From positions 33,456 to 97,455 of IMG/VR virus record IMGVR_UViG_3300010373_000039: 64,000 nucleotides of DNA. One strand, written 5' to 3'. The stretch is from a virus. A program made the translations under genes and the position numbers. Below, piece by piece: positions 1 to 64,000 of this stretch. The number at the start of each line of letters is the position of its first letter. Within the stretch, counting starts at the first letter, position 1. A model generated the notes under the pieces. That model saw only the letters and a list, made by a program, of their open reading frames with translations. It had not been told where the DNA came from and ran no database searches.

Positions 1-513
1 GGCGCGGCGACCTATAACGTCTACCGTGGAACGACCCCGGGTGGGGAATCGGGAACGCCGGTGGCCACCGGGATTACCGGGACCACCTACAACGATACCG
101 GGTTGTCGCCTAGCGCTACCTTCTATTACACGGTTAAATCGGTGAACACGGGTGGAACCTCATCGTCATCGAATGAGGTAATCGCCACGACCGTGGCAAG
201 GAAATTATCCGCGATTCCCGGCGCGGTGAAAACCAACGGAACAAATATTGTCGTTACCTTAGTGGACAATTACGCAACCACGTTCACGACCGGAACGCCC
301 GGATCACCCACGGTCACCGTGACGGGCGCTACCAAGGTAGGTCAACAGGTAACGGCAAACAACCAAATCAAGGTTACAATCAATACGGGTGGGGTGGGAA
401 CCGTCACGTTCGATCCGGGAACCGGATTTACCGCAACCGTTTTGATTAGTAACAGCGGCCTTCGCGATCGAAGGACGGACCCGTTTGGAAACATCAGGCA
501 TCGACCATTTTAG
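1..513 (+). CDS. Virion protein with fibronectin type III domain, 3' part only
   Basis: The reading frame is open from base 1, so the gene starts upstream of the window. The first 65 or so visible residues look like a fibronectin type III domain: a YNVYRGT strand near the start, a T-Y-N-D-T-G-L turn, and the YYTVKSVN strand typical of the F/G region. A second beta-rich, Thr/Val/Gly-rich stretch follows. Such Ig-like modules usually decorate phage capsids or tails and bind weakly to cell-surface sugars. Position just before head-tail connector genes suggests a capsid-associated or fibre protein. The short C-terminus after about residue 155 has lower similarity to a beta fold. Confidence 0.7.
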   Translation, partial: GAATYNVYRGTTPGGESGTPVATGITGTTYNDTGLSPSATFYYTVKSVNTGGTSSSSNEVIATTVARKLSAIPGAVKTNGTNIVVTLVDNYATTFTTGTPGSPTVTVTGATKVGQQVTANNQIKVTINTGGVGTVTFDPGTGFTATVLISNSGLRDRRTDPFGNIRHRPF

Positions 514-522
514 GAGGATACT

Positions 523-1038
523 GTGGATACGATTGTTCAAACAACATTGGTGGACGGTTTCAAACGTTTGTTTGCGACGGATGTAACCACCACGAACAAT
601 TTTCCGGTGGCCACCACGCAGGAACCGAGCGGTGACGGTGTTTTCGTCATCGGTGAGGGGGATGGGATAACCAGCGGGGCCAACGCGGCGTTGCTGGCAT
701 TTTTCGGCACCGGCTCGGCTACGCAAACCGCAACCGCCAAATTGGTGGGGTGGCGCAAAATCGATCAATTGTGGGTGCCGATCCAATTTCTGAGTTTGAA
801 TTTGGCGCTGGGATCGGGCGCGGCGGTCAACCATCCGGACCTGCAAACCGGTGTGGGTGAAATCCTTGTCGATACGATCACGGCGGTGGCGTCGTTGACG
901 ATGGCCGATGAAATCGTCAGCCCGGCGGATGGAACCCTGGCATACGTCAAGTGTGACATCATCGGGTGTCACAAATACCAGGTTGTGTTGTCCAAGGGAA
1001 CGGCGACCTCGATCAATTGTCTGGCCGGCGCGTTCTAA
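523..1038 (+). CDS. Putative virion protein, function unknown
   Basis: Starts at GTG 523, ten bases after a strong TAGGAGG at 511-517, and encodes 171 residues rich in Ala, Thr, Gly and Val with no recognisable catalytic motif. It lies between the FN3 protein and another Ig-like virion protein, in the block leading to the head-tail connectors. That context suggests a capsid decoration or other structural protein. The C-terminal part has two cysteines (CDIIGCHKY), unusual in a capsid protein. I do not recognise the family. Confidence 0.6.
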   Translation: MDTIVQTTLVDGFKRLFATDVTTTNNFPVATTQEPSGDGVFVIGEGDGITSGANAALLAFFGTGSATQTATAKLVGWRKIDQLWVPIQFLSLNLALGSGAAVNHPDLQTGVGEILVDTITAVASLTMADEIVSPADGTLAYVKCDIIGCHKYQVVLSKGTATSINCLAGAF

Positions 1039-1050
1039 AAACGGTGAAAC

Positions 1051-1746
1051 ATGAAACGCCAACTTAATTCCACCAATCACCCCATCGGATTTTATATGGT
1101 CCTATCCGATGGGGTGACGCCGGCCACCGGCAAAACGGTTACCCTGAACATCATTAAGAATGGGACAGGGGGCGGTGCGTCTGCGACGGGGGCCATAACC
1201 GAATTGGATGCCGTCAACAATCCGGGTTGGTACACGTGGACCGGCAATGGCACCGATCGAAACACGGTTGGTGACATCCTGTGTTCGGCCACGGCCGCCG
1301 GATGCAACACAACCACGTTCACGGTGGGGATCGTCAATTACGATCCGTTCAATCAATCGCAGGTTGCGGTGTTGGTTACCCAATCCCTGTTGACCAATAT
1401 GGCGACCACGACGGGGGGAACCGTCATTCCCATTTCGGTGTTCCAAAACACCCAGGTGAATTTGGCGTTTAAGGTGGTGGACGCATCCAATAACCCGGTC
1501 AATTTGAACGGGGATTCGGTAGAATTCTTGATCCATAACGTCAACGCGTCCACCGCGACCGCCACGATTGCGGCGACCCTTAGCCAATCCGATCCCTCGG
1601 GGCATCCGGGGGTGTATGACACGGTGAACGTTTCGATTGCGCCGGCAAACACGGCGACTAACGGCAATTTCATGTACAAGGTGCGGGATACGACCGCCAA
1701 CGCGATTTACGCCAGCGGATCGTTCAACGTCATTGTCTCGCCCTGA
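1051..1746 (+). CDS. Ig-like virion protein
   Basis: Encodes 231 residues. The first half carries a pattern common in tailed-phage structural proteins: a strand with TLNI, a turn, then GWYTWT, a T-x-G-D element (NTVGDILCSATAAG) and the ending IVNYDPF. I read this as an Ig/BIG-like beta sandwich. The second half appears to repeat the same plan (V-NLNGDSVEF, GVYDTVNVS). Two tandem beta domains would suit a capsid-surface or neck-whisker protein. Short spacing to neighbours indicates co-transcription with the connector genes. The family assignment is by pattern only. Confidence 0.6.
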   Translation: MKRQLNSTNHPIGFYMVLSDGVTPATGKTVTLNIIKNGTGGGASATGAITELDAVNNPGWYTWTGNGTDRNTVGDILCSATAAGCNTTTFTVGIVNYDPFNQSQVAVLVTQSLLTNMATTTGGTVIPISVFQNTQVNLAFKVVDASNNPVNLNGDSVEFLIHNVNASTATATIAATLSQSDPSGHPGVYDTVNVSIAPANTATNGNFMYKVRDTTANAIYASGSFNVIVSP

Positions 1747-1833
1747 TCCCTACGTTGGAAGGTGGATTGAGTCGGGTTATAAATCGGCTTCGTTTTTCAA
1801 ACAACCGCCCTTTGGGCAAAAGGAGAGTGTCCG

Positions 1834-2016
1834 ATGAGTTTCGAGGTGCCAACGGTCAAGGTTCGGTTCAAGGAAACCGGCCACGAATGCAAAATCAACA
1901 AGGACGAGTTCGACGAAAACCTTCACGAATTGGTCCGACCCAAGCTTGCCCGCGCCGAGGACAAAAAGGACGACGGCAAGAAGGACGAAAAGAAGGGTGA
2001 CGCGGACAAGAAGTAG
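1834..2016 (+). CDS. Small charged virion-operon protein
   Basis: A 60-residue protein preceded by AAAAGGAGAG. The N-terminal half is a short beta-like segment (VPTVKVRFKETG) and the C-terminal half is a run of Lys, Asp and Glu. Nothing catalytic is visible. It lies in an 87-base gap after the Ig-like gene. That gap also contains TATAAATC at 1778-1785, one base off the TATAAATA element seen elsewhere. A role as a small head or connector accessory protein is only positional inference. Confidence 0.55.
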   Translation: MSFEVPTVKVRFKETGHECKINKDEFDENLHELVRPKLARAEDKKDDGKKDEKKGDADKK

Positions 2017-2036
2017 TCCCGCGCTGAAAGGCCCAA

Positions 2037-2570
2037 ATGAGCGTGACGCTGATTGCCACCGATGGTTCGCCGCAGGCCAACGCATATTGCGACGTGGCCT
2101 ACGCCGATAATTTCCTGACCACCCAACGCCCGTTTGTGGGTACGGAGTGGACGGGCCTGACCACGGATCAAAAGGCGACATTGCTCATTTGGGCCACCAC
2201 CTATTTGGATGACATGGTGGATTGGAACGGGTACAAGGCAACCCGTGACCAAGCATTGCGATGGCCGCGTTCGGGTGTCTACGATCCGGATGGGTTTTAC
2301 GTGGACAAATCCACCGTGCCCGATCGCATCCGCCAATGGACGGCGGAAACCGCGTGGGAGTATTCTAAGGTAAACCGCCAGGCCGAACCGACGGCGCTGG
2401 GACAGGGGATTACCGATGTCACGGTGGGACCGATCCGGGTCAAAATTGATCCGAACATGCAACTACCCTATTTCCCGCCCTATCTAGCCACCAAGATTTC
2501 CCGCTACGGAATCCTCATCGCCGAGGGCGGTCCGGGCGCGTTCACCATGGCCCGATTGCTTCGCGTGTAA
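2037..2570 (+). CDS. Head-tail connector (DnaT-like/adaptor family)
   Basis: Encodes 177 residues. The N-terminus (NAYCDVAYADNFL, then W...Q..ALL.WAT.YLD) matches the pattern of the small helical adaptor proteins often annotated as putative DnaT-like ssDNA-binding proteins in siphophages. In those phages they sit at the portal and form the first connector ring. The alternation of Trp-containing helices and the ALRWPRSG motif fit that family. It is the first gene of a consecutive connector, head-closure, tail-completion and terminator series, which supports a head-completion role rather than primosome activity. Confidence 0.7.
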   Translation: MSVTLIATDGSPQANAYCDVAYADNFLTTQRPFVGTEWTGLTTDQKATLLIWATTYLDDMVDWNGYKATRDQALRWPRSGVYDPDGFYVDKSTVPDRIRQWTAETAWEYSKVNRQAEPTALGQGITDVTVGPIRVKIDPNMQLPYFPPYLATKISRYGILIAEGGPGAFTMARLLRV

Positions 2571-2573
2571 CCT

Positions 2574-2948
2574 ATGGGTGTCCTCGATAAACCACTTTTG
2601 TCGATTGTTCAAAGGGTGTTGAAATCCTTCGGTGGAACGTGCGTACTTAAACAGGTCAACAATGGATCGTTTGATCCCCGGACCGACCAGCAAAATTCCC
2701 AAACGGTCCAAACATGGACCCTCCCATGCTCGCCGCCCTACCCGTTCGACGTGAAATTGATTGACAACACGATTGTTAAGGTCGGTGATTTCAAATTGTT
2801 GGTGTCGGTATCCGCCGCAACACCCCCCGTGGTGCCGGACATCCACATGAACATTATCCGCAATAACCGCGAGTACAGCATCATTCGCGTGTCCCCCATC
2901 AATTCCGGGGATCAGGACGTTTGCTATGAATTGCATTGCCGGGGGTGA
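2574..2948 (+). CDS. Putative head-closure (stopper) protein
   Basis: A 124-residue protein that begins three bases after the adaptor stop codon. The middle is beta-rich and the sequence includes IVKVGDFKLLVSV, which resembles the barrel strands of head-closure or stopper proteins (lambda gpFII, SPP1 gp16 class). The assignment rests mainly on gene order: adaptor, this protein, HK97 gp10-like protein, tail terminator, tail tube. No sequence motif is diagnostic. Confidence 0.5.
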   Translation: MGVLDKPLLSIVQRVLKSFGGTCVLKQVNNGSFDPRTDQQNSQTVQTWTLPCSPPYPFDVKLIDNTIVKVGDFKLLVSVSAATPPVVPDIHMNIIRNNREYSIIRVSPINSGDQDVCYELHCRG

Positions 2949-2951
2949 TGC

Positions 2952-3407
2952 ATGAGCAGCGCCGGCACGTTTAGCGCGGACATTACTAAATGGGTTATGG
3001 CGGTCCAAATCGATTTGGACCAGTTGGTTCGCAAGATTGCCCTTGATGCCTACGCCGGGTTGATCCTTCGTTCCCCGGTGGACACCGGGAGGTTCCGGGC
3101 ATCGTGGCGAATCTCGGTCGGTAGTATTGATTCGTCGGTTGAGCCGGATCGTGGCACCGCACCCTCGCAATACAAGGGCATGGGCGGATCGGTGCCACCG
3201 GACTCGGCCGAAATGGCCTATGCGTTGGGCAAAATCGCCAGTGCCCAATTTGGTGACATGATTATCTATCTCACCAATTCATTGGACTACGCCCAAGAAT
3301 TAGAGGACGGTTATTCACAGCAAGCGCCGGCGGGAGTGTTGGCCCTGACGTTTATTGAGATCGTGAATAAATTGAACAACGCCATTCGACAAATGCAAGG
3401 ATACTAG
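2952..3407 (+). CDS. HK97 gp10-like neck/tail completion protein
   Basis: Encodes 151 residues. The segment SPVDTGRFRASW followed about 70 residues later by YAQELEDGYSQQAPAG is the signature of the HK97 gp10/lambda gpZ-like family of tail-completion proteins. In that family a P-V-D-T-G-x-x-R-x-S-W turn and a Y-A-x-x-x-E-x-G turn lie at the ends of the barrel. These proteins join the tail terminator to the head. The gene overlaps or abuts its neighbours, as expected in a late operon. Confidence 0.8.
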   Translation: MSSAGTFSADITKWVMAVQIDLDQLVRKIALDAYAGLILRSPVDTGRFRASWRISVGSIDSSVEPDRGTAPSQYKGMGGSVPPDSAEMAYALGKIASAQFGDMIIYLTNSLDYAQELEDGYSQQAPAGVLALTFIEIVNKLNNAIRQMQGY

Positions 3408-3409
3408 CC

Positions 3410-3928
3410 ATGTTGGATACAACCGGAATTCGCCAGGCATTTCGCAACGTACTGCTGTCAATCCCCATCCTTCCGGGAACCGGGGATAACCACAACGACC
3501 GTGTATGTTGGGAAAACATCGATTTCACGCCCCCACAATGCAAAAAGGATGATCCGACCGGATCGATGTGGGTCCGCGAGGATTATTTAAAGGGATCGGA
3601 ACCCCAGGTTGCCTATGGGTACGTTGAGCAAACATCTATTATGCAGTACACTGTCTATTGTCCTGCAGGTAGTGGGACAAAGGATGCCGATGCGCTGGTT
3701 AAGGCTATCGGCGATGCGTTTGGTCCGGCCAAGGGACTAACCTCGACCGGAATTCCGGGTGTGACGGCGGCAACGCCCTCGGCACAATCCGGAAACCCGA
3801 TCCAAATTTCGATCGAACAGGTCGATCCAATGTCGGGTCGGGTAACGACGGTCAAGAATATCGAAGGAACCTGGTGGGCTACCGGGGTCCGGATTACGTT
3901 TCGGGCGTATGGGACGGTAAAGGTTTAG
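3410..3928 (+). CDS. Tail terminator protein
   Basis: A 172-residue protein between the gp10-like gene and the tail tube gene, the usual place of the tail terminator (lambda gpU, DUF4128-like). It has an N-terminal helix (I.QAF.NVLLSIP) and then an alpha/beta body ending in a beta strand pair (WATGVRITFRAYG), consistent with that fold. Tail terminators form a hexameric ring that stops tail-tube growth and binds the head. No unique motif was found, so the call combines position and general pattern. Confidence 0.65.
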   Translation: MLDTTGIRQAFRNVLLSIPILPGTGDNHNDRVCWENIDFTPPQCKKDDPTGSMWVREDYLKGSEPQVAYGYVEQTSIMQYTVYCPAGSGTKDADALVKAIGDAFGPAKGLTSTGIPGVTAATPSAQSGNPIQISIEQVDPMSGRVTTVKNIEGTWWATGVRITFRAYGTVKV

Positions 3929-3937
3929 GGAGCAATC

Positions 3938-4915
3938 ATGAGCATCGCACAAGGACCGCGTATTCGCATTTGCTACGGCGCTGAGGTCACCCGTGGCACG
4001 ACGCCCCCCAATTTGAATTTACAGCAATTGCGGACGATCACCCGCGATATCGATTTGACCAAGGGTGGTTTGTCATCCGATGAGCAATACCCGGACGGGC
4101 AACGCCGCGATTTCCGCCAGGGTTTTAACCAGGTCGTGGGGTCGTTCAATTTCGAGTTGTCGTTGGCCCAGCAAAGCACCGGCACGATCACCAACACCGG
4201 CCACGATGATTTGTTTGAGGCGCTGTTGGGTGGTACGTGGTCCGCGACCGGAACGGCCGGCGGTTCCCCCGGCACGTTGAAATGCGGCACCAACCTCAAA
4301 ACCAAATCGTTCGAGCGTCAATTCTTGGACATCGGACAATACGAGGCGTTTGCCGGTTGCATCCCCTCCGATTTAACATTGAGTTTCGACCCGGCCAAAA
4401 TCATCGGCGGTACGTGGAACATCATGGGCATGTCCGCACCCATCATGTCGTCTACGTCGATCCAGGGTTCGGGAACCCTGACCACCCCGACTACCGCGCC
4501 CCCGTGCGACACGTTCATTGGCGCAATCACCGAGGGTGGTTCGCCCATCGCCGTGGCCACGCAATGCCAAATGACCATTAAAACCGGCCGTTCCCTTTCG
4601 CCGGTCATCGGTTCCAAATTCTCCCCCGATATTTTCATGGGGACGATTCTGGTTTCCGGAACGTTAAGCGCGTTCTTCCAGGACAATTCGTTGGCGACCA
4701 AATTCTACAACGAGGTCAATTCGACGTTGGTTTTGACCGCCAATGAGTTGCCCACGTCCGGACAGCGCAAAATGGTTTTCACCCTGCCGAATATCAAGTA
4801 TTCGGGCAATAAGAAATCACCCCCGCCGCAGGGTGGTGTTGTACAGCAGCTTCCGTTTGAAGCGTTGTACGATGTTTCTTCCGGCACAACGTTACAGATC
4901 GACCGATACCTCTAA
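3938..4915 (+). CDS. Major tail tube protein
   Basis: Encodes 325 residues. The early segment R.CYGAEVTRGTTP and the later DFRQGFNQVVGSFNFEL resemble phage tail tube proteins, which begin with a loop-strand unit and assemble as stacked hexamers. A Thr/Gly/Ser-rich central region may be an inserted surface domain. The gene is followed directly by the tail assembly chaperone pair and tape measure, the standard order. It is preceded by AGGGAGCA at a suitable distance from ATG 3938. Confidence 0.8.
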   Translation: MSIAQGPRIRICYGAEVTRGTTPPNLNLQQLRTITRDIDLTKGGLSSDEQYPDGQRRDFRQGFNQVVGSFNFELSLAQQSTGTITNTGHDDLFEALLGGTWSATGTAGGSPGTLKCGTNLKTKSFERQFLDIGQYEAFAGCIPSDLTLSFDPAKIIGGTWNIMGMSAPIMSSTSIQGSGTLTTPTTAPPCDTFIGAITEGGSPIAVATQCQMTIKTGRSLSPVIGSKFSPDIFMGTILVSGTLSAFFQDNSLATKFYNEVNSTLVLTANELPTSGQRKMVFTLPNIKYSGNKKSPPPQGGVVQQLPFEALYDVSSGTTLQIDRYL

Positions 4916-4933
4916 TTTGGAGTGAATCCTACC

Positions 4934-5359
4934 GTGGCGAAATTTGATCTATCGAAAATGGATACCCGCGCCGCCGGCGCAAACGCCGTCGCGATGACAT
5001 TGGAACACCCGACGACCGAGGAGCCGTTGACCGACGACGCCGGCAATCCGTGGACCATCACCCTGTACGGTTCCGATTCCGAGGTTTACCGCAAGGCACA
5101 ACGAAAAATCGTGGACCGGCGGTTGGCCGAGGCCAAGGCCAAGGGTGGTAAATTCAAAATGAACGCCAACATGGCGGAAGAGGAATTGACCGAATTGTTG
5201 GTGGAATGCACCGCCGGTTGGTCCGGGTTGGAGGAGAACGGCGCGCCGATCGAATTCAACACCGCCAACGTTCGCGGCGTCTACGCCCGTTACCCATGGA
5301 TTCGCGAACAGGCCATGGCGTTTGTTTCCACACGAAGTAACTACCTGGGAAACTCGTAG
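4934..5359 (+). CDS. Tail assembly chaperone, G-like (zero-frame product)
   Basis: Encodes 141 residues from GTG 4934. A GTG at 4922 is in frame, but the GGAG at 4919-4922 is properly spaced only for the second. Lies between tail tube and tape measure, the invariant place of the lambda G/GT chaperones. The reading frame ends at TAG 5357 just after a slippery heptamer at 5347-5353, so part of translation is expected to shift -1 into the next frame. Alpha-helical, charged C-terminal half (MAEEELTELLVECTAGW) fits the family. It would coat the tape measure protein during tail assembly. Confidence 0.75.
   Translation: MAKFDLSKMDTRAAGANAVAMTLEHPTTEEPLTDDAGNPWTITLYGSDSEVYRKAQRKIVDRRLAEAKAKGGKFKMNANMAEEELTELLVECTAGWSGLEENGAPIEFNTANVRGVYARYPWIREQAMAFVSTRSNYLGNS
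5347..5353 (+). promoter_or_regulatory. Programmed -1 ribosomal frameshift site (GGGAAAC)
   Basis: The seven bases G GGA AAC are in the correct phase for simultaneous slippage: zero-frame codons are CTG GGA AAC TCG TAG. Shifting back one base reads GGG AAA CTC GTA GAG and enters the open frame that runs to 5769. It is the same X XXY YYZ class as the lambda G/GT site GGGAAAG. The stop codon follows just one codon later, as is common at such sites. Confidence 0.8.
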
Positions 5360-5769
5360 AGGCCTTGGTCGAGTACGCCGAGGCCGTATTTTTGGATGAA
5401 GCCCCCGCGCCGGGGGGAGCGACCAAGGGAGCGCATATACGGCAAGCGCAGATGTCGGCCGCGGCGCTGGGCATCACATGGTTGGACGACCGTTTTCCCG
5501 CCGCCGCCGATCCCATGGACCCCCCGTTTGAATGGGAGGGTTTGTGGGAAATGTTCCGTGAATTGAGCGCCGCCCGGACATCGGGGTTTTCCCCCAATCC
5601 GCTGTCATGGACCGATATCCGGTCCTACTGCGAATTGTTAGACATCCGGTTGACGGGTTTTGATTTGATGGTGATTCGGCGTTTGGATTTGACGTGGTTG
5701 CGGGTGATGGGAGCGGCATACAATGACCTCAACACAACTGAACCTGATCATCAACTCCCAGCAGGTTAA
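5347..5769 (+). CDS. Tail assembly chaperone, T-like extension made by -1 frameshift
   Basis: The frame entered at 5347 continues as GKLVEALVEYAEAVF and ends at 5769. Fusion to the upstream frame would give a protein of about 278 residues. No good independent start exists: the only candidate is TTG 5365 without a ribosome-binding site. The extension contains Trp- and Glu-rich helices (EWEGLWEMFREL) and overlaps the tape measure start by 47 bases. In lambda the T part recruits tail tube subunits to the chaperone-coated tape measure. The same role is inferred here. Confidence 0.75.
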   Translation, partial: GKLVEALVEYAEAVFLDEAPAPGGATKGAHIRQAQMSAAALGITWLDDRFPAAADPMDPPFEWEGLWEMFRELSAARTSGFSPNPLSWTDIRSYCELLDIRLTGFDLMVIRRLDLTWLRVMGAAYNDLNTTEPDHQLPAG

Positions 5770-8032
5770 TTCGGCCAATTCGGCGCTGCAGCAATTTAAC
5801 CAAACCGGGCAACAAACCCAATCCGCCGCCGAAAAGCTTAACATTTCGTTTAGCACGTTGATCAGCACATTGACCCAATTGGCCGGCGTCTACTCGTTGG
5901 TCCAAACCGTCCGCGCGGCATTTGCTACGGCCGCCACCGAGGACCGGTTGCAAAAGGGTTTTGACAATTTGACGGGTTCGGTCAGCAAATCCAAGGACAT
6001 GCTGAACGAATTGATTACGGTCAGCAACAATTCCCAATTCTCGTTGGCGGCGCTGGGTGACGCCACCCGGCAATTCATGGGGTTGGGGTTGGGTGCGGAC
6101 CAATCCATCAAATTGGTTGAGGACATCGCCAACACACTGGAGAATTTGGGTTCCGGTGAGGAACAAATGACCGGCATCGCCAACGCGCTGGGTAGAATCC
6201 TTGAAGAAGGACAATCCAATTTGTACGTGTTCCGTGCGCTGGCGGCACAGGGCATCCCGGCGGTTAAGGACGTTGCGGATACGTTGGGCATTTCGTTCCA
6301 ACGGGCCATGTTCCTGCTTCGCAATGGTGCCATTTCGGCCAATGATGCAATCGCGTTGATCCAATATAGCATGGAGAAATTCAACCATGATGCGATCGAC
6401 ACCGCCCCGACCTACACGCAATTGTGGACCAGTATCGGTAATTCCTTCAAAACCGGGTTTGGCGACATGGTTAAACAGGTTTTGGACATTGGTTCCAAAT
6501 CGGCGCTGGAGCGGTTCAATGCCGAAATTCAAAACATGTTCCATATCGTCGGGGATGCGATCCGTATTCTTGAGGGCTTGCCCCCGCAATTTGAACGGTC
6601 GTCCGAGGCATCAAAAATTCTTGCCGGCATCATCAAATTGTTGTCCGAGGCGTTTATGGTGTTGGTCGCCATTAAATTGATTACGTGGGCGTCCGACGCG
6701 TTCAACGCCCTTTTCAGTTTAATTAAGCAATTTGCCAATTTGGGGGTGATTTCCCAAGCGTTGATTGTCGGATTGATCGTATTGGTGGGAATCGAATTGG
6801 GCCGGTGGGCGTCGGAACAGGTTCCGGAATTGGCCAAACTCGCCGTCATTCTTCGTGCGGTGGGATCGTTCACCGGAAGTAGTTTGAGAAATGTGGGTGA
6901 ATTCATTGCCGACAAATATTTGGGTGGTGCGACGGCGGGAACCGACGCCCAAAACGACGCCGAGCGTACCGCCCACATGAATCAAGCGGATGACGCCACA
7001 TGGAAGGCGTTCGATAAGGCCATGACCGACATCAATAACGGAAACCTTGGCAAGGGACAGGGAACATCGTTTTTCCAATACATGGGGGAGGATCTTAAGA
7101 AGTTGGGGGAAAACGCCAAGGGCGCGCTGGGTCCGATTCAGGATTTGATGCGTTTCATGGAGGTGGCCAGCATCGGCAAACAGGGAAATTATTTCGACGG
7201 CAAACGACCGGAGGTCAGCACGGTCATTCCGGAAAACGAGGAATTGTCGTTACAGAAAATGATTGATTCCCTGAACCAAAAAACCTCGATCATCGGGTTG
7301 GACCCCGAATCCGCGTTCCGGTCCACCGAGGTTGCCAAAATGCAGGAAATTTTGGACAAATACAACATCGCCCCCGGACAAAACACCGCGGAGGGCGTTC
7401 AATTCCTGATGCTATTGAACCAAGCGATTGATCGGTTGCAGGGAATGCAAACGTTGGACATCGTGGCCAAATCGGTAGGCCAATCGTTCGCAACCGCGTT
7501 CGGTCAATTCATCACCGGGGCCAAAAGCGCATCGGCGGCGGCTAAACAATTTGTCACGTCATTGGAACAAATGATTTTGAAGGATTTAGTCCTTAACAAA
7601 ATCGCGTCGTTGATCGAGGGCGGCATCACCGGGTTGGGAACCGGATTGGGCGGTTTGTTCGGCAACAAATCCCCATCCTACACTACCGGTGTCACCGCCG
7701 ACGATACGGGCGCTTCGCTAAACACCAGCGTTCAATTTGCCATGGGCGGGGCGTTCATGCGGGGCGTCCGCATGTTCGCCGGCGGCGATGTGGTGAACCG
7801 TCCGACGCTATTCGGCATGGCCGGCGGATTGGGCATGATGGGCGAGGCGGGACCGGAGGCAATTCTGCCATTGGTTCGCGGCCCCAATGGAAAATTGGGT
7901 GTGGCGGCGCACGGTGGGGGCGGTCAAACCGTTATCCATCAGCATTATTGGAACATCAAAACCCCGGATGCCGACAGTTTCAAACGGTCGCAACGCCAGA
8001 TCTCGGCGATGATGCAACGAAGTCTTCGGTAG
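5723..8032 (+). CDS. Tail tape measure protein
   Basis: Encodes 769 residues. Residues around 75-190 contain a tape measure domain pattern (F-DNLTGSVSKSKDMLNEL, later LGLGADQSIKLVEDIANTLENLG). Hydrophobic helices lie near residues 315-380, and the Gly-rich C-terminus (GGDVVNRPTLFG, GEAGPEAILPL) is typical of lambda gpH-like tape measures. The protein determines tail length and takes part in DNA ejection. At about 0.15 nm per residue, the length suggests a tail near 110-120 nm, a rule-of-thumb inference. Its start overlaps the GT chaperone frame. Confidence 0.9.
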   Translation: MTSTQLNLIINSQQVNSANSALQQFNQTGQQTQSAAEKLNISFSTLISTLTQLAGVYSLVQTVRAAFATAATEDRLQKGFDNLTGSVSKSKDMLNELITVSNNSQFSLAALGDATRQFMGLGLGADQSIKLVEDIANTLENLGSGEEQMTGIANALGRILEEGQSNLYVFRALAAQGIPAVKDVADTLGISFQRAMFLLRNGAISANDAIALIQYSMEKFNHDAIDTAPTYTQLWTSIGNSFKTGFGDMVKQVLDIGSKSALERFNAEIQNMFHIVGDAIRILEGLPPQFERSSEASKILAGIIKLLSEAFMVLVAIKLITWASDAFNALFSLIKQFANLGVISQALIVGLIVLVGIELGRWASEQVPELAKLAVILRAVGSFTGSSLRNVGEFIADKYLGGATAGTDAQNDAERTAHMNQADDATWKAFDKAMTDINNGNLGKGQGTSFFQYMGEDLKKLGENAKGALGPIQDLMRFMEVASIGKQGNYFDGKRPEVSTVIPENEELSLQKMIDSLNQKTSIIGLDPESAFRSTEVAKMQEILDKYNIAPGQNTAEGVQFLMLLNQAIDRLQGMQTLDIVAKSVGQSFATAFGQFITGAKSASAAAKQFVTSLEQMILKDLVLNKIASLIEGGITGLGTGLGGLFGNKSPSYTTGVTADDTGASLNTSVQFAMGGAFMRGVRMFAGGDVVNRPTLFGMAGGLGMMGEAGPEAILPLVRGPNGKLGVAAHGGGGQTVIHQHYWNIKTPDADSFKRSQRQISAMMQRSLR

Positions 8033-8041
8033 GAAATGTCT

Positions 8042-9022
8042 ATGTCATTTGCAGAAATCCAATTCCCAACCGATGTGTCCTACGGATCGCGTGGCGGTCC
8101 CGGGTTCAACACCAACATCGTGGTGACCGATGGGGGTTCGGAGGAACGTGTTGCCCGGTGGCAAAGTGCCAAGCGCCAATACGACGTGCGGTACGGCATC
8201 AAATCGCCGGACCAAATGTCCAAGGTCAAGGATTTCTTTTTGGCCCGCACCGGCGCGTTGATCGGATTCCGCTACAAGGATTGGCAGGACTACGATTCCA
8301 CCGCCAAGGGGCATAGCTACATCAGCGACGGGTCGTCGGTAAGCGTCACCAACACCGATCAACAATTGGGTTCCGGGGACGGTTCCACCACTCGGTTTCA
8401 ATTGATTAAACGGTACAACGACGGCCTTCAAACCGTCATCCGCAATATCACCAAACCGGTGGCCGGTACGGTGGTCGTGGCACTCAACGGGGTCAACCAA
8501 ACAACCGGTTGGACGGTGGATACTACAACCGGCCTAATTACCTTTACATCCGCCCCGGCGTTGGGGGTCACGGTCACGGCCGGGTTCCAATTTGATACCC
8601 CCGTCCGGTTCGGGGCCGACGCCGACAAATCGTTGATGGCATCGCAGGATGATTTTGGTTACGGGTCGTTGGAACCCATTCCGTTGCAGGAAATTCCCGA
8701 TGGGTTGGCGGTGAACGACGATGCCGATTGTGGCGGCGCGGTCATGGTGTGTTTGACCGCCAACTATCAATTGAGCGCCGGCTATGCCCGTGGGTACGTA
8801 TTTGAACCGCAGGCCGATGGGATCATAGTTTTCCTTCCGGACCCGTCCGCCGCCACGTTCCCCACCGGTGGACCGTTTTTCTATTTGATGAATTTGGGAT
8901 CACACGCCCTGACCATAAAAACCTTTAGCGGTGGATCGTTCATCACCCTGGCGGCCGGAACCGGCGTCGATGTGGTTTTGACGGTTGATGGTTCTTCAAA
9001 CAAAGTATGGCTAGCTCTTTAG
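8042..9022 (+). CDS. Distal tail protein, DUF2460 family with extra C-terminal domain
   Basis: Encodes 326 residues. ATG 8042 is preferred over ATG 8036 because AGGA at 8031-8034 is correctly spaced for it. The N-terminal 190 residues match DUF2460, the gene transfer agent gp12/distal tail family: F.EIQFP, RRW sites replaced by VARWQSAKRQYDVRYG, FRYKDW.DY and G.I.F. SAPA. About 100 C-terminal residues beyond the normal DUF2460 end form a beta-rich module whose start (MVCLTANYQLS) resembles the start of the next tail protein. It forms the ring below the tail tube that carries the baseplate or fibres. Confidence 0.8.
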   Translation: MSFAEIQFPTDVSYGSRGGPGFNTNIVVTDGGSEERVARWQSAKRQYDVRYGIKSPDQMSKVKDFFLARTGALIGFRYKDWQDYDSTAKGHSYISDGSSVSVTNTDQQLGSGDGSTTRFQLIKRYNDGLQTVIRNITKPVAGTVVVALNGVNQTTGWTVDTTTGLITFTSAPALGVTVTAGFQFDTPVRFGADADKSLMASQDDFGYGSLEPIPLQEIPDGLAVNDDADCGGAVMVCLTANYQLSAGYARGYVFEPQADGIIVFLPDPSAATFPTGGPFFYLMNLGSHALTIKTFSGGSFITLAAGTGVDVVLTVDGSSNKVWLAL

Positions 9023-9024
9023 AG

Positions 9025-9147
9025 TTAAATATGCGTCCATGTTCGTCGCAAAACTATCGAGGATACATTGGTTTGGCGAATGCCAAACTCTTTTGCCAAC
9101 TTTTTTTGCATTTCGCCGTTTTTGTAGCGGTTGCGTATTTCCAAAAC
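9025..9147 (-). pseudogene. Relic of an HNH-type homing endonuclease (C-terminal helix-turn-helix)
   Basis: On the minus strand a 40-codon frame between two stop codons (TAG at 9148-9150, TAA at 9025-9027) reads EIRNRYKNGEMQKKLAKEFG followed by a second helix and the ending RRTWTHI. This is the C-terminal DNA-binding helix-turn-helix of phage HNH/intron-encoded endonucleases, which often ends in a TWKHI-like motif. There is no start codon upstream and no HNH catalytic part. The segment is visibly richer in A and T than the flanking tail genes. I interpret it as the remnant of a degraded homing endonuclease gene. Confidence 0.65.
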
Positions 9148-9197
9148 CTAGATTGGTTTGCATTATGAGGCGGTTGCAGGAAATATTCGGCGGTGCC

Positions 9198-10259
9198 ATG
9201 TTTGTAACCATGTCCGGGGACGTGGTTTTAAGCAATGCCGCGCCTCGTGTTATCATCGTCAACGCCACCGGCACCGGCCACAAATTCACGTTGCCGGCAA
9301 CCGCCAACCAAATGTTCACCGACCCCCTTCGGTTTTTGTTTTTCAACGTGGGATCGAACGCGTTTGATTTGGTTTACACCAATTCTATCGTTCACACGTA
9401 CTATAGCATCACCGCCGACGCCGCCACTAATTCCTTCACCGCGGCCTCCGGTGGATTGGCTATTGCACCGCCGGGTAGCTACATCATCACGACCGGGTTT
9501 AGCAATTCGGCCAACAACGGCACATTCCAGGTTTTGCAACGCAACGCCGCCGGAACACAGGTATGGGTGTCGGCATCGTTGGTCAATGAAACGGTCAATG
9601 TAACACCCCCGGTGCCCCCCGCCACAACGCCGCTTCCGCCCGTCAGCGTGTCCCGAGGAAAAATTACGACCCTGACCGGGGGAAATGCTCTTCGATTGAT
9701 GCTGGGGCAAAATACGGTGTTTGCCGGGTTCCGGGAATATTACCCGTTGATCGTTGCCTACAACGCCGCCCGGTCGTTTAGCAGCGCCACGATGAACGGT
9801 TCGGCGATTACATCGATTTGTTCGGCCGTTCGTAATCCACCACCCCCGCCGCCACCCCCGCCGCCCTATGACGGCGAGACTATCGATCTGTCCTCATGTC
9901 CAACCACCAAAACGATCACGATCACCAATGGCATCGGATCGGGTGCGGTGTGGAACGGGGTTTGGACGGTGACTAAGGTTACGTCCGGGTCGGTGACCTA
10001 TTACCGCTATGTCATCGACGCCAACCATTACATCGATCTTCGTTACTACCCCGGTGGCCAAGGCTATGGCTATCAATGGCAGGTGGTTTGTACCGATTTG
10101 ACGCGGACCATCAACAAACGTTTTGGAAACAACATCTCCGGATCGTGCCCACCCAACACCACCTATACGTGTTTTTCGGTGCCGATCGAGGGTGCGAATT
10201 GCACGTCCGGACAGGATAACGTGACGCCGACACCGATTGTTTGCACGGTTTCGGCATAG
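9198..10259 (+). CDS. Minor tail protein with polyproline linker
   Basis: 353 residues from ATG 9198. An in-frame ATG at 9165 is possible, but upstream sequence belongs to the relic on the other strand. The N-terminal 75 residues resemble the added C-terminal module of the DUF2460 protein (both start M-x-x-x-T followed by LS and contain FFN/LMNLGS-A). A run of ten prolines near residue 225 separates it from a Tyr/Gly-rich C-terminal domain containing several cysteines. Probably a tail-tip or fibre component. Ribosome binding is weak at either start. Confidence 0.6.
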   Translation: MFVTMSGDVVLSNAAPRVIIVNATGTGHKFTLPATANQMFTDPLRFLFFNVGSNAFDLVYTNSIVHTYYSITADAATNSFTAASGGLAIAPPGSYIITTGFSNSANNGTFQVLQRNAAGTQVWVSASLVNETVNVTPPVPPATTPLPPVSVSRGKITTLTGGNALRLMLGQNTVFAGFREYYPLIVAYNAARSFSSATMNGSAITSICSAVRNPPPPPPPPPPYDGETIDLSSCPTTKTITITNGIGSGAVWNGVWTVTKVTSGSVTYYRYVIDANHYIDLRYYPGGQGYGYQWQVVCTDLTRTINKRFGNNISGSCPPNTTYTCFSVPIEGANCTSGQDNVTPTPIVCTVSA

Positions 10260-10270
10260 ACGAGGTTTTT

Positions 10271-10465
10271 ATGCCCCATGATTCGGACATCGTTTCGCTG
10301 GGTTTCAAATCGGGAAACGACATTCGGGAAAAGTCGCGGGCCGTGCATCCGTTGGGCCAGGTCCGCGAAAACGCCAAGAAGTACGTCCAACCCAAGGGCG
10401 TGAAACGTCCGGCCGTTCCGTGTTGCCACGGCACCGCCCGCGCCGAACCCCGAACGAACCGGTGA
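10271..10465 (+). CDS. Small basic tail-operon protein, unknown
   Basis: A 64-residue protein preceded by GACGAGG. It is rich in Lys, Arg and His and ends in a CCHGTARAE segment with two adjacent cysteines. It overlaps the potential GTG start of the next gene. It has no recognisable domain. Its position before a cysteine-rich protein and a glycosyltransferase suggests the three may act together, but this is inference from context only. Confidence 0.5.
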   Translation: MPHDSDIVSLGFKSGNDIREKSRAVHPLGQVRENAKKYVQPKGVKRPAVPCCHGTARAEPRTNR

Positions 10466-10470
10466 GCCCA

Positions 10471-10917
10471 ATGCCGTTACCTTTGTTTGTTACCCAACCC
10501 TTTTGCTTGGAACGCCGGCATTGTGCCCAATGTCGTGGCCCCGACCCATTGTATCGGCGGGAGTGGTCCAAACGATATCAAATGCCGCCGGAGTGGCCCA
10601 AGTGTCCGTTTGGCGTTCCGGACAACGCCGCCAATCCCCCCGCGCCGCCGCAACCCCATGAATTGGGGATCTTGGTCGATGCGCCCGGCAGCGCCGAGGC
10701 CCGGGAAATTGAACGTCGTTGCCGGGAACGGGCCGATCGGGTCCGGGGCATTTGCCTGGGTTGCCCGGAATTCATCGACATCAACGAGGACGGGTTGACC
10801 ATCCATTGCAAACGCGGTTATTCGTGCGGGTGCGGCGGGGATCAACCGTCCATGATGCGCGGGTTGGTCCATTTGGGCGTCGGACATTGTTTGTTGAATC
10901 GGTGGGGTGGCCTGTGA
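10471..10917 (+). CDS. Cysteine-rich, probably metal-binding protein
   Basis: 148 residues from ATG 10471 (GTG 10462, overlapping the previous stop, is also possible). Cysteines are arranged as CLERRHCAQC near the N-terminus, a CPFG, then RGICLGCPEF and CKRGYSCGCGG in the second half, suggesting two metal-binding clusters (zinc or iron-sulfur). The stop codon overlaps the GTG start of the glycosyltransferase by four bases, so the two are likely translationally coupled. It is not a standard tail component. A role as partner or carrier for the sugar transferase is speculative. Confidence 0.6.
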   Translation: MPLPLFVTQPFCLERRHCAQCRGPDPLYRREWSKRYQMPPEWPKCPFGVPDNAANPPAPPQPHELGILVDAPGSAEAREIERRCRERADRVRGICLGCPEFIDINEDGLTIHCKRGYSCGCGGDQPSMMRGLVHLGVGHCLLNRWGGL

Positions 10918-11969
10918 GATTAGAATCTATTACGCCCCAAACGCCGCCATTTTCCATTTTCCTGGAATTGGATCGAATCCCGGTTCCCGGCGAGAAATGG
11001 CCGGAGGGTTTTGCCGGTTGGCCCAACGTACAGGCAGCGCACATGCACGGGATGCGCAATGCCGCCGCCAACGCCCAACCGTCCCCCGTTTCCAAATCGG
11101 GACGCGGATTTGTCATGTGCGGGGGCGGCATCTATCTCCCCACGGCGTATGTGTCGTGCCAAATCCTTCGAAAAACCGGTTCCAAATTGCCCGGTCAATT
11201 GTTCTATTTGGGCGATAACGAGATGGATGATTTCCATCGTCGGTTGTTCGCCGCCATGAATGTGGAATGCGTGGACGCTACCCAATACGCCGAATGGGGT
11301 ACGCTGCGGAACACCGACGCCAAGGAACGGGGTTGGTTGCTAAAACCTTTTGCGTTGCGGCACACCAAATATAAATCGGTGGCCGCGTTCGATGCCGATT
11401 GCTACCCGGTGGTAAAACCTGAGGATTTGTTCAACGTTACCGAGTACTTCAAAACCGGCGCATTGTTTTTCGCCGACACCCCCCACCACGATTTGACGGA
11501 GGAAAAATGGCGGGCGCTGGGGTTCCCACCCCAAAATTGCTCGTCGTTCGAGTCCGGGCAAATGTGGATCGACACCAAAATGCATTGGCGCGCGATCGCG
11601 CTGACATTGTGGTTGAATTCCCACGCCGATTTTTACTACCAATGGTTTTGGGGGGACAAGGAAACGTTTTGTGTGGCGTGGCGGCAATGCAAAGAATTGT
11701 ACGCCATGCCGGACGTGCGGGGATGCATCTACGAGGGTCAAATCATCATCCACTATGGGTTTGGACCCAATGCCGCCCCGGTCACGGTCCACCGGTGCCG
11801 GTCTAAATTTTCGCCGATTGAGGGCGAGGTTTACCACCGGCTATTTTGGAACACCGACCAAACCGCCCGGACCCCACGACCCTATTTCCCTAACCTTCCC
11901 TATGAACGCGAGGCACACACGGCGTTCGCCAATTACCTCCGAATGTCCAAGGAGGAATCATGCCGTTAG
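10914..11969 (+). CDS. Glycosyltransferase (mannosyltransferase-like)
   Basis: 351 residues from GTG 10914, which overlaps the upstream stop (GTGA). Features of a GT-A type transferase are visible: LFYLGDNE near residue 95, the metal-binding DAD in VAAFDADCYPV (160-162), an acceptor-site segment FESGQMWID (212-220) and WGDKETF (246-252). The last elements resemble eukaryotic-type alpha-mannosyltransferases of the MNN1/GT71 kind. It is inserted in the tail operon between the minor tail protein and the DUF2163 hub, and its end overlaps the hub start by ten bases. It could glycosylate a virion protein or a host envelope sugar. Confidence 0.7.
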   Translation: MRLESITPQTPPFSIFLELDRIPVPGEKWPEGFAGWPNVQAAHMHGMRNAAANAQPSPVSKSGRGFVMCGGGIYLPTAYVSCQILRKTGSKLPGQLFYLGDNEMDDFHRRLFAAMNVECVDATQYAEWGTLRNTDAKERGWLLKPFALRHTKYKSVAAFDADCYPVVKPEDLFNVTEYFKTGALFFADTPHHDLTEEKWRALGFPPQNCSSFESGQMWIDTKMHWRAIALTLWLNSHADFYYQWFWGDKETFCVAWRQCKELYAMPDVRGCIYEGQIIIHYGFGPNAAPVTVHRCRSKFSPIEGEVYHRLFWNTDQTARTPRPYFPNLPYEREAHTAFANYLRMSKEESCR

Positions 11970-12868
11970 TGTTGTTTCCATCGTTGGACAGGTTGCGGCA
12001 ACACGCAACACACCGGTTCGCGTTTTTGTGGCGATTGGAGCGGGTGGATGGCGTCACGTTGCTGTTCACCGACCACGATTGCCCGATTACCTTCAATTAC
12101 ACCCATGCGTTGGCCGAGGCATTGGCCCCGGGGAACGTAGGAAACGCCGCCGGCACCGACGAGATTTATTCCCCAGTCGATTCGTTTGCCGGCACGGCAC
12201 GGCAAATGCAAACCGGGTTGAAGGATGCGAACGTCGAGATGACGGGCGTTGTGTTGTCATCCGGATTGATTACCGAGGCCGATTTGTTCGCCGGCCGTTA
12301 TCGATCGGCCCGGGTCATCGAAATGCTGGTCGATAGTCGATTCCCCTACGCCGGCTATTTGACCCATGCCCAATACTTCATCGCCCAAACCACCTACACC
12401 CGGGAATTTTGGAAAGCGCAAATGTCGGGGGTGACGGCATGGGGGAACAAGGCGGCGGGCAACGTCTATTCGGTGTCGTGCCGGTTCCAATTGTACGACC
12501 CAAATACCTGTGGCGTCGATCCGACCGGCCACACCGCGACCGGGACCGTGACTATCGTAACCGATCGACAAACCTTCAACGCCGGGGGTTTGAACCCGAC
12601 GCCCAATGCCTATCGCTCCGGTCATCTAACGTGGCTGACCGGTTTCAATCGTGGTATCACATACGAGGTTAAATCCTCGTCCGGATCATTGTTGACCACC
12701 CAATTGGGAACGCCGTTCGATATCGGCGTCGGCGACACGTTTACGATCACCGAGGGTTGCGACCATTTGCGGGGCACGTGTTCGGGAACGTTTGCCAACC
12801 TTAACCGGTTTGGCGGTTACCCGTTCCTGCCCGGCAACGACGTAATGCTTCGCGGTCCGGTAACATAA
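11960..12868 (+). CDS. Tail hub protein, DUF2163 family
   Basis: 302 residues. The order F-x-W-x-L-x-R-x-DG-x-x-LLFTDHD, GLKDANVEMTGV, LF.GRY and the cysteine-bearing C-terminus (GCDHLRGTCSGTF, RFGGYPFLPGND) is the DUF2163 signature, equivalent to gene transfer agent gp13 and related to lambda gpL. In that group conserved cysteines are thought to bind an iron-sulfur cluster. Cysteines here include CGVD near residue 180 and two in the GCDH...CSG motif. An insertion around residues 185-250 is absent from minimal family members. It would form the hub that closes the tail tube. Confidence 0.8.
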   Translation: MPLVLFPSLDRLRQHATHRFAFLWRLERVDGVTLLFTDHDCPITFNYTHALAEALAPGNVGNAAGTDEIYSPVDSFAGTARQMQTGLKDANVEMTGVVLSSGLITEADLFAGRYRSARVIEMLVDSRFPYAGYLTHAQYFIAQTTYTREFWKAQMSGVTAWGNKAAGNVYSVSCRFQLYDPNTCGVDPTGHTATGTVTIVTDRQTFNAGGLNPTPNAYRSGHLTWLTGFNRGITYEVKSSSGSLLTTQLGTPFDIGVGDTFTITEGCDHLRGTCSGTFANLNRFGGYPFLPGNDVMLRGPVT

Positions 12869-12880
12869 TTGGAGGTTACG

Positions 12881-13153
12881 ATGGGCGACACAATGGAAGG
12901 TTATATGCGGACGATTTCCTACAACACCCCACAGCAAACGCTTCCGTCCAACCCGACGAACATGGGCCACAACATTCACCATAGCGCGCTGTCCAAATCC
13001 GGGGCCAAGCACACCCCCGTTAGCGCGCCGGCGCGCAACACCGGTTCACGACAAAATGTCGTACCCAATCACCCCGTTCCGCCCGACAATGCCCCGGTGG
13101 ACCGGCTGGACTCGCCGGTGCCGGGTGGCAAATCGTATGGAACCCCCGAATAG
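12881..13153 (+). CDS. Small tail-operon protein, unknown
   Basis: 90 residues from ATG 12881, which follows GGAGG at 12871-12875. A TTG upstream is in frame but would include the ribosome-binding site. The protein is rich in Asn, Pro, Ser and His with no predicted secondary structure by eye, and ends in PVPGGKSYGTPE. It lies between hub and NlpC/P60 genes, where gene transfer agents have none. Could be a flexible tail-tip linker or a scaffold. No homologue recognised. Confidence 0.5.
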   Translation: MGDTMEGYMRTISYNTPQQTLPSNPTNMGHNIHHSALSKSGAKHTPVSAPARNTGSRQNVVPNHPVPPDNAPVDRLDSPVPGGKSYGTPE

Positions 13154-13170
13154 ACGGCCCAGGATCGATT

Positions 13171-13590
13171 ATGACACGCGAAGATGTCATCCGATATGCC
13201 CGTATGTGGCTTGGAACCCCTTACGTCCATCAGGGACGATTGATGGGGGTCGGGGTGGATTGTATCGGGTTGGTGGCCGGCGTGGGCCAATACTTCGGGT
13301 TGCCCTATGAGGATCGTCGGGGATATGCACCGACCGGCCAAGGAGATTTTTACCTTACCAATGAATTCGTCAAATGGATGGACCCGGTCTACACCGCCCA
13401 TGCCCAACCCGGGGACGTGGCGTGTTTTTGGGTCCGCAAACCAACGTTCATTTGCCATTGTGGAATTCTTACACCGGTTGGTTTGATTCATGTCCATTCG
13501 ATCATCGGCCACGTGGCCGAGCATGTGATGGACGCCGGTTGGAAAAAACGTTTTGCGTGCGCGTTCCGGTTCCGTGGAATGAAGGATTAG
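13171..13590 (+). CDS. NlpC/P60 tail peptidase
   Basis: 139 residues matching gene transfer agent gp14. The catalytic cysteine is in VDCIGLV (C31). The histidine is in CHCGILT (H96), and the third polar residue is probably the histidine of LIHVHS. The N-terminal A-R-x-W-L-G-T-P-Y-x-x-Q-G element is also typical. These tail-tip peptidases cleave peptide crosslinks of peptidoglycan during DNA entry. It lies directly upstream of the large host-specificity protein, four bases away. Confidence 0.9.
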   Translation: MTREDVIRYARMWLGTPYVHQGRLMGVGVDCIGLVAGVGQYFGLPYEDRRGYAPTGQGDFYLTNEFVKWMDPVYTAHAQPGDVACFWVRKPTFICHCGILTPVGLIHVHSIIGHVAEHVMDAGWKKRFACAFRFRGMKD

Positions 13591-13593
13591 TGT

Positions 13594-15987
13594 ATGGCAA
13601 CCCTTGTTCTAGTCCCCATCGCCGCCGGCATCGCGGCCAACGCCACGGCCGGGTTGGGCGCTACGGCCGCCGCCGTGGCCACCAGCGCTATTATCGGCGT
13701 TGCCGGAACCGTGGGTGCGCTGGTCGATCAAATGTATGTCTACCCGGCCATATTCGGCAACGGGGCATCGCAAATTAAGGGACCGCAACTCAACAACGTG
13801 GCGATTACCGGTGCCAGCGCCGGCACACCGATCAATTTTTGTCTAGGTCGCGAGAATCGGGTTGGCGGCTGCATCATTTGGGTCTCCAACCTTCGTAAAA
13901 CGGCATCCAACGCCGGTTCAGGTGGCAAGGGCGGTACGAACGTCACCACCTATCAATACTTTGTGGACATCGCCATTGCATGGGGCGAGGGAACCATCAA
14001 TGCAATCCGCAAGATTTGGGCCGATGGAAAATTGATCTATGACCAGGCGTTGCAAAACAACAATTCGGGCCAATCGAACCTTTACGATTCATTGATTAAC
14101 TATTTCGGCGACCAAACCACGCCCGATCCAACAATCAGCGCCGCGGAGGGTTCGTCCAACACCCCGTCATTCGTCAATACCTACTACACGGTCATCAACA
14201 ATTTTGCCATTCACGATTGGGGCAACCGTATTCCCAATTTCACGGCGTTGGTCGAGGCCGAGGAACAAACGTTATTGGGTGATGCGATTGTCAAGATTTG
14301 GGAACGGACCGGGCGTCCGGGGTCCGATTTGGACGTGTCGTGGGTATCGGATGTGGAGGTTCTTGGTTACACGTTGGCGGGACCGCAGAATCCGATCAAT
14401 TCAATCGAACCGTTGATGATGGCCTATGATTTGATTACCCAGGAGCAGCATGGCGGGGTGATGCATTTCTACCATCGCAAGGATATGTTGCCGGTTTCGG
14501 TGGCGTCCAACGTCCTGGCGGCGGGTGCGGAAAAGGACACGCCGCTCCGCGCCTTTCAAATTACCGACAACGCCGATTGGGAGGTGGTGGATGAGGTGGA
14601 TGTCACCTACACCGATCCGGCCACGTTTTGGCAACAGGGAATGCAGCGCGAGGTTAAATCCGACATCACCAACCGTTCGGTGTCGTCGATGTCGTTGCCG
14701 TTCACGTTGGATGCCAATAGCGCCAAACAAATCGCCGCGCGAGTATTGTGGTCGGCCCAGGTGGAACGGTGGGCATCACAAATGACGTTGGCCCCGTCGC
14801 AATTGCACATCCTTGAAGGTGATGTGTTGCAATTGACCGCCGATAGTTTGACGTGGCGCAATCGGATCACCACCGTTTCACGGGGACAGAATTTTGTCTA
14901 TGAATTGCATGGATCGGCCGAGCAATCCGGGGTGTTGGATCAATCCGGGTTGGTGGCCGATATCCCGATCATCCCGCCACAACCGGAACCGGCCGGCACG
15001 TCCACCCACACCGGGATTATGATGGAGATCCCAATCCTTCCATGGGAGGGGTATGATCGGGGAATCCATTTCGCGGTGTTCGCCGAGCCCGGGGACGATT
15101 GGCAGGGCGGTTCGGTCTATCTGTCCAAGACGGACAATGGCGATGGTTCCTATTGGTTGATGGCCGATTACCAAATCGAGGCCACGGGCGGGGCGGCGCA
15201 AAATATATTGCCGGCGTCCGGGCCGATCGGTTATTGGGACAACACCACGACGTTGGTTGTCACCATGAACAACGGCCAATTCTTTAGCAATTTGGAATCG
15301 TTGGTGTTGACCGGGTACTTCAATCACGTGTACGTAGGAAAACCGGATGGAACGGGTGAGGTTATTGCGTTTTGCAACGCTACACTGACCGGACCCAATG
15401 AGTATACCCTAAGCAAATTACTTCGCGGCCGCATGGGAACCGAGGACCGCATGGCCGGCCATTTGGTCGGGGATGCCGTGGTGCTGTTGCAACAGGATGG
15501 ATCGATCCATTTCCATCCCTACAACACCGATGGGTTGGGTAAGAATTTATTTTTCAAAACCGTTCCGTTGCATCGGCATTTGTCGGACGTGGCGGCCGCG
15601 AATTATTACCGATCGGCCCGTTCGGTTACCCCGTTCTCGCCGGTTAAAATCAAGGGTGTCCGGGACGGGTCCAACAACCTTACCATTTCGTGGTTCCGTC
15701 GAACCAACGAGTGGGCACCGATTTTCGATTTCCCGGACGCGGCCAATTTGCCGGAAAATTTCCCATCCGACGAGTACGACATTTACATTTACAATGCATC
15801 GGGGTCCACCCTGTTGCGGACGTATCTAAACTATACGGGCGGCGAAAGTATTTTGTATTCCGCCGCCGTTCAAACGTCCGATGGGATCACCCCCGGGGAT
15901 ACGGTCCAGGTTATTGTGTATCAGGTCAACAGCGCATTGTCGCTAAATGGCGGCAAGGGCGTTGCATCGGCCCAAACAACCATTTAA
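13594..15987 (+). CDS. Large tail-tip/host-specificity protein (GTA gp15-like)
   Basis: 797 residues. N-terminus has an Ala/Gly-rich hydrophobic segment (about residues 10-45), followed by GENRVGG and DIAIAWGEG patterns seen in gp15/megatron-type proteins of gene transfer agents and related siphophages. The middle region carries hub-like beta domains (VTYTDPATFWQQG). The end, from about residue 690, looks like an FN3-type domain starting PFSPVKIKGVRDG and containing LTISWFRRT. It follows DUF2460, DUF2163 and NlpC/P60 genes in the conserved order. Expected to bind the host surface at the tail tip. Confidence 0.8.
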   Translation: MATLVLVPIAAGIAANATAGLGATAAAVATSAIIGVAGTVGALVDQMYVYPAIFGNGASQIKGPQLNNVAITGASAGTPINFCLGRENRVGGCIIWVSNLRKTASNAGSGGKGGTNVTTYQYFVDIAIAWGEGTINAIRKIWADGKLIYDQALQNNNSGQSNLYDSLINYFGDQTTPDPTISAAEGSSNTPSFVNTYYTVINNFAIHDWGNRIPNFTALVEAEEQTLLGDAIVKIWERTGRPGSDLDVSWVSDVEVLGYTLAGPQNPINSIEPLMMAYDLITQEQHGGVMHFYHRKDMLPVSVASNVLAAGAEKDTPLRAFQITDNADWEVVDEVDVTYTDPATFWQQGMQREVKSDITNRSVSSMSLPFTLDANSAKQIAARVLWSAQVERWASQMTLAPSQLHILEGDVLQLTADSLTWRNRITTVSRGQNFVYELHGSAEQSGVLDQSGLVADIPIIPPQPEPAGTSTHTGIMMEIPILPWEGYDRGIHFAVFAEPGDDWQGGSVYLSKTDNGDGSYWLMADYQIEATGGAAQNILPASGPIGYWDNTTTLVVTMNNGQFFSNLESLVLTGYFNHVYVGKPDGTGEVIAFCNATLTGPNEYTLSKLLRGRMGTEDRMAGHLVGDAVVLLQQDGSIHFHPYNTDGLGKNLFFKTVPLHRHLSDVAAANYYRSARSVTPFSPVKIKGVRDGSNNLTISWFRRTNEWAPIFDFPDAANLPENFPSDEYDIYIYNASGSTLLRTYLNYTGGESILYSAAVQTSDGITPGDTVQVIVYQVNSALSLNGGKGVASAQTTI

Positions 15988-15999
15988 GGAAACAACAAC

Positions 16000-16350
16000 A
16001 TGTCGTCCCCCACCATTCGCTGCACATTGGATACAATTGACCCGTCGCAATCCGGGGCCGATGTCACCCATAACCTGGCCCTCATCAAATTGGATTTTTT
16101 GGTGGGTGGTGCAATCAAGGTAATCAACTCCACGACCGCCGCCGCGCCCGGATCACCCACCAATGGGGATACCTATTTGGTGGCCACCGGGGGTTCGGGC
16201 GCATTTGCCGGCCATGATGGGCAAATCGCGCTATACAACGCCGGTTGGTATTTCTTTGTCGTGCAGGTAGGTTGGATGATTTACGATGCGGCCGCCGGCA
16301 CGTTAAAACTTTGGAACGGCACTACCTACAAGACCATCACACTGACATGA
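16000..16350 (+). CDS. DUF2793 tail fibre-associated protein
   Basis: 116 residues. The C-terminal 70 residues match DUF2793: P-x-x-P-x-x-GDTYLVATG, GAFAGHDGQIALYNAGWYFF and GWMIYDAAAGTLKLWNGT. This domain occurs at the end of the structural region in alphaproteobacterial phages and is thought to sit in tail fibres. The N-terminal 45 residues would attach it to the tail. The stop codon overlaps the start of the phosphatase gene (ATGA at 16347-16350). Confidence 0.8.
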   Translation: MSSPTIRCTLDTIDPSQSGADVTHNLALIKLDFLVGGAIKVINSTTAAAPGSPTNGDTYLVATGGSGAFAGHDGQIALYNAGWYFFVVQVGWMIYDAAAGTLKLWNGTTYKTITLT

Positions 16351-16781
16351 ATCAAATCCGTCCAAATCTTTACATCGGCAATGCGCCCGATGCATGTTCG
16401 GCCCCACTGTTGGCCGACAACAAAATCACCGCCGTGTTCAATGTGGGGTTGGATTGCAACGACCCGTGGGATTGTCCGGGCGTTTTGTTTGTAAAAATTG
16501 GTTTGATCGACGGTCCCGGAAACCACCAATCCCAAATCCGTTTTGCATTGGATGTGTTGGACCGGTTATTGATGGACGGTCATCGGGTAATGATCCATTG
16601 CGTAGCCGGCCATTCCCGCGCTCCCTACATCACCGCCCGCTACCTATCCCGTCGCGAAAACCGAAATTTCAAAATCACGTTGGCCGAGGTTATCCGCCTT
16701 CGCCCCGGTGCCGAAAACCCCAATCGGTTGGTTGCGTTGTATGGAACCGGCTGGGAGGGGTTGCCCGAACCGGCGCAATAA
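16347..16781 (+). CDS. Dual-specificity/tyrosine phosphatase
   Basis: 144 residues. The signature IHCVAGHSRAP (residues 83-93) is the HC-x5-R active site loop of the cysteine phosphatase superfamily (C85, R91), and D55 in IGLIDGPGN is a candidate general acid. N-terminal LYIGNAP and AVFNVG strands are typical of small DSPs. It is the last gene of the tail operon, translationally coupled to the DUF2793 protein and followed by a hairpin. It may dephosphorylate a host protein, or a phospho-RNA or phospho-sugar substrate, and could be made late in infection. The substrate is unknown. Confidence 0.8.
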   Translation: MNQIRPNLYIGNAPDACSAPLLADNKITAVFNVGLDCNDPWDCPGVLFVKIGLIDGPGNHQSQIRFALDVLDRLLMDGHRVMIHCVAGHSRAPYITARYLSRRENRNFKITLAEVIRLRPGAENPNRLVALYGTGWEGLPEPAQ

Positions 16782-16783
16782 AA

Positions 16784-16812
16784 ATCCCCGGCCGAAGGCG
16801 TTCGCCGGGGAT
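16784..16812. terminator. Hairpin between converging operons
   Basis: ATCCCCGGC (16784-16792) pairs perfectly with GCCGGGGAT (16804-16812). An alternative with one bulged C extends the stem by CGAA/TTCG. On the minus strand the stem is followed by TTTTTATTG, a good intrinsic terminator for the minus-strand operon. On the plus strand it is preceded by AAAA, so it may also end the tail operon. Confidence 0.75.
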
Positions 16813-16850
16813 CAATCGCTGAGGGCTTATGTCAACGATTTTGGGTTTCG

Positions 16851-17321
16851 TTACGTGGTCTTGTCGGTCCCTCCGGACCCGGTTACGGAATCGGAACCCG
16901 ATCCTCCGGTAACGGTGTCCGCGCCGGCGCTGTTGACGTTCGCGGTCGAGGCGCCGCCAGAAGTATTCGCCTGGCCGGTGCCGGTGTTGGTCCCGGTTGC
17001 GACGGGTGTAGACGCGCTGGGCATCAATGCGATCAAACCGGTGACCTCGGATTGAATAGACGAGATCTGGTCGATGACCGGCTGCTCATCCGGCGCACCC
17101 CCGCCATTTTGAAGGACATTTTGGACCTGGGACTTAAGCGTGTCGAGCGATGCCTTGAGACCTGTCAGGGCCTGAAGGACCTGGGATTGATTTGCTGCCA
17201 TTTCGATAAACCTCGATTCAAGGTTTTTAATGAACCGCACAACCCGGTTGTGATTTTCGATCAATTCAACAAGGGTTTTGTGGTCCTTAGCAACCCGTGT
17301 GATTAGTTCATGGGCGTTCAC
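16851..17321 (-). CDS. Coiled-coil protein with Gly/Ser/Thr tail, unknown
   Basis: 156 residues from GTG 17321, chosen because AAAGGGG lies six bases upstream. A TTG at 17339 would include that site. The first 85 residues are helical with heptad-like spacing and repeated Leu/Val (VLQALTGLKASLDTLKSQV). The C-terminal 60 residues are low-complexity Thr/Gly/Ser/Asn. It is the last gene of the minus-strand operon, directly before the terminator hairpin. The architecture resembles small surface or scaffold proteins, but no family was recognised. Confidence 0.6.
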   Translation of the reverse strand: MNAHELITRVAKDHKTLVELIENHNRVVRFIKNLESRFIEMAANQSQVLQALTGLKASLDTLKSQVQNVLQNGGGAPDEQPVIDQISSIQSEVTGLIALMPSASTPVATGTNTGTGQANTSGGASTANVNSAGADTVTGGSGSDSVTGSGGTDKTT

Positions 17322-17332
17322 GTTGAACCCCT

Positions 17333-17533
17333 TTAGCAATTGCCGGCGTGGTGGTGCCCCGCCGTCATGTTCTGCTGTGCCGTATTATAACCACGACCGT
17401 TCAACTTGGTGGTCGTCGCCATAATCCGCCCCCGTTTGCCCGATCCGGACGATTTCATTTCGGCCGCGCCGGTCGCGCCGGTTTTGCGTTTGATCCCTTG
17501 TGCGGGACGCTGGCCGATTTTTCCGTTAGCCAT
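17333..17533 (-). CDS. Small basic protein, unknown
   Basis: 66 residues from ATG 17533, which follows AGGAGGTGA, the strongest Shine-Dalgarno sequence noticed in the window. High expression is therefore likely. The sequence is rich in Lys, Gly, Thr and Gln and ends in HHHAGNC. It overlaps the 3' end of the SbcD-like gene by eight bases. The ribosome-binding site lies inside the end of that gene. It could be a small nucleic-acid-binding protein, judged from charge only. Confidence 0.6.
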   Translation of the reverse strand: MANGKIGQRPAQGIKRKTGATGAAEMKSSGSGKRGRIMATTTKLNGRGYNTAQQNMTAGHHHAGNC

Positions 17534-18554
17534 GATGGTCACCTCCTTTCCCAATCGACTCGGCCAGGATATCCAATCCGGCCGCGATCCGTTGGGGGGT
17601 CATTCTACGCACCCGGCCGTAATTGCGCAACGTTTCGGTGGGGGAGACCGTCCGTTGGGTAACCCTAACCCGGTGTTGTCGTCGTTGCTCGTCTACCTCG
17701 GTCAACCGCAACCCGCCCAGCGTCACATTGTTTTTTCGACAGAATTTTTCGATGTGCCGTTGGATCGGGTGCCATTGTTTGATGTCGGTACGCGGCAGCG
17801 CCACCTCGACCTTGACCATATCCCCGGGGATGTAGGCGCAGCGGTCGAATTCCTCGATACTGCCGATTTTGATTGAATCCTTGCGGATGGTTTTGCGGAT
17901 CAGGTCGCGGAATTTACCATCCTCCTCCAGGATCACGCGCGGGGTGTAGGTGTCCCCATAGCGGACCGGGTAGGGTGCGCCGATGTAGGTGATGTTGCCA
18001 AGTGTTTGGGGAACATGGATGTCGCCGGCGAAAACCCGTTTGGCGCGGGCCAACGATTTGCGACGAATCCCATCATCCATTTTCCCGCCCGATTCGGTCA
18101 TGGCCCCACGGATGGGTTGGTGCAAAAACACCTTGTCATATTTGGCTAGATCGTATTTGCCGTATTCGGACCGGAATCCCCGCGTGTGTGGTAGGAACAG
18201 CCACCGTTCCTGGAACATCCCGATTTCTACGGGCATGTGATAAAACAAAAGTTTACCACGCAGCGAATTGTGCAGAAAACGAAAGAAAGGAACGTTGGCA
18301 TCAACGTAGTCATGGTTTCCCTTCAACAGGAACATCATTTTGCATCGCTTGGCCAACATGGACAGGTTATCGACTAACCGGTTGACCAATGCCGCGCTAT
18401 GGTCATCCTTACGGTCGGTCATGTCCCCCAAAATGATGAGGTATTGCACGTTGTACCGAACCATGCGCTTTTCCAACCACGGGAACACATCCCAACGGTA
18501 CTCGTCGTTGGGGCGGTCGGTTAAATGAAGATCGGCGGTGTAAAGAATGCGCAT
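17526..18554 (-). CDS. SbcD/Mre11/T4 gp47-like exonuclease subunit
   Basis: 342 residues with the metallophosphoesterase motifs in order: TADLHLTD (D8, H10), ILGDMTDRK (D44, D47), LLKGNHDYVD (N80, H81, D82), FLHQPIRG and AGDIHVPQTLG. The C-terminal region after about residue 215 would be the capping domain. With the SbcC/gp46-like ATPase at 54.8 kb it should form the nuclease that resects double-strand ends to feed recombination-dependent replication, and may degrade host DNA. The two subunits lie 36 kb apart on opposite strands, whereas in T4 genes 46 and 47 are close together. Confidence 0.9.
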   Translation of the reverse strand: MRILYTADLHLTDRPNDEYRWDVFPWLEKRMVRYNVQYLIILGDMTDRKDDHSAALVNRLVDNLSMLAKRCKMMFLLKGNHDYVDANVPFFRFLHNSLRGKLLFYHMPVEIGMFQERWLFLPHTRGFRSEYGKYDLAKYDKVFLHQPIRGAMTESGGKMDDGIRRKSLARAKRVFAGDIHVPQTLGNITYIGAPYPVRYGDTYTPRVILEEDGKFRDLIRKTIRKDSIKIGSIEEFDRCAYIPGDMVKVEVALPRTDIKQWHPIQRHIEKFCRKNNVTLGGLRLTEVDEQRRQHRVRVTQRTVSPTETLRNYGRVRRMTPQRIAAGLDILAESIGKGGDHHG

Positions 18555-18560
18555 TGTGGT

Positions 18561-18740
18561 TCAGTCTATCTTTGGTCGTCGTGCCATCGCGGCTTCGAAA
18601 AATTCGACAAGGTGCCCAACCTTCACCTGCTCCAACACCATGCTTAAGGGGTCGTTTTTATAGGGCTCCAACAAATCCTTTATCTTCTTATCGTCGTCGG
18701 TGTCAATCGCCTCGACCAATTGCTCGATAAACGTGGCCAT
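18561..18740 (-). CDS. Small acidic helical protein
   Basis: 59 residues, start ATG 18740 with AGGAG seven bases upstream. The protein begins MATFIEQLVEAIDTDDDKK and continues with LLEPYKNDPLSM and amphipathic helices. It fits tightly between the DUF1643 gene and the SbcD-like gene (six bases from the latter), so it is almost certainly translated in the operon. No family is recognised. The amphipathic helix plus acidic patch could serve as an interaction partner of the nuclease. Confidence 0.65.
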   Translation of the reverse strand: MATFIEQLVEAIDTDDDKKIKDLLEPYKNDPLSMVLEQVKVGHLVEFFEAAMARRPKID

Positions 18741-18748
18741 GTCCGCTC

Positions 18749-19273
18749 CTATTTGATCTCCGAGAAAATGTTCAATTCCGCGTCACGGGGCAGATACAAT
18801 GGATGACGGGGCATTCCCCCGGCCGTTTTTTGGCCCAAGCAATAGATGCGTCGGTAGTGGCCGTGCAGAATCTCCAACGTTCGTTCGATACGACGGACCT
18901 TTTTATCCGACCCGAACGACGCACCCCATGCGGCCACGATCCGGGCCGCGCCGATGTTTTGAATGTGGTCGTCGTTATCACGGCCTACCGGATCACCCAC
19001 GGTTGTCAATTGGGAAGGATCGGTGGCAATCCACGCGAACAGGTTTGCAACTACGATGCCGCCGTACCCCCATGTTTTGCCGAACCCGATGCATCGCCGG
19101 ATGGTGTTGTCGTTTTCGTCCTCGTCGGCGTTAGAGGGGTTAAGCATAATGAACCCAAGCAACGCCTCGTTGGGACGCCAAACCCGGTGAAGCAAATAAC
19201 GATACCGCCGGCATGGGGAAAACACCGCGCCGTTTTGGGTTGGGGGCGTGAAAAACTTCCGGGTTTGTATCAT
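18749..19273 (-). CDS. DUF1643 family protein
   Basis: 174 residues. Diagnostic segments are FIMLNPSNADEDENDNTIRRC, then FGKTWGYGGIVVANLFAW, ATDPSQL and a final IYCLGQKTAGGMPRHPLYL. This family occurs in bacteria and phages. Its biochemical role is not established, although the conserved Asn/Ser/Asp pattern and the C-terminal G-x-P-x-HP suggest a nucleotide- or DNA-related enzyme. Start ATG 19273 has GGAAAGGAAT upstream. Neighbours are small operon members of the recombination region. Confidence 0.8.
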   Translation of the reverse strand: MIQTRKFFTPPTQNGAVFSPCRRYRYLLHRVWRPNEALLGFIMLNPSNADEDENDNTIRRCIGFGKTWGYGGIVVANLFAWIATDPSQLTTVGDPVGRDNDDHIQNIGAARIVAAWGASFGSDKKVRRIERTLEILHGHYRRIYCLGQKTAGGMPRHPLYLPRDAELNIFSEIK

Positions 19274-19288
19274 CGCTAGATTCCTTTC

Positions 19289-19654
19289 CTAACTACAACC
19301 GTCCCAATCCTTTACGATTGGCATACCTTTGACCGTCAACCCAACCTCTTGTCGAAGGACGCGACACGATGAATTGCCTACCTCATAGTCACGGCAAACG
19401 GCGGGGCGCAATTCATAGTGCCTGCATTGACCGCTCGTCAAATCCAACCAAATGCAGGGATTTACGTTCCCGTCGTTGGCCACCATGAAATTGAAACGTG
19501 GTGAATTTTCGTCAAGCCAGTTGGCTAATTCTCGTTTTAATTCCTTGGATAACCGTTGCCAATCCGGATCGGCATCGCCCCCGAACGGCGGGGTGCGCAT
19601 ATGCATACAACATAACCCGCAGTTGTTGCACCAATTGTCATCCGATGCGCCCAT
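19289..19654 (-). CDS. YkgJ-type Zn/Fe-chelating cysteine cluster protein
   Basis: 121 residues from ATG 19654 (TTG 19672 also in frame). The N-terminus has WCNNCGLCCM, and the second half has CIWLDLTSGQCRHYELRPAVCRDY, which matches the YkgJ/PF03692 pattern of eight cysteines. A final NSSC supplies another cysteine. Proteins of this family coordinate zinc or an iron-sulfur cluster. Function is unclear, although some act on proteins. Residues between the clusters are helical. It is located in the same operon as DUF1643 and the nuclease-like gene. Confidence 0.75.
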   Translation of the reverse strand: MGASDDNWCNNCGLCCMHMRTPPFGGDADPDWQRLSKELKRELANWLDENSPRFNFMVANDGNVNPCIWLDLTSGQCRHYELRPAVCRDYEVGNSSCRVLRQEVGLTVKGMPIVKDWDGCS

Positions 19655-19677
19655 TGTCCTACCTATATCCAAGACAA

Positions 19678-20259
19678 CTATTTGGATCGCCGGATCAATC
19701 GGGGACGGTTGCGGATGCGACGGATCGCCAGGCGCTGGGCATAGGCCGACGCCCGTTTAATCAATTTCCAACGCAAACAAAACAGGGACGACAAACCGAA
19801 TACGTACATGTTCTCGCGGGGGTGCATGATGATCGCGCGGGGTTTGGGGTTACCGGCCCACCGCAACCATCGCAAACCCCGTTCGGACGTGAACAACAAT
19901 TCCCCGATATGGTTCTGCTTCATTATCAACAACGGTTGGCGTCGGCCGTCGCACTCGTCCAACAATTTTTCCCACCATTGAAGGATTTCCGGCCGGTAGC
20001 CGAAGAAAAATTTGTGGGTTTTCAAATCCTTGTAGAATTTGCATTCCAGCACAAATAAATCGACGAGCGGTTGGCCAAGAGGGTGGGTGCAAACGATGTC
20101 GCCGGCGTGGGCGTCGTGTTTCGATCCCTGTTTGCGGGCCACGGTGTTTCGGCCGCCGGACATGGCCGAACGCCAAAAACAATCCTTGCGGGTCATGTCG
20201 GAAACCCACAGGGAAAGTCGTTTGCAGGTGGCTCGTTCGTATTCCGGCCCTTTGCCCAT
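19678..20259 (-). CDS. Putative PD-(D/E)XK nuclease
   Basis: 193 residues. GDIVC (about residue 53) followed by VLECKFYKD (about residue 70) gives the D...E-x-K arrangement of the PD-(D/E)XK fold, with a preceding FWRSAMSGGRNT segment like those of Holliday junction resolvase-related enzymes. The C-terminal 60 residues are strongly basic. It is directly downstream of the RecA/UvsX-like gene (five bases apart), fitting a role in recombination such as junction resolution. Specific activity cannot be decided from the motif alone. Confidence 0.65.
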   Translation of the reverse strand: MGKGPEYERATCKRLSLWVSDMTRKDCFWRSAMSGGRNTVARKQGSKHDAHAGDIVCTHPLGQPLVDLFVLECKFYKDLKTHKFFFGYRPEILQWWEKLLDECDGRRQPLLIMKQNHIGELLFTSERGLRWLRWAGNPKPRAIIMHPRENMYVFGLSSLFCLRWKLIKRASAYAQRLAIRRIRNRPRLIRRSK

Positions 20260-20263
20260 TCAA

Positions 20264-21352
20264 TCACCCGTATTTCCGTCGTGTCGGCAAAAACTTCTTT
20301 TCGATCTCGAACCAGGCCGTGTCCACCGTCGCATGGACCCGTGCCATTTCGGTATTGTACTCGTCCCGGTCCATTTTGGAAAGTTTCTTGATATACTTGC
20401 CGGCCGTTTTGTCATTCAACCCCAACCGGCCCAGCATCCCCACCTCGTCTAGCCACATCAACGATGCGTCCAAATCGTCGATGCCGAAGGCAAACCGGAT
20501 AGGAAAATCACATTCACGGTAGGCCAACCCCACCTTGTTCTTTTTGCATCGCACACGGGTTTTGACGCCGATCGGCCGTTCCACCTTGTCAATGGTTTTC
20601 TTGATTTGGCCCATGTTGGCCAACCAAATGATTTGCGATGCGTAGTAATCCAGCGCCCGGCCACCGGAACGGGTTTGGGTTTCCCCGAACGTGACGCCGA
20701 TTTTGTCGCGCAATTGGGAGACGATCAATAGCGTGACGTTCAACCGTTCCAACCGTTTGACGTTCCGGCGGAACAATTGGCCCATCAATTTGGGTTTCTT
20801 ACCACCGTAGCTGTTCGCGCCGAATTCCGAATTGTTTTCCGCGTCGTCGCCAAGGGCATCCAACGAATCCAAAATGTACAATCCGGCCTTAGCGGGTTTT
20901 CCCGCCTTGACCAATTTACGTTCACCATCCTTGGTCACCGACGTACACCGAACCCCCTCGACCCGATCGCAAAATTCCTCCAAATCGGCGTGCCATTCCT
21001 CCACCGTTAGGACCGAAACCTCCTCGTTGAAATCGACCCGATCGACCGGCAACCCCACCGTTTCCGCGTAGGGGATATCGAACGCCGCCTCGGCCTCGCG
21101 ATACCGGATTAACCCCTCCTTGGGGTCCGGGTATTTAATGGCGAAGTTGGCGCATGTTTCGATCATTACCAACGATTTGCCGGTGGATTTGTCCCCCACG
21201 ATATTACCGACCCGTCCTTCGGCCCATCCGCCGCCCAGGACGCGATCCAGCAACCGACAGCCGGTCGGAATACACCGGACTTGGCTTGGTGCCGTAAAAT
21301 ACAACCCTGCGCCGCCCCGTTTTAGCCGGGGGCGTTCCCGTTTTTTAGCCAT
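20264..21352 (-). CDS. RecA/UvsX-like recombinase
   Basis: 362 residues. Walker A is GDKSTGKS (residues 53-60), Walker B is GLYILDSLDAL (157-167), and the P-T-G-C-R-L-L-D-R-V-L-GGG segment before it is typical of the core. IVSQLRDKIG and the DNA-binding loop FGETQTRSGGRALDYYAS complete the fold. It would pair ssDNA with homologous duplex to start replication from recombination intermediates. Neighbours support this: gp32-like SSB and UvsY-like protein upstream, nuclease downstream. The unusual aspartate at GDK in the P-loop resembles other phage RecA homologues. Confidence 0.9.
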   Translation of the reverse strand: MAKKRERPRLKRGGAGLYFTAPSQVRCIPTGCRLLDRVLGGGWAEGRVGNIVGDKSTGKSLVMIETCANFAIKYPDPKEGLIRYREAEAAFDIPYAETVGLPVDRVDFNEEVSVLTVEEWHADLEEFCDRVEGVRCTSVTKDGERKLVKAGKPAKAGLYILDSLDALGDDAENNSEFGANSYGGKKPKLMGQLFRRNVKRLERLNVTLLIVSQLRDKIGVTFGETQTRSGGRALDYYASQIIWLANMGQIKKTIDKVERPIGVKTRVRCKKNKVGLAYRECDFPIRFAFGIDDLDASLMWLDEVGMLGRLGLNDKTAGKYIKKLSKMDRDEYNTEMARVHATVDTAWFEIEKKFLPTRRKYG

Positions 21353-21383
21353 GGCCGATCCTAGTTAGATGTGGAAATAGAAT

Positions 21384-21412
21384 GGGTGGTGGCTTTGACG
21401 TGACCACCACCC
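21384..21412 (-). terminator. Hairpin between SSB and RecA genes
   Basis: GGGTGGTGG (21384-21392) and CCACCACCC (21404-21412) form a perfect nine-base stem with an 11-base loop. On the minus strand it lies 31 bases after the SSB stop codon and is followed by ATTCTATTTCC, so it may reduce read-through into recA or stabilise the SSB message. Confidence 0.55.
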
Positions 21413-21442
21413 AACAAAACCCAAAGGATTGCGCGTGTTCGG

Positions 21443-22588
21443 TTAATCCAGGTCGTCGTCCTCGTCGTCTAGGCTTTCTTTTTCCCGACGCGAGGATGGT
21501 TTGTGGGCAAGCCTTTTGCGTCTTTTGTGACGGCGGGAATCACGGGTTTCTTCCTCGTCTCCGCCTTGAAGCTCTTCGCCATCGTCATCTCCTTCTTCAT
21601 CATCGTCATCATCCCGTTTGGACGCCGCGCGGCGCTTTTTACCACGGGACCGGCGACCATCATCCCCATCCTCGTCCTCGTCGTCAACGTCCGAGTCATC
21701 GTCGAGATCCTCGTCGTCATCGTCCGCTTCGTCATCATCGCGGAAGGAACGGCGGCGGGACTTTCGGTCATCATCCTCGTCGTCATCATCCTCGTCATGC
21801 CGCCGGCGTTCGCGGTCGCGACGGGTGCGAGGACGATCATCATCCTCGTCGTCATCATCCTTGCGCTTTTTGTTGCCGATGCCCCCGACCAACGCCTTGG
21901 TGATGTGCTCGGCGTCGAAAAATTCGATGCAATCGGGGATCGGATGTTTGGTGATGAACCGAAGCCATTTTTGCATCCGATCATCGTTGCGGTGCAGCGG
22001 GGTTTCGCGCGATGCCGGCTTGATGCCCTTGATTTCCGTGAAATCCCCCTTCTTGACACACTTGAAAAGAACATCACGGCCCTTGTAGGGATCATCGTAG
22101 AACACGGTTTCGTTGGTTTCCTCGTCCTCCGCCTCGGCGGCGATGTCACGATCCACGATCCATGACGGGGTCCATAGCATCGGACCATCCTCTTCACGGT
22201 CGCGGTCGATGATCCACATCACCTTGCGGGTTTTGGCCTTGGCATCATCCGCCGCCTTGTTGTTGCGGTGTTTGATCAGCTCGTTGCGCTCCTCGCACAC
22301 CGGGCATTCCTCGTTCTTCATCTTGGCCAAACACGCATATTGGTTGTTGTCCGCGCCGACGCCGTAATGGACCTCGACCGGGTACGCGTAGTGTTCCGCG
22401 CCGTCCCATGTGGGGGGCATGATCCGGATGCGATATTTTTCCCCGGCCTGCGGACTAAACGTCGGGAATTGGGCCTTGATAAACCCGTCCCGCGTCCCGC
22501 CCTTTTGATTGGCCTGGGTCTTAATCGTCGAGGCATCCCGTTGCTTGTACTCAAACCGTTTGCGTTCCCCACGATCACGATTCTTCAT
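21443..22588 (-). CDS. ssDNA-binding protein, T4 gp32-like with extended acidic tail
   Basis: 381 residues. The N-terminal basic segment, the RIRIMPP strand (residues 53-59) and the cysteine cluster YACLAKMKNEECPVC (C86, C95, C98, with a nearby His) match gp32-type SSBs with a structural zinc. From about residue 245 the protein becomes a very long low-complexity region of Asp/Glu runs alternating with Arg/Lys clusters, ending DDEDDDLD. gp32 proteins carry a short acidic tail that recruits partners. Here it is far longer and mixed with basic blocks. The operon partners are recombinase and mediator genes. Confidence 0.8.
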   Translation of the reverse strand: MKNRDRGERKRFEYKQRDASTIKTQANQKGGTRDGFIKAQFPTFSPQAGEKYRIRIMPPTWDGAEHYAYPVEVHYGVGADNNQYACLAKMKNEECPVCEERNELIKHRNNKAADDAKAKTRKVMWIIDRDREEDGPMLWTPSWIVDRDIAAEAEDEETNETVFYDDPYKGRDVLFKCVKKGDFTEIKGIKPASRETPLHRNDDRMQKWLRFITKHPIPDCIEFFDAEHITKALVGGIGNKKRKDDDDEDDDRPRTRRDRERRRHDEDDDDEDDDRKSRRRSFRDDDEADDDDEDLDDDSDVDDEDEDGDDGRRSRGKKRRAASKRDDDDDEEGDDDGEELQGGDEEETRDSRRHKRRKRLAHKPSSRREKESLDDEDDDLD

Positions 22589-22827
22589 TTGTTCTCCGTT
22601 TTAGAATTTCCTACATGATAAATGGTCATTTCCGCCGCCAGCGCCAACGCTTCTTGTATTTGCGGATCGTCTATTTTGTTTTTGTTCAACACAATACGGG
22701 AAGTAACCCATTGTTGGATCGTGGAAAACGCCGCCAAATCCCTACCCAACAACACGAAAATTGGTTCATCGTCCTTCGCCCGATTCAAACAACTGTTCGG
22801 ATCGGATAATTCCTTTGATTTCAGCAT
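22585..22827 (-). CDS. Small protein upstream of SSB, unknown
   Basis: 80 residues. The stop overlaps the SSB start by four bases (ATGA), so expression is coupled. It is composed of an N-terminal KELSDPNSC segment, a short beta-like PIFVLLGRD, and a helical domain QEALALAAEMTIYH. The PIFVLLGRD...A...I..W segment recurs in small phage proteins of unknown function. May assist SSB or recombination given the operon, but there is no direct evidence. Confidence 0.6.
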   Translation of the reverse strand: MLKSKELSDPNSCLNRAKDDEPIFVLLGRDLAAFSTIQQWVTSRIVLNKNKIDDPQIQEALALAAEMTIYHVGNSKTENK

Positions 22828-23391
22828 CTACCACTTCCGTTGTTGTTTGGATCGTTGTTCGGCCATGGCGGTACGGTTACGTTCGGCCCGCATGTCCCGT
22901 TGGGCGAAATCGACGTGACCGGCGGAATTGGTTTGGAAATAGGCGGCGACGTGCAGGTTAGCCAATTCGCGGATCATAAAACCACGGTCCCGCCACACAT
23001 CACGCATCCCCTCCCATTCGGCCAATTCCCGTTCCGCGTTCACCAATTGCTGGAACCCCTCCCGGCGTTTGGGCGAAATTTGAACGATTGCATCCAAAAG
23101 CTTTTCGGTTATTTTCTCTCCCTTGGATTCAAATTCCGCCCGTGCCTCGAGGTACGCCATGGCCTCGGCCGTTTTCAGCGCGTCCTTACATTGATCGCGA
23201 ACCGACCGGGCATGGGCCAATCGGTCACACACCTCCCCGAAGGAATTGGGTTGTTCCATCAACTCCCGGTCCAAATCATGTTTATTGATTTGCAACCGGG
23301 CACGGATCGCACCCCGTTCCACGTCGTTGGTCACCGGTTCCACGGCGGGTGGGTTATCGCGTCGTCGTTTTAGTTTGGGACGTTTTTTCAT
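22828..23391 (-). CDS. Putative UvsY-like recombination mediator
   Basis: 187 residues, nearly all helical. After a basic N-terminus come two long helices (residues 50-95), a segment with many Lys/Glu, and then ELAEWEGMRDVWRDRGFMIRELA, which resembles the C-terminal UvsY pattern of a helix ending in a RGFAIKHI-like element. In T4 UvsY loads UvsX on gp32-coated DNA. The gene sits two positions upstream of the SSB and three upstream of recA, the expected neighbourhood. Similarity is topological and not proven. Confidence 0.5.
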   Translation of the reverse strand: MKKRPKLKRRRDNPPAVEPVTNDVERGAIRARLQINKHDLDRELMEQPNSFGEVCDRLAHARSVRDQCKDALKTAEAMAYLEARAEFESKGEKITEKLLDAIVQISPKRREGFQQLVNAERELAEWEGMRDVWRDRGFMIRELANLHVAAYFQTNSAGHVDFAQRDMRAERNRTAMAEQRSKQQRKW

Positions 23392-23666
23392 ACGATAATC
23401 ACCTCACGCATCACCGACCGCACATACCCCGGCTTACTATCCACGTACCACCACAAATATTTGGTGTCATTCCATCGATCGACCGATGCCCACATTTTCC
23501 CGGCATACGCGCCGGTGGGCAACGATGCGTCATACCGTTTAAGCAGTTTCCAATCATCCGCCGACATTATTGCGTGGTGGTCATCGATCAAAATGTTTTC
23601 CGTCGATGGTTGTTCCCAGTACCGTCCCAATGGATCGGTGATCGGCGGAATGATGTTACCCGACAT
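23388..23666 (-). CDS. Conserved small phage protein, unknown
   Basis: 92 residues. The sequence begins with a Pro-rich ITDPLGRYWEQP and contains ILIDDHHAIMSADDWKLL, GAYAGKMWA and WWYVDSKP. Such ITDP.G..W.QP and AGKMW elements are familiar from phage early genes but have no assigned function. Its stop overlaps the start of the UvsY-like gene by four bases. It is probably a soluble alpha/beta protein. Confidence 0.65.
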   Translation of the reverse strand: MSGNIIPPITDPLGRYWEQPSTENILIDDHHAIMSADDWKLLKRYDASLPTGAYAGKMWASVDRWNDTKYLWWYVDSKPGYVRSVMREVIIV

Positions 23667-23688
23667 GGCCTAGTTATACCCAAGTCGA

Positions 23689-24048
23689 TCATTCCTTGAC
23701 GTTGGTGCGGTCGTACAATTCCGGGGACCATTGCGGCAATTGGTTCGATCCGGTCGCATCCTTGCCACGTGTAGTCAATTTAACCCACGTGGCCGGGGTC
23801 ATTTTGGCTTTGTCCTTGGGGAAAAATTCCCACACGTGCCCGTGTTCGTCCAACCCCACAATCAACCGCAATCCTCCGGACCGGGGATCGAATGATGGGT
23901 GGATGGATACCATGCGCGGAACCTGGCAATGACCCCGTTCGGCTATTTGCTTCTCACCATGACGCCGATACTTCTTCCATCGCTTGGTTTTCTCCTTGGC
24001 CGACATCCTGCGGTTGCGTTCAAATTGTTTCCGTTTTTCCTTACTCAT
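23689..24048 (-). CDS. Small basic-N-terminus protein, unknown
   Basis: 119 residues from ATG 24048. Upstream is AAAGGACAAACC, a leader shared with three other genes in this window. A longer in-frame start at 24150 would overlap the clamp loader gene and lacks such a site. The first 45 residues are strongly basic and helical (KEKRKQFERNRR, KEKTKRWKKYRR). The rest is beta-rich with a WEFFPKDK turn. It could bind nucleic acid through the basic helix. No family is recognised. Confidence 0.55.
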   Translation of the reverse strand: MSKEKRKQFERNRRMSAKEKTKRWKKYRRHGEKQIAERGHCQVPRMVSIHPSFDPRSGGLRLIVGLDEHGHVWEFFPKDKAKMTPATWVKLTTRGKDATGSNQLPQWSPELYDRTNVKE

Positions 24049-24070
24049 TGGTTTGTCCTTTGTTCCCCGT

Positions 24071-25000
24071 TCATAGCAACAAATTTCCAAGGGAAATGAT
24101 GACCGGATACATCCCCGACACGTTGGGTGGATAGGGTTCGCGGAACGCATCTAACACCGCAACCGTCCGTTGCGCCGCACGATCCGATTTGGCCCCCATC
24201 GCCACCTTGCCGAAATAATCAATCACGGTGTAGCGAATCGATTCGGGCGAGACCACGCCATTTAGTTTTTTCACGATCTTCATGGCCCGGACCCAATCCA
24301 CCCCCTTGGCCAATGCCCGGCACAATTCAATCACCTCGCCCTCGGCCAACACCGACCGGATCAATTTCGCCGCCGTTTTGGTGGAGGTACAATCGCCGCA
24401 TTGGGCCAGGAACGCAATGGCCTGCCGTGGTGATCCCTCGGATTTTTCGGCAAGGAAGTAGGCCACGTCGTCATTAGTGGTGAATTTCTCGGCGGCGATG
24501 ATCCGCTTCAATAATTGGAATATTTCCTCGGCGTCCACCGGGGCCAATTGGTACTGCAAACACCGGGTCCGGATGTTTTTGGGAACCTTCATTGATTCGG
24601 TGGTACAAATGAACCAAAAACAATGTTCCGGCGGTTCCTCGGTGTCCTTCAACAACGATGCCCACGCGGCCGACGATAGTTTGTGCGCCTCGTCCAAAAT
24701 GTAAGCGCGGTTATCGGAATCACCAATGGTGTTGTACGCCATGGTTTTGGTGATTTCCCGCATGGCGTCAATACCGGTGTTCACGGCGGCATTGATCTCG
24801 ATTATGTCCTTCTTTGCGCATCCCAATTTTCGGGCCACGATCCGGGCCATGGTGGTTTTGCCAACGCCGGGCGGTCCCTCGAACAAAAACGTTTGGGCCG
24901 TGCGACGCTTCAACGCCGCCGTTATCGATTTGGCCACTTCGGTTTGGCCGATCAAATCCTTAAACATCTTCGGCCGGTACTTGTTAATCAATGCGTCCAT
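24071..25000 (-). CDS. Clamp loader AAA+ subunit (RFC/T4 gp44-like)
   Basis: 309 residues. NKYRPK-x-F-x-DLIGQ at the start is the box II of clamp loaders. Walker A is GPPGVGKTT (residues 42-50), Walker B/DEAH box is ILDEAH (101-106), and the sensor 1 region is FICTTESM, followed by the RTRC segment (SRC-type arginine finger). The C-terminal third forms the collar domain. It loads the sliding clamp encoded at 30-31 kb. No separate small subunit (gp62 type) was identified in this window, so it may work with host factors or assemble by itself. Confidence 0.9.
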   Translation of the reverse strand: MDALINKYRPKMFKDLIGQTEVAKSITAALKRRTAQTFLFEGPPGVGKTTMARIVARKLGCAKKDIIEINAAVNTGIDAMREITKTMAYNTIGDSDNRAYILDEAHKLSSAAWASLLKDTEEPPEHCFWFICTTESMKVPKNIRTRCLQYQLAPVDAEEIFQLLKRIIAAEKFTTNDDVAYFLAEKSEGSPRQAIAFLAQCGDCTSTKTAAKLIRSVLAEGEVIELCRALAKGVDWVRAMKIVKKLNGVVSPESIRYTVIDYFGKVAMGAKSDRAAQRTVAVLDAFREPYPPNVSGMYPVIISLGNLLL

Positions 25001-25002
25001 TT

Positions 25003-25674
25003 TTACCTTGGTTTAAGAACAGCGCCAAAATGGTCGGTCGCCTCGCCCGAATAACGATCAACCGTGGGTTGGCCGGCTTTGTCGAAAAACCACGCCGGTT
25101 CCCACTGTTGGTAAATAATACCCCAGGCATCGGTCCAATTTTTCGGTCGGTTTTCCAGGTCATCAAGCGCCCGACGACCGTAGACGCACAACGTTTTGGT
25201 CATTTTCCTTGAATCTTCCAAGAATTTGGCTAGAACATCGGGGTCCAAATGTTGCAAAACGTAGATGCACACAATGGCGTCGAACGAGCGGTAGTTTACC
25301 GATACCTTGGTGTATGAGGGTTCCAACACCCAACGAAATCGGTTTCGGGGATGGTTTAGTTGTTTCCAAAACAGTTTTTGGCCCCGCGCCAGCATTACCT
25401 CACTGTCGTGCGCCATGACCGCCCAATTGGGCGACATGTCCAACAACCCTACCGTGTTGCGCAACATCCCGGCCCCGAAATCCAAAATCTGCAATTGTCG
25501 GGACGTATCCAAACCGAACGATCGAAGTATATCGGTATCCGGTTTGAATTGGTCCAATTGGGTGATGTCCGAACAAATGCTTTTGGCCACCTCAAAATCG
25601 GTTCGGTGGTACGCGGCATTGCGCCGCCACTCGTCGGATAATCCATAGGGACCATCGTGGTTGCGGGCCATCAT
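25003..25674 (-). CDS. SAM-dependent methyltransferase-like protein
   Basis: 223 residues. ILDFGAGMLRN (about residues 62-72) is a class I methyltransferase motif I with a GAG in place of GxG. Motif II and III equivalents can be assigned to VMAHDSE and SFDAIVCIYVLQHL, with the latter resembling small-molecule methyltransferases. There is no DPPY-type catalytic motif, so DNA amino-methylation is unlikely. The start overlaps the DNA methyltransferase stop. ATG 25674 or 25671 could be used. Substrate unknown. Confidence 0.65.
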   Translation of the reverse strand: MMARNHDGPYGLSDEWRRNAAYHRTDFEVAKSICSDITQLDQFKPDTDILRSFGLDTSRQLQILDFGAGMLRNTVGLLDMSPNWAVMAHDSEVMLARGQKLFWKQLNHPRNRFRWVLEPSYTKVSVNYRSFDAIVCIYVLQHLDPDVLAKFLEDSRKMTKTLCVYGRRALDDLENRPKNWTDAWGIIYQQWEPAWFFDKAGQPTVDRYSGEATDHFGAVLKPR

Positions 25675-26747
25675 TCCACCTCATAGTTTCCGAAAAACCC
25701 CTTTTGTATCCGTGATTGCCGACGGTGCTGGATTTTCATGTACTCCGGATTCAATTCGATGGAGATACACCGCCGCCCTAGTTTGGCGGCGACCATGGCG
25801 GTGGTTCCGGACCCCCCAAATGGATCAAGGACAATGTCCCCGGGTCGTGACGCCATTTTGATACACCGTTCCGGCAGCGACGGTGGGAACACCGCAAAAT
25901 GGGCATCCGAGCAGCTTATAGTTGGAATGTCCCAAACGGTTCGAAGGTTTCGTCCGTTGGGATTGGATGGGGTTTCGTGGTTATGGGCCACCGCGTATTG
26001 ACCATCCTTGCCCTTGGTAATGCGGGTGTATTTATCCCGTTCCAATGTCGTGGCGGCGACCGGCACACGCACCGCGTCCATGTCGAAATAGTATTTGGAT
26101 TTATATTTGGAAAACATGAACACGTGTTCGTGGTCCCGATTGGGACGATTGGGCGTGTTTTCCGGCATGGCGTTACGCTTGTACCAAATGCACTCGGAGC
26201 GAAGGGTCCAATTGTCCTCGCCGAACATCAAAATGGCGGTCATCCATGGAATGCCGACCAATTCCTTTTCATGGTAGCTATCCCCCAAATTCAAGAACAA
26301 TAGTCCATCGGGTTTCAGCACCCGGTATACTTCGGTCATTACCCTCCGAATATTGTGCATGTAGATGTACGCCGTAGGTTCACACCCCAATTCCCCCAGC
26401 CACGCCGAACACGTGTCCTTGAATTTGCAAAACCGTCCCCGGGACACCCCGCGTTGCCGTTGGGCCAACAGATTGGTGCGTCCCTTGCGTGCGCTGGTTT
26501 TTCCGGGCGTTTGTGCCGGGCCGTAGCGGATGATTTCCTCGCCCCATTCGTGCCTGCATGTGGGCGAACCGCCCCATATTTGCGGTTCGGTCCCATAGGA
26601 TCGCAATCCCCAATAGGGCGGCGATGTGACGGCCACTTGCACACATGATTCCGGCAACCCGCGCAATACGTCGATGCAGTGTCCGGTGATGTTGCAAATG
26701 CCACGCTCATCGAAACGGACCAATCGCCGCCGGTTAGTTGTAGGCAT
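25671..26747 (-). CDS. DNA methyltransferase (DpnA/N4-N6 type, beta class)
   Basis: 358 residues. Motif IV is TSPPYWGLRS (residues 41-50) and motif I is VLDPFGGSGTTAM (306-318), appearing in the order IV then I as in beta-class enzymes. A Cys-bearing insert between residues 60 and 120 (CRHEW..., CKFKDTC) probably binds zinc. FLNLGDSY is also typical of this group. It should methylate adenine N6 or cytosine N4 in phage DNA, protecting it from restriction or marking it. It overlaps the polymerase gene by 14 bases. No cognate restriction endonuclease was seen. Confidence 0.85.
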   Translation of the reverse strand: MPTTNRRRLVRFDERGICNITGHCIDVLRGLPESCVQVAVTSPPYWGLRSYGTEPQIWGGSPTCRHEWGEEIIRYGPAQTPGKTSARKGRTNLLAQRQRGVSRGRFCKFKDTCSAWLGELGCEPTAYIYMHNIRRVMTEVYRVLKPDGLLFLNLGDSYHEKELVGIPWMTAILMFGEDNWTLRSECIWYKRNAMPENTPNRPNRDHEHVFMFSKYKSKYYFDMDAVRVPVAATTLERDKYTRITKGKDGQYAVAHNHETPSNPNGRNLRTVWDIPTISCSDAHFAVFPPSLPERCIKMASRPGDIVLDPFGGSGTTAMVAAKLGRRCISIELNPEYMKIQHRRQSRIQKGFFGNYEVE

Positions 26748-29397
26748 AGTGCGCCGCCATATTTTCGTGGTAATCCAATTTGACCCGATCCGAACGGAAC
26801 GTGCCTAATTTACTTTGTTCGTACCAATTGGGACCGTAGGACGCCTCGACCGCCAACGGCACGTTGATGAAATCGAATTCCGGATTGGCCATGGTGTTGG
26901 TGATAACCTCCACACCCTCGTCCAATTTGTTTTTGGGGATGAAGAAGGACAGGTCGTCGTGGATGTTCAACACCGGGGCCAACCACGGACGGTCCGTTTC
27001 GTAGGACATGTGGCATAGTTTCCGCCACGCCCACACCACCAATTCCGACGCCGTGCATTGGATTTTGGAATTGATGACCTGGTTTTTGGACATGGGACCG
27101 TAACGGCGCAACCCGTTCAACGATTCGCTGTAACCTAACCGGTTGTACTCCTTCATCTCCCATTTTTGGAATTTCAGCACCCCGGCGAACGTGTCCCAAA
27201 ATTCATCCCAAATGACCCGCAATACCTTGACCGGCATGTTATCCAGCGCCCGCGCTGCCAATCCGATCGATGCCCCGTAGAACCACGGAAATATAACATC
27301 GGTTTTCAATTCGCCACGGAACGATTTCATCGCCTTGTAGTCTAACGATCCGTGACGGCTGCGAACCACGGTGGGGTACACCCGCGCTATTTTCTCGGCC
27401 CAAACCATGTGAACGTCGTAATCATTGAACAACGAATCACATACTACCTTATCCTTCGACGCCATGCCGATCACGCGGTATTCCAATTGGCCCATGTCGA
27501 AACACGCCATGTAATGGCCGGACGGTGCCACGACCTGTTTGCGAATCCATTTCGATTTCCGCGACGGCCAATTTTGGTTGTTCGGATCGCTACTGCTAAG
27601 GCGTTTCGTGTCGGTGCGGGTATGGTTGAACCGGCAATGAATACGGCCGTCCGAGAACACCAACGGTTCGTCGGCGTCCATGGACATGCGTTCCACGTAT
27701 GTTCCGAACAATTTTTTGTGTCCACGAAGCTCTAGCAGCATTTTAGCCAATGGAACCCGGTTGGCTATCGTAGTTAGTATTTCTTCTTTCGTGGAAAAAC
27801 TTTTGGGGCCGGTTTTTACCTCCTTTAGTCCCAACATCTCCCAAAAAATCTTGATGTTGTTCGGGTGGCTGTCCTTGTATTTTCCGTACCGCGATTCAAA
27901 TTCGCGGATCACCGGCAAATTAGAGATGTCCGATTCCAGCCGTTTGATTTCCGCCGATTCCCGTTTGGCGATTGCCGAATTCTCGTCGGCGTCAACCGGA
28001 ATGCCGGTGGTTTGCGCCAGCGCAATGGCCACCACCCGTTCCACAAATTCACGGTAGGGTTTAATCATCCCCCGTCGTTCAAGAATGGCGATTTGCTTGA
28101 AATGGATTCGAAGGGTTTGTTTGGCGTCCAACGAGTTGTAATCCAACACATCGTCTACGTTGGTTTCCTCTAAACGTGCCCGGTCGATTTCCCCGATTTC
28201 CTCACGACCCAAACCCATCCATCCCTTAATCGTGCGGCCCTTGGACATCGATTTTAGTTTCAAACCAAAATGCAGGATGTTCAAGAAGTTTAACGACATC
28301 CCTCCCTCACGCTCATCGATCAAATAGGCCTCGGCCTGGGTGTCGAACCATTTGCCGGCAAACGCCAACCCCCGGCCATAGGAATAAATCAACCATTCCA
28401 ATTCAAACGGGGCGTTGTGCGCAACCTTGTCGATGTCCGCATAGAGATATTCAATGAATGCATCCTCGATCCGTTTTAGGTCGGATGGGGACCACACGTG
28501 CCCGGGATGTCGCAATGGAAACGCGATGGTTTCCTTGGGGGAACCGATCGCAACCGATAGAATTTTGGCCCCGGCGCTGTAGGGGCGGGACCGGTTGGTT
28601 TCTAGATCGATCGCTGTGGGGTAGCGGTTGCGCCTGATGCGTCGAAGGGCGTCAATGATATCATCGGCCCGCTTTAGGACCCTTACGCCCGCAAATAGCC
28701 GTTTATCGTCGGTCTCGACCGGTGGCTCCGGCAATTTGTCGTACTCACGGAACGCCCGTTTGATATCCCGGCCGAAGAACCGTTCATGCTCGGTGCCGGG
28801 GATTTGGGCGTATTCGTCGGTGTTTAGTTGTCGGAGGATAAATGCGGGGTGGACGGTGGGATAAACCCAGCACCGGTGGCCGGCGATGTCGGTGGGGAAT
28901 CGTCTACCACGACAGCATGTGATCGTTCCTGCCTCTTTGCCTAGACACCATTGCGTGGCCACGTCCCCCACCGCGATAACGATCCGGGGCGTGGCGGCAA
29001 CAATATCCTGTTCCACCGATGGTCGGTAGCATTCAATTTCGTGGTGGTTGGGCCGGTTCGATCCCTTGCGCTTTTTGGGTTGGGTTCCGCAAACGTTGTT
29101 GAACCGGATTTTGAAATCGTCGGGCAGGAACCGCCTAAGCAATTTACCGGATGGACCGACGAACGGTTTGCCGATTTGATCCTCTTGTTTTCCCGGCGCT
29201 TCCCCAAGGACATAAACCTCGCATGGCGTCGGCCCGCTAGGTTTCATGTGCCGGGTGCGGGCGGCGGGATTCATACGTTCCACCCCCTTTAGTCCGATTG
29301 CGTGTAGTCGGCTATCATCGACAATTGACGTGCGGGACGACCGCTGCGCGCGGTGTTCTACCTCAACCCGTGTAAAAAATCCGGTGGTGATCGGCAT
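26734..29397 (-). CDS. DNA polymerase I (family A) with N-terminal uracil-DNA-glycosylase-like domain
   Basis: 887 residues in three parts. Residues about 45-215 resemble family 4 UDG: GEAPGKQEDQIGKPFVG (65-81) and HPAFILR (183-189). Residues 260-430 are a 3'-5' exonuclease: AIDLET (D264, E266), HNAPFEL (327-333) and YNSLDAK (D424). The polymerase follows: motif A FDMGQLEYR (D634), motif B RGELKTDVIFPWFYG (694-708), motif C NIHDDL (811-816), which has D815 in place of the common E. A similar N-terminal UDG-like domain is known in the SPO1 polymerase. It should be the replicative polymerase. No clear ribosome-binding site precedes ATG 29397. Confidence 0.9.
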   Translation of the reverse strand: MPITTGFFTRVEVEHRAQRSSRTSIVDDSRLHAIGLKGVERMNPAARTRHMKPSGPTPCEVYVLGEAPGKQEDQIGKPFVGPSGKLLRRFLPDDFKIRFNNVCGTQPKKRKGSNRPNHHEIECYRPSVEQDIVAATPRIVIAVGDVATQWCLGKEAGTITCCRGRRFPTDIAGHRCWVYPTVHPAFILRQLNTDEYAQIPGTEHERFFGRDIKRAFREYDKLPEPPVETDDKRLFAGVRVLKRADDIIDALRRIRRNRYPTAIDLETNRSRPYSAGAKILSVAIGSPKETIAFPLRHPGHVWSPSDLKRIEDAFIEYLYADIDKVAHNAPFELEWLIYSYGRGLAFAGKWFDTQAEAYLIDEREGGMSLNFLNILHFGLKLKSMSKGRTIKGWMGLGREEIGEIDRARLEETNVDDVLDYNSLDAKQTLRIHFKQIAILERRGMIKPYREFVERVVAIALAQTTGIPVDADENSAIAKRESAEIKRLESDISNLPVIREFESRYGKYKDSHPNNIKIFWEMLGLKEVKTGPKSFSTKEEILTTIANRVPLAKMLLELRGHKKLFGTYVERMSMDADEPLVFSDGRIHCRFNHTRTDTKRLSSSDPNNQNWPSRKSKWIRKQVVAPSGHYMACFDMGQLEYRVIGMASKDKVVCDSLFNDYDVHMVWAEKIARVYPTVVRSRHGSLDYKAMKSFRGELKTDVIFPWFYGASIGLAARALDNMPVKVLRVIWDEFWDTFAGVLKFQKWEMKEYNRLGYSESLNGLRRYGPMSKNQVINSKIQCTASELVVWAWRKLCHMSYETDRPWLAPVLNIHDDLSFFIPKNKLDEGVEVITNTMANPEFDFINVPLAVEASYGPNWYEQSKLGTFRSDRVKLDYHENMAAHYAYN

Positions 29398-29401
29398 GGG
29401 A

Positions 29402-30064
29402 TTAAATACGTCGCAACAACTCTAAAAGATCTTCTGCAACCTTACGAAGATGTTCGGGGGCGTGTTGGACGTAGGCCATGGCGGCAGCGCGACACGCGGC
29501 GATGTGTTTTGGATCGTCTCCGTCGTGATCCAAACGCAAAACGAAATAGACGGCGTTCGGATCGACCGGCGTTCCATCGGCCTTGGTTACCTTGTAACGT
29601 TGGTGCAACCCCTCCGGGTTTTCCTTGGCGGTGGGGATAGGCGAGGAAGTAGCGGATTCAATATCGTATGTCCGTGCAAAAATATCCGGTTTGCACGGAT
29701 AGAATTCACCTTTGACACCTTTGATGATCCAATCGCCATGCAGCGCGGTGTGGTTGCCTTCGAGCGTGGGGATCGTTAGTGCTATGTAATTTGGCCCTTG
29801 CTCCCCGCAGGTGTCTGAGGCCTCATCGGCGGGGATGTTTCTCGCGGGATTGTCCTCGCTAATGATCCCGCCAAGGAATTCGCACATTTCATTCCATGTG
29901 GACCATCGCAATTGGATTGCTTCGATAACGACCGGCTTCTTACGAAACCGCCGATTTGGCAGTGGTGGTTTAGGACAATCGCCGTTGTAGCCGTGGTACT
30001 TAAACATCTCCTCGCCGGGCGGCATCGGCTCACCACATATTTGGCATTTTGGTTGTTCGGGCAT
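29402..30064 (-). CDS. Two-domain small phage protein with zinc finger
   Basis: 220 residues. The N-terminus CQICGEPMPPGEEMFKYHGYNGDCP is a zinc-finger-like element (CxxC, H, C). Next comes a domain with RKKPVVIEAIQL and ending WIIKGVKGEFYPCKPDIFARTYD, a module widespread in phages. The last 70 residues contain KADGTPVDPNAVYFVLRLD and AACRAAAMAY, a second module found alone in many phages. Both modules lack known biochemical function. Start ATG 30064 follows AGGAGAAATA. Located between the polymerase and the clamp. Confidence 0.7.
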   Translation of the reverse strand: MPEQPKCQICGEPMPPGEEMFKYHGYNGDCPKPPLPNRRFRKKPVVIEAIQLRWSTWNEMCEFLGGIISEDNPARNIPADEASDTCGEQGPNYIALTIPTLEGNHTALHGDWIIKGVKGEFYPCKPDIFARTYDIESATSSPIPTAKENPEGLHQRYKVTKADGTPVDPNAVYFVLRLDHDGDDPKHIAACRAAAMAYVQHAPEHLRKVAEDLLELLRRI

Positions 30065-31129
30065 TTATTTCTCCTTTTTCTTGGTTTTAACCAACGTCCC
30101 GACCAAATAGGTGAACCCGTCACCGGAAAATTTAAGGCAGGCTTTATGAACCGACATGGATTGCGCCACGCCTGATACACGCAAAACCTGTTTGGGGTCC
30201 ACACCCACCGAAATGTCCGGTTGTTCTATGTCCATGGATTCCCGCACGTCGGCGATTTCGGACAACGCCGTAACCTTCAATTTGTTGTCGGCGATATCCA
30301 AGTGAACCATTTTCTTTTCGTCCACCATGAAATCGAAAACCAAATTCGCCTTGACCATCGACCTCTCGAAATTCTTGGGAATCAACACCTCGCCGTCCCG
30401 TTTCATGTATTGGGCCAGCATGGTGCGATAGTCGGACGGTTCGGCCTTGGCGAACGTGCGGGCGAACAAACGCAATCCGGACGCGAATTTAGCCTCCACC
30501 CATTTGTCGTTGAACGTGATGGTTTTGGCGGCGTCCGATTTGGAAATGCTAATCAGATGTTCGACGAATTTGGGCGGGATGACGTAACCCTTGGGATCGG
30601 TATCGGTTTTGCCGGCACGGGCGTAGGCTACCAATCGGTTATCGGATGCGAAACATTCGTAACCGTTGTCGTGGACCAGCACCGTGACGCCGAACATCCA
30701 CCCCGCCTTCTCCTCCATCCCCATGGCCACCGACGCGCGGGACAACCCTGCCAAAAACTTGGGCGTCAAATCCCGGGTGGTGCCCTTTTTGGTTTCCGGC
30801 TCCTCCCACGTGAATTCCTTGGGACCGATCTTGGAAATTTCCATCTTGGCCCGCCCCGATTTGACCAAAACGGTTTTTCCGGTGTCGGTGAATTCCACCG
30901 ATTTGTGGGAACAATGGGTAAGGAAATCCAACAACACCCGCCCCAGGATTCCCCCCTTGATCGACGGGAAATTGTCGTCGTGTGGCAGGATCAGCGCGGT
31001 GCGGTCATCCCACGCATAGACCAGTTTCCCATCAAAACAGAAACATGACAACGCCGGGATTGCATCCTCGACGGACAGCGCCGGCGCGATTTGACCCAAC
31101 GCGGCCACCAATTGTTTTCGATCGATCAT
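30065..31129 (-). CDS. Sliding clamp (DnaN/beta-clamp-like)
   Basis: 354 residues from ATG 31129, overlapping the upstream stop by one base in TGATG. GTG 31132 is also possible. The length and three-fold alternation of similar beta-alpha-beta segments (for example AMEISKIGPKEFTW, EVLIPKNFERSMV, ISVGVDPKQVLRV) are those of a bacterial-type beta clamp, although no single motif is diagnostic. It lies upstream of the polymerase and follows the clamp loader in the operon series, so I am fairly sure of the assignment. It would tether the polymerase, and in T4 also activates late transcription. Confidence 0.75.
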   Translation of the reverse strand: MIDRKQLVAALGQIAPALSVEDAIPALSCFCFDGKLVYAWDDRTALILPHDDNFPSIKGGILGRVLLDFLTHCSHKSVEFTDTGKTVLVKSGRAKMEISKIGPKEFTWEEPETKKGTTRDLTPKFLAGLSRASVAMGMEEKAGWMFGVTVLVHDNGYECFASDNRLVAYARAGKTDTDPKGYVIPPKFVEHLISISKSDAAKTITFNDKWVEAKFASGLRLFARTFAKAEPSDYRTMLAQYMKRDGEVLIPKNFERSMVKANLVFDFMVDEKKMVHLDIADNKLKVTALSEIADVRESMDIEQPDISVGVDPKQVLRVSGVAQSMSVHKACLKFSGDGFTYLVGTLVKTKKKEK

Positions 31130-31398
31130 CACATTGCCCTGTAAATTATGGATTCCACGGTTCCATTATGTTCCGTCACCGTAATATATACCATTATTCC
31201 ACCCCGGTTTTGCCGGTAGGTGCGGATCAAATAGTTGTTGGGGGTGGCCGTTACGTCGCACAAAACCGGCGTCGGGAATGTATTATCCAGCGCCCTTTGC
31301 GCTTCCGTATCGTCCATCCCCGATTGGATCATGGGCAGGGACGTGGCGTTGCATCCGACAATCCCCAGCATCAACACGGCGGCAATCAACAATCGCAT
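31129..31398 (-). CDS. Putative small lipoprotein
   Basis: 89 residues. N-terminal MRLLIAAVLMLGIVGCNA is a lipoprotein signal peptide: basic MR, hydrophobic core, lipobox IVGC with the modifiable Cys at residue 16. The mature part is a small beta-alpha domain. Ribosome-binding GGAG is six bases from ATG 31398. It lies between a histone-like gene and the clamp gene, unusual surroundings for a membrane protein. Phage lipoproteins often act in superinfection exclusion or as outer-membrane spanins. No spanin partner is present, so the first is more likely. Confidence 0.65.
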   Translation of the reverse strand: MRLLIAAVLMLGIVGCNATSLPMIQSGMDDTEAQRALDNTFPTPVLCDVTATPNNYLIRTYRQNRGGIMVYITVTEHNGTVESIIYRAM

Positions 31399-31420
31399 GG
31401 CAAGCTCCGGTTAAATGAAT

Positions 31421-31443
31421 CGGGGGCCAAAACGGCCCCACGT
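31421..31443 (-). terminator. GC hairpin in intergenic gap
   Basis: GGGGCC and GGCCCC form a six-base stem around the loop AAAAC at roughly 31421-31440. Followed on the minus strand by CGATTCATTT and on the plus strand by ACGTTTTATC. It may be a weak terminator after the histone-like gene. Confidence 0.35.
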
Positions 31444-31495
31444 TTTATCGTCCATCCAGTGTTGCCGGTTGCGACGGTTTTTGTCGATTATAAAA

Positions 31496-31699
31496 TTACC
31501 GCCTATTGGACGGAGCCCGGATACCCTGGATATCGCGCGCTTCAATCACACCGGCCCGGATCGTTTTGCAATGATTCATGATTTGTTTGCATTGCTTGCG
31601 TACGCGCGTGCCGGATACGTAGTTGCCCCGAAACACCTTTTCAATGTCCAACCGCATCTCGGCCATCAATTTGTCAATCTTATCCATCGTGTCCCGCAT
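31496..31699 (-). CDS. Histone H1-like (Hc1-type) DNA-binding protein
   Basis: 67 residues from ATG 31699, with GGAGG eight bases upstream. The segment RLDIEKVFRGNYVSGTRVRK, then QIMNHCKTIRAGV, matches the Hc1/histone H1-like helical repeat in which a GNKAAGTRVRK-type turn lies between two helices. The C-terminus is basic. Such proteins are common in phages and chlamydiae and bind DNA non-specifically. Possible roles include genome compaction or host nucleoid disruption. No regulatory motif is obvious. Confidence 0.7.
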   Translation of the reverse strand: MRDTMDKIDKLMAEMRLDIEKVFRGNYVSGTRVRKQCKQIMNHCKTIRAGVIEARDIQGIRAPSNRR

Positions 31700-31744
31700 G
31701 ACCACTACCTCCGTTACAAACCCCCTTTTTTATGCTCCGTTATG

Positions 31745-32053
31745 TTATTCGGCCGGTGCCGGTCGGGTGGTGCTTCGACCCGCCTCGAGGATCGGCAATC
31801 CGGCCTCGGTTGGGATGTAAATCACCTGGTTTTTGGTTTCGGCCATTTCGTGAATCCAAAGGTAACGAAGATAGGCCTCGTTACCCTTTAGACTGTCGCC
31901 GATGATTCCATTGGCACGGGCCACACCCGTGGCCCGGATGATTTCCGCTTGGGCCAATGATTGCGCCGCCTGGGCCAATTCCGCCTCGCCGGCCTTGGAG
32001 GATGACCACACGTTGTACGCGGGATAAGAATGGTGGCCCGGTAGGCAGGTGGT
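31745..32053 (-). pseudogene. Truncated SPFH/prohibitin-like protein (C-terminal fragment)
   Basis: The frame is open from 32053 to the TAA at 31745 and has no good start (GTG 32011 lacks a ribosome-binding site). It reads YNVWSSSKAGEAELAQAAQS, later GDSLKGNEAYLRYLWIHEM and IYIPTEAGLPILEAGR. These are the C-terminal elements of bacterial band-7/prohibitin-like proteins, which end in a helical coiled-coil and a YIPTEAGLPI-type motif. The N-terminal SPFH domain and transmembrane helix are missing, and the sequence upstream is not coding in this frame. Most likely a 5'-deleted relic acquired from a host, but it could be a small GTG-initiated gene. Confidence 0.6.
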
Positions 32054-32237
32054 TCACTCGTCGAAGATGCCTACACTTCTTCTGTCGTCACCTCGGGGCC
32101 ACCAAACGCTCGATAAAATCCGGTGGAATGTGTGCAGCGCATTACAACACGAAACAGGGTCTAGAGATGCTCCGGTGGGTCCGCGTGGTCGATATTTCAC
32201 AACCGCTTGCCCACTCTCCATCCACCGGATTTCCGAA
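32054..32237. other. Non-coding gap upstream of the SPFH fragment
   Basis: Between the SPFH-like frame and the gene starting at 32849, no reading frame looks coding on either strand. One minus-strand frame contains a short segment reading IPPDFIERLVAPR before a stop, which may be coding debris. No tRNA or convincing hairpin seen. Confidence 0.45.
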
Positions 32238-32849
32238 TCACTCCTTCGATTCGGCAACCGGCAGGTGTTCCACCACCTCGTCCATTTGCGGTGTTTTTTC
32301 GACCGCCGGCGCATCCGTGGATTGCGGAAAATGTTTTGCCATCGCGATGGGTGCGTTCCCCATCGCCGCGTCCACGATGTCCTGGAGTTTGTTTTGCTTG
32401 ATGAACGCCTTGACCCCATCGTTGTCGATCCCCGCCATCGGCGCGGAAATGATGATCCGGTTCAATGGCGGTGCCGAACCGAAATAGGCATGGTTGGCGG
32501 CGTGGGAAAGATATTGCACGGACATTTGACCGTTGGAAAAAATGTCCGGTGACACGACACCATGGGCGCTTTTTTCAACCGCATGATCGAACCCGACCAT
32601 GGCCCGGATCATTTCCGGAAGGACGGTGCCGGCGGCGTCGGTGTGATAGACGGCGCTGGACGAAACCACATGCATTTTGCCGGTGACCGCATCCATGAAT
32701 TGTTTGGCCTCGACATCTTCTTCGGGAGGCGTGGGTGTTGGTGTAAAGAAAAACAGCGCGTGCAGAATCTCAAAATTCTGCTTGGCGAAATGCATTGCGG
32801 CGATACCCCGTTCGTCCGGGGTCACGATTACAACGGCGGTGCGGGCCAT
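32238..32849 (-). CDS. Unknown protein, possible degenerate PP-loop/QueC-like fold
   Basis: 203 residues, ATG 32849 preceded by AAAGGAG. The N-terminus TAVVIVTPDERGIAAMHFAK has the shape of a PP-loop ATP pyrophosphatase start, but the SGGxDS nucleotide loop is replaced by TPDERG. Later FFFTPTPTPPEEDVEAK and IIISAPMAGIDNDGVKAFI could correspond to the QueC regions around YGQ...E and H-A-P-L. This is a weak, by-eye resemblance. If correct, the protein is not a functional PP-loop enzyme. The C-terminal 35 residues are acidic and Pro-rich. No other deazaguanine pathway genes were noticed. Confidence 0.5.
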   Translation of the reverse strand: MARTAVVIVTPDERGIAAMHFAKQNFEILHALFFFTPTPTPPEEDVEAKQFMDAVTGKMHVVSSSAVYHTDAAGTVLPEMIRAMVGFDHAVEKSAHGVVSPDIFSNGQMSVQYLSHAANHAYFGSAPPLNRIIISAPMAGIDNDGVKAFIKQNKLQDIVDAAMGNAPIAMAKHFPQSTDAPAVEKTPQMDEVVEHLPVAESKE

Positions 32850-32881
32850 ATGATAGCTCCTTTGGTTAGGGTGAATAAACC

Positions 32882-32908
32882 GGACGGGAAATATATTTCA
32901 TCCCGTCC
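32882..32908 (-). terminator. Hairpin after acidic protein gene
   Basis: GGACGGGA (32882-32889) and TCCCGTCC (32901-32908) make a perfect eight-base stem, loop AATATATTTCA. It lies 23 bases after the stop codon of the minus-strand gene ending at 32931 and is followed on that strand by GGTTTATTC, so it is a plausible terminator. Confidence 0.6.
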
Positions 32909-32930
32909 AATTTGCGCGGGGCCATCGCGA

Positions 32931-33803
32931 TTACTTCAACTTGCCCAGGTCGTCAAGCTGCTTGATCGTGGCGCTGGTGTCGTGCCAAACACCCTTGATA
33001 TGCTGTTCGCTGAGCTTGGGGTGTTTCTTGCCGATGGTGGCAATGGTTTTTTCGATCGAAATTTTGGGGTTCTTGCAAACCAGTGCCCGGATCGCCTTGC
33101 GGCCGGCCACCAATTCCTCGCCGGTCGGTCCCGCCGCGTCCTTGGATTTGCCGCCCTTACCCTTGGACGACGAGGTTTTGTCGCCCTTTCCTCCTTTCTT
33201 GGATTTGGGTTTTTCGTCCTCCTCGTCGTCATCGTCCGCGTCGTCATCATCGGACTCCTCGTCGTCGTCCGAATCATCGTCGGATTCGTCATCATCGGAC
33301 TCCTCGTCCGAATCTTCGTCGTCATCCGCGCTGTCGTCGTCGGAATCGTCATCGTCCGATTCCTCGTCGTCATCGTCCGAATCGGAATCTTCATCATCGT
33401 CCGCCTCTTCGTCGTCGCCGTCGTCATCAGACTCTTCGTCATCATCGGATTCTTCGTCGTCCTCCCCCTCGTCGTCCGAATCGTCATCGTCGGACGTGTC
33501 GGAATCATCCGAATCATCGTCCTCGTCATCCTCCTCCGGCTCGTCCGCGCCGCCGTCGAAATCGTTCAACGGCTTCTTCTTTTTGGAATCTTCGTTGTCG
33601 TTGGCGATTTCGACGTTATCGCCCACCCAATCCTGCGCCTCCTGGGACAGCTTGGCGAACGCCTTTTCCTTCATGGTGTTCGCCGACTCCATCAACCGGT
33701 CCAAGTAGTCCTGCCGGTCCTCCTTCTTGCCCTGCGGCTTTTCCTTGGTCGCCGCCAACAATTCCGCTTCGATCTTGCTCGTCTTCGCCGTCTTTGTTCC
33801 CAT
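32931..33803 (-). CDS. Protein with long Asp/Ser/Glu low-complexity region
   Basis: 290 residues. An N-terminal helical segment (about 65 residues) is followed by a run of some 120 residues built from D, S and E, mostly in DDDS, EESDDD and DEDSD units, then a Lys-rich stretch, and a C-terminal 60-residue domain (RKAIRALVCKNPKISIEKT...) that looks like a winged helix. The acidic region may mimic DNA or bind basic host proteins. The C-terminal domain may bind DNA or a partner. Ribosome-binding site AAAGGAG precedes ATG 33803. A TATAAATA element lies 46 bases upstream. Confidence 0.75.
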   Translation of the reverse strand: MGTKTAKTSKIEAELLAATKEKPQGKKEDRQDYLDRLMESANTMKEKAFAKLSQEAQDWVGDNVEIANDNEDSKKKKPLNDFDGGADEPEEDDEDDDSDDSDTSDDDDSDDEGEDDEESDDDEESDDDGDDEEADDDEDSDSDDDDEESDDDDSDDDSADDDEDSDEESDDDESDDDSDDDEESDDDDADDDDEEDEKPKSKKGGKGDKTSSSKGKGGKSKDAAGPTGEELVAGRKAIRALVCKNPKISIEKTIATIGKKHPKLSEQHIKGVWHDTSATIKQLDDLGKLK

Positions 33804-33848
33804 AGTGGGACTCCTTTAGAATGAAAAATGGTCCGAACAATTCAACCC

Positions 33849-33856
33849 TATTTATA
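33849..33856 (-). promoter_or_regulatory. TATAAATA element upstream of acidic protein gene
   Basis: On the minus strand the sequence reads CGGATATAAATAGGGTTGAA. TATAAATA plus GG and TTG are shared with sites at 46923 and 47854 (minus) and partly 54476 (plus). It lies 46 bases from ATG 33803, inside the intergenic gap, a suitable position for a promoter. Confidence 0.45.
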
Positions 33857-33865
33857 TCCGATTTG

Positions 33866-34429
33866 CTATGCCAAAACCGCCTCGGGGGCGATTTTTAGGA
33901 AACTTAGCATTTCGGACACGACATCCCGATCCGCCTGCACCCGCCCGACGCGCCGCATGAAATCATTGACGGTTTCACGGGGTTTGCGTTTGGGCGGCCG
34001 TGACGATTTGGTTAGGAAGTAGACAATATTTTGAAGGTGTGGTGGGGCGGATGACATGTCCAAATTAACCTCACCGAATCCGTAGAACCGTCCCTGCCGC
34101 CGTTCCATCCAATTTTCCCGCCGGCGCACGTCGGTTGCGTTGCGGGCGATGTGTTTGACGGATCGTTTCAACGCAATCTTATGAACGGCGTTCGTAAACG
34201 ATGTTCGGAATAATCCGGCGAAATGCTCCGGGGATATGGGTTTTTCATCATCCCAATATTTCCGGAAGCATTTTACAAACACGTATCGTGCCTCTCCCAT
34301 TAGATCGTCCACGTCCATATAGGGTCGCGTGCGCCACACATTTCTATTGCAGAAGTTGAGTGCCCAACCCGCCAATGGTCCGTCGAATTGGGGACGTAGG
34401 CGCGGACGATGCCTCAGCACTTTTCCCAT
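33866..34429 (-). CDS. RNA polymerase sigma factor-like protein
   Basis: 187 residues from ATG 34429, preceded by AAAGGACAAACC. Region-2-like features: NRNVWRTRPYMDVDDLMGEA, CFRKYWDDEKPISPEHF and FTNAVHKIALKR, resembling the segment of phage T4 gp55 in which DDE-M-x-D-A precedes a nFDeek-npfaYFTqi region. No regions 3-4 are visible, as in gp55. It could direct host RNA polymerase to late or middle promoters, possibly the TATAAATA sites. Lies in the same operon as primase but with its own leader. The family call is by motif. Confidence 0.6.
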   Translation of the reverse strand: MGKVLRHRPRLRPQFDGPLAGWALNFCNRNVWRTRPYMDVDDLMGEARYVFVKCFRKYWDDEKPISPEHFAGLFRTSFTNAVHKIALKRSVKHIARNATDVRRRENWMERRQGRFYGFGEVNLDMSSAPPHLQNIVYFLTKSSRPPKRKPRETVNDFMRRVGRVQADRDVVSEMLSFLKIAPEAVLA

Positions 34430-34536
34430 GGTTTGTCCTTTCCGTGTTTGGGAATAGCCCATTGCCCCGGATATGATGTACGTCCATTACTATGTTCCCG
34501 GCCGGAGCAACCGGGGTTTTACTAAATACTAGCCAA

Positions 34537-35529
34537 TCATTTTAAGTTTGCAATTGCGTTCCGAATAATTGACATGATGACCGGCCGCACCTCGCGGGGG
34601 TACAAATCCCCGGCATCATCCCGGTATTCGGGTGTACGTCCGATGATGGGCCGAATGTTCGACAATCGTAGGGATAGGTCGTAAACCGGCCCCTCGGCCC
34701 CTATATCAAATAGAAGCACCGTGTAGTCGTATTTGGACGCCAACCGTTGGATTAACGAAACCTGGTAGTCAATGAATTGGGTTCCCAACGTGCCCACCCC
34801 CCGGATGCCCCAGCGCCGGCCATAAAAATCAATTTTGTAGGCATCCCACGGCCCCTCGATCACGGTCAATACCCGTTTGTTGGGTGCGGCTAGGGCCGGG
34901 CCGTGGTTGAATAGTGCCCGTTTGGTGGTTTCGTCATGCGGCCACGTATCGTACCGCAATTTGGCGGTCCCGATCGCGCGGCCCTGCCAACCGATGACAC
35001 GTTGTTTGTGGTCGATCAACGGACAAATGACCCGACGTTTCCATTTACCCTCTAAACAAAACCGCAATTGGTAGTCCCGGCAAAACCGATCCACGTCCTC
35101 CGGATTGAATTTCCGGTTGATGATGTATTGCCGGAAGAAGCTTGGAACATTGTCGATGGTGCGGAATTCATCCGGGAATTCCAAGGATTCGGGATGGGTG
35201 GTTTGTAAATCGTCGGTCGCCAACTCCTGTTCCAACGAATCCCATGATTCCCCGGTGGGCACGGCGTCGGTGTCGCCGGCAATGCGTTTGGCCTCGTCCC
35301 ACGAACATCCCTTAAAATATTGGATGATTTTAACCGGCGAACCGCCCTTGTGCTCCGGGTTGCGCCAACACGCCCAACCGCCGGATTCGGGACTAAGGCC
35401 AAGATGTTCGGAGGGATCATCCCCGCAAAACGGACACGCAATGGACACCCAACCTTTTTTCGTGTTGGGTCCGGACGTAACGTAGGGTACGCCCACCTCA
35501 TTTAGAAATTGCTCGTAGTCGAATTTCAT
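34537..35529 (-). CDS. DNA primase (DnaG-like, zinc finger plus Toprim)
   Basis: 330 residues. The zinc-binding part is SIACPFCGDDPSEHLGL...WACW (C32, C35, H42, C54). The Toprim domain contains VLTVIEGPWDAYK (E225) and VLLFDIGAEG (D275 followed by G instead of a second D, as in some phage primases). The intermediate RNA polymerase basic region is present. There is no helicase domain. DnaB is separate at 45-47 kb. The start overlaps the stop of the next gene (ATGA). It would synthesise primers for lagging-strand replication. Confidence 0.85.
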   Translation of the reverse strand: MKFDYEQFLNEVGVPYVTSGPNTKKGWVSIACPFCGDDPSEHLGLSPESGGWACWRNPEHKGGSPVKIIQYFKGCSWDEAKRIAGDTDAVPTGESWDSLEQELATDDLQTTHPESLEFPDEFRTIDNVPSFFRQYIINRKFNPEDVDRFCRDYQLRFCLEGKWKRRVICPLIDHKQRVIGWQGRAIGTAKLRYDTWPHDETTKRALFNHGPALAAPNKRVLTVIEGPWDAYKIDFYGRRWGIRGVGTLGTQFIDYQVSLIQRLASKYDYTVLLFDIGAEGPVYDLSLRLSNIRPIIGRTPEYRDDAGDLYPREVRPVIMSIIRNAIANLK

Positions 35530-36005
35530 TTCCCGGTGTTACTTTGACGTTTTTGGGCCTGCATCATCAACACCCAAACCGCGCGATCCGAGTAATTGGA
35601 TAAATCCAAACCCAAGCCCTTACATATTTGGCGGTATTGATTGACCGTTTCACGGCGGCGTTTTACTACCTCGTCCACGGTGACCGGACGGCCGTAAAGA
35701 TTAGCCAACTCCATCGCAGCGCATTCATCGCGGGGAAACGCTAACTCGTCGATCGGTTTGCATTCGGGCGGATTACTCTCTAGTTTGGTGTCATGCTCGC
35801 GGACGTATATAGTGTAATTACGTTCCGGGCCGGGGAAACACGCGGCGGTTTTGACACACGTGTATTGCATCCGAATGCATTTACAATGACGGCACGTAAA
35901 GAAATCGCCGGTGAGTACCGCCCAATACAGATCACGGTTGCCCTCGAAACGTCGCACGACGGCACGTCGTTTTTCCTTGACCAATTTTTCCCAATCGTGG
36001 TTCAT
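35526..36005 (-). CDS. Cysteine-bearing protein upstream of primase
   Basis: 159 residues from ATG 36005, whose ATGA overlaps the previous stop. Translational coupling with the GIY-YIG-like gene and with primase is likely. A CRHCKC cluster near residue 37 followed by YTCVKTAAC could bind zinc. The remainder is helical with TVDEVVKRRRETVNQYRQIC. No enzyme motif found. Possible roles include regulation or a primase partner, but this is only position-based. Confidence 0.55.
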   Translation of the reverse strand: MNHDWEKLVKEKRRAVVRRFEGNRDLYWAVLTGDFFTCRHCKCIRMQYTCVKTAACFPGPERNYTIYVREHDTKLESNPPECKPIDELAFPRDECAAMELANLYGRPVTVDEVVKRRRETVNQYRQICKGLGLDLSNYSDRAVWVLMMQAQKRQSNTGK

Positions 36006-36286
36006 GTAAAACTTCTCGGCAACCCAGTTCCAGCGCTTCCACTGCAAATGGGACACAACGGAGCTAATCCACGTCCCTTCATCCGTCGTTCATCATCCCG
36101 CGACAATCCGGGCCATGTGCGGGCCAATTGAAATCCAATGCCGGCGGCGGTGACCACCTCTAATAAACGTGCCCCACGTCCGGCCCGATGTCGTTCCAAT
36201 CGTTTATCCAAACCACCATCGGCGCAAAACCCAAGGTAATGGCCGGCATGTTTGAACCGTTGGTTGAAATGAAGTAGGTACACCAT
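36002..36286 (-). CDS. GIY-YIG-like phage protein
   Basis: 94 residues from ATG 36286, overlapping the upstream stop (TAATG). MVYLLHF...HAGHYLGF...RLERHRAGRGARL has the fold pattern of a degenerate GIY-YIG domain, with the first Tyr in VYLLHF, HYLG for YIG, and R-L-x-x-H for the next helix. FQLARTWPG and GLAPLCPIC conclude it. This family is common as a small phage protein. The CPIC at the end suggests metal binding. Activity as a nuclease is not certain because the catalytic glutamate is not obvious. Confidence 0.7.
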   Translation of the reverse strand: MVYLLHFNQRFKHAGHYLGFCADGGLDKRLERHRAGRGARLLEVVTAAGIGFQLARTWPGLSRDDERRMKGRGLAPLCPICSGSAGTGLPRSFT

Positions 36287-36498
36287 TAAAACCCCTTGAT
36301 TTCTTTGGTGGCACCACACTTTTGACATACTAGGTCGATTGACCCGTATATTCCGGTTTGGCTGCTTCCCATCGCCAAACTGTCATCGATTTTCACGTCG
36401 GTCGATCCGCAAGACAAACATTTGATTTGGAATTCACCGGGATGGGGCAGATTCACTAGGTCGGGCGGCGGGTCATCAATGCGGCGGATTTTAGACAT
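36286..36498 (-). CDS. Small zinc-ribbon protein
   Basis: 70 residues. Two CxxC pairs, CLSC at about residue 27 and CQKC at about residue 58, are separated by 27 residues, the pattern of a zinc ribbon. The short N-terminal IRRIDDPPPDL is acidic and Pro-rich. It could bind nucleic acid or RNA polymerase. Immediately upstream on the minus strand (36507-36530) is a near copy of the end of the 62-residue gene at 37019-37054. Confidence 0.6.
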   Translation of the reverse strand: MSKIRRIDDPPPDLVNLPHPGEFQIKCLSCGSTDVKIDDSLAMGSSQTGIYGSIDLVCQKCGATKEIKGF

Positions 36499-36531
36499 AA
36501 CTATCTCTTTGGTTTGAACACACGTTTGGGC

Positions 36532-36768
36532 TCATGTTATGGTCCCGGACAATCGGGTGCCCGTTTGTGGGATATTCCATCCAATGTCCGATATTTTGTA
36601 ACCCATCGCTCCCCCAACAAAACCGGCTCTTATGCTTCGTTCGATGCGGACACAACTACAAGCGGTGCAAACGCTAATGCGAGCATCAGGGAAAGGATTG
36701 CCCAACCCACGATCCCTTATGAACCGATCACGTTCTACAGGATCGATGATGTTTCGCCACACATGCAT
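36532..36768 (-). CDS. Small protein, uncertain
   Basis: 78 residues from ATG 36768, which shares its A with the TGA of the upstream gene (TGATG) and has GAGGG upstream. The translated product contains CTACSC and a Gly-rich hydrophobic segment AGFVGGAMGY, but no recognised domain. The opposite strand also has an open frame over the same bases, so coding potential is not decisive. I keep it because it is embedded in the coupled chain of the operon. Confidence 0.4.
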   Translation of the reverse strand: MHVWRNIIDPVERDRFIRDRGLGNPFPDARISVCTACSCVRIERSIRAGFVGGAMGYKISDIGWNIPQTGTRLSGTIT

Positions 36769-37022
36769 CACAAACCCTCATGGATAATGTGTGTCCCCGG
36801 TTTTGCCAGCTTGCGTTCGGGTTTGCTGAATTTCTCCTCGTAAAGAACCTGTTTAGCCTTACCAAGCACCGATCCGGGAAGGCCCGCGGTCTCTTTTACC
36901 AAAATGCGACGAGGATGTTCTTTGGTGTCAAAATGCACCTCGAATTCCCCGTCAACCAACCGGTTATCCGCGTCCGCGAACCCGACGATCAATTTTTGGC
37001 CGGGTTGAATTAAAATAATCAT
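36768..37022 (-). CDS. Small protein, beta-rich, unknown
   Basis: 84 residues from ATG 37022, overlapping the upstream stop by four bases (ATGA). It begins with a hydrophobic strand MIILIQPGQKLIVGF and continues with FEVHFDTKEHPRRILVKE. It may be a small ligand-binding or protein-protein interaction module. The stop overlaps the next gene. No homologue recognised. Confidence 0.5.
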   Translation of the reverse strand: MIILIQPGQKLIVGFADADNRLVDGEFEVHFDTKEHPRRILVKETAGLPGSVLGKAKQVLYEEKFSKPERKLAKPGTHIIHEGL

Positions 37023-37207
37023 CGGTTTCCCTTTGGTTTGAACACCCGTTTGGGGATTACCCACCCGTATTTACCACCCAACACCACAACCACCGGAATT
37101 CCACGGATCGTGCCTTGGTTGACCATCGTATACCAATGCCCGCGCCGGATCGGGCCGTAGGACCGGTGCGCGGTGACGTTCCGGTAGCGACGGTGCCGGT
37201 AGGTCAT
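37019..37207 (-). CDS. Small basic protein
   Basis: 62 residues. It is rich in Arg, Lys, His and Tyr (MTYRHRRYRNVTAHRS, RRGHWYTM) and ends with VIPKRVFKPKGNR. Charge suggests nucleic acid binding. The start ATGA overlaps the stop of the upstream gene at 37204. The last coding bases are almost repeated at 36507-36530, suggesting a local duplication. Confidence 0.5.
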   Translation of the reverse strand: MTYRHRRYRNVTAHRSYGPIRRGHWYTMVNQGTIRGIPVVVVLGGKYGWVIPKRVFKPKGNR

Positions 37208-37659
37208 CGGCTGTAGTGGAAAAACACCACCATCGCTTCGGCGGTCGCCATGGCGGTGATGATGATCGTCCCGATAATCGCCACCGCACGGGTCCGGTAC
37301 ACCTTGATTTGTTGGTACACCACCTCGCGGCTGTCGTCGAAAATCTTGCGCTGCTCGGGTTTAAGCTTCAGCCAACATTTATTGCATATCCCCCATTGGT
37401 TCAACAAAACCTTGGCGCTTTGACACTTGGAGCAACGCAGGTCGCCGGGAAAGATTTGTTTGATTTCCATGATGGGTTCCTTGGTTTGTTTTGAATAAAC
37501 GTCCGGTTCAAACGGTTCGTTCAAACCCATTATCCCCGCTTCAATGACGGCCAACGGAAACAAAAATGCCTTCCTGGTATCAGGGGCGATCCACCAAATA
37601 TCCATATGCTGGTGCCAACCCTTGTTGACCAACGCTATTTTTGCCTGGGTTTTCGTCAT
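37204..37659 (-). CDS. Zinc-ribbon protein with C-terminal membrane helix
   Basis: 151 residues from ATG 37659, overlapping the upstream stop (ATGA). GGACAAAC lies upstream. CSKC and CNKC around residues 75-95 form a zinc ribbon. The last 30 residues (AVAIIGTIIITAMATAEAMVVFF) are a probable transmembrane helix. Alternative internal start at MEIKQIFPGDL would give only the ribbon and helix. Could be membrane-tethered regulator. Unknown family. Confidence 0.55.
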   Translation of the reverse strand: MTKTQAKIALVNKGWHQHMDIWWIAPDTRKAFLFPLAVIEAGIMGLNEPFEPDVYSKQTKEPIMEIKQIFPGDLRCSKCQSAKVLLNQWGICNKCWLKLKPEQRKIFDDSREVVYQQIKVYRTRAVAIIGTIIITAMATAEAMVVFFHYSR

Positions 37660-38738
37660 TTCCGTTTGTCCTTGATTTTGGCCAGTGCCGGCACGACCGC
37701 ACCATCCCAATGCTTGGATGCCCGCGACAAATCATCGCGATGTTTATCCTCCTTTAATTCCAGCGCGTTATATTTGTCGTCGGCGCGGTATTCGGCGATT
37801 GTATCCGTAATCAGCGAATCCAGCACCGTTGGTTCCAATGCATCCAATTCCCAGCTTTCCGGTCCGTATTGCCGGACGTATTTTTTGAACCGGCTATCCG
37901 TGGATTTGGCCGGGTTCGGTGGTGGATTGTATTCCTCAACCTGGTCCATATTCAGCGCGATCCGGCGAATACGGATACCGTCGTGGCCGGTCCGATCCTT
38001 GATGGATTTGCGCACGTGATCGTATGCGTCCTTGGATTTGAACGACGCGCTTCCCTTAACCACCTCATGGTAGTAATCGACGTACAGGAAATGGTTCAAC
38101 CGTTCCTGGATGTCGCGGGTCATATCGATGCCGGACGGGTCGTGGTCGCCTAGATGCAAAATGATTGGCGATTGTCCGGCCATGACGTATTCCTTCAATC
38201 GTTGCGCCGCCTCCCACATGGACGACATGGACGTATAACCACGGCACGAGAACGCGGACACATCCATCGCGTGCGCCGATTTTTTAACAATGCCCTCCAA
38301 CGCATCCTTTTCCACCCATACCTCAACCCGGTTTTTCTGGTCCACCCATTTATCCAACCGGAACGCCACGCCGCACGTATGAACGATATCCGCCGGGCTG
38401 TCCCAATGCGGAACCTTTTCCAATTCCCGTGTCCGATCCTCGATCGATTCCCAATCGACGTACCCGCCCATCCGGGCATCGCTAAGGATGTCACCCAACC
38501 ATGTGTAGTTGGGTTGGGCGTTTTTGGTGCCGTTTGGGTCCTCGATCCATTTGGAACCAGTCCATGAATACTTGCGGTCATCGGGGAATAGATCGGCCGC
38601 GACAAACCGGTAATAAATTTGTCTCACCGTAAGCTTGTAACCTTGGTCCATGTATTGCGAAATGATGTCATTGGCCTTGGTCACGGCGTCCAACTTGTCG
38701 CCGGTAAATCGCTTGATCTTGTATGTTCGTGTCGGCAT
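37656..38738 (-). CDS. Spo11/topoisomerase VI A-like protein (Topo mini-A candidate)
   Basis: 360 residues. LTVRQIYYRFVAADLF (residues 36-51) resembles the 5Y-CAP motif of Spo11 and Top6A, with Y43 in the place of the catalytic tyrosine (consensus R-x-I-Y-Y-x-x-x-x-L-F). A Toprim domain follows: EVWVEKDALEG (E143) and ILHLGDHDPSGIDM (D198, D200). No B-subunit ATPase gene is seen. Free-standing A-like proteins of this type (Topo mini-A) have been reported in mobile elements and viruses, where the activity is little known. It may cleave or bind phage DNA, or act as a replication-linked nuclease. Confidence 0.7.
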   Translation of the reverse strand: MPTRTYKIKRFTGDKLDAVTKANDIISQYMDQGYKLTVRQIYYRFVAADLFPDDRKYSWTGSKWIEDPNGTKNAQPNYTWLGDILSDARMGGYVDWESIEDRTRELEKVPHWDSPADIVHTCGVAFRLDKWVDQKNRVEVWVEKDALEGIVKKSAHAMDVSAFSCRGYTSMSSMWEAAQRLKEYVMAGQSPIILHLGDHDPSGIDMTRDIQERLNHFLYVDYYHEVVKGSASFKSKDAYDHVRKSIKDRTGHDGIRIRRIALNMDQVEEYNPPPNPAKSTDSRFKKYVRQYGPESWELDALEPTVLDSLITDTIAEYRADDKYNALELKEDKHRDDLSRASKHWDGAVVPALAKIKDKRK

Positions 38739-38742
38739 AGTC

Positions 38743-39132
38743 CTAATCCGGTAGTATTTCCTTGACCTTTCTATAGGTGAGATGGTTGTCGGCCGGATTG
38801 CCTAGGCGGGCCAAGTATTTCAAATCGCACAATTTCCTGAGCGATTGATAGACGGCACCCTCGGTCAAACCGGATAGTTGCCGCGCTTTGTAAACGTCGG
38901 CTACGGTAAATTCCTCACCGATCTCGATCCAATCGCCGACGTAGTTAGAAACCCGCTGCATGGCGGTGAGTTTCGGTTTGCCGGTATCGGTCACCTTCTT
39001 GGCTGTTTTGGTCCCGGGATTGCCGCCGCCCAACCGTTCCAGCGTTTCAATGGCGTCGATTGCCGTTTTGTATTCCTGTTGTGCGAGTTTTAGCCGCGTT
39101 TCGACGGCCCGGCGTAGATCGGTCAATCGCAT
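38743..39132 (-). CDS. Winged-helix protein with N-terminal coiled-coil
   Basis: 129 residues. N-terminal helix of Lys/Glu/Leu residues (residues 5-35), a linker rich in Lys/Thr, then DVYKARQLSGLTEGAVYQSLRKLCDLKYLARLG, a winged helix pattern (DNA-recognition helix AVYQSLRKL). It overlaps the preceding gene by 86 bases, but in a different frame, and both seem real. Probably a DNA-binding regulator of this operon, although it could be structural. Confidence 0.6.
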   Translation of the reverse strand: MRLTDLRRAVETRLKLAQQEYKTAIDAIETLERLGGGNPGTKTAKKVTDTGKPKLTAMQRVSNYVGDWIEIGEEFTVADVYKARQLSGLTEGAVYQSLRKLCDLKYLARLGNPADNHLTYRKVKEILPD

Positions 39133-39427
39133 GGTTCATCGCTCCGTTAATTATGACCCGTTCGGCCCCCAACATGTGATCCACCGATTTAGCCACCTCG
39201 CGCATGACGGTTAAATTTCCCTCCACCACGCGACCCAAATGGTATTTGTCGGTGCCGCTGCGGATTTCCTTTAATTTCATACCGGCCCGCCGCGACAACC
39301 GGTACGATACCTGGGCCACCGTCAACCCGGTGGCCATGGCGATGTAGCCCATGGGACGGCCGATCGCGGCCAAATGTAAAACCTTACGGTCCCGGACCGA
39401 ATCGACGAAATTAACCCTTCCGTTCAT
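39047..39427 (-). CDS. Helix-turn-helix protein
   Basis: 126 residues from ATG 39427, chosen over ATG 39433 because AAAGGAG is correctly spaced for it. The GYIAMATGLTVAQVSYRLSRRAG segment (about residues 30-52) is a helix-turn-helix with a G-L-T-x-x-x-V-S-x-R-L core, as in repressor or sigma-region-4 type domains. The C-terminal 60 residues are helical and basic. It is the first gene after a strong promoter with a perfect 10-bp inverted repeat, so it may bind this operator to regulate itself. Ends 86 bases into the next frame. Confidence 0.6.
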   Translation of the reverse strand: MNGRVNFVDSVRDRKVLHLAAIGRPMGYIAMATGLTVAQVSYRLSRRAGMKLKEIRSGTDKYHLGRVVEGNLTVMREVAKSVDHMLGAERVIINGAMNHAIDRSTPGRRNAAKTRTTGIQNGNRRH

Positions 39428-39452
39428 TGACATGCTCCTTTGGATCATTACA

Positions 39453-39494
39453 ACTATTACTAATACATAGTAATAGTATCGGTGGGAAAGTCAA
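39453..39494 (-). promoter_or_regulatory. Promoter with 10-bp inverted repeat upstream of HTH gene
   Basis: On the minus strand TTGACT (39489-39494), 16-base spacer and TACTAT (39467-39472) form a sigma70-like promoter. Overlapping the -10 is the perfect inverted repeat ACTATTACTA (39453-39462) / TAGTAATAGT (39468-39477) with five bases between, a likely operator. Half sites recur at 45430, 52110, 52822 and 53953. Confidence 0.65.
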
Positions 39495-39509
39495 CAAAAA
39501 TTCTAAAAA

Positions 39510-41087
39510 TTAGTGACGCCGAGCAAGAAAATTGACAGGAACGGTGCCGTCCACAATCGCATCCATCAAATCCTTACCTTGTTTTTGCATTTTCAACAAA
39601 CGGGTGTCGATTGATCCCCGCACCGCGTAATCCATGACGAACACCGAGCGTTTTTGTCCCATGCGGTGGCACCGCTTGAGCATTTGTTTCCGCATCTTGG
39701 GATCGGATGGCGGCTCGAAGAACATCACATAGTTACCGACCTGCCAATTGCCCCCGAACGCGCCGGCGCTGGACGACACCAACACCCGTACCGATGGATC
39801 GTTGAATGCATGGGCGATGTCCCGTTTCAATTTTGCCGGCGTACCGGACCACAACCGGATATGTTTGATTTTAGCCTTCGTCAACGCGTCACTGATGATT
39901 TGCCCGGTTTGGTTGTAGTGATGGAACACCACGATTTTGCGTTTGGGCGAGATATCATGAATGTCGGCCAGCAACGCATCCAATTTCGGGTTTTCCTTGA
40001 AACGGATGATGGATTTGTCCCCGGCCTCGGTTTTCAACACCAAATAACCGGCGGTAATGGATCGCATCCGGTGGAACGGATTATCCGATACCTTCACCGC
40101 TTGGGCAATTTGTTGTTCCCGTAATTGCTCGACCAACCGATCGTAGTATTTCCAGGTTTCTCGTGGGAATTCCACCAACCGGGTAATCGGAACGATTTTG
40201 GGCAAATCCAAGCATTCGTTTTCCTCATATCGGATCGACCGATTGCGGATCATGCGATTAAGCAACCATTTCTTGCGACGGTCGAATTTCCACTCCATCC
40301 CACCCCAATAGTTGCGCTTGCCCCGGAAGAATGCGCCACGGTACAACGCCATGGTCTCGCCCAATGTTTCACCACCGTCGATCACGTGGAATTGTGCCCA
40401 CAATGGCGTCGGATCGTTGCCCATGGGGGTTCCGGTCAACGCATAGGCGGCGCGGGTGGTTTCGGACCATGACAGCGATTTGCACATCCGGTAGGTCATG
40501 GAATTTGCACTGCCGAACGCGGTCGATTCATCGAATGTAAGAAAACCGAATTGTGCCGCCACCTTGTCCACTAATTTGTAATCGATTTTCCAACCCCGGG
40601 CGGTTTTCCGTTTCTTAGCCTTCTTGTTGCACACCAACGACAACAACCCCATGTAGGTAATAATCACCACATCGGCGCTGGGGTCCATCAATTGCTGCCA
40701 CCGCTTGGTTGATCCGTTGCCGTCCACGCCCACCGGTTTAAGGCCGGTTTGCTTGCGTATTTCGTCGCACCATTGCCCAACGTTCGATGCGTTGGGGACG
40801 GTGACCAGCATTTTGATTTTGGGATTGCGCCGGCGGCGGTAGTGGCTATATAATGCCAACGAAATCAACGATTTGCCCAACCCCGGATCGTAGAACAACA
40901 AATAACGCCGGCGCTGCAGGCATAGAAGAAAACCAACGCGCTGGTGGTGCCGAAGTTTGTTGCTTAATTTGGGTGGGTGCGATTCCCGGTACATCCGCAA
41001 AATACGTTTGCGGGGTAGACGTTTGGCCCGTGCGCTGTCGCGAAGGGGCCGGTCCATCCATCGTTGTACCGCAATCGGGGAGATCAT
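39510..41087 (-). CDS. SNF2/DEAD-like helicase
   Basis: 525 residues. Motif I is DPGLGKS (67-73) and motif II is DESTAF (186-191), in place of DEAH. Motif III appears as YALTGTPMGN. Motif V/VI is around VSSSAGAFGGNW and RCHRMGQKRSV. These are the helicase motifs of SNF2-type ATPases, with an N-terminal HHQRVGFLL Q-motif. In phages such proteins remodel DNA or replication complexes (similar to T4 UvsW-type function). It follows a small gene with which it overlaps by ATGA. Not a standard primary replicative helicase. Confidence 0.8.
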   Translation of the reverse strand: MISPIAVQRWMDRPLRDSARAKRLPRKRILRMYRESHPPKLSNKLRHHQRVGFLLCLQRRRYLLFYDPGLGKSLISLALYSHYRRRRNPKIKMLVTVPNASNVGQWCDEIRKQTGLKPVGVDGNGSTKRWQQLMDPSADVVIITYMGLLSLVCNKKAKKRKTARGWKIDYKLVDKVAAQFGFLTFDESTAFGSANSMTYRMCKSLSWSETTRAAYALTGTPMGNDPTPLWAQFHVIDGGETLGETMALYRGAFFRGKRNYWGGMEWKFDRRKKWLLNRMIRNRSIRYEENECLDLPKIVPITRLVEFPRETWKYYDRLVEQLREQQIAQAVKVSDNPFHRMRSITAGYLVLKTEAGDKSIIRFKENPKLDALLADIHDISPKRKIVVFHHYNQTGQIISDALTKAKIKHIRLWSGTPAKLKRDIAHAFNDPSVRVLVSSSAGAFGGNWQVGNYVMFFEPPSDPKMRKQMLKRCHRMGQKRSVFVMDYAVRGSIDTRLLKMQKQGKDLMDAIVDGTVPVNFLARRH

Positions 41088-41275
41088 CGTTTCTTTTTAC
41101 CAAAGACGAAGGGTGGTTGTGCCGGTGCCCACGGATTTGCCTTATACCACAAACCCTTTGTTTTGGACAAAATCGGGTTGATTACGTCCGCACGTTCCGG
41201 TTTTAGTTTAAGATGATCCTCCAAAAGGGTTTTCAAATCCTTCCATTGGTCCTCGGTCAACTCCAACATTCGCAT
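41084..41275 (-). CDS. Small protein upstream of SNF2 helicase
   Basis: 63 residues. Helical N-terminus (MLELTEDQWKDLKTLLEDHL) and a basic C-terminus ending FGKKKR. The stop overlaps the start of the helicase gene (ATGA), suggesting coupled translation. No recognised family. Could be an interaction partner or nucleic-acid-binding peptide. Confidence 0.55.
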   Translation of the reverse strand: MRMLELTEDQWKDLKTLLEDHLKLKPERADVINPILSKTKGLWYKANPWAPAQPPFVFGKKKR

Positions 41276-41283
41276 TATGCACC

Positions 41284-41616
41284 TTAGACGTTCCGGCCCC
41301 TCGCGCCCTGTTTTCGTTTGATCCGTGCCACCAATTTGTGGAATTCACCGCACGGCATATTGACGACCTCGGCCAACGGTTGGCCGTGGCACAAATCCGG
41401 TTCGCAGCAACACCCCAACCGTTTGCCCTTCAGCTCACGACGGGCCTTCATCATCAATGGGATGTCGTTGCGCAATTTGTTCCGGTATTTATCGACCACC
41501 GTTTTACGGTCCCCATCCTTGCCAATGATGAAGGGGTTTCCATACGGTCCCGGACGCATGATCGATACGTCGCACGGTTCATCCCGGACGTTCACGACTA
41601 TCGCCTGCTTCGTCAT
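41284..41616 (-). CDS. DUF4326 family protein
   Basis: 110 residues from ATG 41616 (GGAAGGCAAACA upstream). The signature is IMRPGPYGNPFIIGKDGDR and, toward the C-terminus, ELKGKRLGCCCEPDLCHGQ, followed by LAEVVN. This pattern of one G-N-P-F and a C-x-C-x-x-x-x-C-H-G cluster defines DUF4326, found in bacteria and many phages. The cysteines and histidine suggest a metal site, and function is not established. Overlaps the upstream small gene by 38 bases. Confidence 0.8.
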   Translation of the reverse strand: MTKQAIVVNVRDEPCDVSIMRPGPYGNPFIIGKDGDRKTVVDKYRNKLRNDIPLMMKARRELKGKRLGCCCEPDLCHGQPLAEVVNMPCGEFHKLVARIKRKQGARGRNV

Positions 41617-41782
41617 TGTTTGCCTTCCATTCCCCGCACCAATCGGTGCCGTCCACCATCGGAAAAACTGGGTCGTTGTCATATTCTACAACGGTAGGTG
41701 GGTATCGCCGACAATCCCCATTAACACCGCTATCTGCCAGATAGAAGCGGCAATTGCGACACAATTCCTTTTCGTTAGTCAT
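41579..41782 (-). CDS. Small cysteine-rich phage protein
   Basis: 67 residues from ATG 41782. CRNCRFYLADS, GDCRRYPPTV and DWCGEW form a C-x2-C-R-F, C-R-R-x-P-P and W-C-G-E-W arrangement seen in small phage proteins. Probably binds a metal ion through four cysteines. Function unknown. Overlaps DUF4326 by 38 bases. Confidence 0.65.
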   Translation of the reverse strand: MTNEKELCRNCRFYLADSGVNGDCRRYPPTVVEYDNDPVFPMVDGTDWCGEWKANNDEAGDSRERPG

Positions 41783-42065
41783 GTTTCCACTCCAAATCCT
41801 TAATCGGCTCCTTCGGCTCCTCCGATTGGCGCTGCCGTCCGGATTGATGGATTCCCAGGATTTTGCCATGTTCCCGTTCCACGTATTGAGTACCGACGAT
41901 GGATACATGGCACCGGTATTCCGGCATTTGGTTGTTGATCGTCGATTCGATATTGAACAACATGGTTTTCAAAAACGTTTCGTCGGCGGATTGAAGGTGA
42001 ATGATCCCATCCGCTAACGTTTTTCCCTGTTGTTTAATCGTAATTTGTGCATGGGTCGGGGCCAT
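41775..42065 (-). CDS. Small protein, unknown
   Basis: 96 residues from ATG 42065, overlapping the PLP gene stop in TAATG. N-terminal strands AQITIKQQGKTLADGI and a central FLKTMLFNIESTINN helix suggest an alpha/beta fold. C-terminal half is hydrophilic, with SGRQRQSEEPKEPIKDLEW. No family recognised. Coupling suggests a link with the PLP enzyme. Confidence 0.5.
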   Translation of the reverse strand: MAPTHAQITIKQQGKTLADGIIHLQSADETFLKTMLFNIESTINNQMPEYRCHVSIVGTQYVEREHGKILGIHQSGRQRQSEEPKEPIKDLEWKHD

Positions 42066-42832
42066 TAGCGTTCCTCGGTTTGGCGGATGCCGACAACCCA
42101 CAGGCAATCGCCGGGTTTTAGAAATGGAATGCATTTAGCCTCGTAGTGCGGGTCCAAATGCACCCCGTCATAGTCGCATGTTTCGGCCGGTTTGTGGTAA
42201 TCGGTTCCGGCGTTCTCCAACGTAACCCAATGTTCCCATCCCCATGGGGCATAGGTGCGCAACCGTTTGCGGGGATCGGCCCCCACCACGACACCTAAAA
42301 CCGGGTGGTTATATCCCATCCGTCGCATCCCGTGCAGGATTCCGACTAACGACATGCCCGAACCCACCGGGACCACTAAACGTTTTATGCCCGGTCCGCC
42401 CTCAACAAGAAGGTTATACACCTGCATTTGGGTTTGCCGAACCGCCGCGGCGCATTCCATGCCAAAGGGGATGTGGACCCATCCGGGATGTTGTGCGGCA
42501 TCCGATTCGGCCCGCGACTTGATGACCGTGTTGTACCCAACCCTGTGTTGGATGATTTCGGCCCCCGCGTTTCGCGCCGCCACCACCTCCGGCGACATCT
42601 TCCCGGATGGAATATGGACACGGCACGGGATGCCCAATTTTTTGGCGATGTGCGCCACGATATTGACCTGCGGAGATGCCCGCGATCCGGCGGTAATCAA
42701 GCCCATCGCCCTGGTTTGCGTGGCCAAATGCCAACACGTCCGCGCCTTACCCCCCGATACGCCGGCCACGCGGAAGTGGTCATCCCGCTTCATCCAAATG
42801 TCACCATGTTGTTCAATCGGGGTGAATTTCAT
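42065..42832 (-). CDS. PLP-dependent enzyme (ACC deaminase/tryptophan synthase beta fold)
   Basis: 255 residues. IWMKRDDHFRVAGVSGGKAR (residues 12-31) contains the lysine that binds pyridoxal phosphate (K29, in the SGGK of the fold type II family, as in ACC deaminase). PVGSGMSLVG is the phosphate-binding glycine-rich loop. Compared with the full family it is about 80 residues shorter, probably because an insertion is missing. Phage PLP enzymes are known in pathways that build modified nucleobases, and other nucleobase or methyltransferase genes are nearby (44037-45020), but the substrate is unknown. Confidence 0.7.
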   Translation of the reverse strand: MKFTPIEQHGDIWMKRDDHFRVAGVSGGKARTCWHLATQTRAMGLITAGSRASPQVNIVAHIAKKLGIPCRVHIPSGKMSPEVVAARNAGAEIIQHRVGYNTVIKSRAESDAAQHPGWVHIPFGMECAAAVRQTQMQVYNLLVEGGPGIKRLVVPVGSGMSLVGILHGMRRMGYNHPVLGVVVGADPRKRLRTYAPWGWEHWVTLENAGTDYHKPAETCDYDGVHLDPHYEAKCIPFLKPGDCLWVVGIRQTEER

Positions 42833-43317
42833 ACATTACCCCAGTACTCACTGAAATCCTGAAGCAATTGACCGGCCGATGTAAACCTCCTCCAATATCG
42901 CGGACCACCAACCTCGGATTCTCTGGTGTCAAAATAATCGGTCCAACGATCACTATCGGTTATCGGGTCCGGACGGGCGCAAAATACCCTTTCGATTTGT
43001 TGTCGCAAAAGGTGTTTGACGGCCAACCCCACCGCATCCTCCATGTCCTCATCGGTTGTGTTGGTCACAACCTTGCCATGAACCGTTTCCTTACAATCGC
43101 TGATGACAATTTCTATGTGTCGCATGTTTTTCTCAAATCCTTGAACATACATCGCCAACATCATGGCATCGGTAGAAACGGCAAGGTTGCGGCATTGCAT
43201 TAACCCGATTTGCCGTTCCCTTTCGTTCAATTCGGCGATTGCGCTAAGGAATTCTTCATCCACCGGCGTCGGGGCCGGGATTAGGTAGCCGGTTAGTGGG
43301 ATATTTATTTCCTTCAT
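42829..43317 (-). CDS. Conserved small phage protein, unknown
   Basis: 162 residues. N-terminus is beta-like (INIPLTGYLIPAPTPV) and the rest is helical, with two His-containing segments. Ends WGNV, overlapping the PLP start by four bases (ATGA). No motif recognised. Probably cotranscribed with PLP enzyme and the methyltransferase upstream. Confidence 0.5.
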   Translation of the reverse strand: MKEINIPLTGYLIPAPTPVDEEFLSAIAELNERERQIGLMQCRNLAVSTDAMMLAMYVQGFEKNMRHIEIVISDCKETVHGKVVTNTTDEDMEDAVGLAVKHLLRQQIERVFCARPDPITDSDRWTDYFDTRESEVGGPRYWRRFTSAGQLLQDFSEYWGNV

Positions 43318-43586
43318 TTGTGCCTTATCGCCGCGTCACACGCTTCTTTTTCCGTCGCGAACCATTTGCCGATCAACGAACCCAATGATGGTTTGAACCG
43401 TTTGCGGTTTATGCACACCAATTGCAGTCTGTCGGTGACCATGTCCTTTGTAACGTTCACATCACCCCATCCAATGGATATTGTTGTAAAAACGTCCGTC
43501 GCGTAAATCTCGGCAACGACAAAACCACCCTCTATGCGCCATTTGGCCCAATAGTATCCCGGACGCATGGGTGTGTTGTCGCTCAT
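43314..43586 (-). CDS. Small protein, GYYWAKW type
   Basis: 90 residues from ATG 43586 (overlapping the upstream stop; GGGA eight bases away). RPGYYWAKWRIEGGFVV is a familiar N-terminal element of small phage proteins of unknown function, likely a beta hairpin binding a partner. The C-terminus WFATEKEACDAAI is helical. Confidence 0.55.
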   Translation of the reverse strand: MSDNTPMRPGYYWAKWRIEGGFVVAEIYATDVFTTISIGWGDVNVTKDMVTDRLQLVCINRKRFKPSLGSLIGKWFATEKEACDAAIRHK

Positions 43587-43756
43587 CGTTTGTTCCCGAT
43601 CCGGGCGTTCCAAATTTGTTCTACCTTCGAAGATTGTTTGTCGGTGAAGGTTGACCGCAACACGATGCTATCCAGGAAATTGACCTCCCATTCGCTAAGC
43701 CCCTCTTCAAGATCTAGCAACTCCCGGATCATGTTTTGGATGTCTTTGTCATTCAT
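43583..43756 (-). CDS. Very small helical protein
   Basis: 57 residues between ATG 43756 and TGA 43583, overlapping both neighbours by four bases. Reads MNDKDIQNMIRELLDLEEG and continues WEVNFLDSIV and TDKQSSKVEQIW, an all-helical charged protein. Chain of ATGA overlaps supports translation. Possibly a small regulatory or interaction protein. Confidence 0.65.
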   Translation of the reverse strand: MNDKDIQNMIRELLDLEEGLSEWEVNFLDSIVLRSTFTDKQSSKVEQIWNARIGNKR

Positions 43757-44040
43757 TTTCGCACCAATCCTCGACGAAATGCCTCCGCATTCAAATCATT
43801 CAAAATCGGGAAAAACTCCGATGCATCACCCCGCTCCATCGCGTCAATTTGTTGATCCAATACAAACGCACCATCACTTTCCGAATCGATCATCAACGAT
43901 AGTGCATAGGCGGATTCGATTGATTTTTCGTGGTGTTGACGAACACAATTGATTGCATTCTGAAGATGCTCGTCCGTCATATCACAAATCCGGATGGTTT
44001 TTCCGGATTTCATCTTCCATTTTTTGGTCACCTTTCTCAT
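43753..44040 (-). CDS. Small conserved phage protein
   Basis: 95 residues. Starts RKVTKKWKMKSGKTIRICDMTDEHLQNA, which matches a small motif (W..k.G..i.I.dMtD.HL.N.i) found as a stand-alone domain in numerous phages. It has a helical C-terminal part. Function unknown. Overlaps the methyltransferase stop and the next start (ATGA). Confidence 0.65.
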   Translation of the reverse strand: MRKVTKKWKMKSGKTIRICDMTDEHLQNAINCVRQHHEKSIESAYALSLMIDSESDGAFVLDQQIDAMERGDASEFFPILNDLNAEAFRRGLVRK

Positions 44041-45020
44041 TTCCGCACCAATCGTTTGCGGTTACACACGGCGGCGGCGATGCGCGGATCACCCTTCACA
44101 AACACCAACACCGTTTGGTGGGTACGGCCCACCTTGCGGGACCGTTGGAATTGCTTGGTGACCCGGATCGGCAACGAACCAATGGCCGTCAACAACATGA
44201 TTTCGTTGTAGTAGCGTGCGCCGGCGTCCTCGAATGCCCGGATCGTGTCCGGAACCAATCCGTAATAATATCCTTCCTTTTCCCGTGTCGAACGCGCTTC
44301 CCCAACCACCCACACCGCAAACCGGTTATTTTTCAACCGCCGAACCGATTGTTTGATGATGTCGAAATAGGCACGTTTGAAGGTTTCATAGTCCATGTTG
44401 GACAAATCGCGCGGATGGTCCGAATAGACCTCCAAATCGGCGTAGGGTGGGCAACTAAAAACCAAATCGAATGTCTTTTCGTCGTTGAATTCCTTTAGCA
44501 CCCCACGACTATCCCCGCAAATCCATTCGGCCGACCGATCGTCCAGGATTTTTTCCTGTTGAACCAAATTGGCACGGACCTGTTCCCCGCGTAATTCAAT
44601 CCCCAAGTATTTTCGTCCCGTATGTCCGGCAACGATGCCGCGAACCGATCCGCCGGCGAATGGGTCCAACACCATTCCCCCATCGGGCGAAAACCATGTG
44701 TAAACACATTCGCACAACACCGGATCGAAAATCGATGTGCCCGATCCGGTATCCAGGATTTTCTTGGACACCGGGTCCAAATCCTTATATTCGCGGGTGC
44801 CGGCAACGAAGGTAAACCGCTTGGTTTCCCCATTGGACGCCCGGCCCAATTCCGATTCGATCCCCAGCGCCAACCATGCGCGCTTGCGGTCCTGCCAATA
44901 CCCCGCCTTGGCGTCCAACACACTAAACGGGGGTACGACAAAACGTCGCTGTAATAGACTCGCGTTTACCGGGGCGTATGGGATGTTGAAGAACCCCTCT
45001 GCCCGTAGTTTCCTACCCAC
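44037..45020 (-). CDS. DNA methyltransferase-like protein, second copy type
   Basis: 327 residues from GTG 45020 with GGAGGTG upstream. Motif I is MVLDPFAGGSVRG (116-128), motif IV is FSCPPYADLEVYS (188-200), and EVYSDHPRDLS follows. The N-terminal RRFVVPPFSVLDAKAGYWQDRKR is typical of a phage family often found with ParB-like proteins. Motif IV uses CPPY. It is not closely related to the enzyme at 25.7 kb, so the phage has two DNA base-modification candidates. Substrate base cannot be decided. Confidence 0.75.
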   Translation of the reverse strand: MGRKLRAEGFFNIPYAPVNASLLQRRFVVPPFSVLDAKAGYWQDRKRAWLALGIESELGRASNGETKRFTFVAGTREYKDLDPVSKKILDTGSGTSIFDPVLCECVYTWFSPDGGMVLDPFAGGSVRGIVAGHTGRKYLGIELRGEQVRANLVQQEKILDDRSAEWICGDSRGVLKEFNDEKTFDLVFSCPPYADLEVYSDHPRDLSNMDYETFKRAYFDIIKQSVRRLKNNRFAVWVVGEARSTREKEGYYYGLVPDTIRAFEDAGARYYNEIMLLTAIGSLPIRVTKQFQRSRKVGRTHQTVLVFVKGDPRIAAAVCNRKRLVRK

Positions 45021-45052
45021 AACACACCTCCGGCCCTGAAATTGATTCTGCG

Positions 45053-45322
45053 CTAGTGAGGACGGCCACCCATGGGCCGGGATGCCAACCGTTTGGCGAC
45101 ATTGGCCCGGGGCGCGTTGGCCGGGGCCGAATTGGTGCCGGCTTCGAACGGTTCCATATCGGTCCGTTTGGACCCCACAACATGGCTAATCCGATACCGG
45201 CCCACCGGCATGGCATCGGCGGCGGCGCGGGCATCGGCGGCGGTCGCGTGACATGGTTTGGTGTCCCGATAGGTTTGCAACCGGGGGTCCAACACCGCCA
45301 ATTTGTAAAATTCCTTGTCCAT
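45053..45322 (-). CDS. Small protein, unknown
   Basis: 89 residues, ATG 45322 with AAGGAATGCA upstream. Sequence DKEFYKLAVLDPRLQTYRD and then Ala/Arg-rich low-complexity with PRANVAKRLASRPMGGRP. It is the first gene after a strong promoter at 45437-45465 with a leader of about 100 bases. No family recognised. Confidence 0.5.
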   Translation of the reverse strand: MDKEFYKLAVLDPRLQTYRDTKPCHATAADARAAADAMPVGRYRISHVVGSKRTDMEPFEAGTNSAPANAPRANVAKRLASRPMGGRPH

Positions 45323-45356
45323 TGCATTCCTTAAAATGAAGTGTGATGACGGGCGG

Positions 45357-45428
45357 TTATGTTTGCGGACCCGTCATACCGCCGAACCTTACCTTTGCGC
45401 CGCCGGCGGTCCCTATGGCACACTTCAT
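45357..45428 (-). CDS. Possible leader peptide
   Basis: ATG 45428 lies about where transcription from the promoter at 45437-45465 should begin. The frame reads MKCAIGTAGGAKVRFGGMTG and stops at 45357 after 23 residues. Without a Shine-Dalgarno site it would need leaderless translation. Tentative. Confidence 0.2.
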   Translation of the reverse strand: MKCAIGTAGGAKVRFGGMTGPQT

Positions 45429-45429
45429 G

Positions 45430-45465
45430 GACTATTACTATATGATAGTCATGATCAAATGTCAA
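45430..45465 (-). promoter_or_regulatory. Sigma70-type promoter with inverted repeat
   Basis: On the minus strand TTGACA (45460-45465), 17 bases, TATAGT (45437-45442). GACTAT (45430-45435) and ATAGTC (45445-45450) flank the -10 as an inverted repeat. One of a set of related sites. Drives the gene 45053-45322 and probably the operon down to the SNF2 helicase. Confidence 0.7.
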
Positions 45466-46916
45466 TCCTCGTCGGTAAAATCCTCATCCGTGTCATCGGC
45501 ATTTTCGATCATGTTCCAATAGGTATCCTCGGCCATTAACGCGCTGTCGATGGCGAATTGGCCAATGGCCAAATTCTGCGACACCAACACCTTCATGTTT
45601 TTCCGGTTGCCGCGAACCTTGGGTGCCGCAATACGGGTGAACCCCAAATCATATTCGGCCTCGGTTTGATTCAATGACAAAATGATGTCGGCCGTATGCT
45701 CCTTACCACGACCCTCCGATGCCCGTCCGGTGCGGATGATTTTGCCCTGCTTGGTTTCGTTGACCTGGCTAAATCCACACACCATCATGTTCCGCGCCCC
45801 GCCGATGCCGCGAAGGTCCACGGCTATCTTGGTCAATTCATTGCGCTGGTGTTTGGTGTCGTGGTCGAACAAATCCGGGTAATCGACGATCAAAATGTCC
45901 GGGATGAACGAATGCGCCCCCTCCATGTAATCCATGTATGCCTTCAATGTGCGGACGGTTAGTGTCCCGGATGGAAAATCCTTGACCCACAATTTGGGAC
46001 GGTTACGCAACGGTTCCAATTTTTTCAACAACCGGGCGTAGGCATTTTTCCCGTTCAACGTCAACCGCTTCAATTCGCGGGACCGGTGACCAATGATCCG
46101 GCCTAATTCGTCCTTGTCGAACCGGCGGATAATCACATCGGCCTCGTCCAAACTCACCGAGCAAATGGCCTGCACGTATCGTTGCACCACTTCTTCCTGT
46201 GACATTTCACACGAGATGTGCATTACCTTGTAACCATGGCGAATCCCCATCTTGCCGATATGAACCGCGAACCACGATTTGCCCGTTCCGGTGTCGGCCA
46301 ACGTCAAATGATATTTCTTACGTGCCGGTCCTAGTTTGTACCGGTCCAATTCGGGGATGCCTAACGGAAGGAAATCGGTTTCGTCGCGGTTATAGAACGA
46401 CAATGCTTGGGTGGGATCATTTAGCAACAACCCCGGTGACAACGATTCCAGCGACGATCCGCGACCGGCCGACGCCATGATTGCCTCGGCCTCCAGCAGC
46501 GCGGTTTCGTCCCCGGTTTCCGCCTTGCGGCCCAACCCGATGATTTTGGCGGTATTGGCCTTCATCCGTTGGGTGCGGACGAATACCGAAACCTTATCAA
46601 ATAGATATTTGCGGTTTAATCCCTTGGGTCCGTCCAATCCCCGCTTGACCGAATTCAATGAATCCAAAATCCGGTCGTACATTTCCGCCGAATCTTCTTT
46701 GCGGGCCTTAAGCGTATCCACCAAATCCATGGTGTGTTCGCCCGGCGGTTTCTTGTATTTTTCGTGGTAGTCGATCGCCGATTCGGCCAAATCCCGGTAG
46801 TAGGGGTCGAATTGCCGGGCCGGCACCAACGAACGGACAACATTGGCGGTCGGGGAATTGTCAAAGCAAATCAGCGCTAGAATTCCCTCCTGGATTGCGG
46901 TCGTCAATAGTTTCAT
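45462..46916 (-). CDS. Replicative DNA helicase (DnaB-like)
   Basis: 484 residues. N-terminal domain is helical (1-160). The RecA-like core has Walker A ADTGTGKS (207-214), Walker B ILIVDYPDLF and DnaB-type H3/H4 motifs with RASEGRGKEHTAD. The acidic C-terminus ends DDTDEDFTDED, as in many phage DnaB homologues. It should unwind the fork with primase and polymerase in the same genome. The ATG at 46916 lies only seven bases from a TATAAATA element at 46923. A GTTGA before the ATG is a weak ribosome-binding site. Confidence 0.9.
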   Translation of the reverse strand: MKLLTTAIQEGILALICFDNSPTANVVRSLVPARQFDPYYRDLAESAIDYHEKYKKPPGEHTMDLVDTLKARKEDSAEMYDRILDSLNSVKRGLDGPKGLNRKYLFDKVSVFVRTQRMKANTAKIIGLGRKAETGDETALLEAEAIMASAGRGSSLESLSPGLLLNDPTQALSFYNRDETDFLPLGIPELDRYKLGPARKKYHLTLADTGTGKSWFAVHIGKMGIRHGYKVMHISCEMSQEEVVQRYVQAICSVSLDEADVIIRRFDKDELGRIIGHRSRELKRLTLNGKNAYARLLKKLEPLRNRPKLWVKDFPSGTLTVRTLKAYMDYMEGAHSFIPDILIVDYPDLFDHDTKHQRNELTKIAVDLRGIGGARNMMVCGFSQVNETKQGKIIRTGRASEGRGKEHTADIILSLNQTEAEYDLGFTRIAAPKVRGNRKNMKVLVSQNLAIGQFAIDSALMAEDTYWNMIENADDTDEDFTDED

Positions 46917-46922
46917 TCAACC

Positions 46923-46930
46923 TATTTATA
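46923..46930 (-). promoter_or_regulatory. TATAAATA element at DnaB start
   Basis: Minus-strand context GGGGTATAAATAGGTTGAATG. The element ends six bases before the ATG of the helicase, so a transcript starting just downstream would be leaderless. Matches the site at 33849 over TATAAATAGG plus TTGAA. Confidence 0.45.
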
Positions 46931-46943
46931 CCCCAAATAAAAA

Positions 46944-46971
46944 CCCATCCGCACCACACGGCACGGATGGG
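46944..46971 (-). terminator. Intrinsic terminator after 47002-47478 gene
   Basis: CCCATCCG (46944-46951) pairs with CGGATGGG (46964-46971), an eight-base stem. On the minus strand it is followed by TTTTTATTTG. It lies 30 bases after the stop codon of the preceding gene and before the DnaB gene, so DnaB must be separately transcribed. Confidence 0.75.
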
Positions 46972-47001
46972 AATCGATAGGACACAACCAAACGGAAGTT
47001 T

Positions 47002-47478
47002 TTACTCGGACGAACGGCCCGGCAATAAAACCAATTTCAACAAACCGGCCGGCCCATAGCCGGGCAAATGCCGGTCCACGACCATGGCCACCTCGGTCAT
47101 GCCATGGGCCACGGTGCGCGGGGTGACCGGGATGCGGCGCTTGCGCAAATCCTTGACGATCATTCCGCACAATAATTTGATGGCCCGGACGGTTTGAACC
47201 CGGGCACGGCCGGGACGCAATTCCTTGCGGATAAATTCCATCATCGTGTTTACGCCGACCATGAACCGTCCCCGGGTCGCGGTATTCAACACCGAAACGG
47301 GAACGAACCGGCCCAACAATTGCGACAACACCTTGGCGACCATCTCGGCATCATCGGACGTGCCAACGGCAACGGTCGGTGCCGCACCGGTCGGGTTTTG
47401 CAAAAATTGGATGCGCGCCGCCGCCTCCCGAAGTTTTTCCGGGGGCAACGTGGATAATTGTTCCAATACGTCAACCAT
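47002..47478 (-). CDS. Unknown protein with helical N-terminus
   Basis: 158 residues, ATG 47478. VLEQLSTLPPEKLREAAARI is an amphipathic helix. The C-terminal part (RVQTVRAIKLLCGMIVKDLRKRRIPVTPR) is helical and basic, ending LLPGRSSE. It precedes a terminator and the DnaB gene. No family recognised. Might bind DNA or the helicase. Confidence 0.5.
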   Translation of the reverse strand: MVDVLEQLSTLPPEKLREAAARIQFLQNPTGAAPTVAVGTSDDAEMVAKVLSQLLGRFVPVSVLNTATRGRFMVGVNTMMEFIRKELRPGRARVQTVRAIKLLCGMIVKDLRKRRIPVTPRTVAHGMTEVAMVVDRHLPGYGPAGLLKLVLLPGRSSE

Positions 47479-47523
47479 TACAACATCCTATACTCCCGCA
47501 ACCCAAAAATGGAACGCCCGATT

Positions 47524-47766
47524 TTAACCCACAATTTCCTTGCCGTTGTCCCGTGCCCATTTGCGGACCTCGGCCAATCGAAACCGGATACTGTCCCGCT
47601 CGTCACCCGGAACCACGACGTAGGGAAGGCCATGGTTAAACATCCATTCCCGGACCGTCAATTCCGATTTCCCGAACAACTGGACCAAACGTGCGGTGGT
47701 CACCAAACCACGCAAAACGGTGTACTTTCCCCGCCGTTCGGTTTTTTCCATCAAATCCATCGCCAT
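47524..47766 (-). CDS. Helix-turn-helix (excisionase/MerR-type) protein
   Basis: 80 residues from ATG 47766 with GAGGTGAT seven bases upstream. LVTTARLVQLFGKSELTVREWMFNHGLPYVVVPG is the winged-helix pattern of small DNA-binding regulators of the Xis/MerR kind (helix-turn-helix around residues 25-45). It has its own promoter at 47789-47817, and sits between DnaB and a long non-coding region. A role as origin-binding or regulatory protein is possible. Confidence 0.65.
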   Translation of the reverse strand: MAMDLMEKTERRGKYTVLRGLVTTARLVQLFGKSELTVREWMFNHGLPYVVVPGDERDSIRFRLAEVRKWARDNGKEIVG

Positions 47767-47788
47767 ATCACCTCGCAACTAACACTAA

Positions 47789-47817
47789 ACTATAGTAAAC
47801 CCCGGCCAACGTGGCAA
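47789..47817 (-). promoter_or_regulatory. Sigma70-like promoter
   Basis: Minus strand TTGCCA (47812-47817), 17 bases, TATAGT (47789-47794). Same -10 as at 45437 and 52117. It drives the small HTH gene 47524-47766. Confidence 0.6.
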
Positions 47818-47853
47818 GCAGAAAATGCAAGGGGTATAAGTAGGACAACAACC

Positions 47854-47861
47854 TATTTATA
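47854..47861 (-). promoter_or_regulatory. TATAAATA element near the HTH gene
   Basis: Minus-strand context CGGATATAAATAGGTTG, 88 bases upstream of ATG 47766. Upstream on the plus strand GGGGTATAAGTAGG at 47831 is a related plus-oriented sequence. Matches the sites at 33849 and 46923. Confidence 0.4.
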
Positions 47862-48600
47862 TCCGTCCCACGGCTACGGATCGCTGCGGCAACCGTGGGG
47901 GCATGATCCGGTGGCCCCGTAGATCGGAATCGTTAAGACGCAGGGACCTGACCTTACCCTGCGCAATGTCCCGTTTGCATGGCGTCAATACCCGGCCCCA
48001 AGGGTTCACGACAAAACCGCACACGGATCAAACATTGGCTCCTTCGGTTGGAACAACGTGGTATCCCCTAGCGGATGCCTAAGAAGCCGGTAGATCACGA
48101 CTACCTTAAATGACATTCAACCGGTCCTATGAGACCATACCCGGAACCATACCGCGTATCCCTCGGATTAGGATAGATTTCTTCATTGAAGAATTTCTAT
48201 TGCCGAGGTGTAATTCTCTTCACTGATAATTACACCTCGGGGACTCCTAATCCACCACCCCTACCACCCGCGTGTAAACTCTCTTCTCTTATAATAGAAT
48301 AGATGAATGAGAAATGAAAAATACAGCGCTTTATGGAAAACAGCGCTAAAATGCCCACCAATTAGCGCTTCTTGCGATCCAATGCGCGATTCTCCCATCA
48401 GCGCCAATCAACAGGGGACCATTCTCTCACCGAACTCGTCGAACGAAATTTATTATCTTCACGAAAACCACTTGCTTAGCGATGCACCGATGATCGCGAT
48501 GACCTCTTCTGCCGTGGCTGGCCGTGGCTCAGCCGATAGGAAAGAGCCGCCCTCTTCCCAAAAAACAAATGCGTGGTCTGGATTACCCGTCACGGATCGC
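47862..48600. other. Structured non-coding region (candidate origin)
   Basis: No gene of any size is convincing here. Features: TATAAT at 48290-48295 with no matching -35, three AGCGCT hexamers at 48325, 48342 and 48364 next to an AT-rich segment, and the complex hairpin set at 48165-48253. A plus-strand frame at 48307-48756 exists but has no ribosome-binding site and overlaps the better supported minus-strand gene. The region lies near a small HTH protein and the DnaB helicase. It could be a replication origin, a non-coding RNA or both. Confidence 0.5.
48165..48253. repeat. Nested inverted repeats (three-way-junction-like structure)
   Basis: Outer stem GGATTAGGA (48165-48173) / TCCTAATCC (48245-48253). 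Inside lie hairpin 1, TTCTTC (48179-48184) / GAAGAA (48188-48193) with flanking TAGA/TCTA, and hairpin 2, CCGAGGTGTAATT (48203-48215) / AATTACACCTCGG (48228-48240), a perfect 13-base stem. CCTCGG at 48161-48166 could instead pair with CCGAGG at 48203-48208, giving an alternative fold. Confidence 0.6.
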
Positions 48601-48993
48601 TCAACAAGGGTAACCGTCCCTGACGCGGGGCGGTCTCACGGCGTCGGTTATTCGTTGTTTTCCCTCCGGACACCATCCAAAATGATCCGTGAACAAATCG
48701 CGTTCCCAAAGTTTTATTTGAATGTGGATCGGTGGGATTCGATAATCCTTAGATGATACCCGCATAACATCCGGGGATTGGTGAACGGAAATCGGCGGAA
48801 ACACCGCTACCGGGATCACCTGTTCCGGCCGTTCGTAATGAATGTGAAAAAACAACAGTTTCGTTCTTACGGACAAACCGGATGTGTTTTTAAGAAATTT
48901 TGCATCCACGTCCACGGAGAAATAACCGGGGCCGGAATGGATTTCCCGGATAAAGGTTTCTACCATGGATCGTTGGTATTCAACCCACACCAC
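48601..48993 (-). CDS. Unknown protein at end of minus operon
   Basis: 130 residues from GTG 48993, with AAAGGATTAAAT upstream overlapping the previous stop. VWVEYQRSMVETFIREI is helical, and the middle includes LLFFHIHYERPEQ. The C-terminus EGKQRITDAVRPPRV is basic. It is supported mainly by coupling to the upstream gene, since a plus-strand frame also crosses part of it. Confidence 0.45.
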   Translation of the reverse strand: MVWVEYQRSMVETFIREIHSGPGYFSVDVDAKFLKNTSGLSVRTKLLFFHIHYERPEQVIPVAVFPPISVHQSPDVMRVSSKDYRIPPIHIQIKLWERDLFTDHFGWCPEGKQRITDAVRPPRVRDGYPC

Positions 48994-48995
48994 AT

Positions 48996-49613
48996 TTAAT
49001 CCTTTATCGGTTCAAGTTTGATCCCCCACACCCGATCCTCGGCCATGGTATTTTTGGTTTCGTTGATGATCCGGGCCAAATCGCCCAAATCCGCCGACGT
49101 GATTTCCCGTGGGATGTCAATCACGGCATCCACCAACACCGCCCGCGCGCTGTCCCCCAACCGTTTGTGGATTTGGATCGTGTATTGGCGATTGACCGAT
49201 TCGGCGTCATAGCAACCATCACTGTCAAATCCCAAAGGGTTTAACATTTCGATCACCATCCGGGCGACCCTTTCATTTTTGAAGGTGGTGGCCTCGTCGA
49301 ACGACACATACCGGTAATTGCCGAACCGGTTGATGGTTTTTATGAACCGTTTGCATTCGGTTGAAGGATCACGGTAGAAAATCACCCACCGGGCATCGTC
49401 CTTCAACAATTCCCGGATTTCGTTGAACCGTTTGACGGTAAACAAATCGATGATGTGGGAATCCTGGTAACGCAAATGGTTTTCCGCCTTTTCGCGTGAA
49501 TCAAACCGGCCGGTGTCCCGCAACGTTTCCACGTTACCGTCCATGGGATTGATCGCCACAATGAAGTAGCCGGAATCAAAACCGGCGTAGTTGTCGGGGG
49601 ATTTGGTTTTCAT
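48996..49613 (-). CDS. Unknown alpha/beta protein
   Basis: 205 residues. Contains SGYFIVAINPMDGNVE at the start, an Asp-rich SDGCYDAES, and a C-terminal helix ITSADLGDLARIINETKN. It ends in the gap before the next gene. No enzyme motif was identified. The ATGA overlap at its start couples it to 49610-49915. Confidence 0.5.
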   Translation of the reverse strand: MKTKSPDNYAGFDSGYFIVAINPMDGNVETLRDTGRFDSREKAENHLRYQDSHIIDLFTVKRFNEIRELLKDDARWVIFYRDPSTECKRFIKTINRFGNYRYVSFDEATTFKNERVARMVIEMLNPLGFDSDGCYDAESVNRQYTIQIHKRLGDSARAVLVDAVIDIPREITSADLGDLARIINETKNTMAEDRVWGIKLEPIKD

Positions 49614-49915
49614 GGTTTGGTCCGTGTTAGCCGGACGCGCCGCGGGCGTGTTTCCCGGCCGTTAAGGGTGATAAAGGATGCTTCCATAGGCCGTTGATGC
49701 TTAAATAGCGGAAATCGACCGGGCGGCAGCGCCAAACGGATTTGACGGGCGTATAGGTCGAAATCAATTACCAAATCGGCCACCGTTTTTACTACGGAAC
49801 CGAAATAACAAGCGCCGCCACGTTCCCGGCCGTAGCGCAAATAGTCGGGGAACAACGACGATCCCCGAACGCCGGCCGGCAGTTGTTGGAGCAATTGATC
49901 CAATGCCCGGCCCAT
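49610..49915 (-). CDS. Small unknown protein
   Basis: 101 residues, ATG 49915 one base from the previous stop. Helical N-terminus ALDQLLQQLPAGV, CYFGSVVKTVADLVIDFD in the middle and a basic C-terminus RETRPRRVRLTRTK. Function unknown. Confidence 0.45.
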   Translation of the reverse strand: MGRALDQLLQQLPAGVRGSSLFPDYLRYGRERGGACYFGSVVKTVADLVIDFDLYARQIRLALPPGRFPLFKHQRPMEASFITLNGRETRPRRVRLTRTKP

Positions 49916-50581
49916 TTATTCATCCCCCGGTTCGTCGTCATCATCGGTTTCGACCACCGGTGCGGGTTGGGGTGGCTCCTCCAAATTGTTGGTGGTGTTG
50001 CGCAACAAAACCTTGAATTGCGGTTGTCCCTGCAGCCGGGTGGCATTGGCGACATCGGCAAGGATTTCTAGCGCCAGCGCCGCATAGTCCGGCACCGAAA
50101 CCTTGAATGTAGAATTGAAAACCTCGCCCATTTCACTTTCAAGGGTCACCTGGTAATGCTTCATGTGCAACGGTTCGTCGCGGAACACAACGCCGATCAT
50201 GCCGCGCGGAGGTTTTATTTTGGACAAAACCTCCATGGCGTCCCGCCACCCGTCGAACCGCTTGGCCGATTCGACCGTGTAGGTGGTGTCGATCCGTTTG
50301 GGTGTCGCCCGTTTATCTAGGTATTTGGTTTTCCACCCGGACGCCGGATTCTTGGGAAGGAATGCGACCAAAAATGGTTGCTCCGCGACCGTGGATTGTT
50401 CGATTTTGCCCTCGTCCCCCATGTTCCACGATTCATTTTCCAACAACTTCTCGGCCGTTACCCGATCCGGAAATTCCGTGGCGTCGTCGATGTTGGGCGT
50501 GAAGGTGGAATGTTCCCCGACCAACCGAAGGTAGGCGCGGGGTGAACCCTCAAAATAGATGTAGAATTTGGTGCGGTCCAT
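49916..50581 (-). CDS. Unknown protein with acidic C-terminus
   Basis: 221 residues. FYIYFEGSPRAYLRLVGE near the start suggests a beta sheet. YQVTLESEMGEVFNSTFKV continues it. The last 35 residues are Pro/Glu/Asp-rich (PPQPAPVVETDDDDEPGDE). It may interact with a basic protein through the acidic tail, as with the SSB and 32931 proteins. No motif recognised. Confidence 0.5.
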   Translation of the reverse strand: MDRTKFYIYFEGSPRAYLRLVGEHSTFTPNIDDATEFPDRVTAEKLLENESWNMGDEGKIEQSTVAEQPFLVAFLPKNPASGWKTKYLDKRATPKRIDTTYTVESAKRFDGWRDAMEVLSKIKPPRGMIGVVFRDEPLHMKHYQVTLESEMGEVFNSTFKVSVPDYAALALEILADVANATRLQGQPQFKVLLRNTTNNLEEPPQPAPVVETDDDDEPGDE

Positions 50582-50585
50582 GGAT

Positions 50586-51167
50586 TCAATCCTTTGTCAA
50601 TTTGTCCATAACTGGCCCCAACCCCTTTTTGTTCATCGATCCGACCCGTTTGAAGGGGACGGTCAAAACCAGGCCGCAACCATACCACTTTGATTCGGGA
50701 TTGCGGATAAAACCATAACGTCCTTTGGCGGGTTTTTCCTGAAACCCCTCGTAAACCTCTAATTCCTTGGTGTCCATGTTGACGATGTATCCCCATTCGC
50801 ACATGACACTGTTGTAAATAAAATCGTTCCAATTCAACATAACCCCGACCACCAGGGTTTTGTACAACTCCCCTTGCAAACGGCGAAGCAAACAATACCA
50901 ATCCTCTGCGGTTTGGTTCCCGACCGATATATCGGAAAAACGGCCGTACAACATTTGTTGTTGAAGGGTTGGTTTGGTTTTGCGACCAACCAATTCGATC
51001 CGGCGAACGCGCTTGCGGAGATTGTCAATGCTGGCGTAACGCTTCAACATGATGTTAAGGTCATATAGAACGGCATCCCCCAGCGCATCGGGTGCGCTGT
51101 CGCAATGGTTAATTGAAAGCTTGTCCGCACCGTCGATCCGAAATCCAAAAACGCCACGGGTAGACAT
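50586..51167 (-). CDS. Conserved phage protein (MSTRGVFGFR type)
   Basis: 193 residues. The N-terminus MSTRGVFGFRIDGADKL and DSAPDALGDAVLYDL resembles a family present in many tailed phages, with STRGVxGFR and a YNH/DSYPDGLG-type element. The central GYIVNMDTKELEVYEGFQ is also typical. Biological role is unknown. Cotranscribed with upstream and downstream genes. Confidence 0.65.
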   Translation of the reverse strand: MSTRGVFGFRIDGADKLSINHCDSAPDALGDAVLYDLNIMLKRYASIDNLRKRVRRIELVGRKTKPTLQQQMLYGRFSDISVGNQTAEDWYCLLRRLQGELYKTLVVGVMLNWNDFIYNSVMCEWGYIVNMDTKELEVYEGFQEKPAKGRYGFIRNPESKWYGCGLVLTVPFKRVGSMNKKGLGPVMDKLTKD

Positions 51168-51176
51168 GATAATTCC

Positions 51177-51917
51177 TTATCGGTGTGGTTTCCGTTTTAG
51201 TTTCTTCCGGCGCTTGGCCGGTTTTTCATCCAGCGCCCGCTGGTTGGCCTTGATCTCATCCAACATATCCAAGGCGCGCTGCCGGCCCGGTTGGGTGTCC
51301 TGCGGTTTGGCTATACCCAGGTGTTGTTGGATCAACGACGGGTCGGGCGTGGGATCATTGCCGTAGACCGTGAACGGGTCCAACCCAAGGTTGATAATGG
51401 CTTGGTCGATGTTTTTCTTGATTTGTTCGGCCAATTTGGGGTTGCGTTCCATGCGGGCGCGTTTGTAGTCATTGACCCAACCCTGCAATCCGGGTGGGAT
51501 CGTTCGACGTAATGCCTCGCCGATAACCCGATCCGCCTCCTCCACCAATTTCGTTTTGAATTTGGTCAATGTGGATTGAAGGATTGATTGGGTAGCATAG
51601 GGCGATGCCGTTTGGGGTGAATCAAACGCCGGTTGGTTGGGTGGTTGTGCGGCCGTGACGCCTTCCGTCGCGATGGGTTGTTTGGCCTTGCAATAGAAAT
51701 TGTTGGACCCGGCCGGCAATTCCTCACCGGTTTTCATGGCGTCGGACGCGATTCGGCACATTTGCCGCAACCGGGTGAATTCATCGACCGGCATCGAAAC
51801 GTGAAGCTCATCCCCGATTTCGGTCCGAAGAACCAAATAGACCTCGATGGTTCCATTGCCCGGGTTGTATAGACATACCCGTTGCGGTGACGTGTTGCGG
51901 TATTTGATATTGGTCAT
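51177..51917 (-). CDS. Unknown protein with basic C-terminus
   Basis: 246 residues, start ATG 51917. N-terminal half has beta segments (GTIEVYLVLRTEIGDEL). The middle is a Pro/Ser/Gln-rich linker, then a helical domain (LTKFKTKLVEEADRVIGEAL) and a very basic end KPAKRRKKLKRKPHR. The basic tail suggests nucleic acid binding. Stop precedes the next gene. No family recognised. Confidence 0.5.
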   Translation of the reverse strand: MTNIKYRNTSPQRVCLYNPGNGTIEVYLVLRTEIGDELHVSMPVDEFTRLRQMCRIASDAMKTGEELPAGSNNFYCKAKQPIATEGVTAAQPPNQPAFDSPQTASPYATQSILQSTLTKFKTKLVEEADRVIGEALRRTIPPGLQGWVNDYKRARMERNPKLAEQIKKNIDQAIINLGLDPFTVYGNDPTPDPSLIQQHLGIAKPQDTQPGRQRALDMLDEIKANQRALDEKPAKRRKKLKRKPHR

Positions 51918-52108
51918 GGTTCATCGTCCTCATTGTTCCTGTGGATAAATCGCGTTACCCACGGCTCCCGCCATTCGCAAATCCCGAAGATTATAGCGCA
52001 CGCGGCATAGATGTTGCCGAACACCGCCCGCGTGGTGTGGTCGTCCGTATGAATTGCGACGATTGCCGCTAATGCATAGACAACAAGGAAAAACAAATGG
52101 GGCTTCAT
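51914..52108 (-). CDS. Small membrane protein
   Basis: 64 residues. Two hydrophobic segments, FFLVVYALAAIVAI and AVFGNIYAACAIIFGI, separated by HTDDHTTR, indicate a two-helix membrane protein with short cytosolic ends (NNEDDEP at the C-terminus). Start ATG 52108 is nine bases from the TATAGT -10 of the promoter at 52117, so the transcript may be leaderless. Possibly modifies host membrane or inhibits defence. Unknown. Confidence 0.6.
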   Translation of the reverse strand: MKPHLFFLVVYALAAIVAIHTDDHTTRAVFGNIYAACAIIFGICEWREPWVTRFIHRNNEDDEP

Positions 52109-52109
52109 C

Positions 52110-52145
52110 GACTATTACTATATAATAGTCATAGCCGCGTGTCAA
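52110..52145 (-). promoter_or_regulatory. Sigma70-type promoter with 8-bp inverted repeat
   Basis: Minus strand TTGACA (52140-52145), 17 bases, TATAGT (52117-52122). GACTATTA (52110-52117) and TAATAGTC (52123-52130) form a perfect inverted repeat over the -10. Same layout as 45430-45465. Confidence 0.75.
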
Positions 52146-52411
52146 TTGAGAAATCCACCACGGCGTATTTCGAAGGGTTTTTCCGCCGATTTGCGGCGCT
52201 TGCGGTTGGACCTTTCCAACGATTGTAATTGCACCGCCAACGTGGCCCCGCGAAGGTAGGCGATGGACCACGGAACCGATAGGGTTAGGCGGGTGCCCTT
52301 GCGACGAAGCAAAATGGCGTGGGGTGTTTCGGCTACCAACAACGGCCGTCCGTCATAGACGGTTTCGGTTTGATGCCACACCGGGCGGATGCGTCGTTTA
52401 ATTGTGGTCAT
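52142..52411 (-). CDS. Small basic protein
   Basis: 89 residues from ATG 52411 (GGAGAAACA upstream). Many Arg and Lys residues, with an aromatic WHQTETVYDG start and HAILLRRKGTRLTLS strand, ending LERSNRKRRKS and IRRGGFLN. Possible nucleic acid-binding protein. Confidence 0.5.
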   Translation of the reverse strand: MTTIKRRIRPVWHQTETVYDGRPLLVAETPHAILLRRKGTRLTLSVPWSIAYLRGATLAVQLQSLERSNRKRRKSAEKPFEIRRGGFLN

Positions 52412-52458
52412 TGTTTCTCCGATTCGATTCCAAGATCTCGGCAACCACCTCACAATGG

Positions 52459-52614
52459 TCATCGCCGCTCAACCCCTTTTTTGAAAAATCGCTTGTGTTG
52501 TCGCATCATTACGCGAATGCGATCATCCACAAACTCTTGTTGCTTGTCATTCAATTTATCCTCGCTTTCGTTTGGGTCGGTTGGCCGGCGCACGTTTGCC
52601 GATTGTAAAGACAT
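52459..52614 (-). CDS. Very small charged protein
   Basis: 51 residues from ATG 52614: MSLQSANVRRPTDPNESED followed by KLNDKQQEFVDDRIRV and a basic end. It overlaps the next upstream gene by 59 bases. No strong ribosome-binding site is visible, so the call is tentative, but the helical composition and operon direction argue for it. Confidence 0.4.
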   Translation of the reverse strand: MSLQSANVRRPTDPNESEDKLNDKQQEFVDDRIRVMMRQHKRFFKKGVERR

Positions 52615-52804
52615 AGCCGTTATTGGCCAATACATGCTTGGCGCACGCCCGGCCGAAATAAAACAAACCCTGGGAATGTTGGGCCGGAACGGAACCGGGC
52701 AACCCGTATTGTGAGGTTCGCATATCCAATTCCAATTCAACCATCGTTTTGGGGTTTAGTTTTTCCCCGCACCGTTCGCAATGTGGATCGTTAATTTCGG
52801 TCAT
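52556..52804 (-). CDS. Small zinc-finger-like protein
   Basis: 82 residues. HCERCGEKL at the start gives CxxC, and GRACAKHV supplies Cys and His later, suggesting a zinc site. The end is basic (KRAPANRPKRKRG). ATG 52804 has GAAGGGAA upstream and a promoter at 52833-52860. Possibly DNA binding. Confidence 0.55.
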   Translation of the reverse strand: MTEINDPHCERCGEKLNPKTMVELELDMRTSQYGLPGSVPAQHSQGLFYFGRACAKHVLANNGYVFTIGKRAPANRPKRKRG

Positions 52805-52821
52805 GCGTTCCCTTCGGTTTG

Positions 52822-52860
52822 ACTATGACTAAATAATAGTTTCCGGATCGGCATTGTCAA
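52822..52860 (-). promoter_or_regulatory. Sigma70-like promoter with partial repeat
   Basis: Minus strand TTGACA (52855-52860), 16 bases, TATTAT (52833-52838). ACTAT (52822-52826) and ATAGT (52836-52840) overlap the -10. It drives 52556-52804. Confidence 0.55.
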
Positions 52861-52965
52861 TAGAAATCTTTAGAAAAATTGGATTTTTCGTCCTCCGAGA
52901 CGGATATAAGGGAAGGTGGAAAACTCTAGCGTGGTTCGATGATAACAGATTTTTGGATTTTTCCT

Positions 52966-52993
52966 TTGACATTTCCATAAAGGTCGTCATACT
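52966..52993 (+). promoter_or_regulatory. Plus-strand promoter for 53033 gene
   Basis: TTGACA (52966-52971), 16 bases, CATACT (52988-52993). A 17-base alternative gives ATACTT. It lies back-to-back with the minus-strand promoter at 52822-52860, forming a divergent control region. Confidence 0.5.
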
Positions 52994-53032
52994 TCAAGGA
53001 AATGGCCACACACGGCCGAAAGGACAAACCAA

Positions 53033-53848
53033 ATGACCGTGGCACTACTACAAGGAGCAAACGATGCGAAACCACACACATTAGACCAATCCGGACGATG
53101 CGAGTTAATCACAACGACCATGGCGATGGCCCGGAACCTATCGCGGTCGGACAATCGAAAATGGCGATACACACCGGGCGTTCCGGCGATATCGCCCGCC
53201 CCGATTCCGGTTGGTGCCGAACGCATGGCGGCAATCCGAAGGGGCAATGAAATTGACCGAATGAATGCCATGCGAACGACCGAGAACACGTACACCCCGG
53301 ACATCCCCGGGGAAGGACCGGATGACATGTCGAAGAAGAACAAGAAGGCGGCAATCACCAACAAGAAGGCGGCGGCAAAGCGCGCCAACGAGTCGAAGCG
53401 TGCCAAGTGGCATGGCCTGGGCGTTATCAAATTGATTACCCACATGGGCGCGCTCAATGGCAAGGGTAAGGAATACTACTCGCCCAACCGTGCCATGAAG
53501 ATCATCAAGGCCGCCGGTTTGGACACCACGCTTAACACGATCATCGCCTACCTCGGCGACGGCAAGCGCGGCCTGGGTGTGGTCGATTTCAACCGCGAAC
53601 AATTGTCGGCGTTCCGCGAATTGGCCGACAAGTACCCGGCCGATCCGGACGAGAAGCCACGTTCCGCCGGACGGATCAAGAGATCGGGCAAAAAGAAGGA
53701 CAAGGGATCGTCCAAGAAGACCGACAAGAAGTCCAAGTCCGGCAAGAAGCACAAGAAGGCCGCGAAGGCCGAAGAATCGTCGGACGTGGACGAGGCCGAA
53801 TTGGCGGCGGCGCAGGCCGAGGCCGATTTCGACGGCGACGATGACTAA
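53033..53848 (+). CDS. Basic/acidic-tailed protein of unknown function
   Basis: 271 residues from ATG 53033, with AAAGGACAAACC just upstream. The first 95 residues have no recognised pattern. A Lys/Ala-rich segment beginning MSKKNKKAAITNKK, then a compact domain (WHGLGVIKLITHMGALNGKG, YYSPNRAMKIIKAAGLDT), a long Lys/Ser tract and an acidic end (EESSDVDEAELAAAQAEADFDGDDD). The internal MSKK could be an alternative start at 53328. It may bind DNA or RNA and perhaps compact the genome. Terminator hairpin follows. Confidence 0.6.
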   Translation: MTVALLQGANDAKPHTLDQSGRCELITTTMAMARNLSRSDNRKWRYTPGVPAISPAPIPVGAERMAAIRRGNEIDRMNAMRTTENTYTPDIPGEGPDDMSKKNKKAAITNKKAAAKRANESKRAKWHGLGVIKLITHMGALNGKGKEYYSPNRAMKIIKAAGLDTTLNTIIAYLGDGKRGLGVVDFNREQLSAFRELADKYPADPDEKPRSAGRIKRSGKKKDKGSSKKTDKKSKSGKKHKKAAKAEESSDVDEAELAAAQAEADFDGDDD

Positions 53849-53877
53849 CCGCCGATCCACCGGCGACCGATGACGCG

Positions 53878-53920
53878 ATGCCCGGCAATCCTAACACGGT
53901 TGACCGGGCATTTTCATTTT
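53878..53920 (+). terminator. Rho-independent terminator
   Basis: ATGCCCGG (53878-53885) pairs with CCGGGCAT (53904-53911) and is followed by TTTCATTTTTATT. It ends transcription of the 53033 gene, 30 bases after its stop. Confidence 0.8.
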
Positions 53921-53934
53921 TATTAAGATTTTAG

Positions 53935-53963
53935 TTGACAAATCCGGCCGATACTATTACTAT
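53935..53963 (+). promoter_or_regulatory. Plus-strand promoter with repeat half-site
   Basis: TTGACA (53935-53940), 17 bases, TACTAT (53958-53963). The sequence ACTATTACTATG overlaps the -10 as in the minus-strand sites, although no second arm is present. It drives the gene starting at 53995. Confidence 0.65.
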
Positions 53964-53994
53964 GTACAAGTCAAATGACGGTAGGAGACACCAC

Positions 53995-54273
53995 ATGCGA
54001 TTTGACCAAACCCACGCGATTGTCAAACGACTCGAGGACCACCGGATAACCGGCGAACCATTCCAATGTTCCGGCCCGGTCGGTTGCGATGATTTCGCCA
54101 TTTCCTGCAAAATCGGTGAAAAGGTTTATCATTACGCCGATGAAGAAATGGTAATGGTTTATCCATCGACCAGGGCCGAGGAAAATGGTGGCCCGTTCAC
54201 GACTATCGACAAGGGCGAATTTTGGCAAAGGGTTTTGGACAATTTTTACGGTCCCCGGCCGGCAAGAGCATGA
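53995..54273 (+). CDS. Small protein, unknown
   Basis: 92 residues from ATG 53995, seven bases after TAGGAG. An earlier in-frame ATG at 53962 overlaps the promoter -10 and is not used. Sequence includes CSGPVGCDDFAISCKIG with three cysteines and HYADEEMVMVYPS. The C-terminus has FWQRVLDNFYG. May bind a metal ion. Stop overlaps the next start (ATGA). Confidence 0.6.
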   Translation: MRFDQTHAIVKRLEDHRITGEPFQCSGPVGCDDFAISCKIGEKVYHYADEEMVMVYPSTRAEENGGPFTTIDKGEFWQRVLDNFYGPRPARA

Positions 54274-54497
54274 ACCCAAAGATTCTACAACGGATCGCGC
54301 AATCGATTGAATCGGACGCGGCCGACACCACCCGCTACCAAGCGGAATTGGTGGCCAACTACACGCCCGGAACCGTGGAGAATTGGCAGGGGATTTTGCA
54401 ACGGGTGGCGACCCTTGACCGCCAATGGCGGGAGGCGCGGGAACGCCAGGATCGTCGATTCAATCGCCGACGGCGTATAAATAGGGTGGCAAAATGA
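54270..54497 (+). CDS. Small helical protein
   Basis: 75 residues from ATG 54270, coupled to the previous gene. Helical (ILQRIAQSIESDAADTTRYQ, ENWQGILQRVATLDRQW) and basic at the end (RRFNRRRRINRVAK). A TATAAATA element lies inside its last codons. Might bind nucleic acid. Confidence 0.55.
   Translation: MNPKILQRIAQSIESDAADTTRYQAELVANYTPGTVENWQGILQRVATLDRQWREARERQDRRFNRRRRINRVAK
54476..54483 (+). promoter_or_regulatory. TATAAATA element, plus orientation
   Basis: Context GGCGTATAAATAGGGTGGC, inside the end of 54270-54497 and 11 bases before the ATG at 54494. It shares TATAAATAGGG with the minus-strand sites. Because it is coding, it may be coincidental. Confidence 0.3.
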
Positions 54498-54682
54498 TTA
54501 TCGAATTGATCGCAATCTCGTTCATTTGGCATGAATCCTTCTCCCAGCGGGGATGGATTCAAATCCCTATCCCGGTCTACCGCGCCGGCGGTATGATCCC
54601 ACAAACAATTGCCCGGCCCATCACACAACCCGGCCGGAGGAAGGATGGTGTTAAGCGGACCCGCCCCATGGCCGTAGGTTGA
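54494..54682 (+). CDS. Possible small protein
   Basis: 62 residues from ATG 54494, overlapping the upstream stop (ATGA). The sequence starts with a hydrophobic IIELIAISFIWHESF and ends basic (RRKDGVKRTRPMAVG). Support is weak: no ribosome-binding site apart from the overlap, and no recognised domain. Confidence 0.35.
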   Translation: MIIELIAISFIWHESFSQRGWIQIPIPVYRAGGMIPQTIARPITQPGRRKDGVKRTRPMAVG

Positions 54683-54729
54683 CCGATAGCACATCCCTAT
54701 AAAAGATGGATTGGCCTAAAGAGAATAAT

Positions 54730-54763
54730 GACGGCAAGGATAGACGGCTCTATCCTTGCCGTC
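54730..54763 (+). terminator. Perfect 15-bp hairpin before SbcC gene
   Basis: GACGGCAAGGATAGA (54730-54744), loop CGGC, TCTATCCTTGCCGTC (54749-54763). It is followed by GTTCATTTG on the plus strand and ATTATTCTCTTT on the minus strand. It likely ends the upstream transcript or protects its 3' end. It also rules out the frame upstream as the SbcC start. Confidence 0.65.
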
Positions 54764-54775
54764 GTTCATTTGGTG

Positions 54776-54781
54776 TATAAT
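54776..54781 (+). promoter_or_regulatory. -10 box for SbcC gene
   Basis: TATAAT at 54776-54781, ten bases from ATG 54791, with TTGCCG (54756-54761) as a poorly spaced -35 (14 bases). Transcription would begin within a few bases of the ATG, so the message would be essentially leaderless. Tentative. Confidence 0.35.
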
Positions 54782-54790
54782 GTAGTTATC

Positions 54791-56713
54791 ATGCGATTGA
54801 TCCGCGTAACGCTTGCCTATTTCCGTTCGTTCCGAAAACCACAGACATTTTACTTCGGTCGTCGTCCCGGGTTGTATCTATTGCTTGGCGACAACCAAAC
54901 CAACAAACGGTTGGGCGGGAACGCGGCCGGCAAATCCACATTGTTAGACGCCATATCGTGGTGTCTCTACGACAAAACCCTCCGTGGCCTCCGCGCCGGC
55001 GACATCGCCAATTGGCACGGCGAGGGAATGCCCACGGTGGACGTTGAAATAGAAAACGACGGACGCTATATTGTTTCGCGAACGTGGAACCCCAATTCAT
55101 TGACGGTCACGCACCGCGATAAAACGCGAACGATGACGCAAGCGGAATTGGAGAAATGGTTGGGCATCAACCACCCCACGTTTTCCGCCACGGTCCTTCT
55201 TGGACAATTCAACCGGTTATTCCTTGATTTGTCCCCGGCCGAAAAATTGGCCGCGTTCGCCCATACGTTGGGGTTGGACCAATGGGACCGGGCGGCGGAT
55301 GTTGCGAAAAAACGGGCGACAACGGTTGCCCAAACGATTGCGGAACATGATCGGCGGATGGCGCGGATCGGTGGTAAAATTGCCGCGACGTTAGCCGAAC
55401 GTAAAGAGCTTAAGAAATTAGCGACGGCATGGGATCGAAAGCTTAGTGGTCGTTTACTCGATCTTAAATCCCAGCTAAAATCGGCCAAACGCCGACGAAG
55501 GTTGGCCAATGCCAAATGGATCGAAACGCAGCAATCGGCGGATCACATCGACGCGACATTGGAGAGTTTGTCCGGCGAAATCCGCAAATTCGACAAATTG
55601 CACTCGGATCAATCGAAGATAGTCAACCGGTTGACCGGGGAACATGACACGGCCGTTAGACGGTTGGCCAATGCCAATAAGCAATTAGGGCTTCTTGAAA
55701 CGGCCAAAGCGCAATGCCCGACGTGCGGTCAACCGATCAACCCGGAGCATTTGCAACGGGAATTGAAGGGAACCCGGGCGGCGATCCAATCATTGAAGGC
55801 GGCGGAAATCCACGCCCATGAAATGTTGGCCATGGGCAAGGAGTTGTTGGGTAAATATGCCAAGCGATTGTCGGGCATGTTGGACGCCAACCAACAACTA
55901 TCCGCGTCCCGAACCATGGCCGAACGCATTTGCGGGGGCGCTAAACGGGATTACGACCGGGCACGCGACAAAATGTCGGACCTATCCCGTAGGATCGACG
56001 AAGGCACCGAAAACCCCCACCGACACCAAGTCATACGCCTTAATCGATCCTTGGCCCGTCTGCGTTCGACCCGTGACCGACTAGCCGAAACCCGTGGCAC
56101 CTATGACGCCGATCTACGGACGGCCGAATTTTGGCACCGGGAATTTAAGGCGTTGCGGTTGTGGTTGATCGAATCCTCACTTCGTCAATTGACCATTGAG
56201 ACCAACAATAGCCTAATCAATCTTGGGTTGCGTGGATGGCGGATCGAGTATGATGTTGAGCGCGTCACCAAATCCGGAACGCTAACCCGGGGATTTACCG
56301 CCCACGTGTTTGCGCCGCACCACAAGAACCCCGTGAAATTGGAGGCATGGTGCGGCGGTGAATTCCAACGCTTGAAACTCGCGGCCGCAATCGGCACCGC
56401 CGCATTCCACCGCGCCCGGACCGGTGTAGACATGGGCGTGGAAATGTGGGATGAGCCCACGCAACACCTTAGCCGGTCGGGCGTGATGGATTTAATGGAC
56501 CACTTCGCCGATCGCGCCCGTGATGAAAACCGTGAGATTTGGATCGTGGACCATCGCGCCCCGGCCGCCGGGTCGTTCGTCGATACCGTCACGGTCCGCA
56601 AGCGCAAGGATCAATCCCAAATCATCGGCGGCCGGATGCATTATGGCAACGCCACCGGGTTTTCACGTGATAGCCGATCCAAATGGCAACGGCGTTTGAA
56701 ACGGTCTACCTAG
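54791..56713 (+). CDS. SbcC/Rad50/T4 gp46-like ATPase
   Basis: 640 residues from ATG 54791. Longer in-frame starts at 54728 lie inside the hairpin and are rejected. Walker A is GNAAGKST (43-50). Long coiled-coil arms surround the zinc hook CPTCGQ (C309, C312). The signature motif is WCGGEFQRLKL (520-530, with C in place of the usual S) and Walker B is EMWDEPTQHL (551-560). With the SbcD-like subunit it should act as an exonuclease on DNA ends. The partner is on the opposite strand 36 kb away. The arms are shorter than in bacterial SbcC. Confidence 0.9.
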   Translation: MRLIRVTLAYFRSFRKPQTFYFGRRPGLYLLLGDNQTNKRLGGNAAGKSTLLDAISWCLYDKTLRGLRAGDIANWHGEGMPTVDVEIENDGRYIVSRTWNPNSLTVTHRDKTRTMTQAELEKWLGINHPTFSATVLLGQFNRLFLDLSPAEKLAAFAHTLGLDQWDRAADVAKKRATTVAQTIAEHDRRMARIGGKIAATLAERKELKKLATAWDRKLSGRLLDLKSQLKSAKRRRRLANAKWIETQQSADHIDATLESLSGEIRKFDKLHSDQSKIVNRLTGEHDTAVRRLANANKQLGLLETAKAQCPTCGQPINPEHLQRELKGTRAAIQSLKAAEIHAHEMLAMGKELLGKYAKRLSGMLDANQQLSASRTMAERICGGAKRDYDRARDKMSDLSRRIDEGTENPHRHQVIRLNRSLARLRSTRDRLAETRGTYDADLRTAEFWHREFKALRLWLIESSLRQLTIETNNSLINLGLRGWRIEYDVERVTKSGTLTRGFTAHVFAPHHKNPVKLEAWCGGEFQRLKLAAAIGTAAFHRARTGVDMGVEMWDEPTQHLSRSGVMDLMDHFADRARDENREIWIVDHRAPAAGSFVDTVTVRKRKDQSQIIGGRMHYGNATGFSRDSRSKWQRRLKRST

Positions 56714-57425
56714 ATTGATCCTCGGCGAATTTGACGCCGGCCAAGAATCCCATGATGTATTGGTTGATTTTGTGCAACGATTCGGGTGAACCCTTGATCG
56801 TCACATCCCAAAGATTATTTTCGGGGTTGCGGCGTGATTCAACGGTGATGTCGTTGTATTGGTTGATCCAACCGCTATAGGTGATTTCCTTGGCCAGCGG
56901 GGCGTTCATTTGATAGCCAAGTTGTGCGTCCGGTGTTGGCGTGATATCCGCCGGCGTTTCCACGATATTCCACGTGTCCGACTCCACGTCATAAACCGCC
57001 GTGGTCCGGATGCACCGGACGTAAATGGCCACGTTACCGATGGGATACTCGTTATTATCGATAAGAACGGCGTTGTCGTGGTGGTTGTGATCCACCAACC
57101 ATTTCTGCGCTCGCTTGTAGTCGGGAAAGAATTTTGGTGCGGTGGTCAATGATTCGGGCGGATTATCCCCTAGAACATCGGCCGTGTGACCAATGAAATA
57201 TTCCCTGTCGGCCGAAACATGCCGAAGCGTTTTGGTGTGAAAGGCCAGACCGGTCGGGTGTGATGGATAAACGACCCACCACCTACCCTTGGCCGCGCTA
57301 TACGACACCACCCCGATTTCGGCCAGGGTTTTGTTGATGCCCCTAATAAGCCGGTGTTGCTCCTTTATGTCGATCATGCATTCGGATTTGACGGCGACAC
57401 AATCCCCGGGTTTGAAAGCAGGCAT
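56706..57425 (-). CDS. Unknown protein, paralogue of the next gene
   Basis: 239 residues, start ATG 57425 with GGAGGACCAC. Contains GDCVAVKSECMIDI, WWVVYPSHPTGLAFHTKTL and a C-terminal ITVESRRNPENNLWDVTIKG. The YPSHPTG element and the final LHKINQYIMGFLAGVKF correspond to FPSHPCG and IKSFVEGLQHGLRIG in the following gene, so the two are diverged duplicates. Ends eight bases into the SbcC 3' end on the other strand. No function known. Confidence 0.55.
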   Translation of the reverse strand: MPAFKPGDCVAVKSECMIDIKEQHRLIRGINKTLAEIGVVSYSAAKGRWWVVYPSHPTGLAFHTKTLRHVSADREYFIGHTADVLGDNPPESLTTAPKFFPDYKRAQKWLVDHNHHDNAVLIDNNEYPIGNVAIYVRCIRTTAVYDVESDTWNIVETPADITPTPDAQLGYQMNAPLAKEITYSGWINQYNDITVESRRNPENNLWDVTIKGSPESLHKINQYIMGFLAGVKFAEDQSR

Positions 57426-57477
57426 GTGGTCCTCCTAGTGTGTTTTGGCGTGATGTAAAATCGTTCGCGTGATTCCC

Positions 57478-58158
57478 TTAGTTGGTCAATTCATCCAGCG
57501 CATCGCGGCCGATCCGCAAACCGTGTTGCAACCCCTCGACGAAACTTTTGATGGATCGGATATCCTCCTCCGTTCCCCGGAAAACAACCTCCGTAACCGG
57601 TTTGCCGGTATTGGGTCCGGCGGTTGGCGTGATTTTCCGGTAGGTTACGTTGTGTAATTCCAGCATGTAGTCCAAAACGCAACGCCATACCCTTTCATGC
57701 GCGAATTGAAGGGTGATGTTGTGGGACGTGTCGGCCGGTTTTGCCGGCGGTTCAACGGCGTGTATTTCCCACGTGTTACCGGTCCAACGGGCGAAATGAT
57801 CCTGCCCCAAATCAAGGAAAATTCGCACGTTGTCCGGGTGTTGTGTAATGTCGCCCGGAAAATGAAGCAACCCATCATCGTCGCTGCCGGCCTCGCTAAT
57901 GCCCATTTGCGCATCGGCTAACGATTCATAAACCAATCCGTCAAGGGGTTTTGGCACCCGTTCCGGCCAAGTGCCGATAATGATTTTGGTCCGTTCGGTT
58001 TCCAGGTATTGCTCCGATACCCAAACCCCGCACGGGTGTGAGGGGAAACGAACCAGTAGGCCGGTTCCGATTCGATCCACCATCACACCCGATTCATATT
58101 TCATCGGCGCGGATGTCATTTCTCGGCGGAAGGCCGGTTTTACATGAACGACAAACAT
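57478..58158 (-). CDS. Unknown protein, paralogue of the previous gene
   Basis: 226 residues from ATG 58158 with GGAGGACAAAATC. GTGLLVRFPSHPCGVWVSEQYL resembles the SHPTG region of the neighbour. Later a beta-rich middle (WTGNTWEIHAVEPPAKPADTSHN) and a final EEDIRSIKSFVEGLQHGLRIG. May bind a small molecule. Family unknown. Confidence 0.55.
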   Translation of the reverse strand: MFVVHVKPAFRREMTSAPMKYESGVMVDRIGTGLLVRFPSHPCGVWVSEQYLETERTKIIIGTWPERVPKPLDGLVYESLADAQMGISEAGSDDDGLLHFPGDITQHPDNVRIFLDLGQDHFARWTGNTWEIHAVEPPAKPADTSHNITLQFAHERVWRCVLDYMLELHNVTYRKITPTAGPNTGKPVTEVVFRGTEEDIRSIKSFVEGLQHGLRIGRDALDELTN

Positions 58159-58228
58159 GATTTTGTCCTCCGATTAGAATTATACCGGATGCACGGGCGC
58201 GAACCGTGCAAAAGCGCTGATGATCCGG

Positions 58229-58408
58229 TTAGAACCGTTCCCCATTGGCCCGTTTCCATAGCGTGAAGGATACGCTATCGACCACTATGCGGGGTTGCCC
58301 GGGCAACAACCGCCCTACGTATTCCTTCCAACCGTCCAAATCGGCCGGCGGATCGTCGGGCATCGTGATATGATCCGCAATCGTGTCGATTTCATCGAGA
58401 TCAAGCAT
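58229..58408 (-). CDS. Very small protein
   Basis: 59 residues between ATG 58408 (AAGGGG nine bases upstream) and TAA 58229. Sequence: MLDLDEIDTIADHITMPDD, then PPADLDGWKEYVGRLLPGQ and VVDSVSFTLWK. Shape is a short acidic start, Pro-rich turn, amphipathic helix and a beta hairpin. It occupies the gap between two larger genes of the operon. No homologue recognised. Confidence 0.6.
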   Translation of the reverse strand: MLDLDEIDTIADHITMPDDPPADLDGWKEYVGRLLPGQPRIVVDSVSFTLWKRANGERF

Positions 58409-58424
58409 GGATTAAACCCCTTAG

Positions 58425-58826
58425 TCACTTATACGGATTCCACCGCTCGCCGGTCCATCGGTATAGCCTGTCGCCAGCAATCATTTTCTTGCTGGCCTCT
58501 TTAACTGTCTTGTGAGCTGCCGCAACTTCAACCGTTCCGTCTGGCAACGTGCGGACGGATGCGAAGTCAAATATCGGATTGCCCGCATCCTTCAACGCTG
58601 CTAAATCCCCTACCCGGTTAAGACGTTCGCATTCCTGTTGTGCTTCATTTTCCGTGTGGAAGAACATTTCGGCATACCATCCAAAATGTTGGCCGATGCT
58701 GTTGGTGTACCAGACCAACCCAAAATCCACGCGGTCGAAAACAACCGGGCGCGGGTAGTATTGAAGATCCTCGTTTACGTCGAGGTGCCAAATCGTTGCG
58801 CCGACCTTGGGAAGTGGTTGAAGCAT
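58425..58826 (-). CDS. Unknown protein
   Basis: 133 residues, ATG 58826 with leader ACGATAGGAAGGTGATTT. Beta strands YYPRPVVFDRVDFGLVWY and a Trp/Tyr-rich C-terminus (GDRLYRWTGERWNPYK). Similar GDRLYRWTGERW ends occur in small phage proteins. No motif. Shares the GATAGG leader family. Confidence 0.55.
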   Translation of the reverse strand: MLQPLPKVGATIWHLDVNEDLQYYPRPVVFDRVDFGLVWYTNSIGQHFGWYAEMFFHTENEAQQECERLNRVGDLAALKDAGNPIFDFASVRTLPDGTVEVAAAHKTVKEASKKMIAGDRLYRWTGERWNPYK

Positions 58827-58837
58827 AAATCACCTTC

Positions 58838-59194
58838 CTATCGTTCGAAGCGGTCGTGAAATTGAACGGCCGTTCCGCGCACCCCGCCTAATTCGGCTAC
58901 CCGGTCGTGATAGCGCGAATCGCTGCTATTGATAAACGTTCCGCCGAACATGCGTACCCCGCCCGGCCGTGATTGCACCCACGTTGCCGTAGCCGTATCC
59001 AATTCGGCCGGCACCGCAATGACGTGATCGCGTGAACCGGGGCCGTTAATCAACATCACGGCCGGCGCGTCTTCACGGGGCATGAAGGGGCCGTCGCAAT
59101 TGACAAGGGTAACGGTGTCGAAACGACCGCTAATCCCACCGCCGGAACAATCGCCCAAAACCGCGCTTTTGAATATTTCCGCACGCAATCCCAT
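58838..59194 (-). CDS. Conserved phage protein, GLRxEVFKS type
   Basis: 118 residues. GLRAEIFKSAVLGDCSGGGISGRFDTVTLVN and PAVMLINGP, MFGGTFINSSDSR, AVQFHDRFER match a family common in phages, with a conserved DC.NGG and MFGG-F-x-x-SDSR. Function unknown. Start ATG 59194 follows GGAGGAATTA. Confidence 0.7.
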   Translation of the reverse strand: MGLRAEIFKSAVLGDCSGGGISGRFDTVTLVNCDGPFMPREDAPAVMLINGPGSRDHVIAVPAELDTATATWVQSRPGGVRMFGGTFINSSDSRYHDRVAELGGVRGTAVQFHDRFER

Positions 59195-59284
59195 TGGGTA
59201 ATTCCTCCAAATCGGGAATGAAAATCAACGCAATCCATTGTTGACAAACCACCGCCAAAACGCAAGGAAATTCCTGCAAAAATT

Positions 59285-59608
59285 CTAACCCATGTTCCGA
59301 TGGAACCGGTTGTAAAGCGCCGATGCTACCTCGCCATAGTCAACGGACATCAACGATTCCCGCAGGATCATGCCATATAACGTGCCGTCGTCGCGTAACG
59401 GGTTGTGGGTATTGACGTATCGCGGCAACCAATCAATCAATTTGGCCACCACCACATCACGCGGTTCGGCATCGATCGGCCGCAGAAATGCCGTGATGGA
59501 ACCGATTGCGTTCGGATCATTGGCAAACCACCACACAACGCGCCACGTGGCGCGATTGGCGAAGGCGTTGCTATCGGCATTGGGTGCCGGAAATTTAATC
59601 TTGGCCAT
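59285..59608 (-). CDS. Small protein, unknown
   Basis: 107 residues from ATG 59608 with GGAGGTGTTTA upstream. A longer in-frame start at 59716 is not needed. Starts MAKIKFPAPN and has WRVVWWFANDPNAIG, LIDWLPRYVNTHNPLRDDG and a C-terminal helix. No recognised domain. Adjacent genes are similar small proteins. Confidence 0.55.
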   Translation of the reverse strand: MAKIKFPAPNADSNAFANRATWRVVWWFANDPNAIGSITAFLRPIDAEPRDVVVAKLIDWLPRYVNTHNPLRDDGTLYGMILRESLMSVDYGEVASALYNRFHRNMG

Positions 59609-59691
59609 GGTAAACACCTCCAAAATGGGTAACCGTCGATGCCCGGTAACGATCCGGGCAACACGTGATGAAATATCGACGGAAAACGGCG

Positions 59692-60153
59692 TTAGGCCGA
59701 CAACCGATGACCGCATTTGTCACAGAACCGGTTGCGCAGCGCGTCCTTCATCACGGCCAATGTGTTTGAAATGATGTCGGGCACGTAGGGATTTTCAAAC
59801 GGATCGGATGCATCGCGGTAGCCTGCGGTGTTGCCGATACTATCGGCCGTGATCCACGGTGAATCATCGTCCAATCGGTATTGACCCGACACCACATAAA
59901 CACCAAGGTTTTCCATCCGTTCGATGTGTTCGCGCTTGGATCGTTCGGATAGGTGATCCCACGTATCCAAATAGGAAAAATCCGGATCGGTTTCCGGTGT
60001 TAACACGATCCGGACCAAACCACGTGATTTCAAATGGTTCCATCGATCCATTTCGCGGGCAACCACAAGGGAACCAATCGCCGACGCGCCGGCAAAACCA
60101 ACAATCCCGGCCGATCGAACGCGACGATATAATCTTCGCAATGAATTGGTCAT
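59692..60153 (-). CDS. Protein with N-terminal membrane-like segment and C-terminal zinc pair
   Basis: 153 residues. Basic N-terminus (MTNSLRRLYRRVRSAGIVGFAGASAIGSLVV) gives a hydrophobic helix after a positive stretch, either a membrane anchor or signal-like. Then RGLVRIVLTPETDPDFSYLDT, a recurring phage element, and the end FCDKCGHRLSA. Function unknown. Confidence 0.6.
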   Translation of the reverse strand: MTNSLRRLYRRVRSAGIVGFAGASAIGSLVVAREMDRWNHLKSRGLVRIVLTPETDPDFSYLDTWDHLSERSKREHIERMENLGVYVVSGQYRLDDDSPWITADSIGNTAGYRDASDPFENPYVPDIISNTLAVMKDALRNRFCDKCGHRLSA

Positions 60154-60200
60154 AATAGCACCATCGTGATAATTAACGCCCCCACGTGAAGGAAAACTAG

Positions 60201-60626
60201 CTATTGCCGGTCGTTATCATCCGGGTATCCATCCACCCATTTTGTCATGGAACGCCGATCCAACCAATTGTAGAGAAATTTCGGAACGCGCCCACCAAAA
60301 CCAATGCCACCAATGTAGAACGTCCATTCGGGCAACGGTGAATGAACGCCCGTGGTATCCAAACGGAAAAAATGGCCGTATCGCCCGCGAACAAAACCAA
60401 TGTGGAAATCGAAAAGGCCACGGAAAAAACGCAACGGGGAAAACCGCCCGAATAGCCGGGATCGGCATGGAAAACAAAACAATTCAAAACCACACCCGTA
60501 GCCGGGCGAAACAAAACGCCCTAGATAGTTGCACCGGCCAATAAAAACACCGAATGAAACCGGTAAACCATCCAAACGGTAAAAACGTTGTCGCCATGAA
60601 TGGCGTTTGTAGATCGTGATGGGCAT
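60201..60626 (-). CDS. Aromatic-rich protein, possibly membrane-associated
   Basis: 141 residues from ATG 60626 with GAAGGTG. Many Phe, Tyr, Trp and Gly residues (YKRHSWRQRFYRLD, FHIGFVRGRYGHFFRLD, WTFYIGGIGFGGRVP) give an unusual composition unlike the neighbouring genes. It could be a membrane or capsid-like protein, or a toxic effector. Function unknown. Confidence 0.5.
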   Translation of the reverse strand: MPITIYKRHSWRQRFYRLDGLPVSFGVFIGRCNYLGRFVSPGYGCGFELFCFPCRSRLFGRFSPLRFFRGLFDFHIGFVRGRYGHFFRLDTTGVHSPLPEWTFYIGGIGFGGRVPKFLYNWLDRRSMTKWVDGYPDDNDRQ

Positions 60627-60770
60627 AGGAAACACCTTCGCATGTGGAAAACCGATTCATGTGGTGGAAATACAAAACGATGGGAAAAACTTCCAAAAAA
60701 TGAACCATTAAATCCGGAAAACAAAACAGGGTGTCAATAACACCTCTCTGCGTGAAGCTTTTAATATAAG

Positions 60771-61034
60771 CTATTTACGTGAAGCTTCCGGTGTTGACGC
60801 CTCCAATTTGCCGGCCAGGTACGCGTACAATTGGCGTGATGGAAGCACATTGCCGATGCCCGACCCCGTGACGTATTCCGCACCACCACCTTCGGTTGTT
60901 TTCATCAACGCGAACCCACGCCCGGTGTGGCGTTGCAAAAAACAATGCCCGGGTGTGGTGGGTTGAAGGGTTTGTTGGCGTTCGTTCAACCGATCCACCA
61001 ACCGTTGAACGTCGTTTCGCAAGATGCGCTGCAT
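60771..61034 (-). CDS. Small protein with phage C-terminal module
   Basis: 87 residues, ATG 61034, leader ACGATAGGAGATTTGCC. First half helical (QRLVDRLNERQQTLQ). GRGFALMKTTEGGGAEYVTG and then LPSRQLYAYLAGKLEA correspond to a small module found in many phages, likely an alpha/beta domain. Its promoter is at 61066-61094. Confidence 0.6.
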   Translation of the reverse strand: MQRILRNDVQRLVDRLNERQQTLQPTTPGHCFLQRHTGRGFALMKTTEGGGAEYVTGSGIGNVLPSRQLYAYLAGKLEASTPEASRK

Positions 61035-61065
61035 GGCAAATCTCCTATCGTTTGGCGTGAAGATT

Positions 61066-61094
61066 TAGTATGACGCGTTCGGCGTGATTGTCAA
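61066..61094 (-). promoter_or_regulatory. Sigma70-like promoter
   Basis: Minus strand TTGACA (61089-61094), 17 bases, ATACTA (61066-61071), or CATACT at 16 bases. It drives 60771-61034. Confidence 0.5.
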
Positions 61095-61108
61095 CACAAT
61101 TCTGCGAA

Positions 61109-61483
61109 TTAAATGTACAATTTACCATCGTCGCCGACGTACAAATTGCATTCGCCGAATTGCTCCGAAGCTTCGGTCAATTTCTTGCCGATGTCCGCAT
61201 GTTCCGGATCGTTGACGCCGTACCGGTCCCAAAACCCGGACCCGTGGCCATTGCGCGTCAACCAAAAATCGTGACCGTGATCGCGCGGCGTGAATCCGAA
61301 TTGTTTTAGCAATTCGGCGTTGTCGCGCTGGAATTTGGTGCAATCGTCGATGATCCGGACCAACGCATCGGCGTGAAGATCATCGGGCGCGTAGTGATCC
61401 TCCAACGGCGCATCATTGCTATCGTTCGATATCCACAACGCGCATTCGATGTAGCCGGCCGTGAATTGATCCAATTTGGGCAT
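61109..61483 (-). CDS. Conserved phage protein (HDFWLTRNGHG type)
   Basis: 124 residues. GHDFWLTRNGHGSGFWDRYG and FGECNLYVGDDGKLYI are hallmarks of a family seen in numerous phages and prophages. N-terminal YIECALWISNDSND precedes a helix. Function unknown, perhaps binding a small ligand. Leader CGATAGGTGATTT precedes ATG 61483. Confidence 0.75.
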   Translation of the reverse strand: MPKLDQFTAGYIECALWISNDSNDAPLEDHYAPDDLHADALVRIIDDCTKFQRDNAELLKQFGFTPRDHGHDFWLTRNGHGSGFWDRYGVNDPEHADIGKKLTEASEQFGECNLYVGDDGKLYI

Positions 61484-61581
61484 AAATCACCTATCGGCGT
61501 GAAGCTTTGGCGTGATGGTCCGCGCGTCGCGGACCATCGAAGCGCCGGCGCAACCGTTAGGCTACGCGCGGCGTGATGGTT

Positions 61582-61983
61582 TTACGATTCAATACACGTT
61601 TGGTTGATATCATCCATGGCCATATGTTCGGCCGGTGTGATGATCCGTTGCCCATGCGCATCGGTTTTGAGCGCGGGATTAGACGGGCCGACGATGCCCG
61701 ATTTGGTGTTATCGATGTGCAACGTTGCGCCGCATAGGTTGCGTGATCGGCGTAGCCATTCACATAGCACGTGGAACGATGCGAATAGGTGGCTACACGT
61801 GTAGCCACCATCAAAATAGACAATCAATTGCCCGTTGCCGTCCGGATCGTCCGGCGATGTGTTGATCCGGTGAATCGAAACCAAATGGACGTTGTGGTTT
61901 GATGCGAATTCGACCAAACCGCGAAGGTTTTTGGATTGCCGCACGACCGCGCCGGTGGCGTCGATGATTTTGACACGTTCCAT
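61582..61983 (-). CDS. Conserved small phage protein
   Basis: 133 residues. Sequence VKIIDATGAVVRQSKNLRGLVEFA, GQLIVYFDGGYTCSHLFASFHVL and LRRSRNLCGATLHID resembles a group of small phage proteins with a DGG...F-x-S-x-x-V-L-x-x-W/L-x-R-R-R-N element. Leader CGATAGGATGG lies upstream of ATG 61983. Function unknown. Confidence 0.6.
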   Translation of the reverse strand: MERVKIIDATGAVVRQSKNLRGLVEFASNHNVHLVSIHRINTSPDDPDGNGQLIVYFDGGYTCSHLFASFHVLCEWLRRSRNLCGATLHIDNTKSGIVGPSNPALKTDAHGQRIITPAEHMAMDDINQTCIES

Positions 61984-62008
61984 GTTTCCATCCTATCGGA
62001 TCGATGCC

Positions 62009-62467
62009 CTATTGCATCGATGGTATTTTGCCGGTGATGATGTGATGTTGAAGCTTGCGGATGATCGCCCGCACATCGGCCCGGGCACGATCATTGTTGA
62101 TGTGTTGCAATAGATCGGTCAGCGCGTTGAGCGCTTCATCGCAACCGATTTCATGCAACGCGTTGATCGATGCGCCGGCCGTGTGGCTAAACACGTTGAT
62201 GGCGGTGGAAATCCACGCCATATCATCGGGCGACAAATTGAGCGCCGCCACATCCACCAACCGCCGCGCCGGTTTGCCGTCGATGTGGTCGATGATCGAT
62301 TGGATGATTGGTGCATATTCAACCGATTGTGTGGGGATGAATTCTACCAGCGCGCGGCGGATGAATTCCGGTTTGATTGCGCCTAGATCGGGATTGCCCA
62401 ACCGGGTTCCCAGCGCATGCGCGATCGCATCGAAAACCATCGGCCGTTGTGTGTCGCTAAATCGCAT
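62009..62467 (-). CDS. Unknown helical protein
   Basis: 152 residues from ATG 62467. The leader CGATAGGAACCC is present twice in tandem upstream. A long helical chain (FIRRALVEFIPTQSVEYA, NALTDLLQHINNDRARADVRAIIRK) and no cysteines or catalytic motif. Function unknown. Starts next to the repeat-rich gap at 62.5 kb. Confidence 0.5.
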   Translation of the reverse strand: MRFSDTQRPMVFDAIAHALGTRLGNPDLGAIKPEFIRRALVEFIPTQSVEYAPIIQSIIDHIDGKPARRLVDVAALNLSPDDMAWISTAINVFSHTAGASINALHEIGCDEALNALTDLLQHINNDRARADVRAIIRKLQHHIITGKIPSMQ

Positions 62468-62596
62468 TTGGGTTCCTATCGTTTTTGGGTTCCTATCGTT
62501 TTTGGTTTAGCACCATTACTAAACCATAGTCAAATGATGACCATGGTATCGGCGAATGTCAACACCAAAATGCATAAAATCTTCGAATTTATTTTT

Positions 62597-62664
62597 GGCG
62601 TTGATGATCGGCGTTGATGGTTGGCGTTGATAGCGCTAGCGCTTGGAAGCGCAGCGCTAGCGCC
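62597..62664. repeat. Three tandem 13-bp repeats and two palindromes
   Basis: GGCGTTGATGATC, GGCGTTGATGGTT and GGCGTTGATAGC begin at 62597, 62610 and 62623 with 13-base spacing. They are followed by AGCGCTAGCGCT (62632-62643) and AGCGCTAGCGCC (62653-62664), 21 bases apart. An AT-rich stretch lies just before (62565-62596). A gene-free gap runs from 62468 to 62909. The arrangement resembles iterons next to an unwinding region. Confidence 0.55.
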
Positions 62665-62888
62665 GCCGGCGCGCCGCCCGACACGCCGATTGAACCACCG
62701 CCCGCCCGGGCAATGGACAATGGCCCGATGCACAATCATGCATGGACCGGCACACCCGAAAAATCTTTTTCATGGCATGGCGATTGCTGGAAGCTTCGGC
62801 GATGAAAAAATTCCAAAATAATTAGAAGATTTTTGTTGCATCGGTCGATGGATTTATGGTAATCAACACACATCCGCAATGGTGCGGA

Positions 62889-62912
62889 CCAAACGATAGG
62901 ATGGAACCCATG
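62889..62912 (+). repeat. 24-bp leader repeat, first copy
   Basis: Bases 62889-62912 are identical to 63149-63172. The 24-base unit contains ACGATAGGATGG and ends in the ATG of the following gene. Related leaders are present upstream of minus-strand genes near 58.8, 61.0, 61.5, 62.0 and 62.5 kb. Confidence 0.7.
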
Positions 62913-63125
62913 ATCGCAACGATTCAAAAAACGTCGGCCGATGGCCACGCAACCAACGGTTACACGGTAACGATTTCGGGCGATGGTGCCGAGACGATCC
63001 GCGATCTATTCGGCGACACCACATTGCCATTGCCCATTACCCACGCCGCGCCGATGCACCGGGCAATTGAAATGGTCCGGCGCATGCCGCTATTGATCGG
63101 CGCGGAAATCCGCACGGCCGAATAG
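62910..63125 (+). CDS. Small protein
   Basis: 71 residues from ATG 62910, nine bases after AGGA in the shared leader. Longer in-frame starts (62856, 62901) are less well placed. Sequence contains TVTISGDGAETIRDLFGD, PITHAAPMHRAIEMVRRM. Probably a compact alpha/beta protein. No homologue recognised. Confidence 0.55.
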   Translation: MIATIQKTSADGHATNGYTVTISGDGAETIRDLFGDTTLPLPITHAAPMHRAIEMVRRMPLLIGAEIRTAE

Positions 63126-63148
63126 GTCGAAGCATTTAGGGGGTAACG

Positions 63149-63172
63149 CCAAACGATAGGATGGAACCCATG
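63149..63172 (+). repeat. 24-bp leader repeat, second copy
   Basis: Exact copy of 62889-62912, ending in the ATG of the second small gene. A similar AT-rich promoter-like segment (AAATAATTAGAAG, then TTTTTGTTG) precedes both small genes at 62815-62837 and 63391-63413, although not in front of this one. Confidence 0.7.
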
Positions 63173-63400
63173 CTAACGATTCACCACAACGGAAACACCT
63201 ACAACTACCATCGCGGCAAAATCACGCCGATCAACGAACGCACGGCCGCGCAAAACGAACGGTACGCGCTGTACGCGGGCATCGATTGCGCCCGCTACGT
63301 CGCCCCGGAATTGGACCCGGCGAACCCGGCTAATTGGCGCATGGCCGACGGCGATGCACCAATCGGCGCACGGTTCCAACCGGCCATGAAAAATAATTAG
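63170..63400 (+). CDS. Small protein
   Basis: 76 residues from ATG 63170. N-terminus MLTIHHNGNTYNYHRGKITP is beta-like, with a Tyr-rich middle (ERYALYAGIDCARYVAPEL) and a final WRMADGDAPIGARFQPAMKNN. Function unknown. Uses the same leader as its neighbour. Confidence 0.55.
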   Translation: MLTIHHNGNTYNYHRGKITPINERTAAQNERYALYAGIDCARYVAPELDPANPANWRMADGDAPIGARFQPAMKNN

Positions 63401-63410
63401 AAGGTTTTTG

Positions 63411-63439
63411 TTGACACGCCGATAGAAGATTGTCAAACT
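63411..63439 (+). promoter_or_regulatory. Promoter for 63446 gene
   Basis: TTGACA (63411-63416), 17 bases, CAAACT (63434-63439), a poor -10. An AT-rich stretch lies before the -35. Tentative. Confidence 0.35.
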
Positions 63440-63445
63440 ACATCC

Positions 63446-63628
63446 ATGGCAAACGCAATGAACCAATTAGCCAACTACATCCGCAACCACGGCAATCAAG
63501 CGCAAATCGTCAACGGAATGTTGATGGTTTTTGATAGTCAATGGGATACCGTGGCCAAGCGCGAATGCGGCAAATGGATCGTGGTAGCGCCGACATGGCG
63601 CGCGGTCCGCATTTGGCTAGGCTATTGA
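63446..63628 (+). CDS. Small protein
   Basis: 60 residues from ATG 63446. MANAMNQLANYIRNHGNQAQIVNGMLMVF is a short helix and strand, and the end KWIVVAPTWRAVRIWLGY is hydrophobic and aromatic. No recognised family. The only ribosome-binding evidence is a weak upstream region, and the ATG follows CATCC. Confidence 0.45.
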   Translation: MANAMNQLANYIRNHGNQAQIVNGMLMVFDSQWDTVAKRECGKWIVVAPTWRAVRIWLGY

Positions 63629-64000
63629 TCCAACACGATAGGTAACGATCCACCTATCGGCCGGCCGGGCGCAGCGCATCGAACGTAGGTGCGCTGGCCC
63701 GGTGCGGTTTACCGCCCATGCCACAATGGCCCGCGGCGCAACGGAACCGGCCCAAGGATCGACGATCGACGCCGCAACCATGCTAGGGTAGCCAAACGAC
63801 CGTCCAACGCCGCAAATCGAACGGAAATCACGCGATGCGAACGGGTGCAGAACGATGGAGGGGAGTCCCTATGGCCAGACCCACCCCGGCAAGAATCGGG
63901 CTCCCCACACATTCACACTTCTGTCTCAGGTTACCTCCTGAAGATTTATAAATCATCACACCCCCCCCCCCCCCCCCCCCCACAAAACCCCCCCCCCCCC
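63629..64000. other. Gene-free end of window with poly-C tract
   Basis: No convincing gene. There are inverted GATAGG/CCTATC sequences near 63640-63660 and, from 63957, long C runs interrupted by ACAAAA. The latter are unlike the rest of the window and are most likely a sequencing or assembly artefact at a contig end. Confidence 0.5.

Follow-up and report, generated by a model that had tools for sequence, protein, structure and literature searches.

The window analysed here spans 64 kb (33456-97455) of a virus record of 97,455 bases, and it carries the genes of a tailed phage, including GTA-like tail proteins, a family A polymerase, a UvsX-like recombinase and a DnaB-like helicase; the portal, terminase and head genes lie in the left part of the record. 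The closest DnaB of a named phage is distant (Edwardsiella phage ZHS, 32%), and the closest major capsid protein of a named phage is that of Mardecavirus phages (53%). Positions 26734-29397 on the minus strand encode a family A DNA polymerase joined in one chain to an N-terminal uracil-DNA glycosylase-like domain. The helicase gene belongs to a cassette in which a helix-turn-helix (HTH) gene and a gene for a 158-aa protein precede DnaB, and the head of this cassette is a long non-coding region. The order from the region toward DnaB is an operator-like dyad, a promoter-like site, the HTH gene, the 158-aa gene and DnaB. The features of the locus are the following.

45462-46916, minus strand: DnaB-like helicase.
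47002-47478, minus strand: 158-aa all-helical protein, kept upstream of DnaB; in a structure comparison its fold matched nothing recognisable.
47524-47766, minus strand: HTH protein (HTH_17/excisionase-like), encoded at the start of the cassette.
47779-48600: whole non-coding region, 822 nt; no other gap between called genes of the 97 kb record is as large.
47789-47817, minus strand: sigma-70-like promoter of the HTH gene, TTGCCA-17-TATAGT, 10/12 match.
47831-47863: dyad GGTATAAGTAGG-N7-CCTATTTATATCC, candidate operator with TATAAATAGG half-sites on the DnaB side of the region.
47882-48275, plus strand: possible large RNA fold with closing helices CGCTGCGG/CCGCGTG and GTGGGGG/CCCCTAC (pair probability 0.76-0.83).
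48161-48166 with 48203-48208, plus strand: alternative pairing CCTCGG/CCGAGG, -29.2 kcal/mol against -42.4 kcal/mol for the junction.
48165-48253: three-way junction of P1, P2 and P3, identified from inverted repeats, fold and shuffles.
48165-48173/48245-48253: P1, 9 bp, a perfect inverted repeat.
48174-48184/48188-48199: P2, 4+6 bp, outer TAGA/TCTA and inner TTCTTC/GAAGAA.
48179-48184/48188-48193: inner P2 helix, 6 bp, a perfect inverted repeat.
48203-48218/48225-48240: P3, 13+2 bp, the perfect 13 bp being 48203-48215/48228-48240.
48274-48323: least stable 50-nt stretch, candidate unwinding element, rank 1 of all record positions.
48325-48405: RGCGCY cluster, four sites in 81 nt (AGCGCT at 48325, 48342 and 48364; AGCGCC at 48400).

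The sequence-only reading of this DNA had described a gene-free stretch of about 740 bases close to DnaB and a DNA-binding regulator. The stretch is real and in fact larger, being three times longer than the second-largest called gap of the record (269 nt), and both neighbours are in place, with DnaB about 1 kb off and the HTH gene (start near 47766) adjacent. Whether stop density is taken over 450 nt or over 360 nt, the maximum of the whole record falls within the gap, and for the open reading frames that the gap contains entirely the coding scores are close to zero or negative, with the caveat that a 44-aa frame at 48459-48593 on the minus strand could still be coding. This frame directly follows a 130-aa ORF (48601-48993, minus strand) in a different frame and is open upstream of its own GTG start, and a frameshift or sequencing error is possible there.

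The nested perfect inverted repeats of 9, 6 and 13 bases that had suggested a three-way-junction-like fold are all present, and the fold is significant by two measures. The summed pairs of the junction number 28, against at most 22 in 200 shuffles, and its fold energy corresponds to z = -7.4 on the plus strand and -4.8 on the minus strand, with 0/300 dinucleotide shuffles better on either strand. The mean pairing probability is about 0.97 for P1, P3 and the inner P2 helix in the full plus-strand fold. The junction is the sole example of its formally defined class in the 64 kb window, and in a crude composition-corrected scan of the record in 110-nt windows it ranks near the top for structure, though another window is extreme. 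Its absolute energies are nearly equal on the two strands. There is no G-U among its 34 modelled pairs, so that the pairing gives no clue as to which of the strands may be transcribed, if either is; an assignment of strand by fold z-scores was dropped, because z-scores track base composition. The CCTCGG/CCGAGG pairing that the earlier reading had set beside the junction does exist on the plus strand, but it lies about 13 kcal/mol behind the junction and would therefore be at most transient, dominating only in partial plus-strand transcripts. In the wider region, the plus-strand fold of 47862-48300 has well-defined helices and z of -4.0 to -4.9, against only about -2 for the whole region on the minus strand. 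Without the junction the region's z falls to -1.7 (plus) and 0.0 (minus), so the significance of the region's fold is mostly due to the junction, and the remainder is predicted to fold only weakly above chance.

Beside the junction lies the least stable DNA of the record, 4.2 sd from the record mean. The TATAAT previously described as isolated sits inside it at 48290-48295; no -35 partner was found for it on the plus strand, and on the minus strand it forms a weak 9/12 promoter match (48320-48291). The three AGCGCT motifs of the earlier description also hold up and belong to the adjoining RGCGCY cluster. AGCGCT occurs 12 times in the window against 2.9 expected, and there are two clusters of this kind in the whole record, the second at 62632 (about 62.6 kb), given which the RGCGCY sites may be operators rather than iterons. 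This second cluster stands in a part of the window (62468-62856) mostly free of called genes, with TTGGCGTTGAT-like repeats nearby. On the DnaB side, the TATAAATAGG half-site of the dyad also precedes DnaB and two other genes, and allowing up to one mismatch there are 8 matches against 1.3 expected, often as GG-TATAAATAGG-TTG. The copies near gene starts are at 47852-47861, 46921-46930, 33847-33856 (minus strand) and 54476-54485 (plus strand). The half-site is reminiscent of the T4 late -10 motif or of a shared operator. No DnaA-box or IHF-like site was found at the region.

Alignment-based DnaB scans recovered relatives, and single-protein scans with DnaB and the polymerase returned nothing. 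The profile scan gave loci L103-L107, with DnaB 37-46% identical; each of them, and L135 too, has the 158-aa protein upstream of DnaB, and the HTH gene stands before the 158-aa gene in L103, L104, L105 and L106. In L135 the HTH gene is present, but another gene intervenes, and immediately after the HTH gene an uncalled stretch holds a 30-bp direct repeat in about 3.5 copies. An HTH scan gave no loci beyond those already known. Genome G001 (major capsid protein 65%) was set aside as a relative, its DnaB being just 33% identical and a gene lying directly upstream of DnaB. Large gaps left by a simple gene caller in L104, L105, L106, L135 and G016 proved to be partly missed genes, and the relatives were therefore compared by stop-rich windows and HTH position. 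Genome G019 (52.8 kb; locus L105; DnaB 37%) has its two most stop-rich windows in overlap with the stretch immediately upstream of its HTH gene. The region of L105 folds with z of -5.6 (0/100 shuffles, same relative strand as the window's plus strand) and -2.9 on the other strand. The folded, non-coding stretch (L105 3906-4340; G019 41804-42238) has promoter-like sites facing both ways at its HTH side, of which a 9/12 site reads into the fold. L104 (12/12) and L105 (10/12) likewise have a sigma-70-like promoter immediately ahead of the HTH gene. A large gap at the HTH gene is absent in L103, L114, L121 and L163 and so is not universal. The non-coding regions of the relatives have a common position; homology beyond position lacks any sequence or covariance-model match. 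Searches with blastn and nhmmer against phages and the relatives' loci gave no DNA similarity to the region, a hairpin pattern scan of viral contigs gave 0 matches, and a covariance model of the junction run against the relatives recovered only itself and its own P3 arm on the opposite strand. Another relative carries, at L015 4030-4089 and 4 kb upstream of DnaB, a perfect inverted repeat of 25 bp (loop of 10 nt) in front of a short gene.

We tentatively read the region as a phage replication-control region, probably an origin acting as DNA, and place somewhat under half of our confidence in this reading. It is preferred because it explains together the size and place of the region, its lowest stability, the repeat cluster and the inverted repeats. 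The gap, hairpins, low stability, repeat cluster, promoter-like site and conserved cassette are observed, and from them we infer each functional step. The RGCGCY cluster would be bound by a phage initiator, for which the HTH protein and the 158-aa protein are candidates, whereupon the AT-rich stretch at 48274-48323 would open. The inverted repeats at 48165-48253 could then fold once the single strand is exposed, or extrude, and the folded repeats would designate the loading site of the phage DnaB. The same region may space and regulate the promoter of the HTH-158aa-DnaB cassette.

Several lines of evidence argue for an origin: the head of a cassette that recurs in L103-L106 coincides with the record's largest gap and its highest density of stops; the genome's least stable 50 bp lies beside the RGCGCY cluster and significant inverted repeats; the stop-rich windows of G019 fall at the same place, and L135 has its direct repeats next to the HTH gene; and a sigma-70-like promoter separates the region from the HTH gene, as in L104 and L105. 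Iteron/AT-rich origins beside phage replication genes are known from the lambda ori type, and the two are alike in having a repeat cluster that adjoins an easily melted AT-rich stretch at replication genes. However, the region here is outside any initiator gene, its repeats have just a 6-bp core, it contains a large three-way junction, and the skew switch is elsewhere. Strand composition counts against the origin reading and is its main weakness. Third-position GC skew shows no significant change, and third-position AT skew switches not at the region but at 53.0 kb (permutation p 0.016), independent of gene orientation; a switch in strand composition, a frequent though not universal mark of origins, is thus not seen at the region. 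The AT switch, near 53000, adjoins an AT-rich divergent gap at 52805-53032, a rival place for an origin. The short and few repeats without a DnaA-box or IHF-like site, the four relatives that lack a large gap, the least stable stretch of G019, which is elsewhere in that genome, the 158-aa protein without a recognisable fold and the recurrence of the RGCGCY cluster at 62.6 kb also weigh against it. The original suggestion of a replication origin or a structured RNA is thus partly upheld in that the anatomy fits an origin and the junction is significant, and is weakened by the skew and by the weak folding of the remainder.

The second most likely reading, though rather unlikely, is that the region instead encodes a structured non-coding RNA of its own, some 390-430 nt long. 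It would most readily be read from the plus strand, pointing away from the DnaB cassette, and would have the junction close to its 3′ end. The plus-strand z-scores and well-defined closing helices are consistent with such an RNA, as are the folding of the equally placed L105 region and its inward-reading promoter-like site, but the fold loses most of its significance when the junction is removed, the difference between strands is largely base composition, and the junction has nearly equal energies on both strands and no G-U pair. Moreover, no plus-strand promoter-like site reading into the region and no intrinsic terminator (a G+C-rich hairpin followed by a T run) were found, and the region has no meaningful match in Rfam at gathering or relaxed thresholds (E up to 10), nor does its junction model match the relatives. 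Inspection by eye for a group I intron revealed no pairable P7 motif. The phi29 packaging RNA is phage-encoded and contains a three-way junction, and the junction here is of roughly similar size, but it lacks an Rfam match and is at DnaB, with the terminase gene some 70 kb from the gap. The region shares with GOLLD and ROOL a large non-coding phage stretch and a branched predicted fold (PMC12286853). Those large phage RNAs are often near tRNA islands (PMC12286853), whereas the window has no tRNA or tmRNA (ARAGORN; Rfam), the region does not match Rfam and most of it has no significant fold. It is doubtful that large structured RNAs of a novel phage class are encoded here, with transcription leading away from HTH-158aa-DnaB and the place kept between the distant phages G000 and G019 while the sequence diverged beyond recognition.

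A gene-control region between two operons, in which operators, promoter spacing and the end of the upstream transcript would come together, whose hairpins block or process transcripts and which is neither an origin nor a separate RNA, seems improbable. The half-site dyad and sigma-70-like promoter beside the HTH gene, the half-sites before other genes and the second RGCGCY cluster all suit such a function, but the threefold gap length and the record's least stable DNA would be left unexplained, and no terminator-like site was found. Very unlikely is a riboswitch-like structured 5′ leader of the HTH-158aa-DnaB transcript on the minus strand, switching between junction and CCTCGG/CCGAGG, which the weak promoter-like site at 48320-48291 just upstream of the junction could serve, but which is disfavoured because the better promoter (10/12), matched by similar ones in L104 and L105, sits just before the HTH gene, downstream of the region, because the whole minus-strand fold reaches a z of just -2, and because on this strand both P3 arms are made before the alternative partner, so that no switch is expected.

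Were the region to act as RNA, large phage RNAs would gain a new example, one tied to replication genes. If, as we tentatively favour, it is a replication origin, a group of uncultivated phages that carry the HTH-158aa-DnaB cassette would have an origin named, and for the HTH and 158-aa proteins, neither of which has an assigned part in replication, a role as initiator, loader or regulator would become testable.
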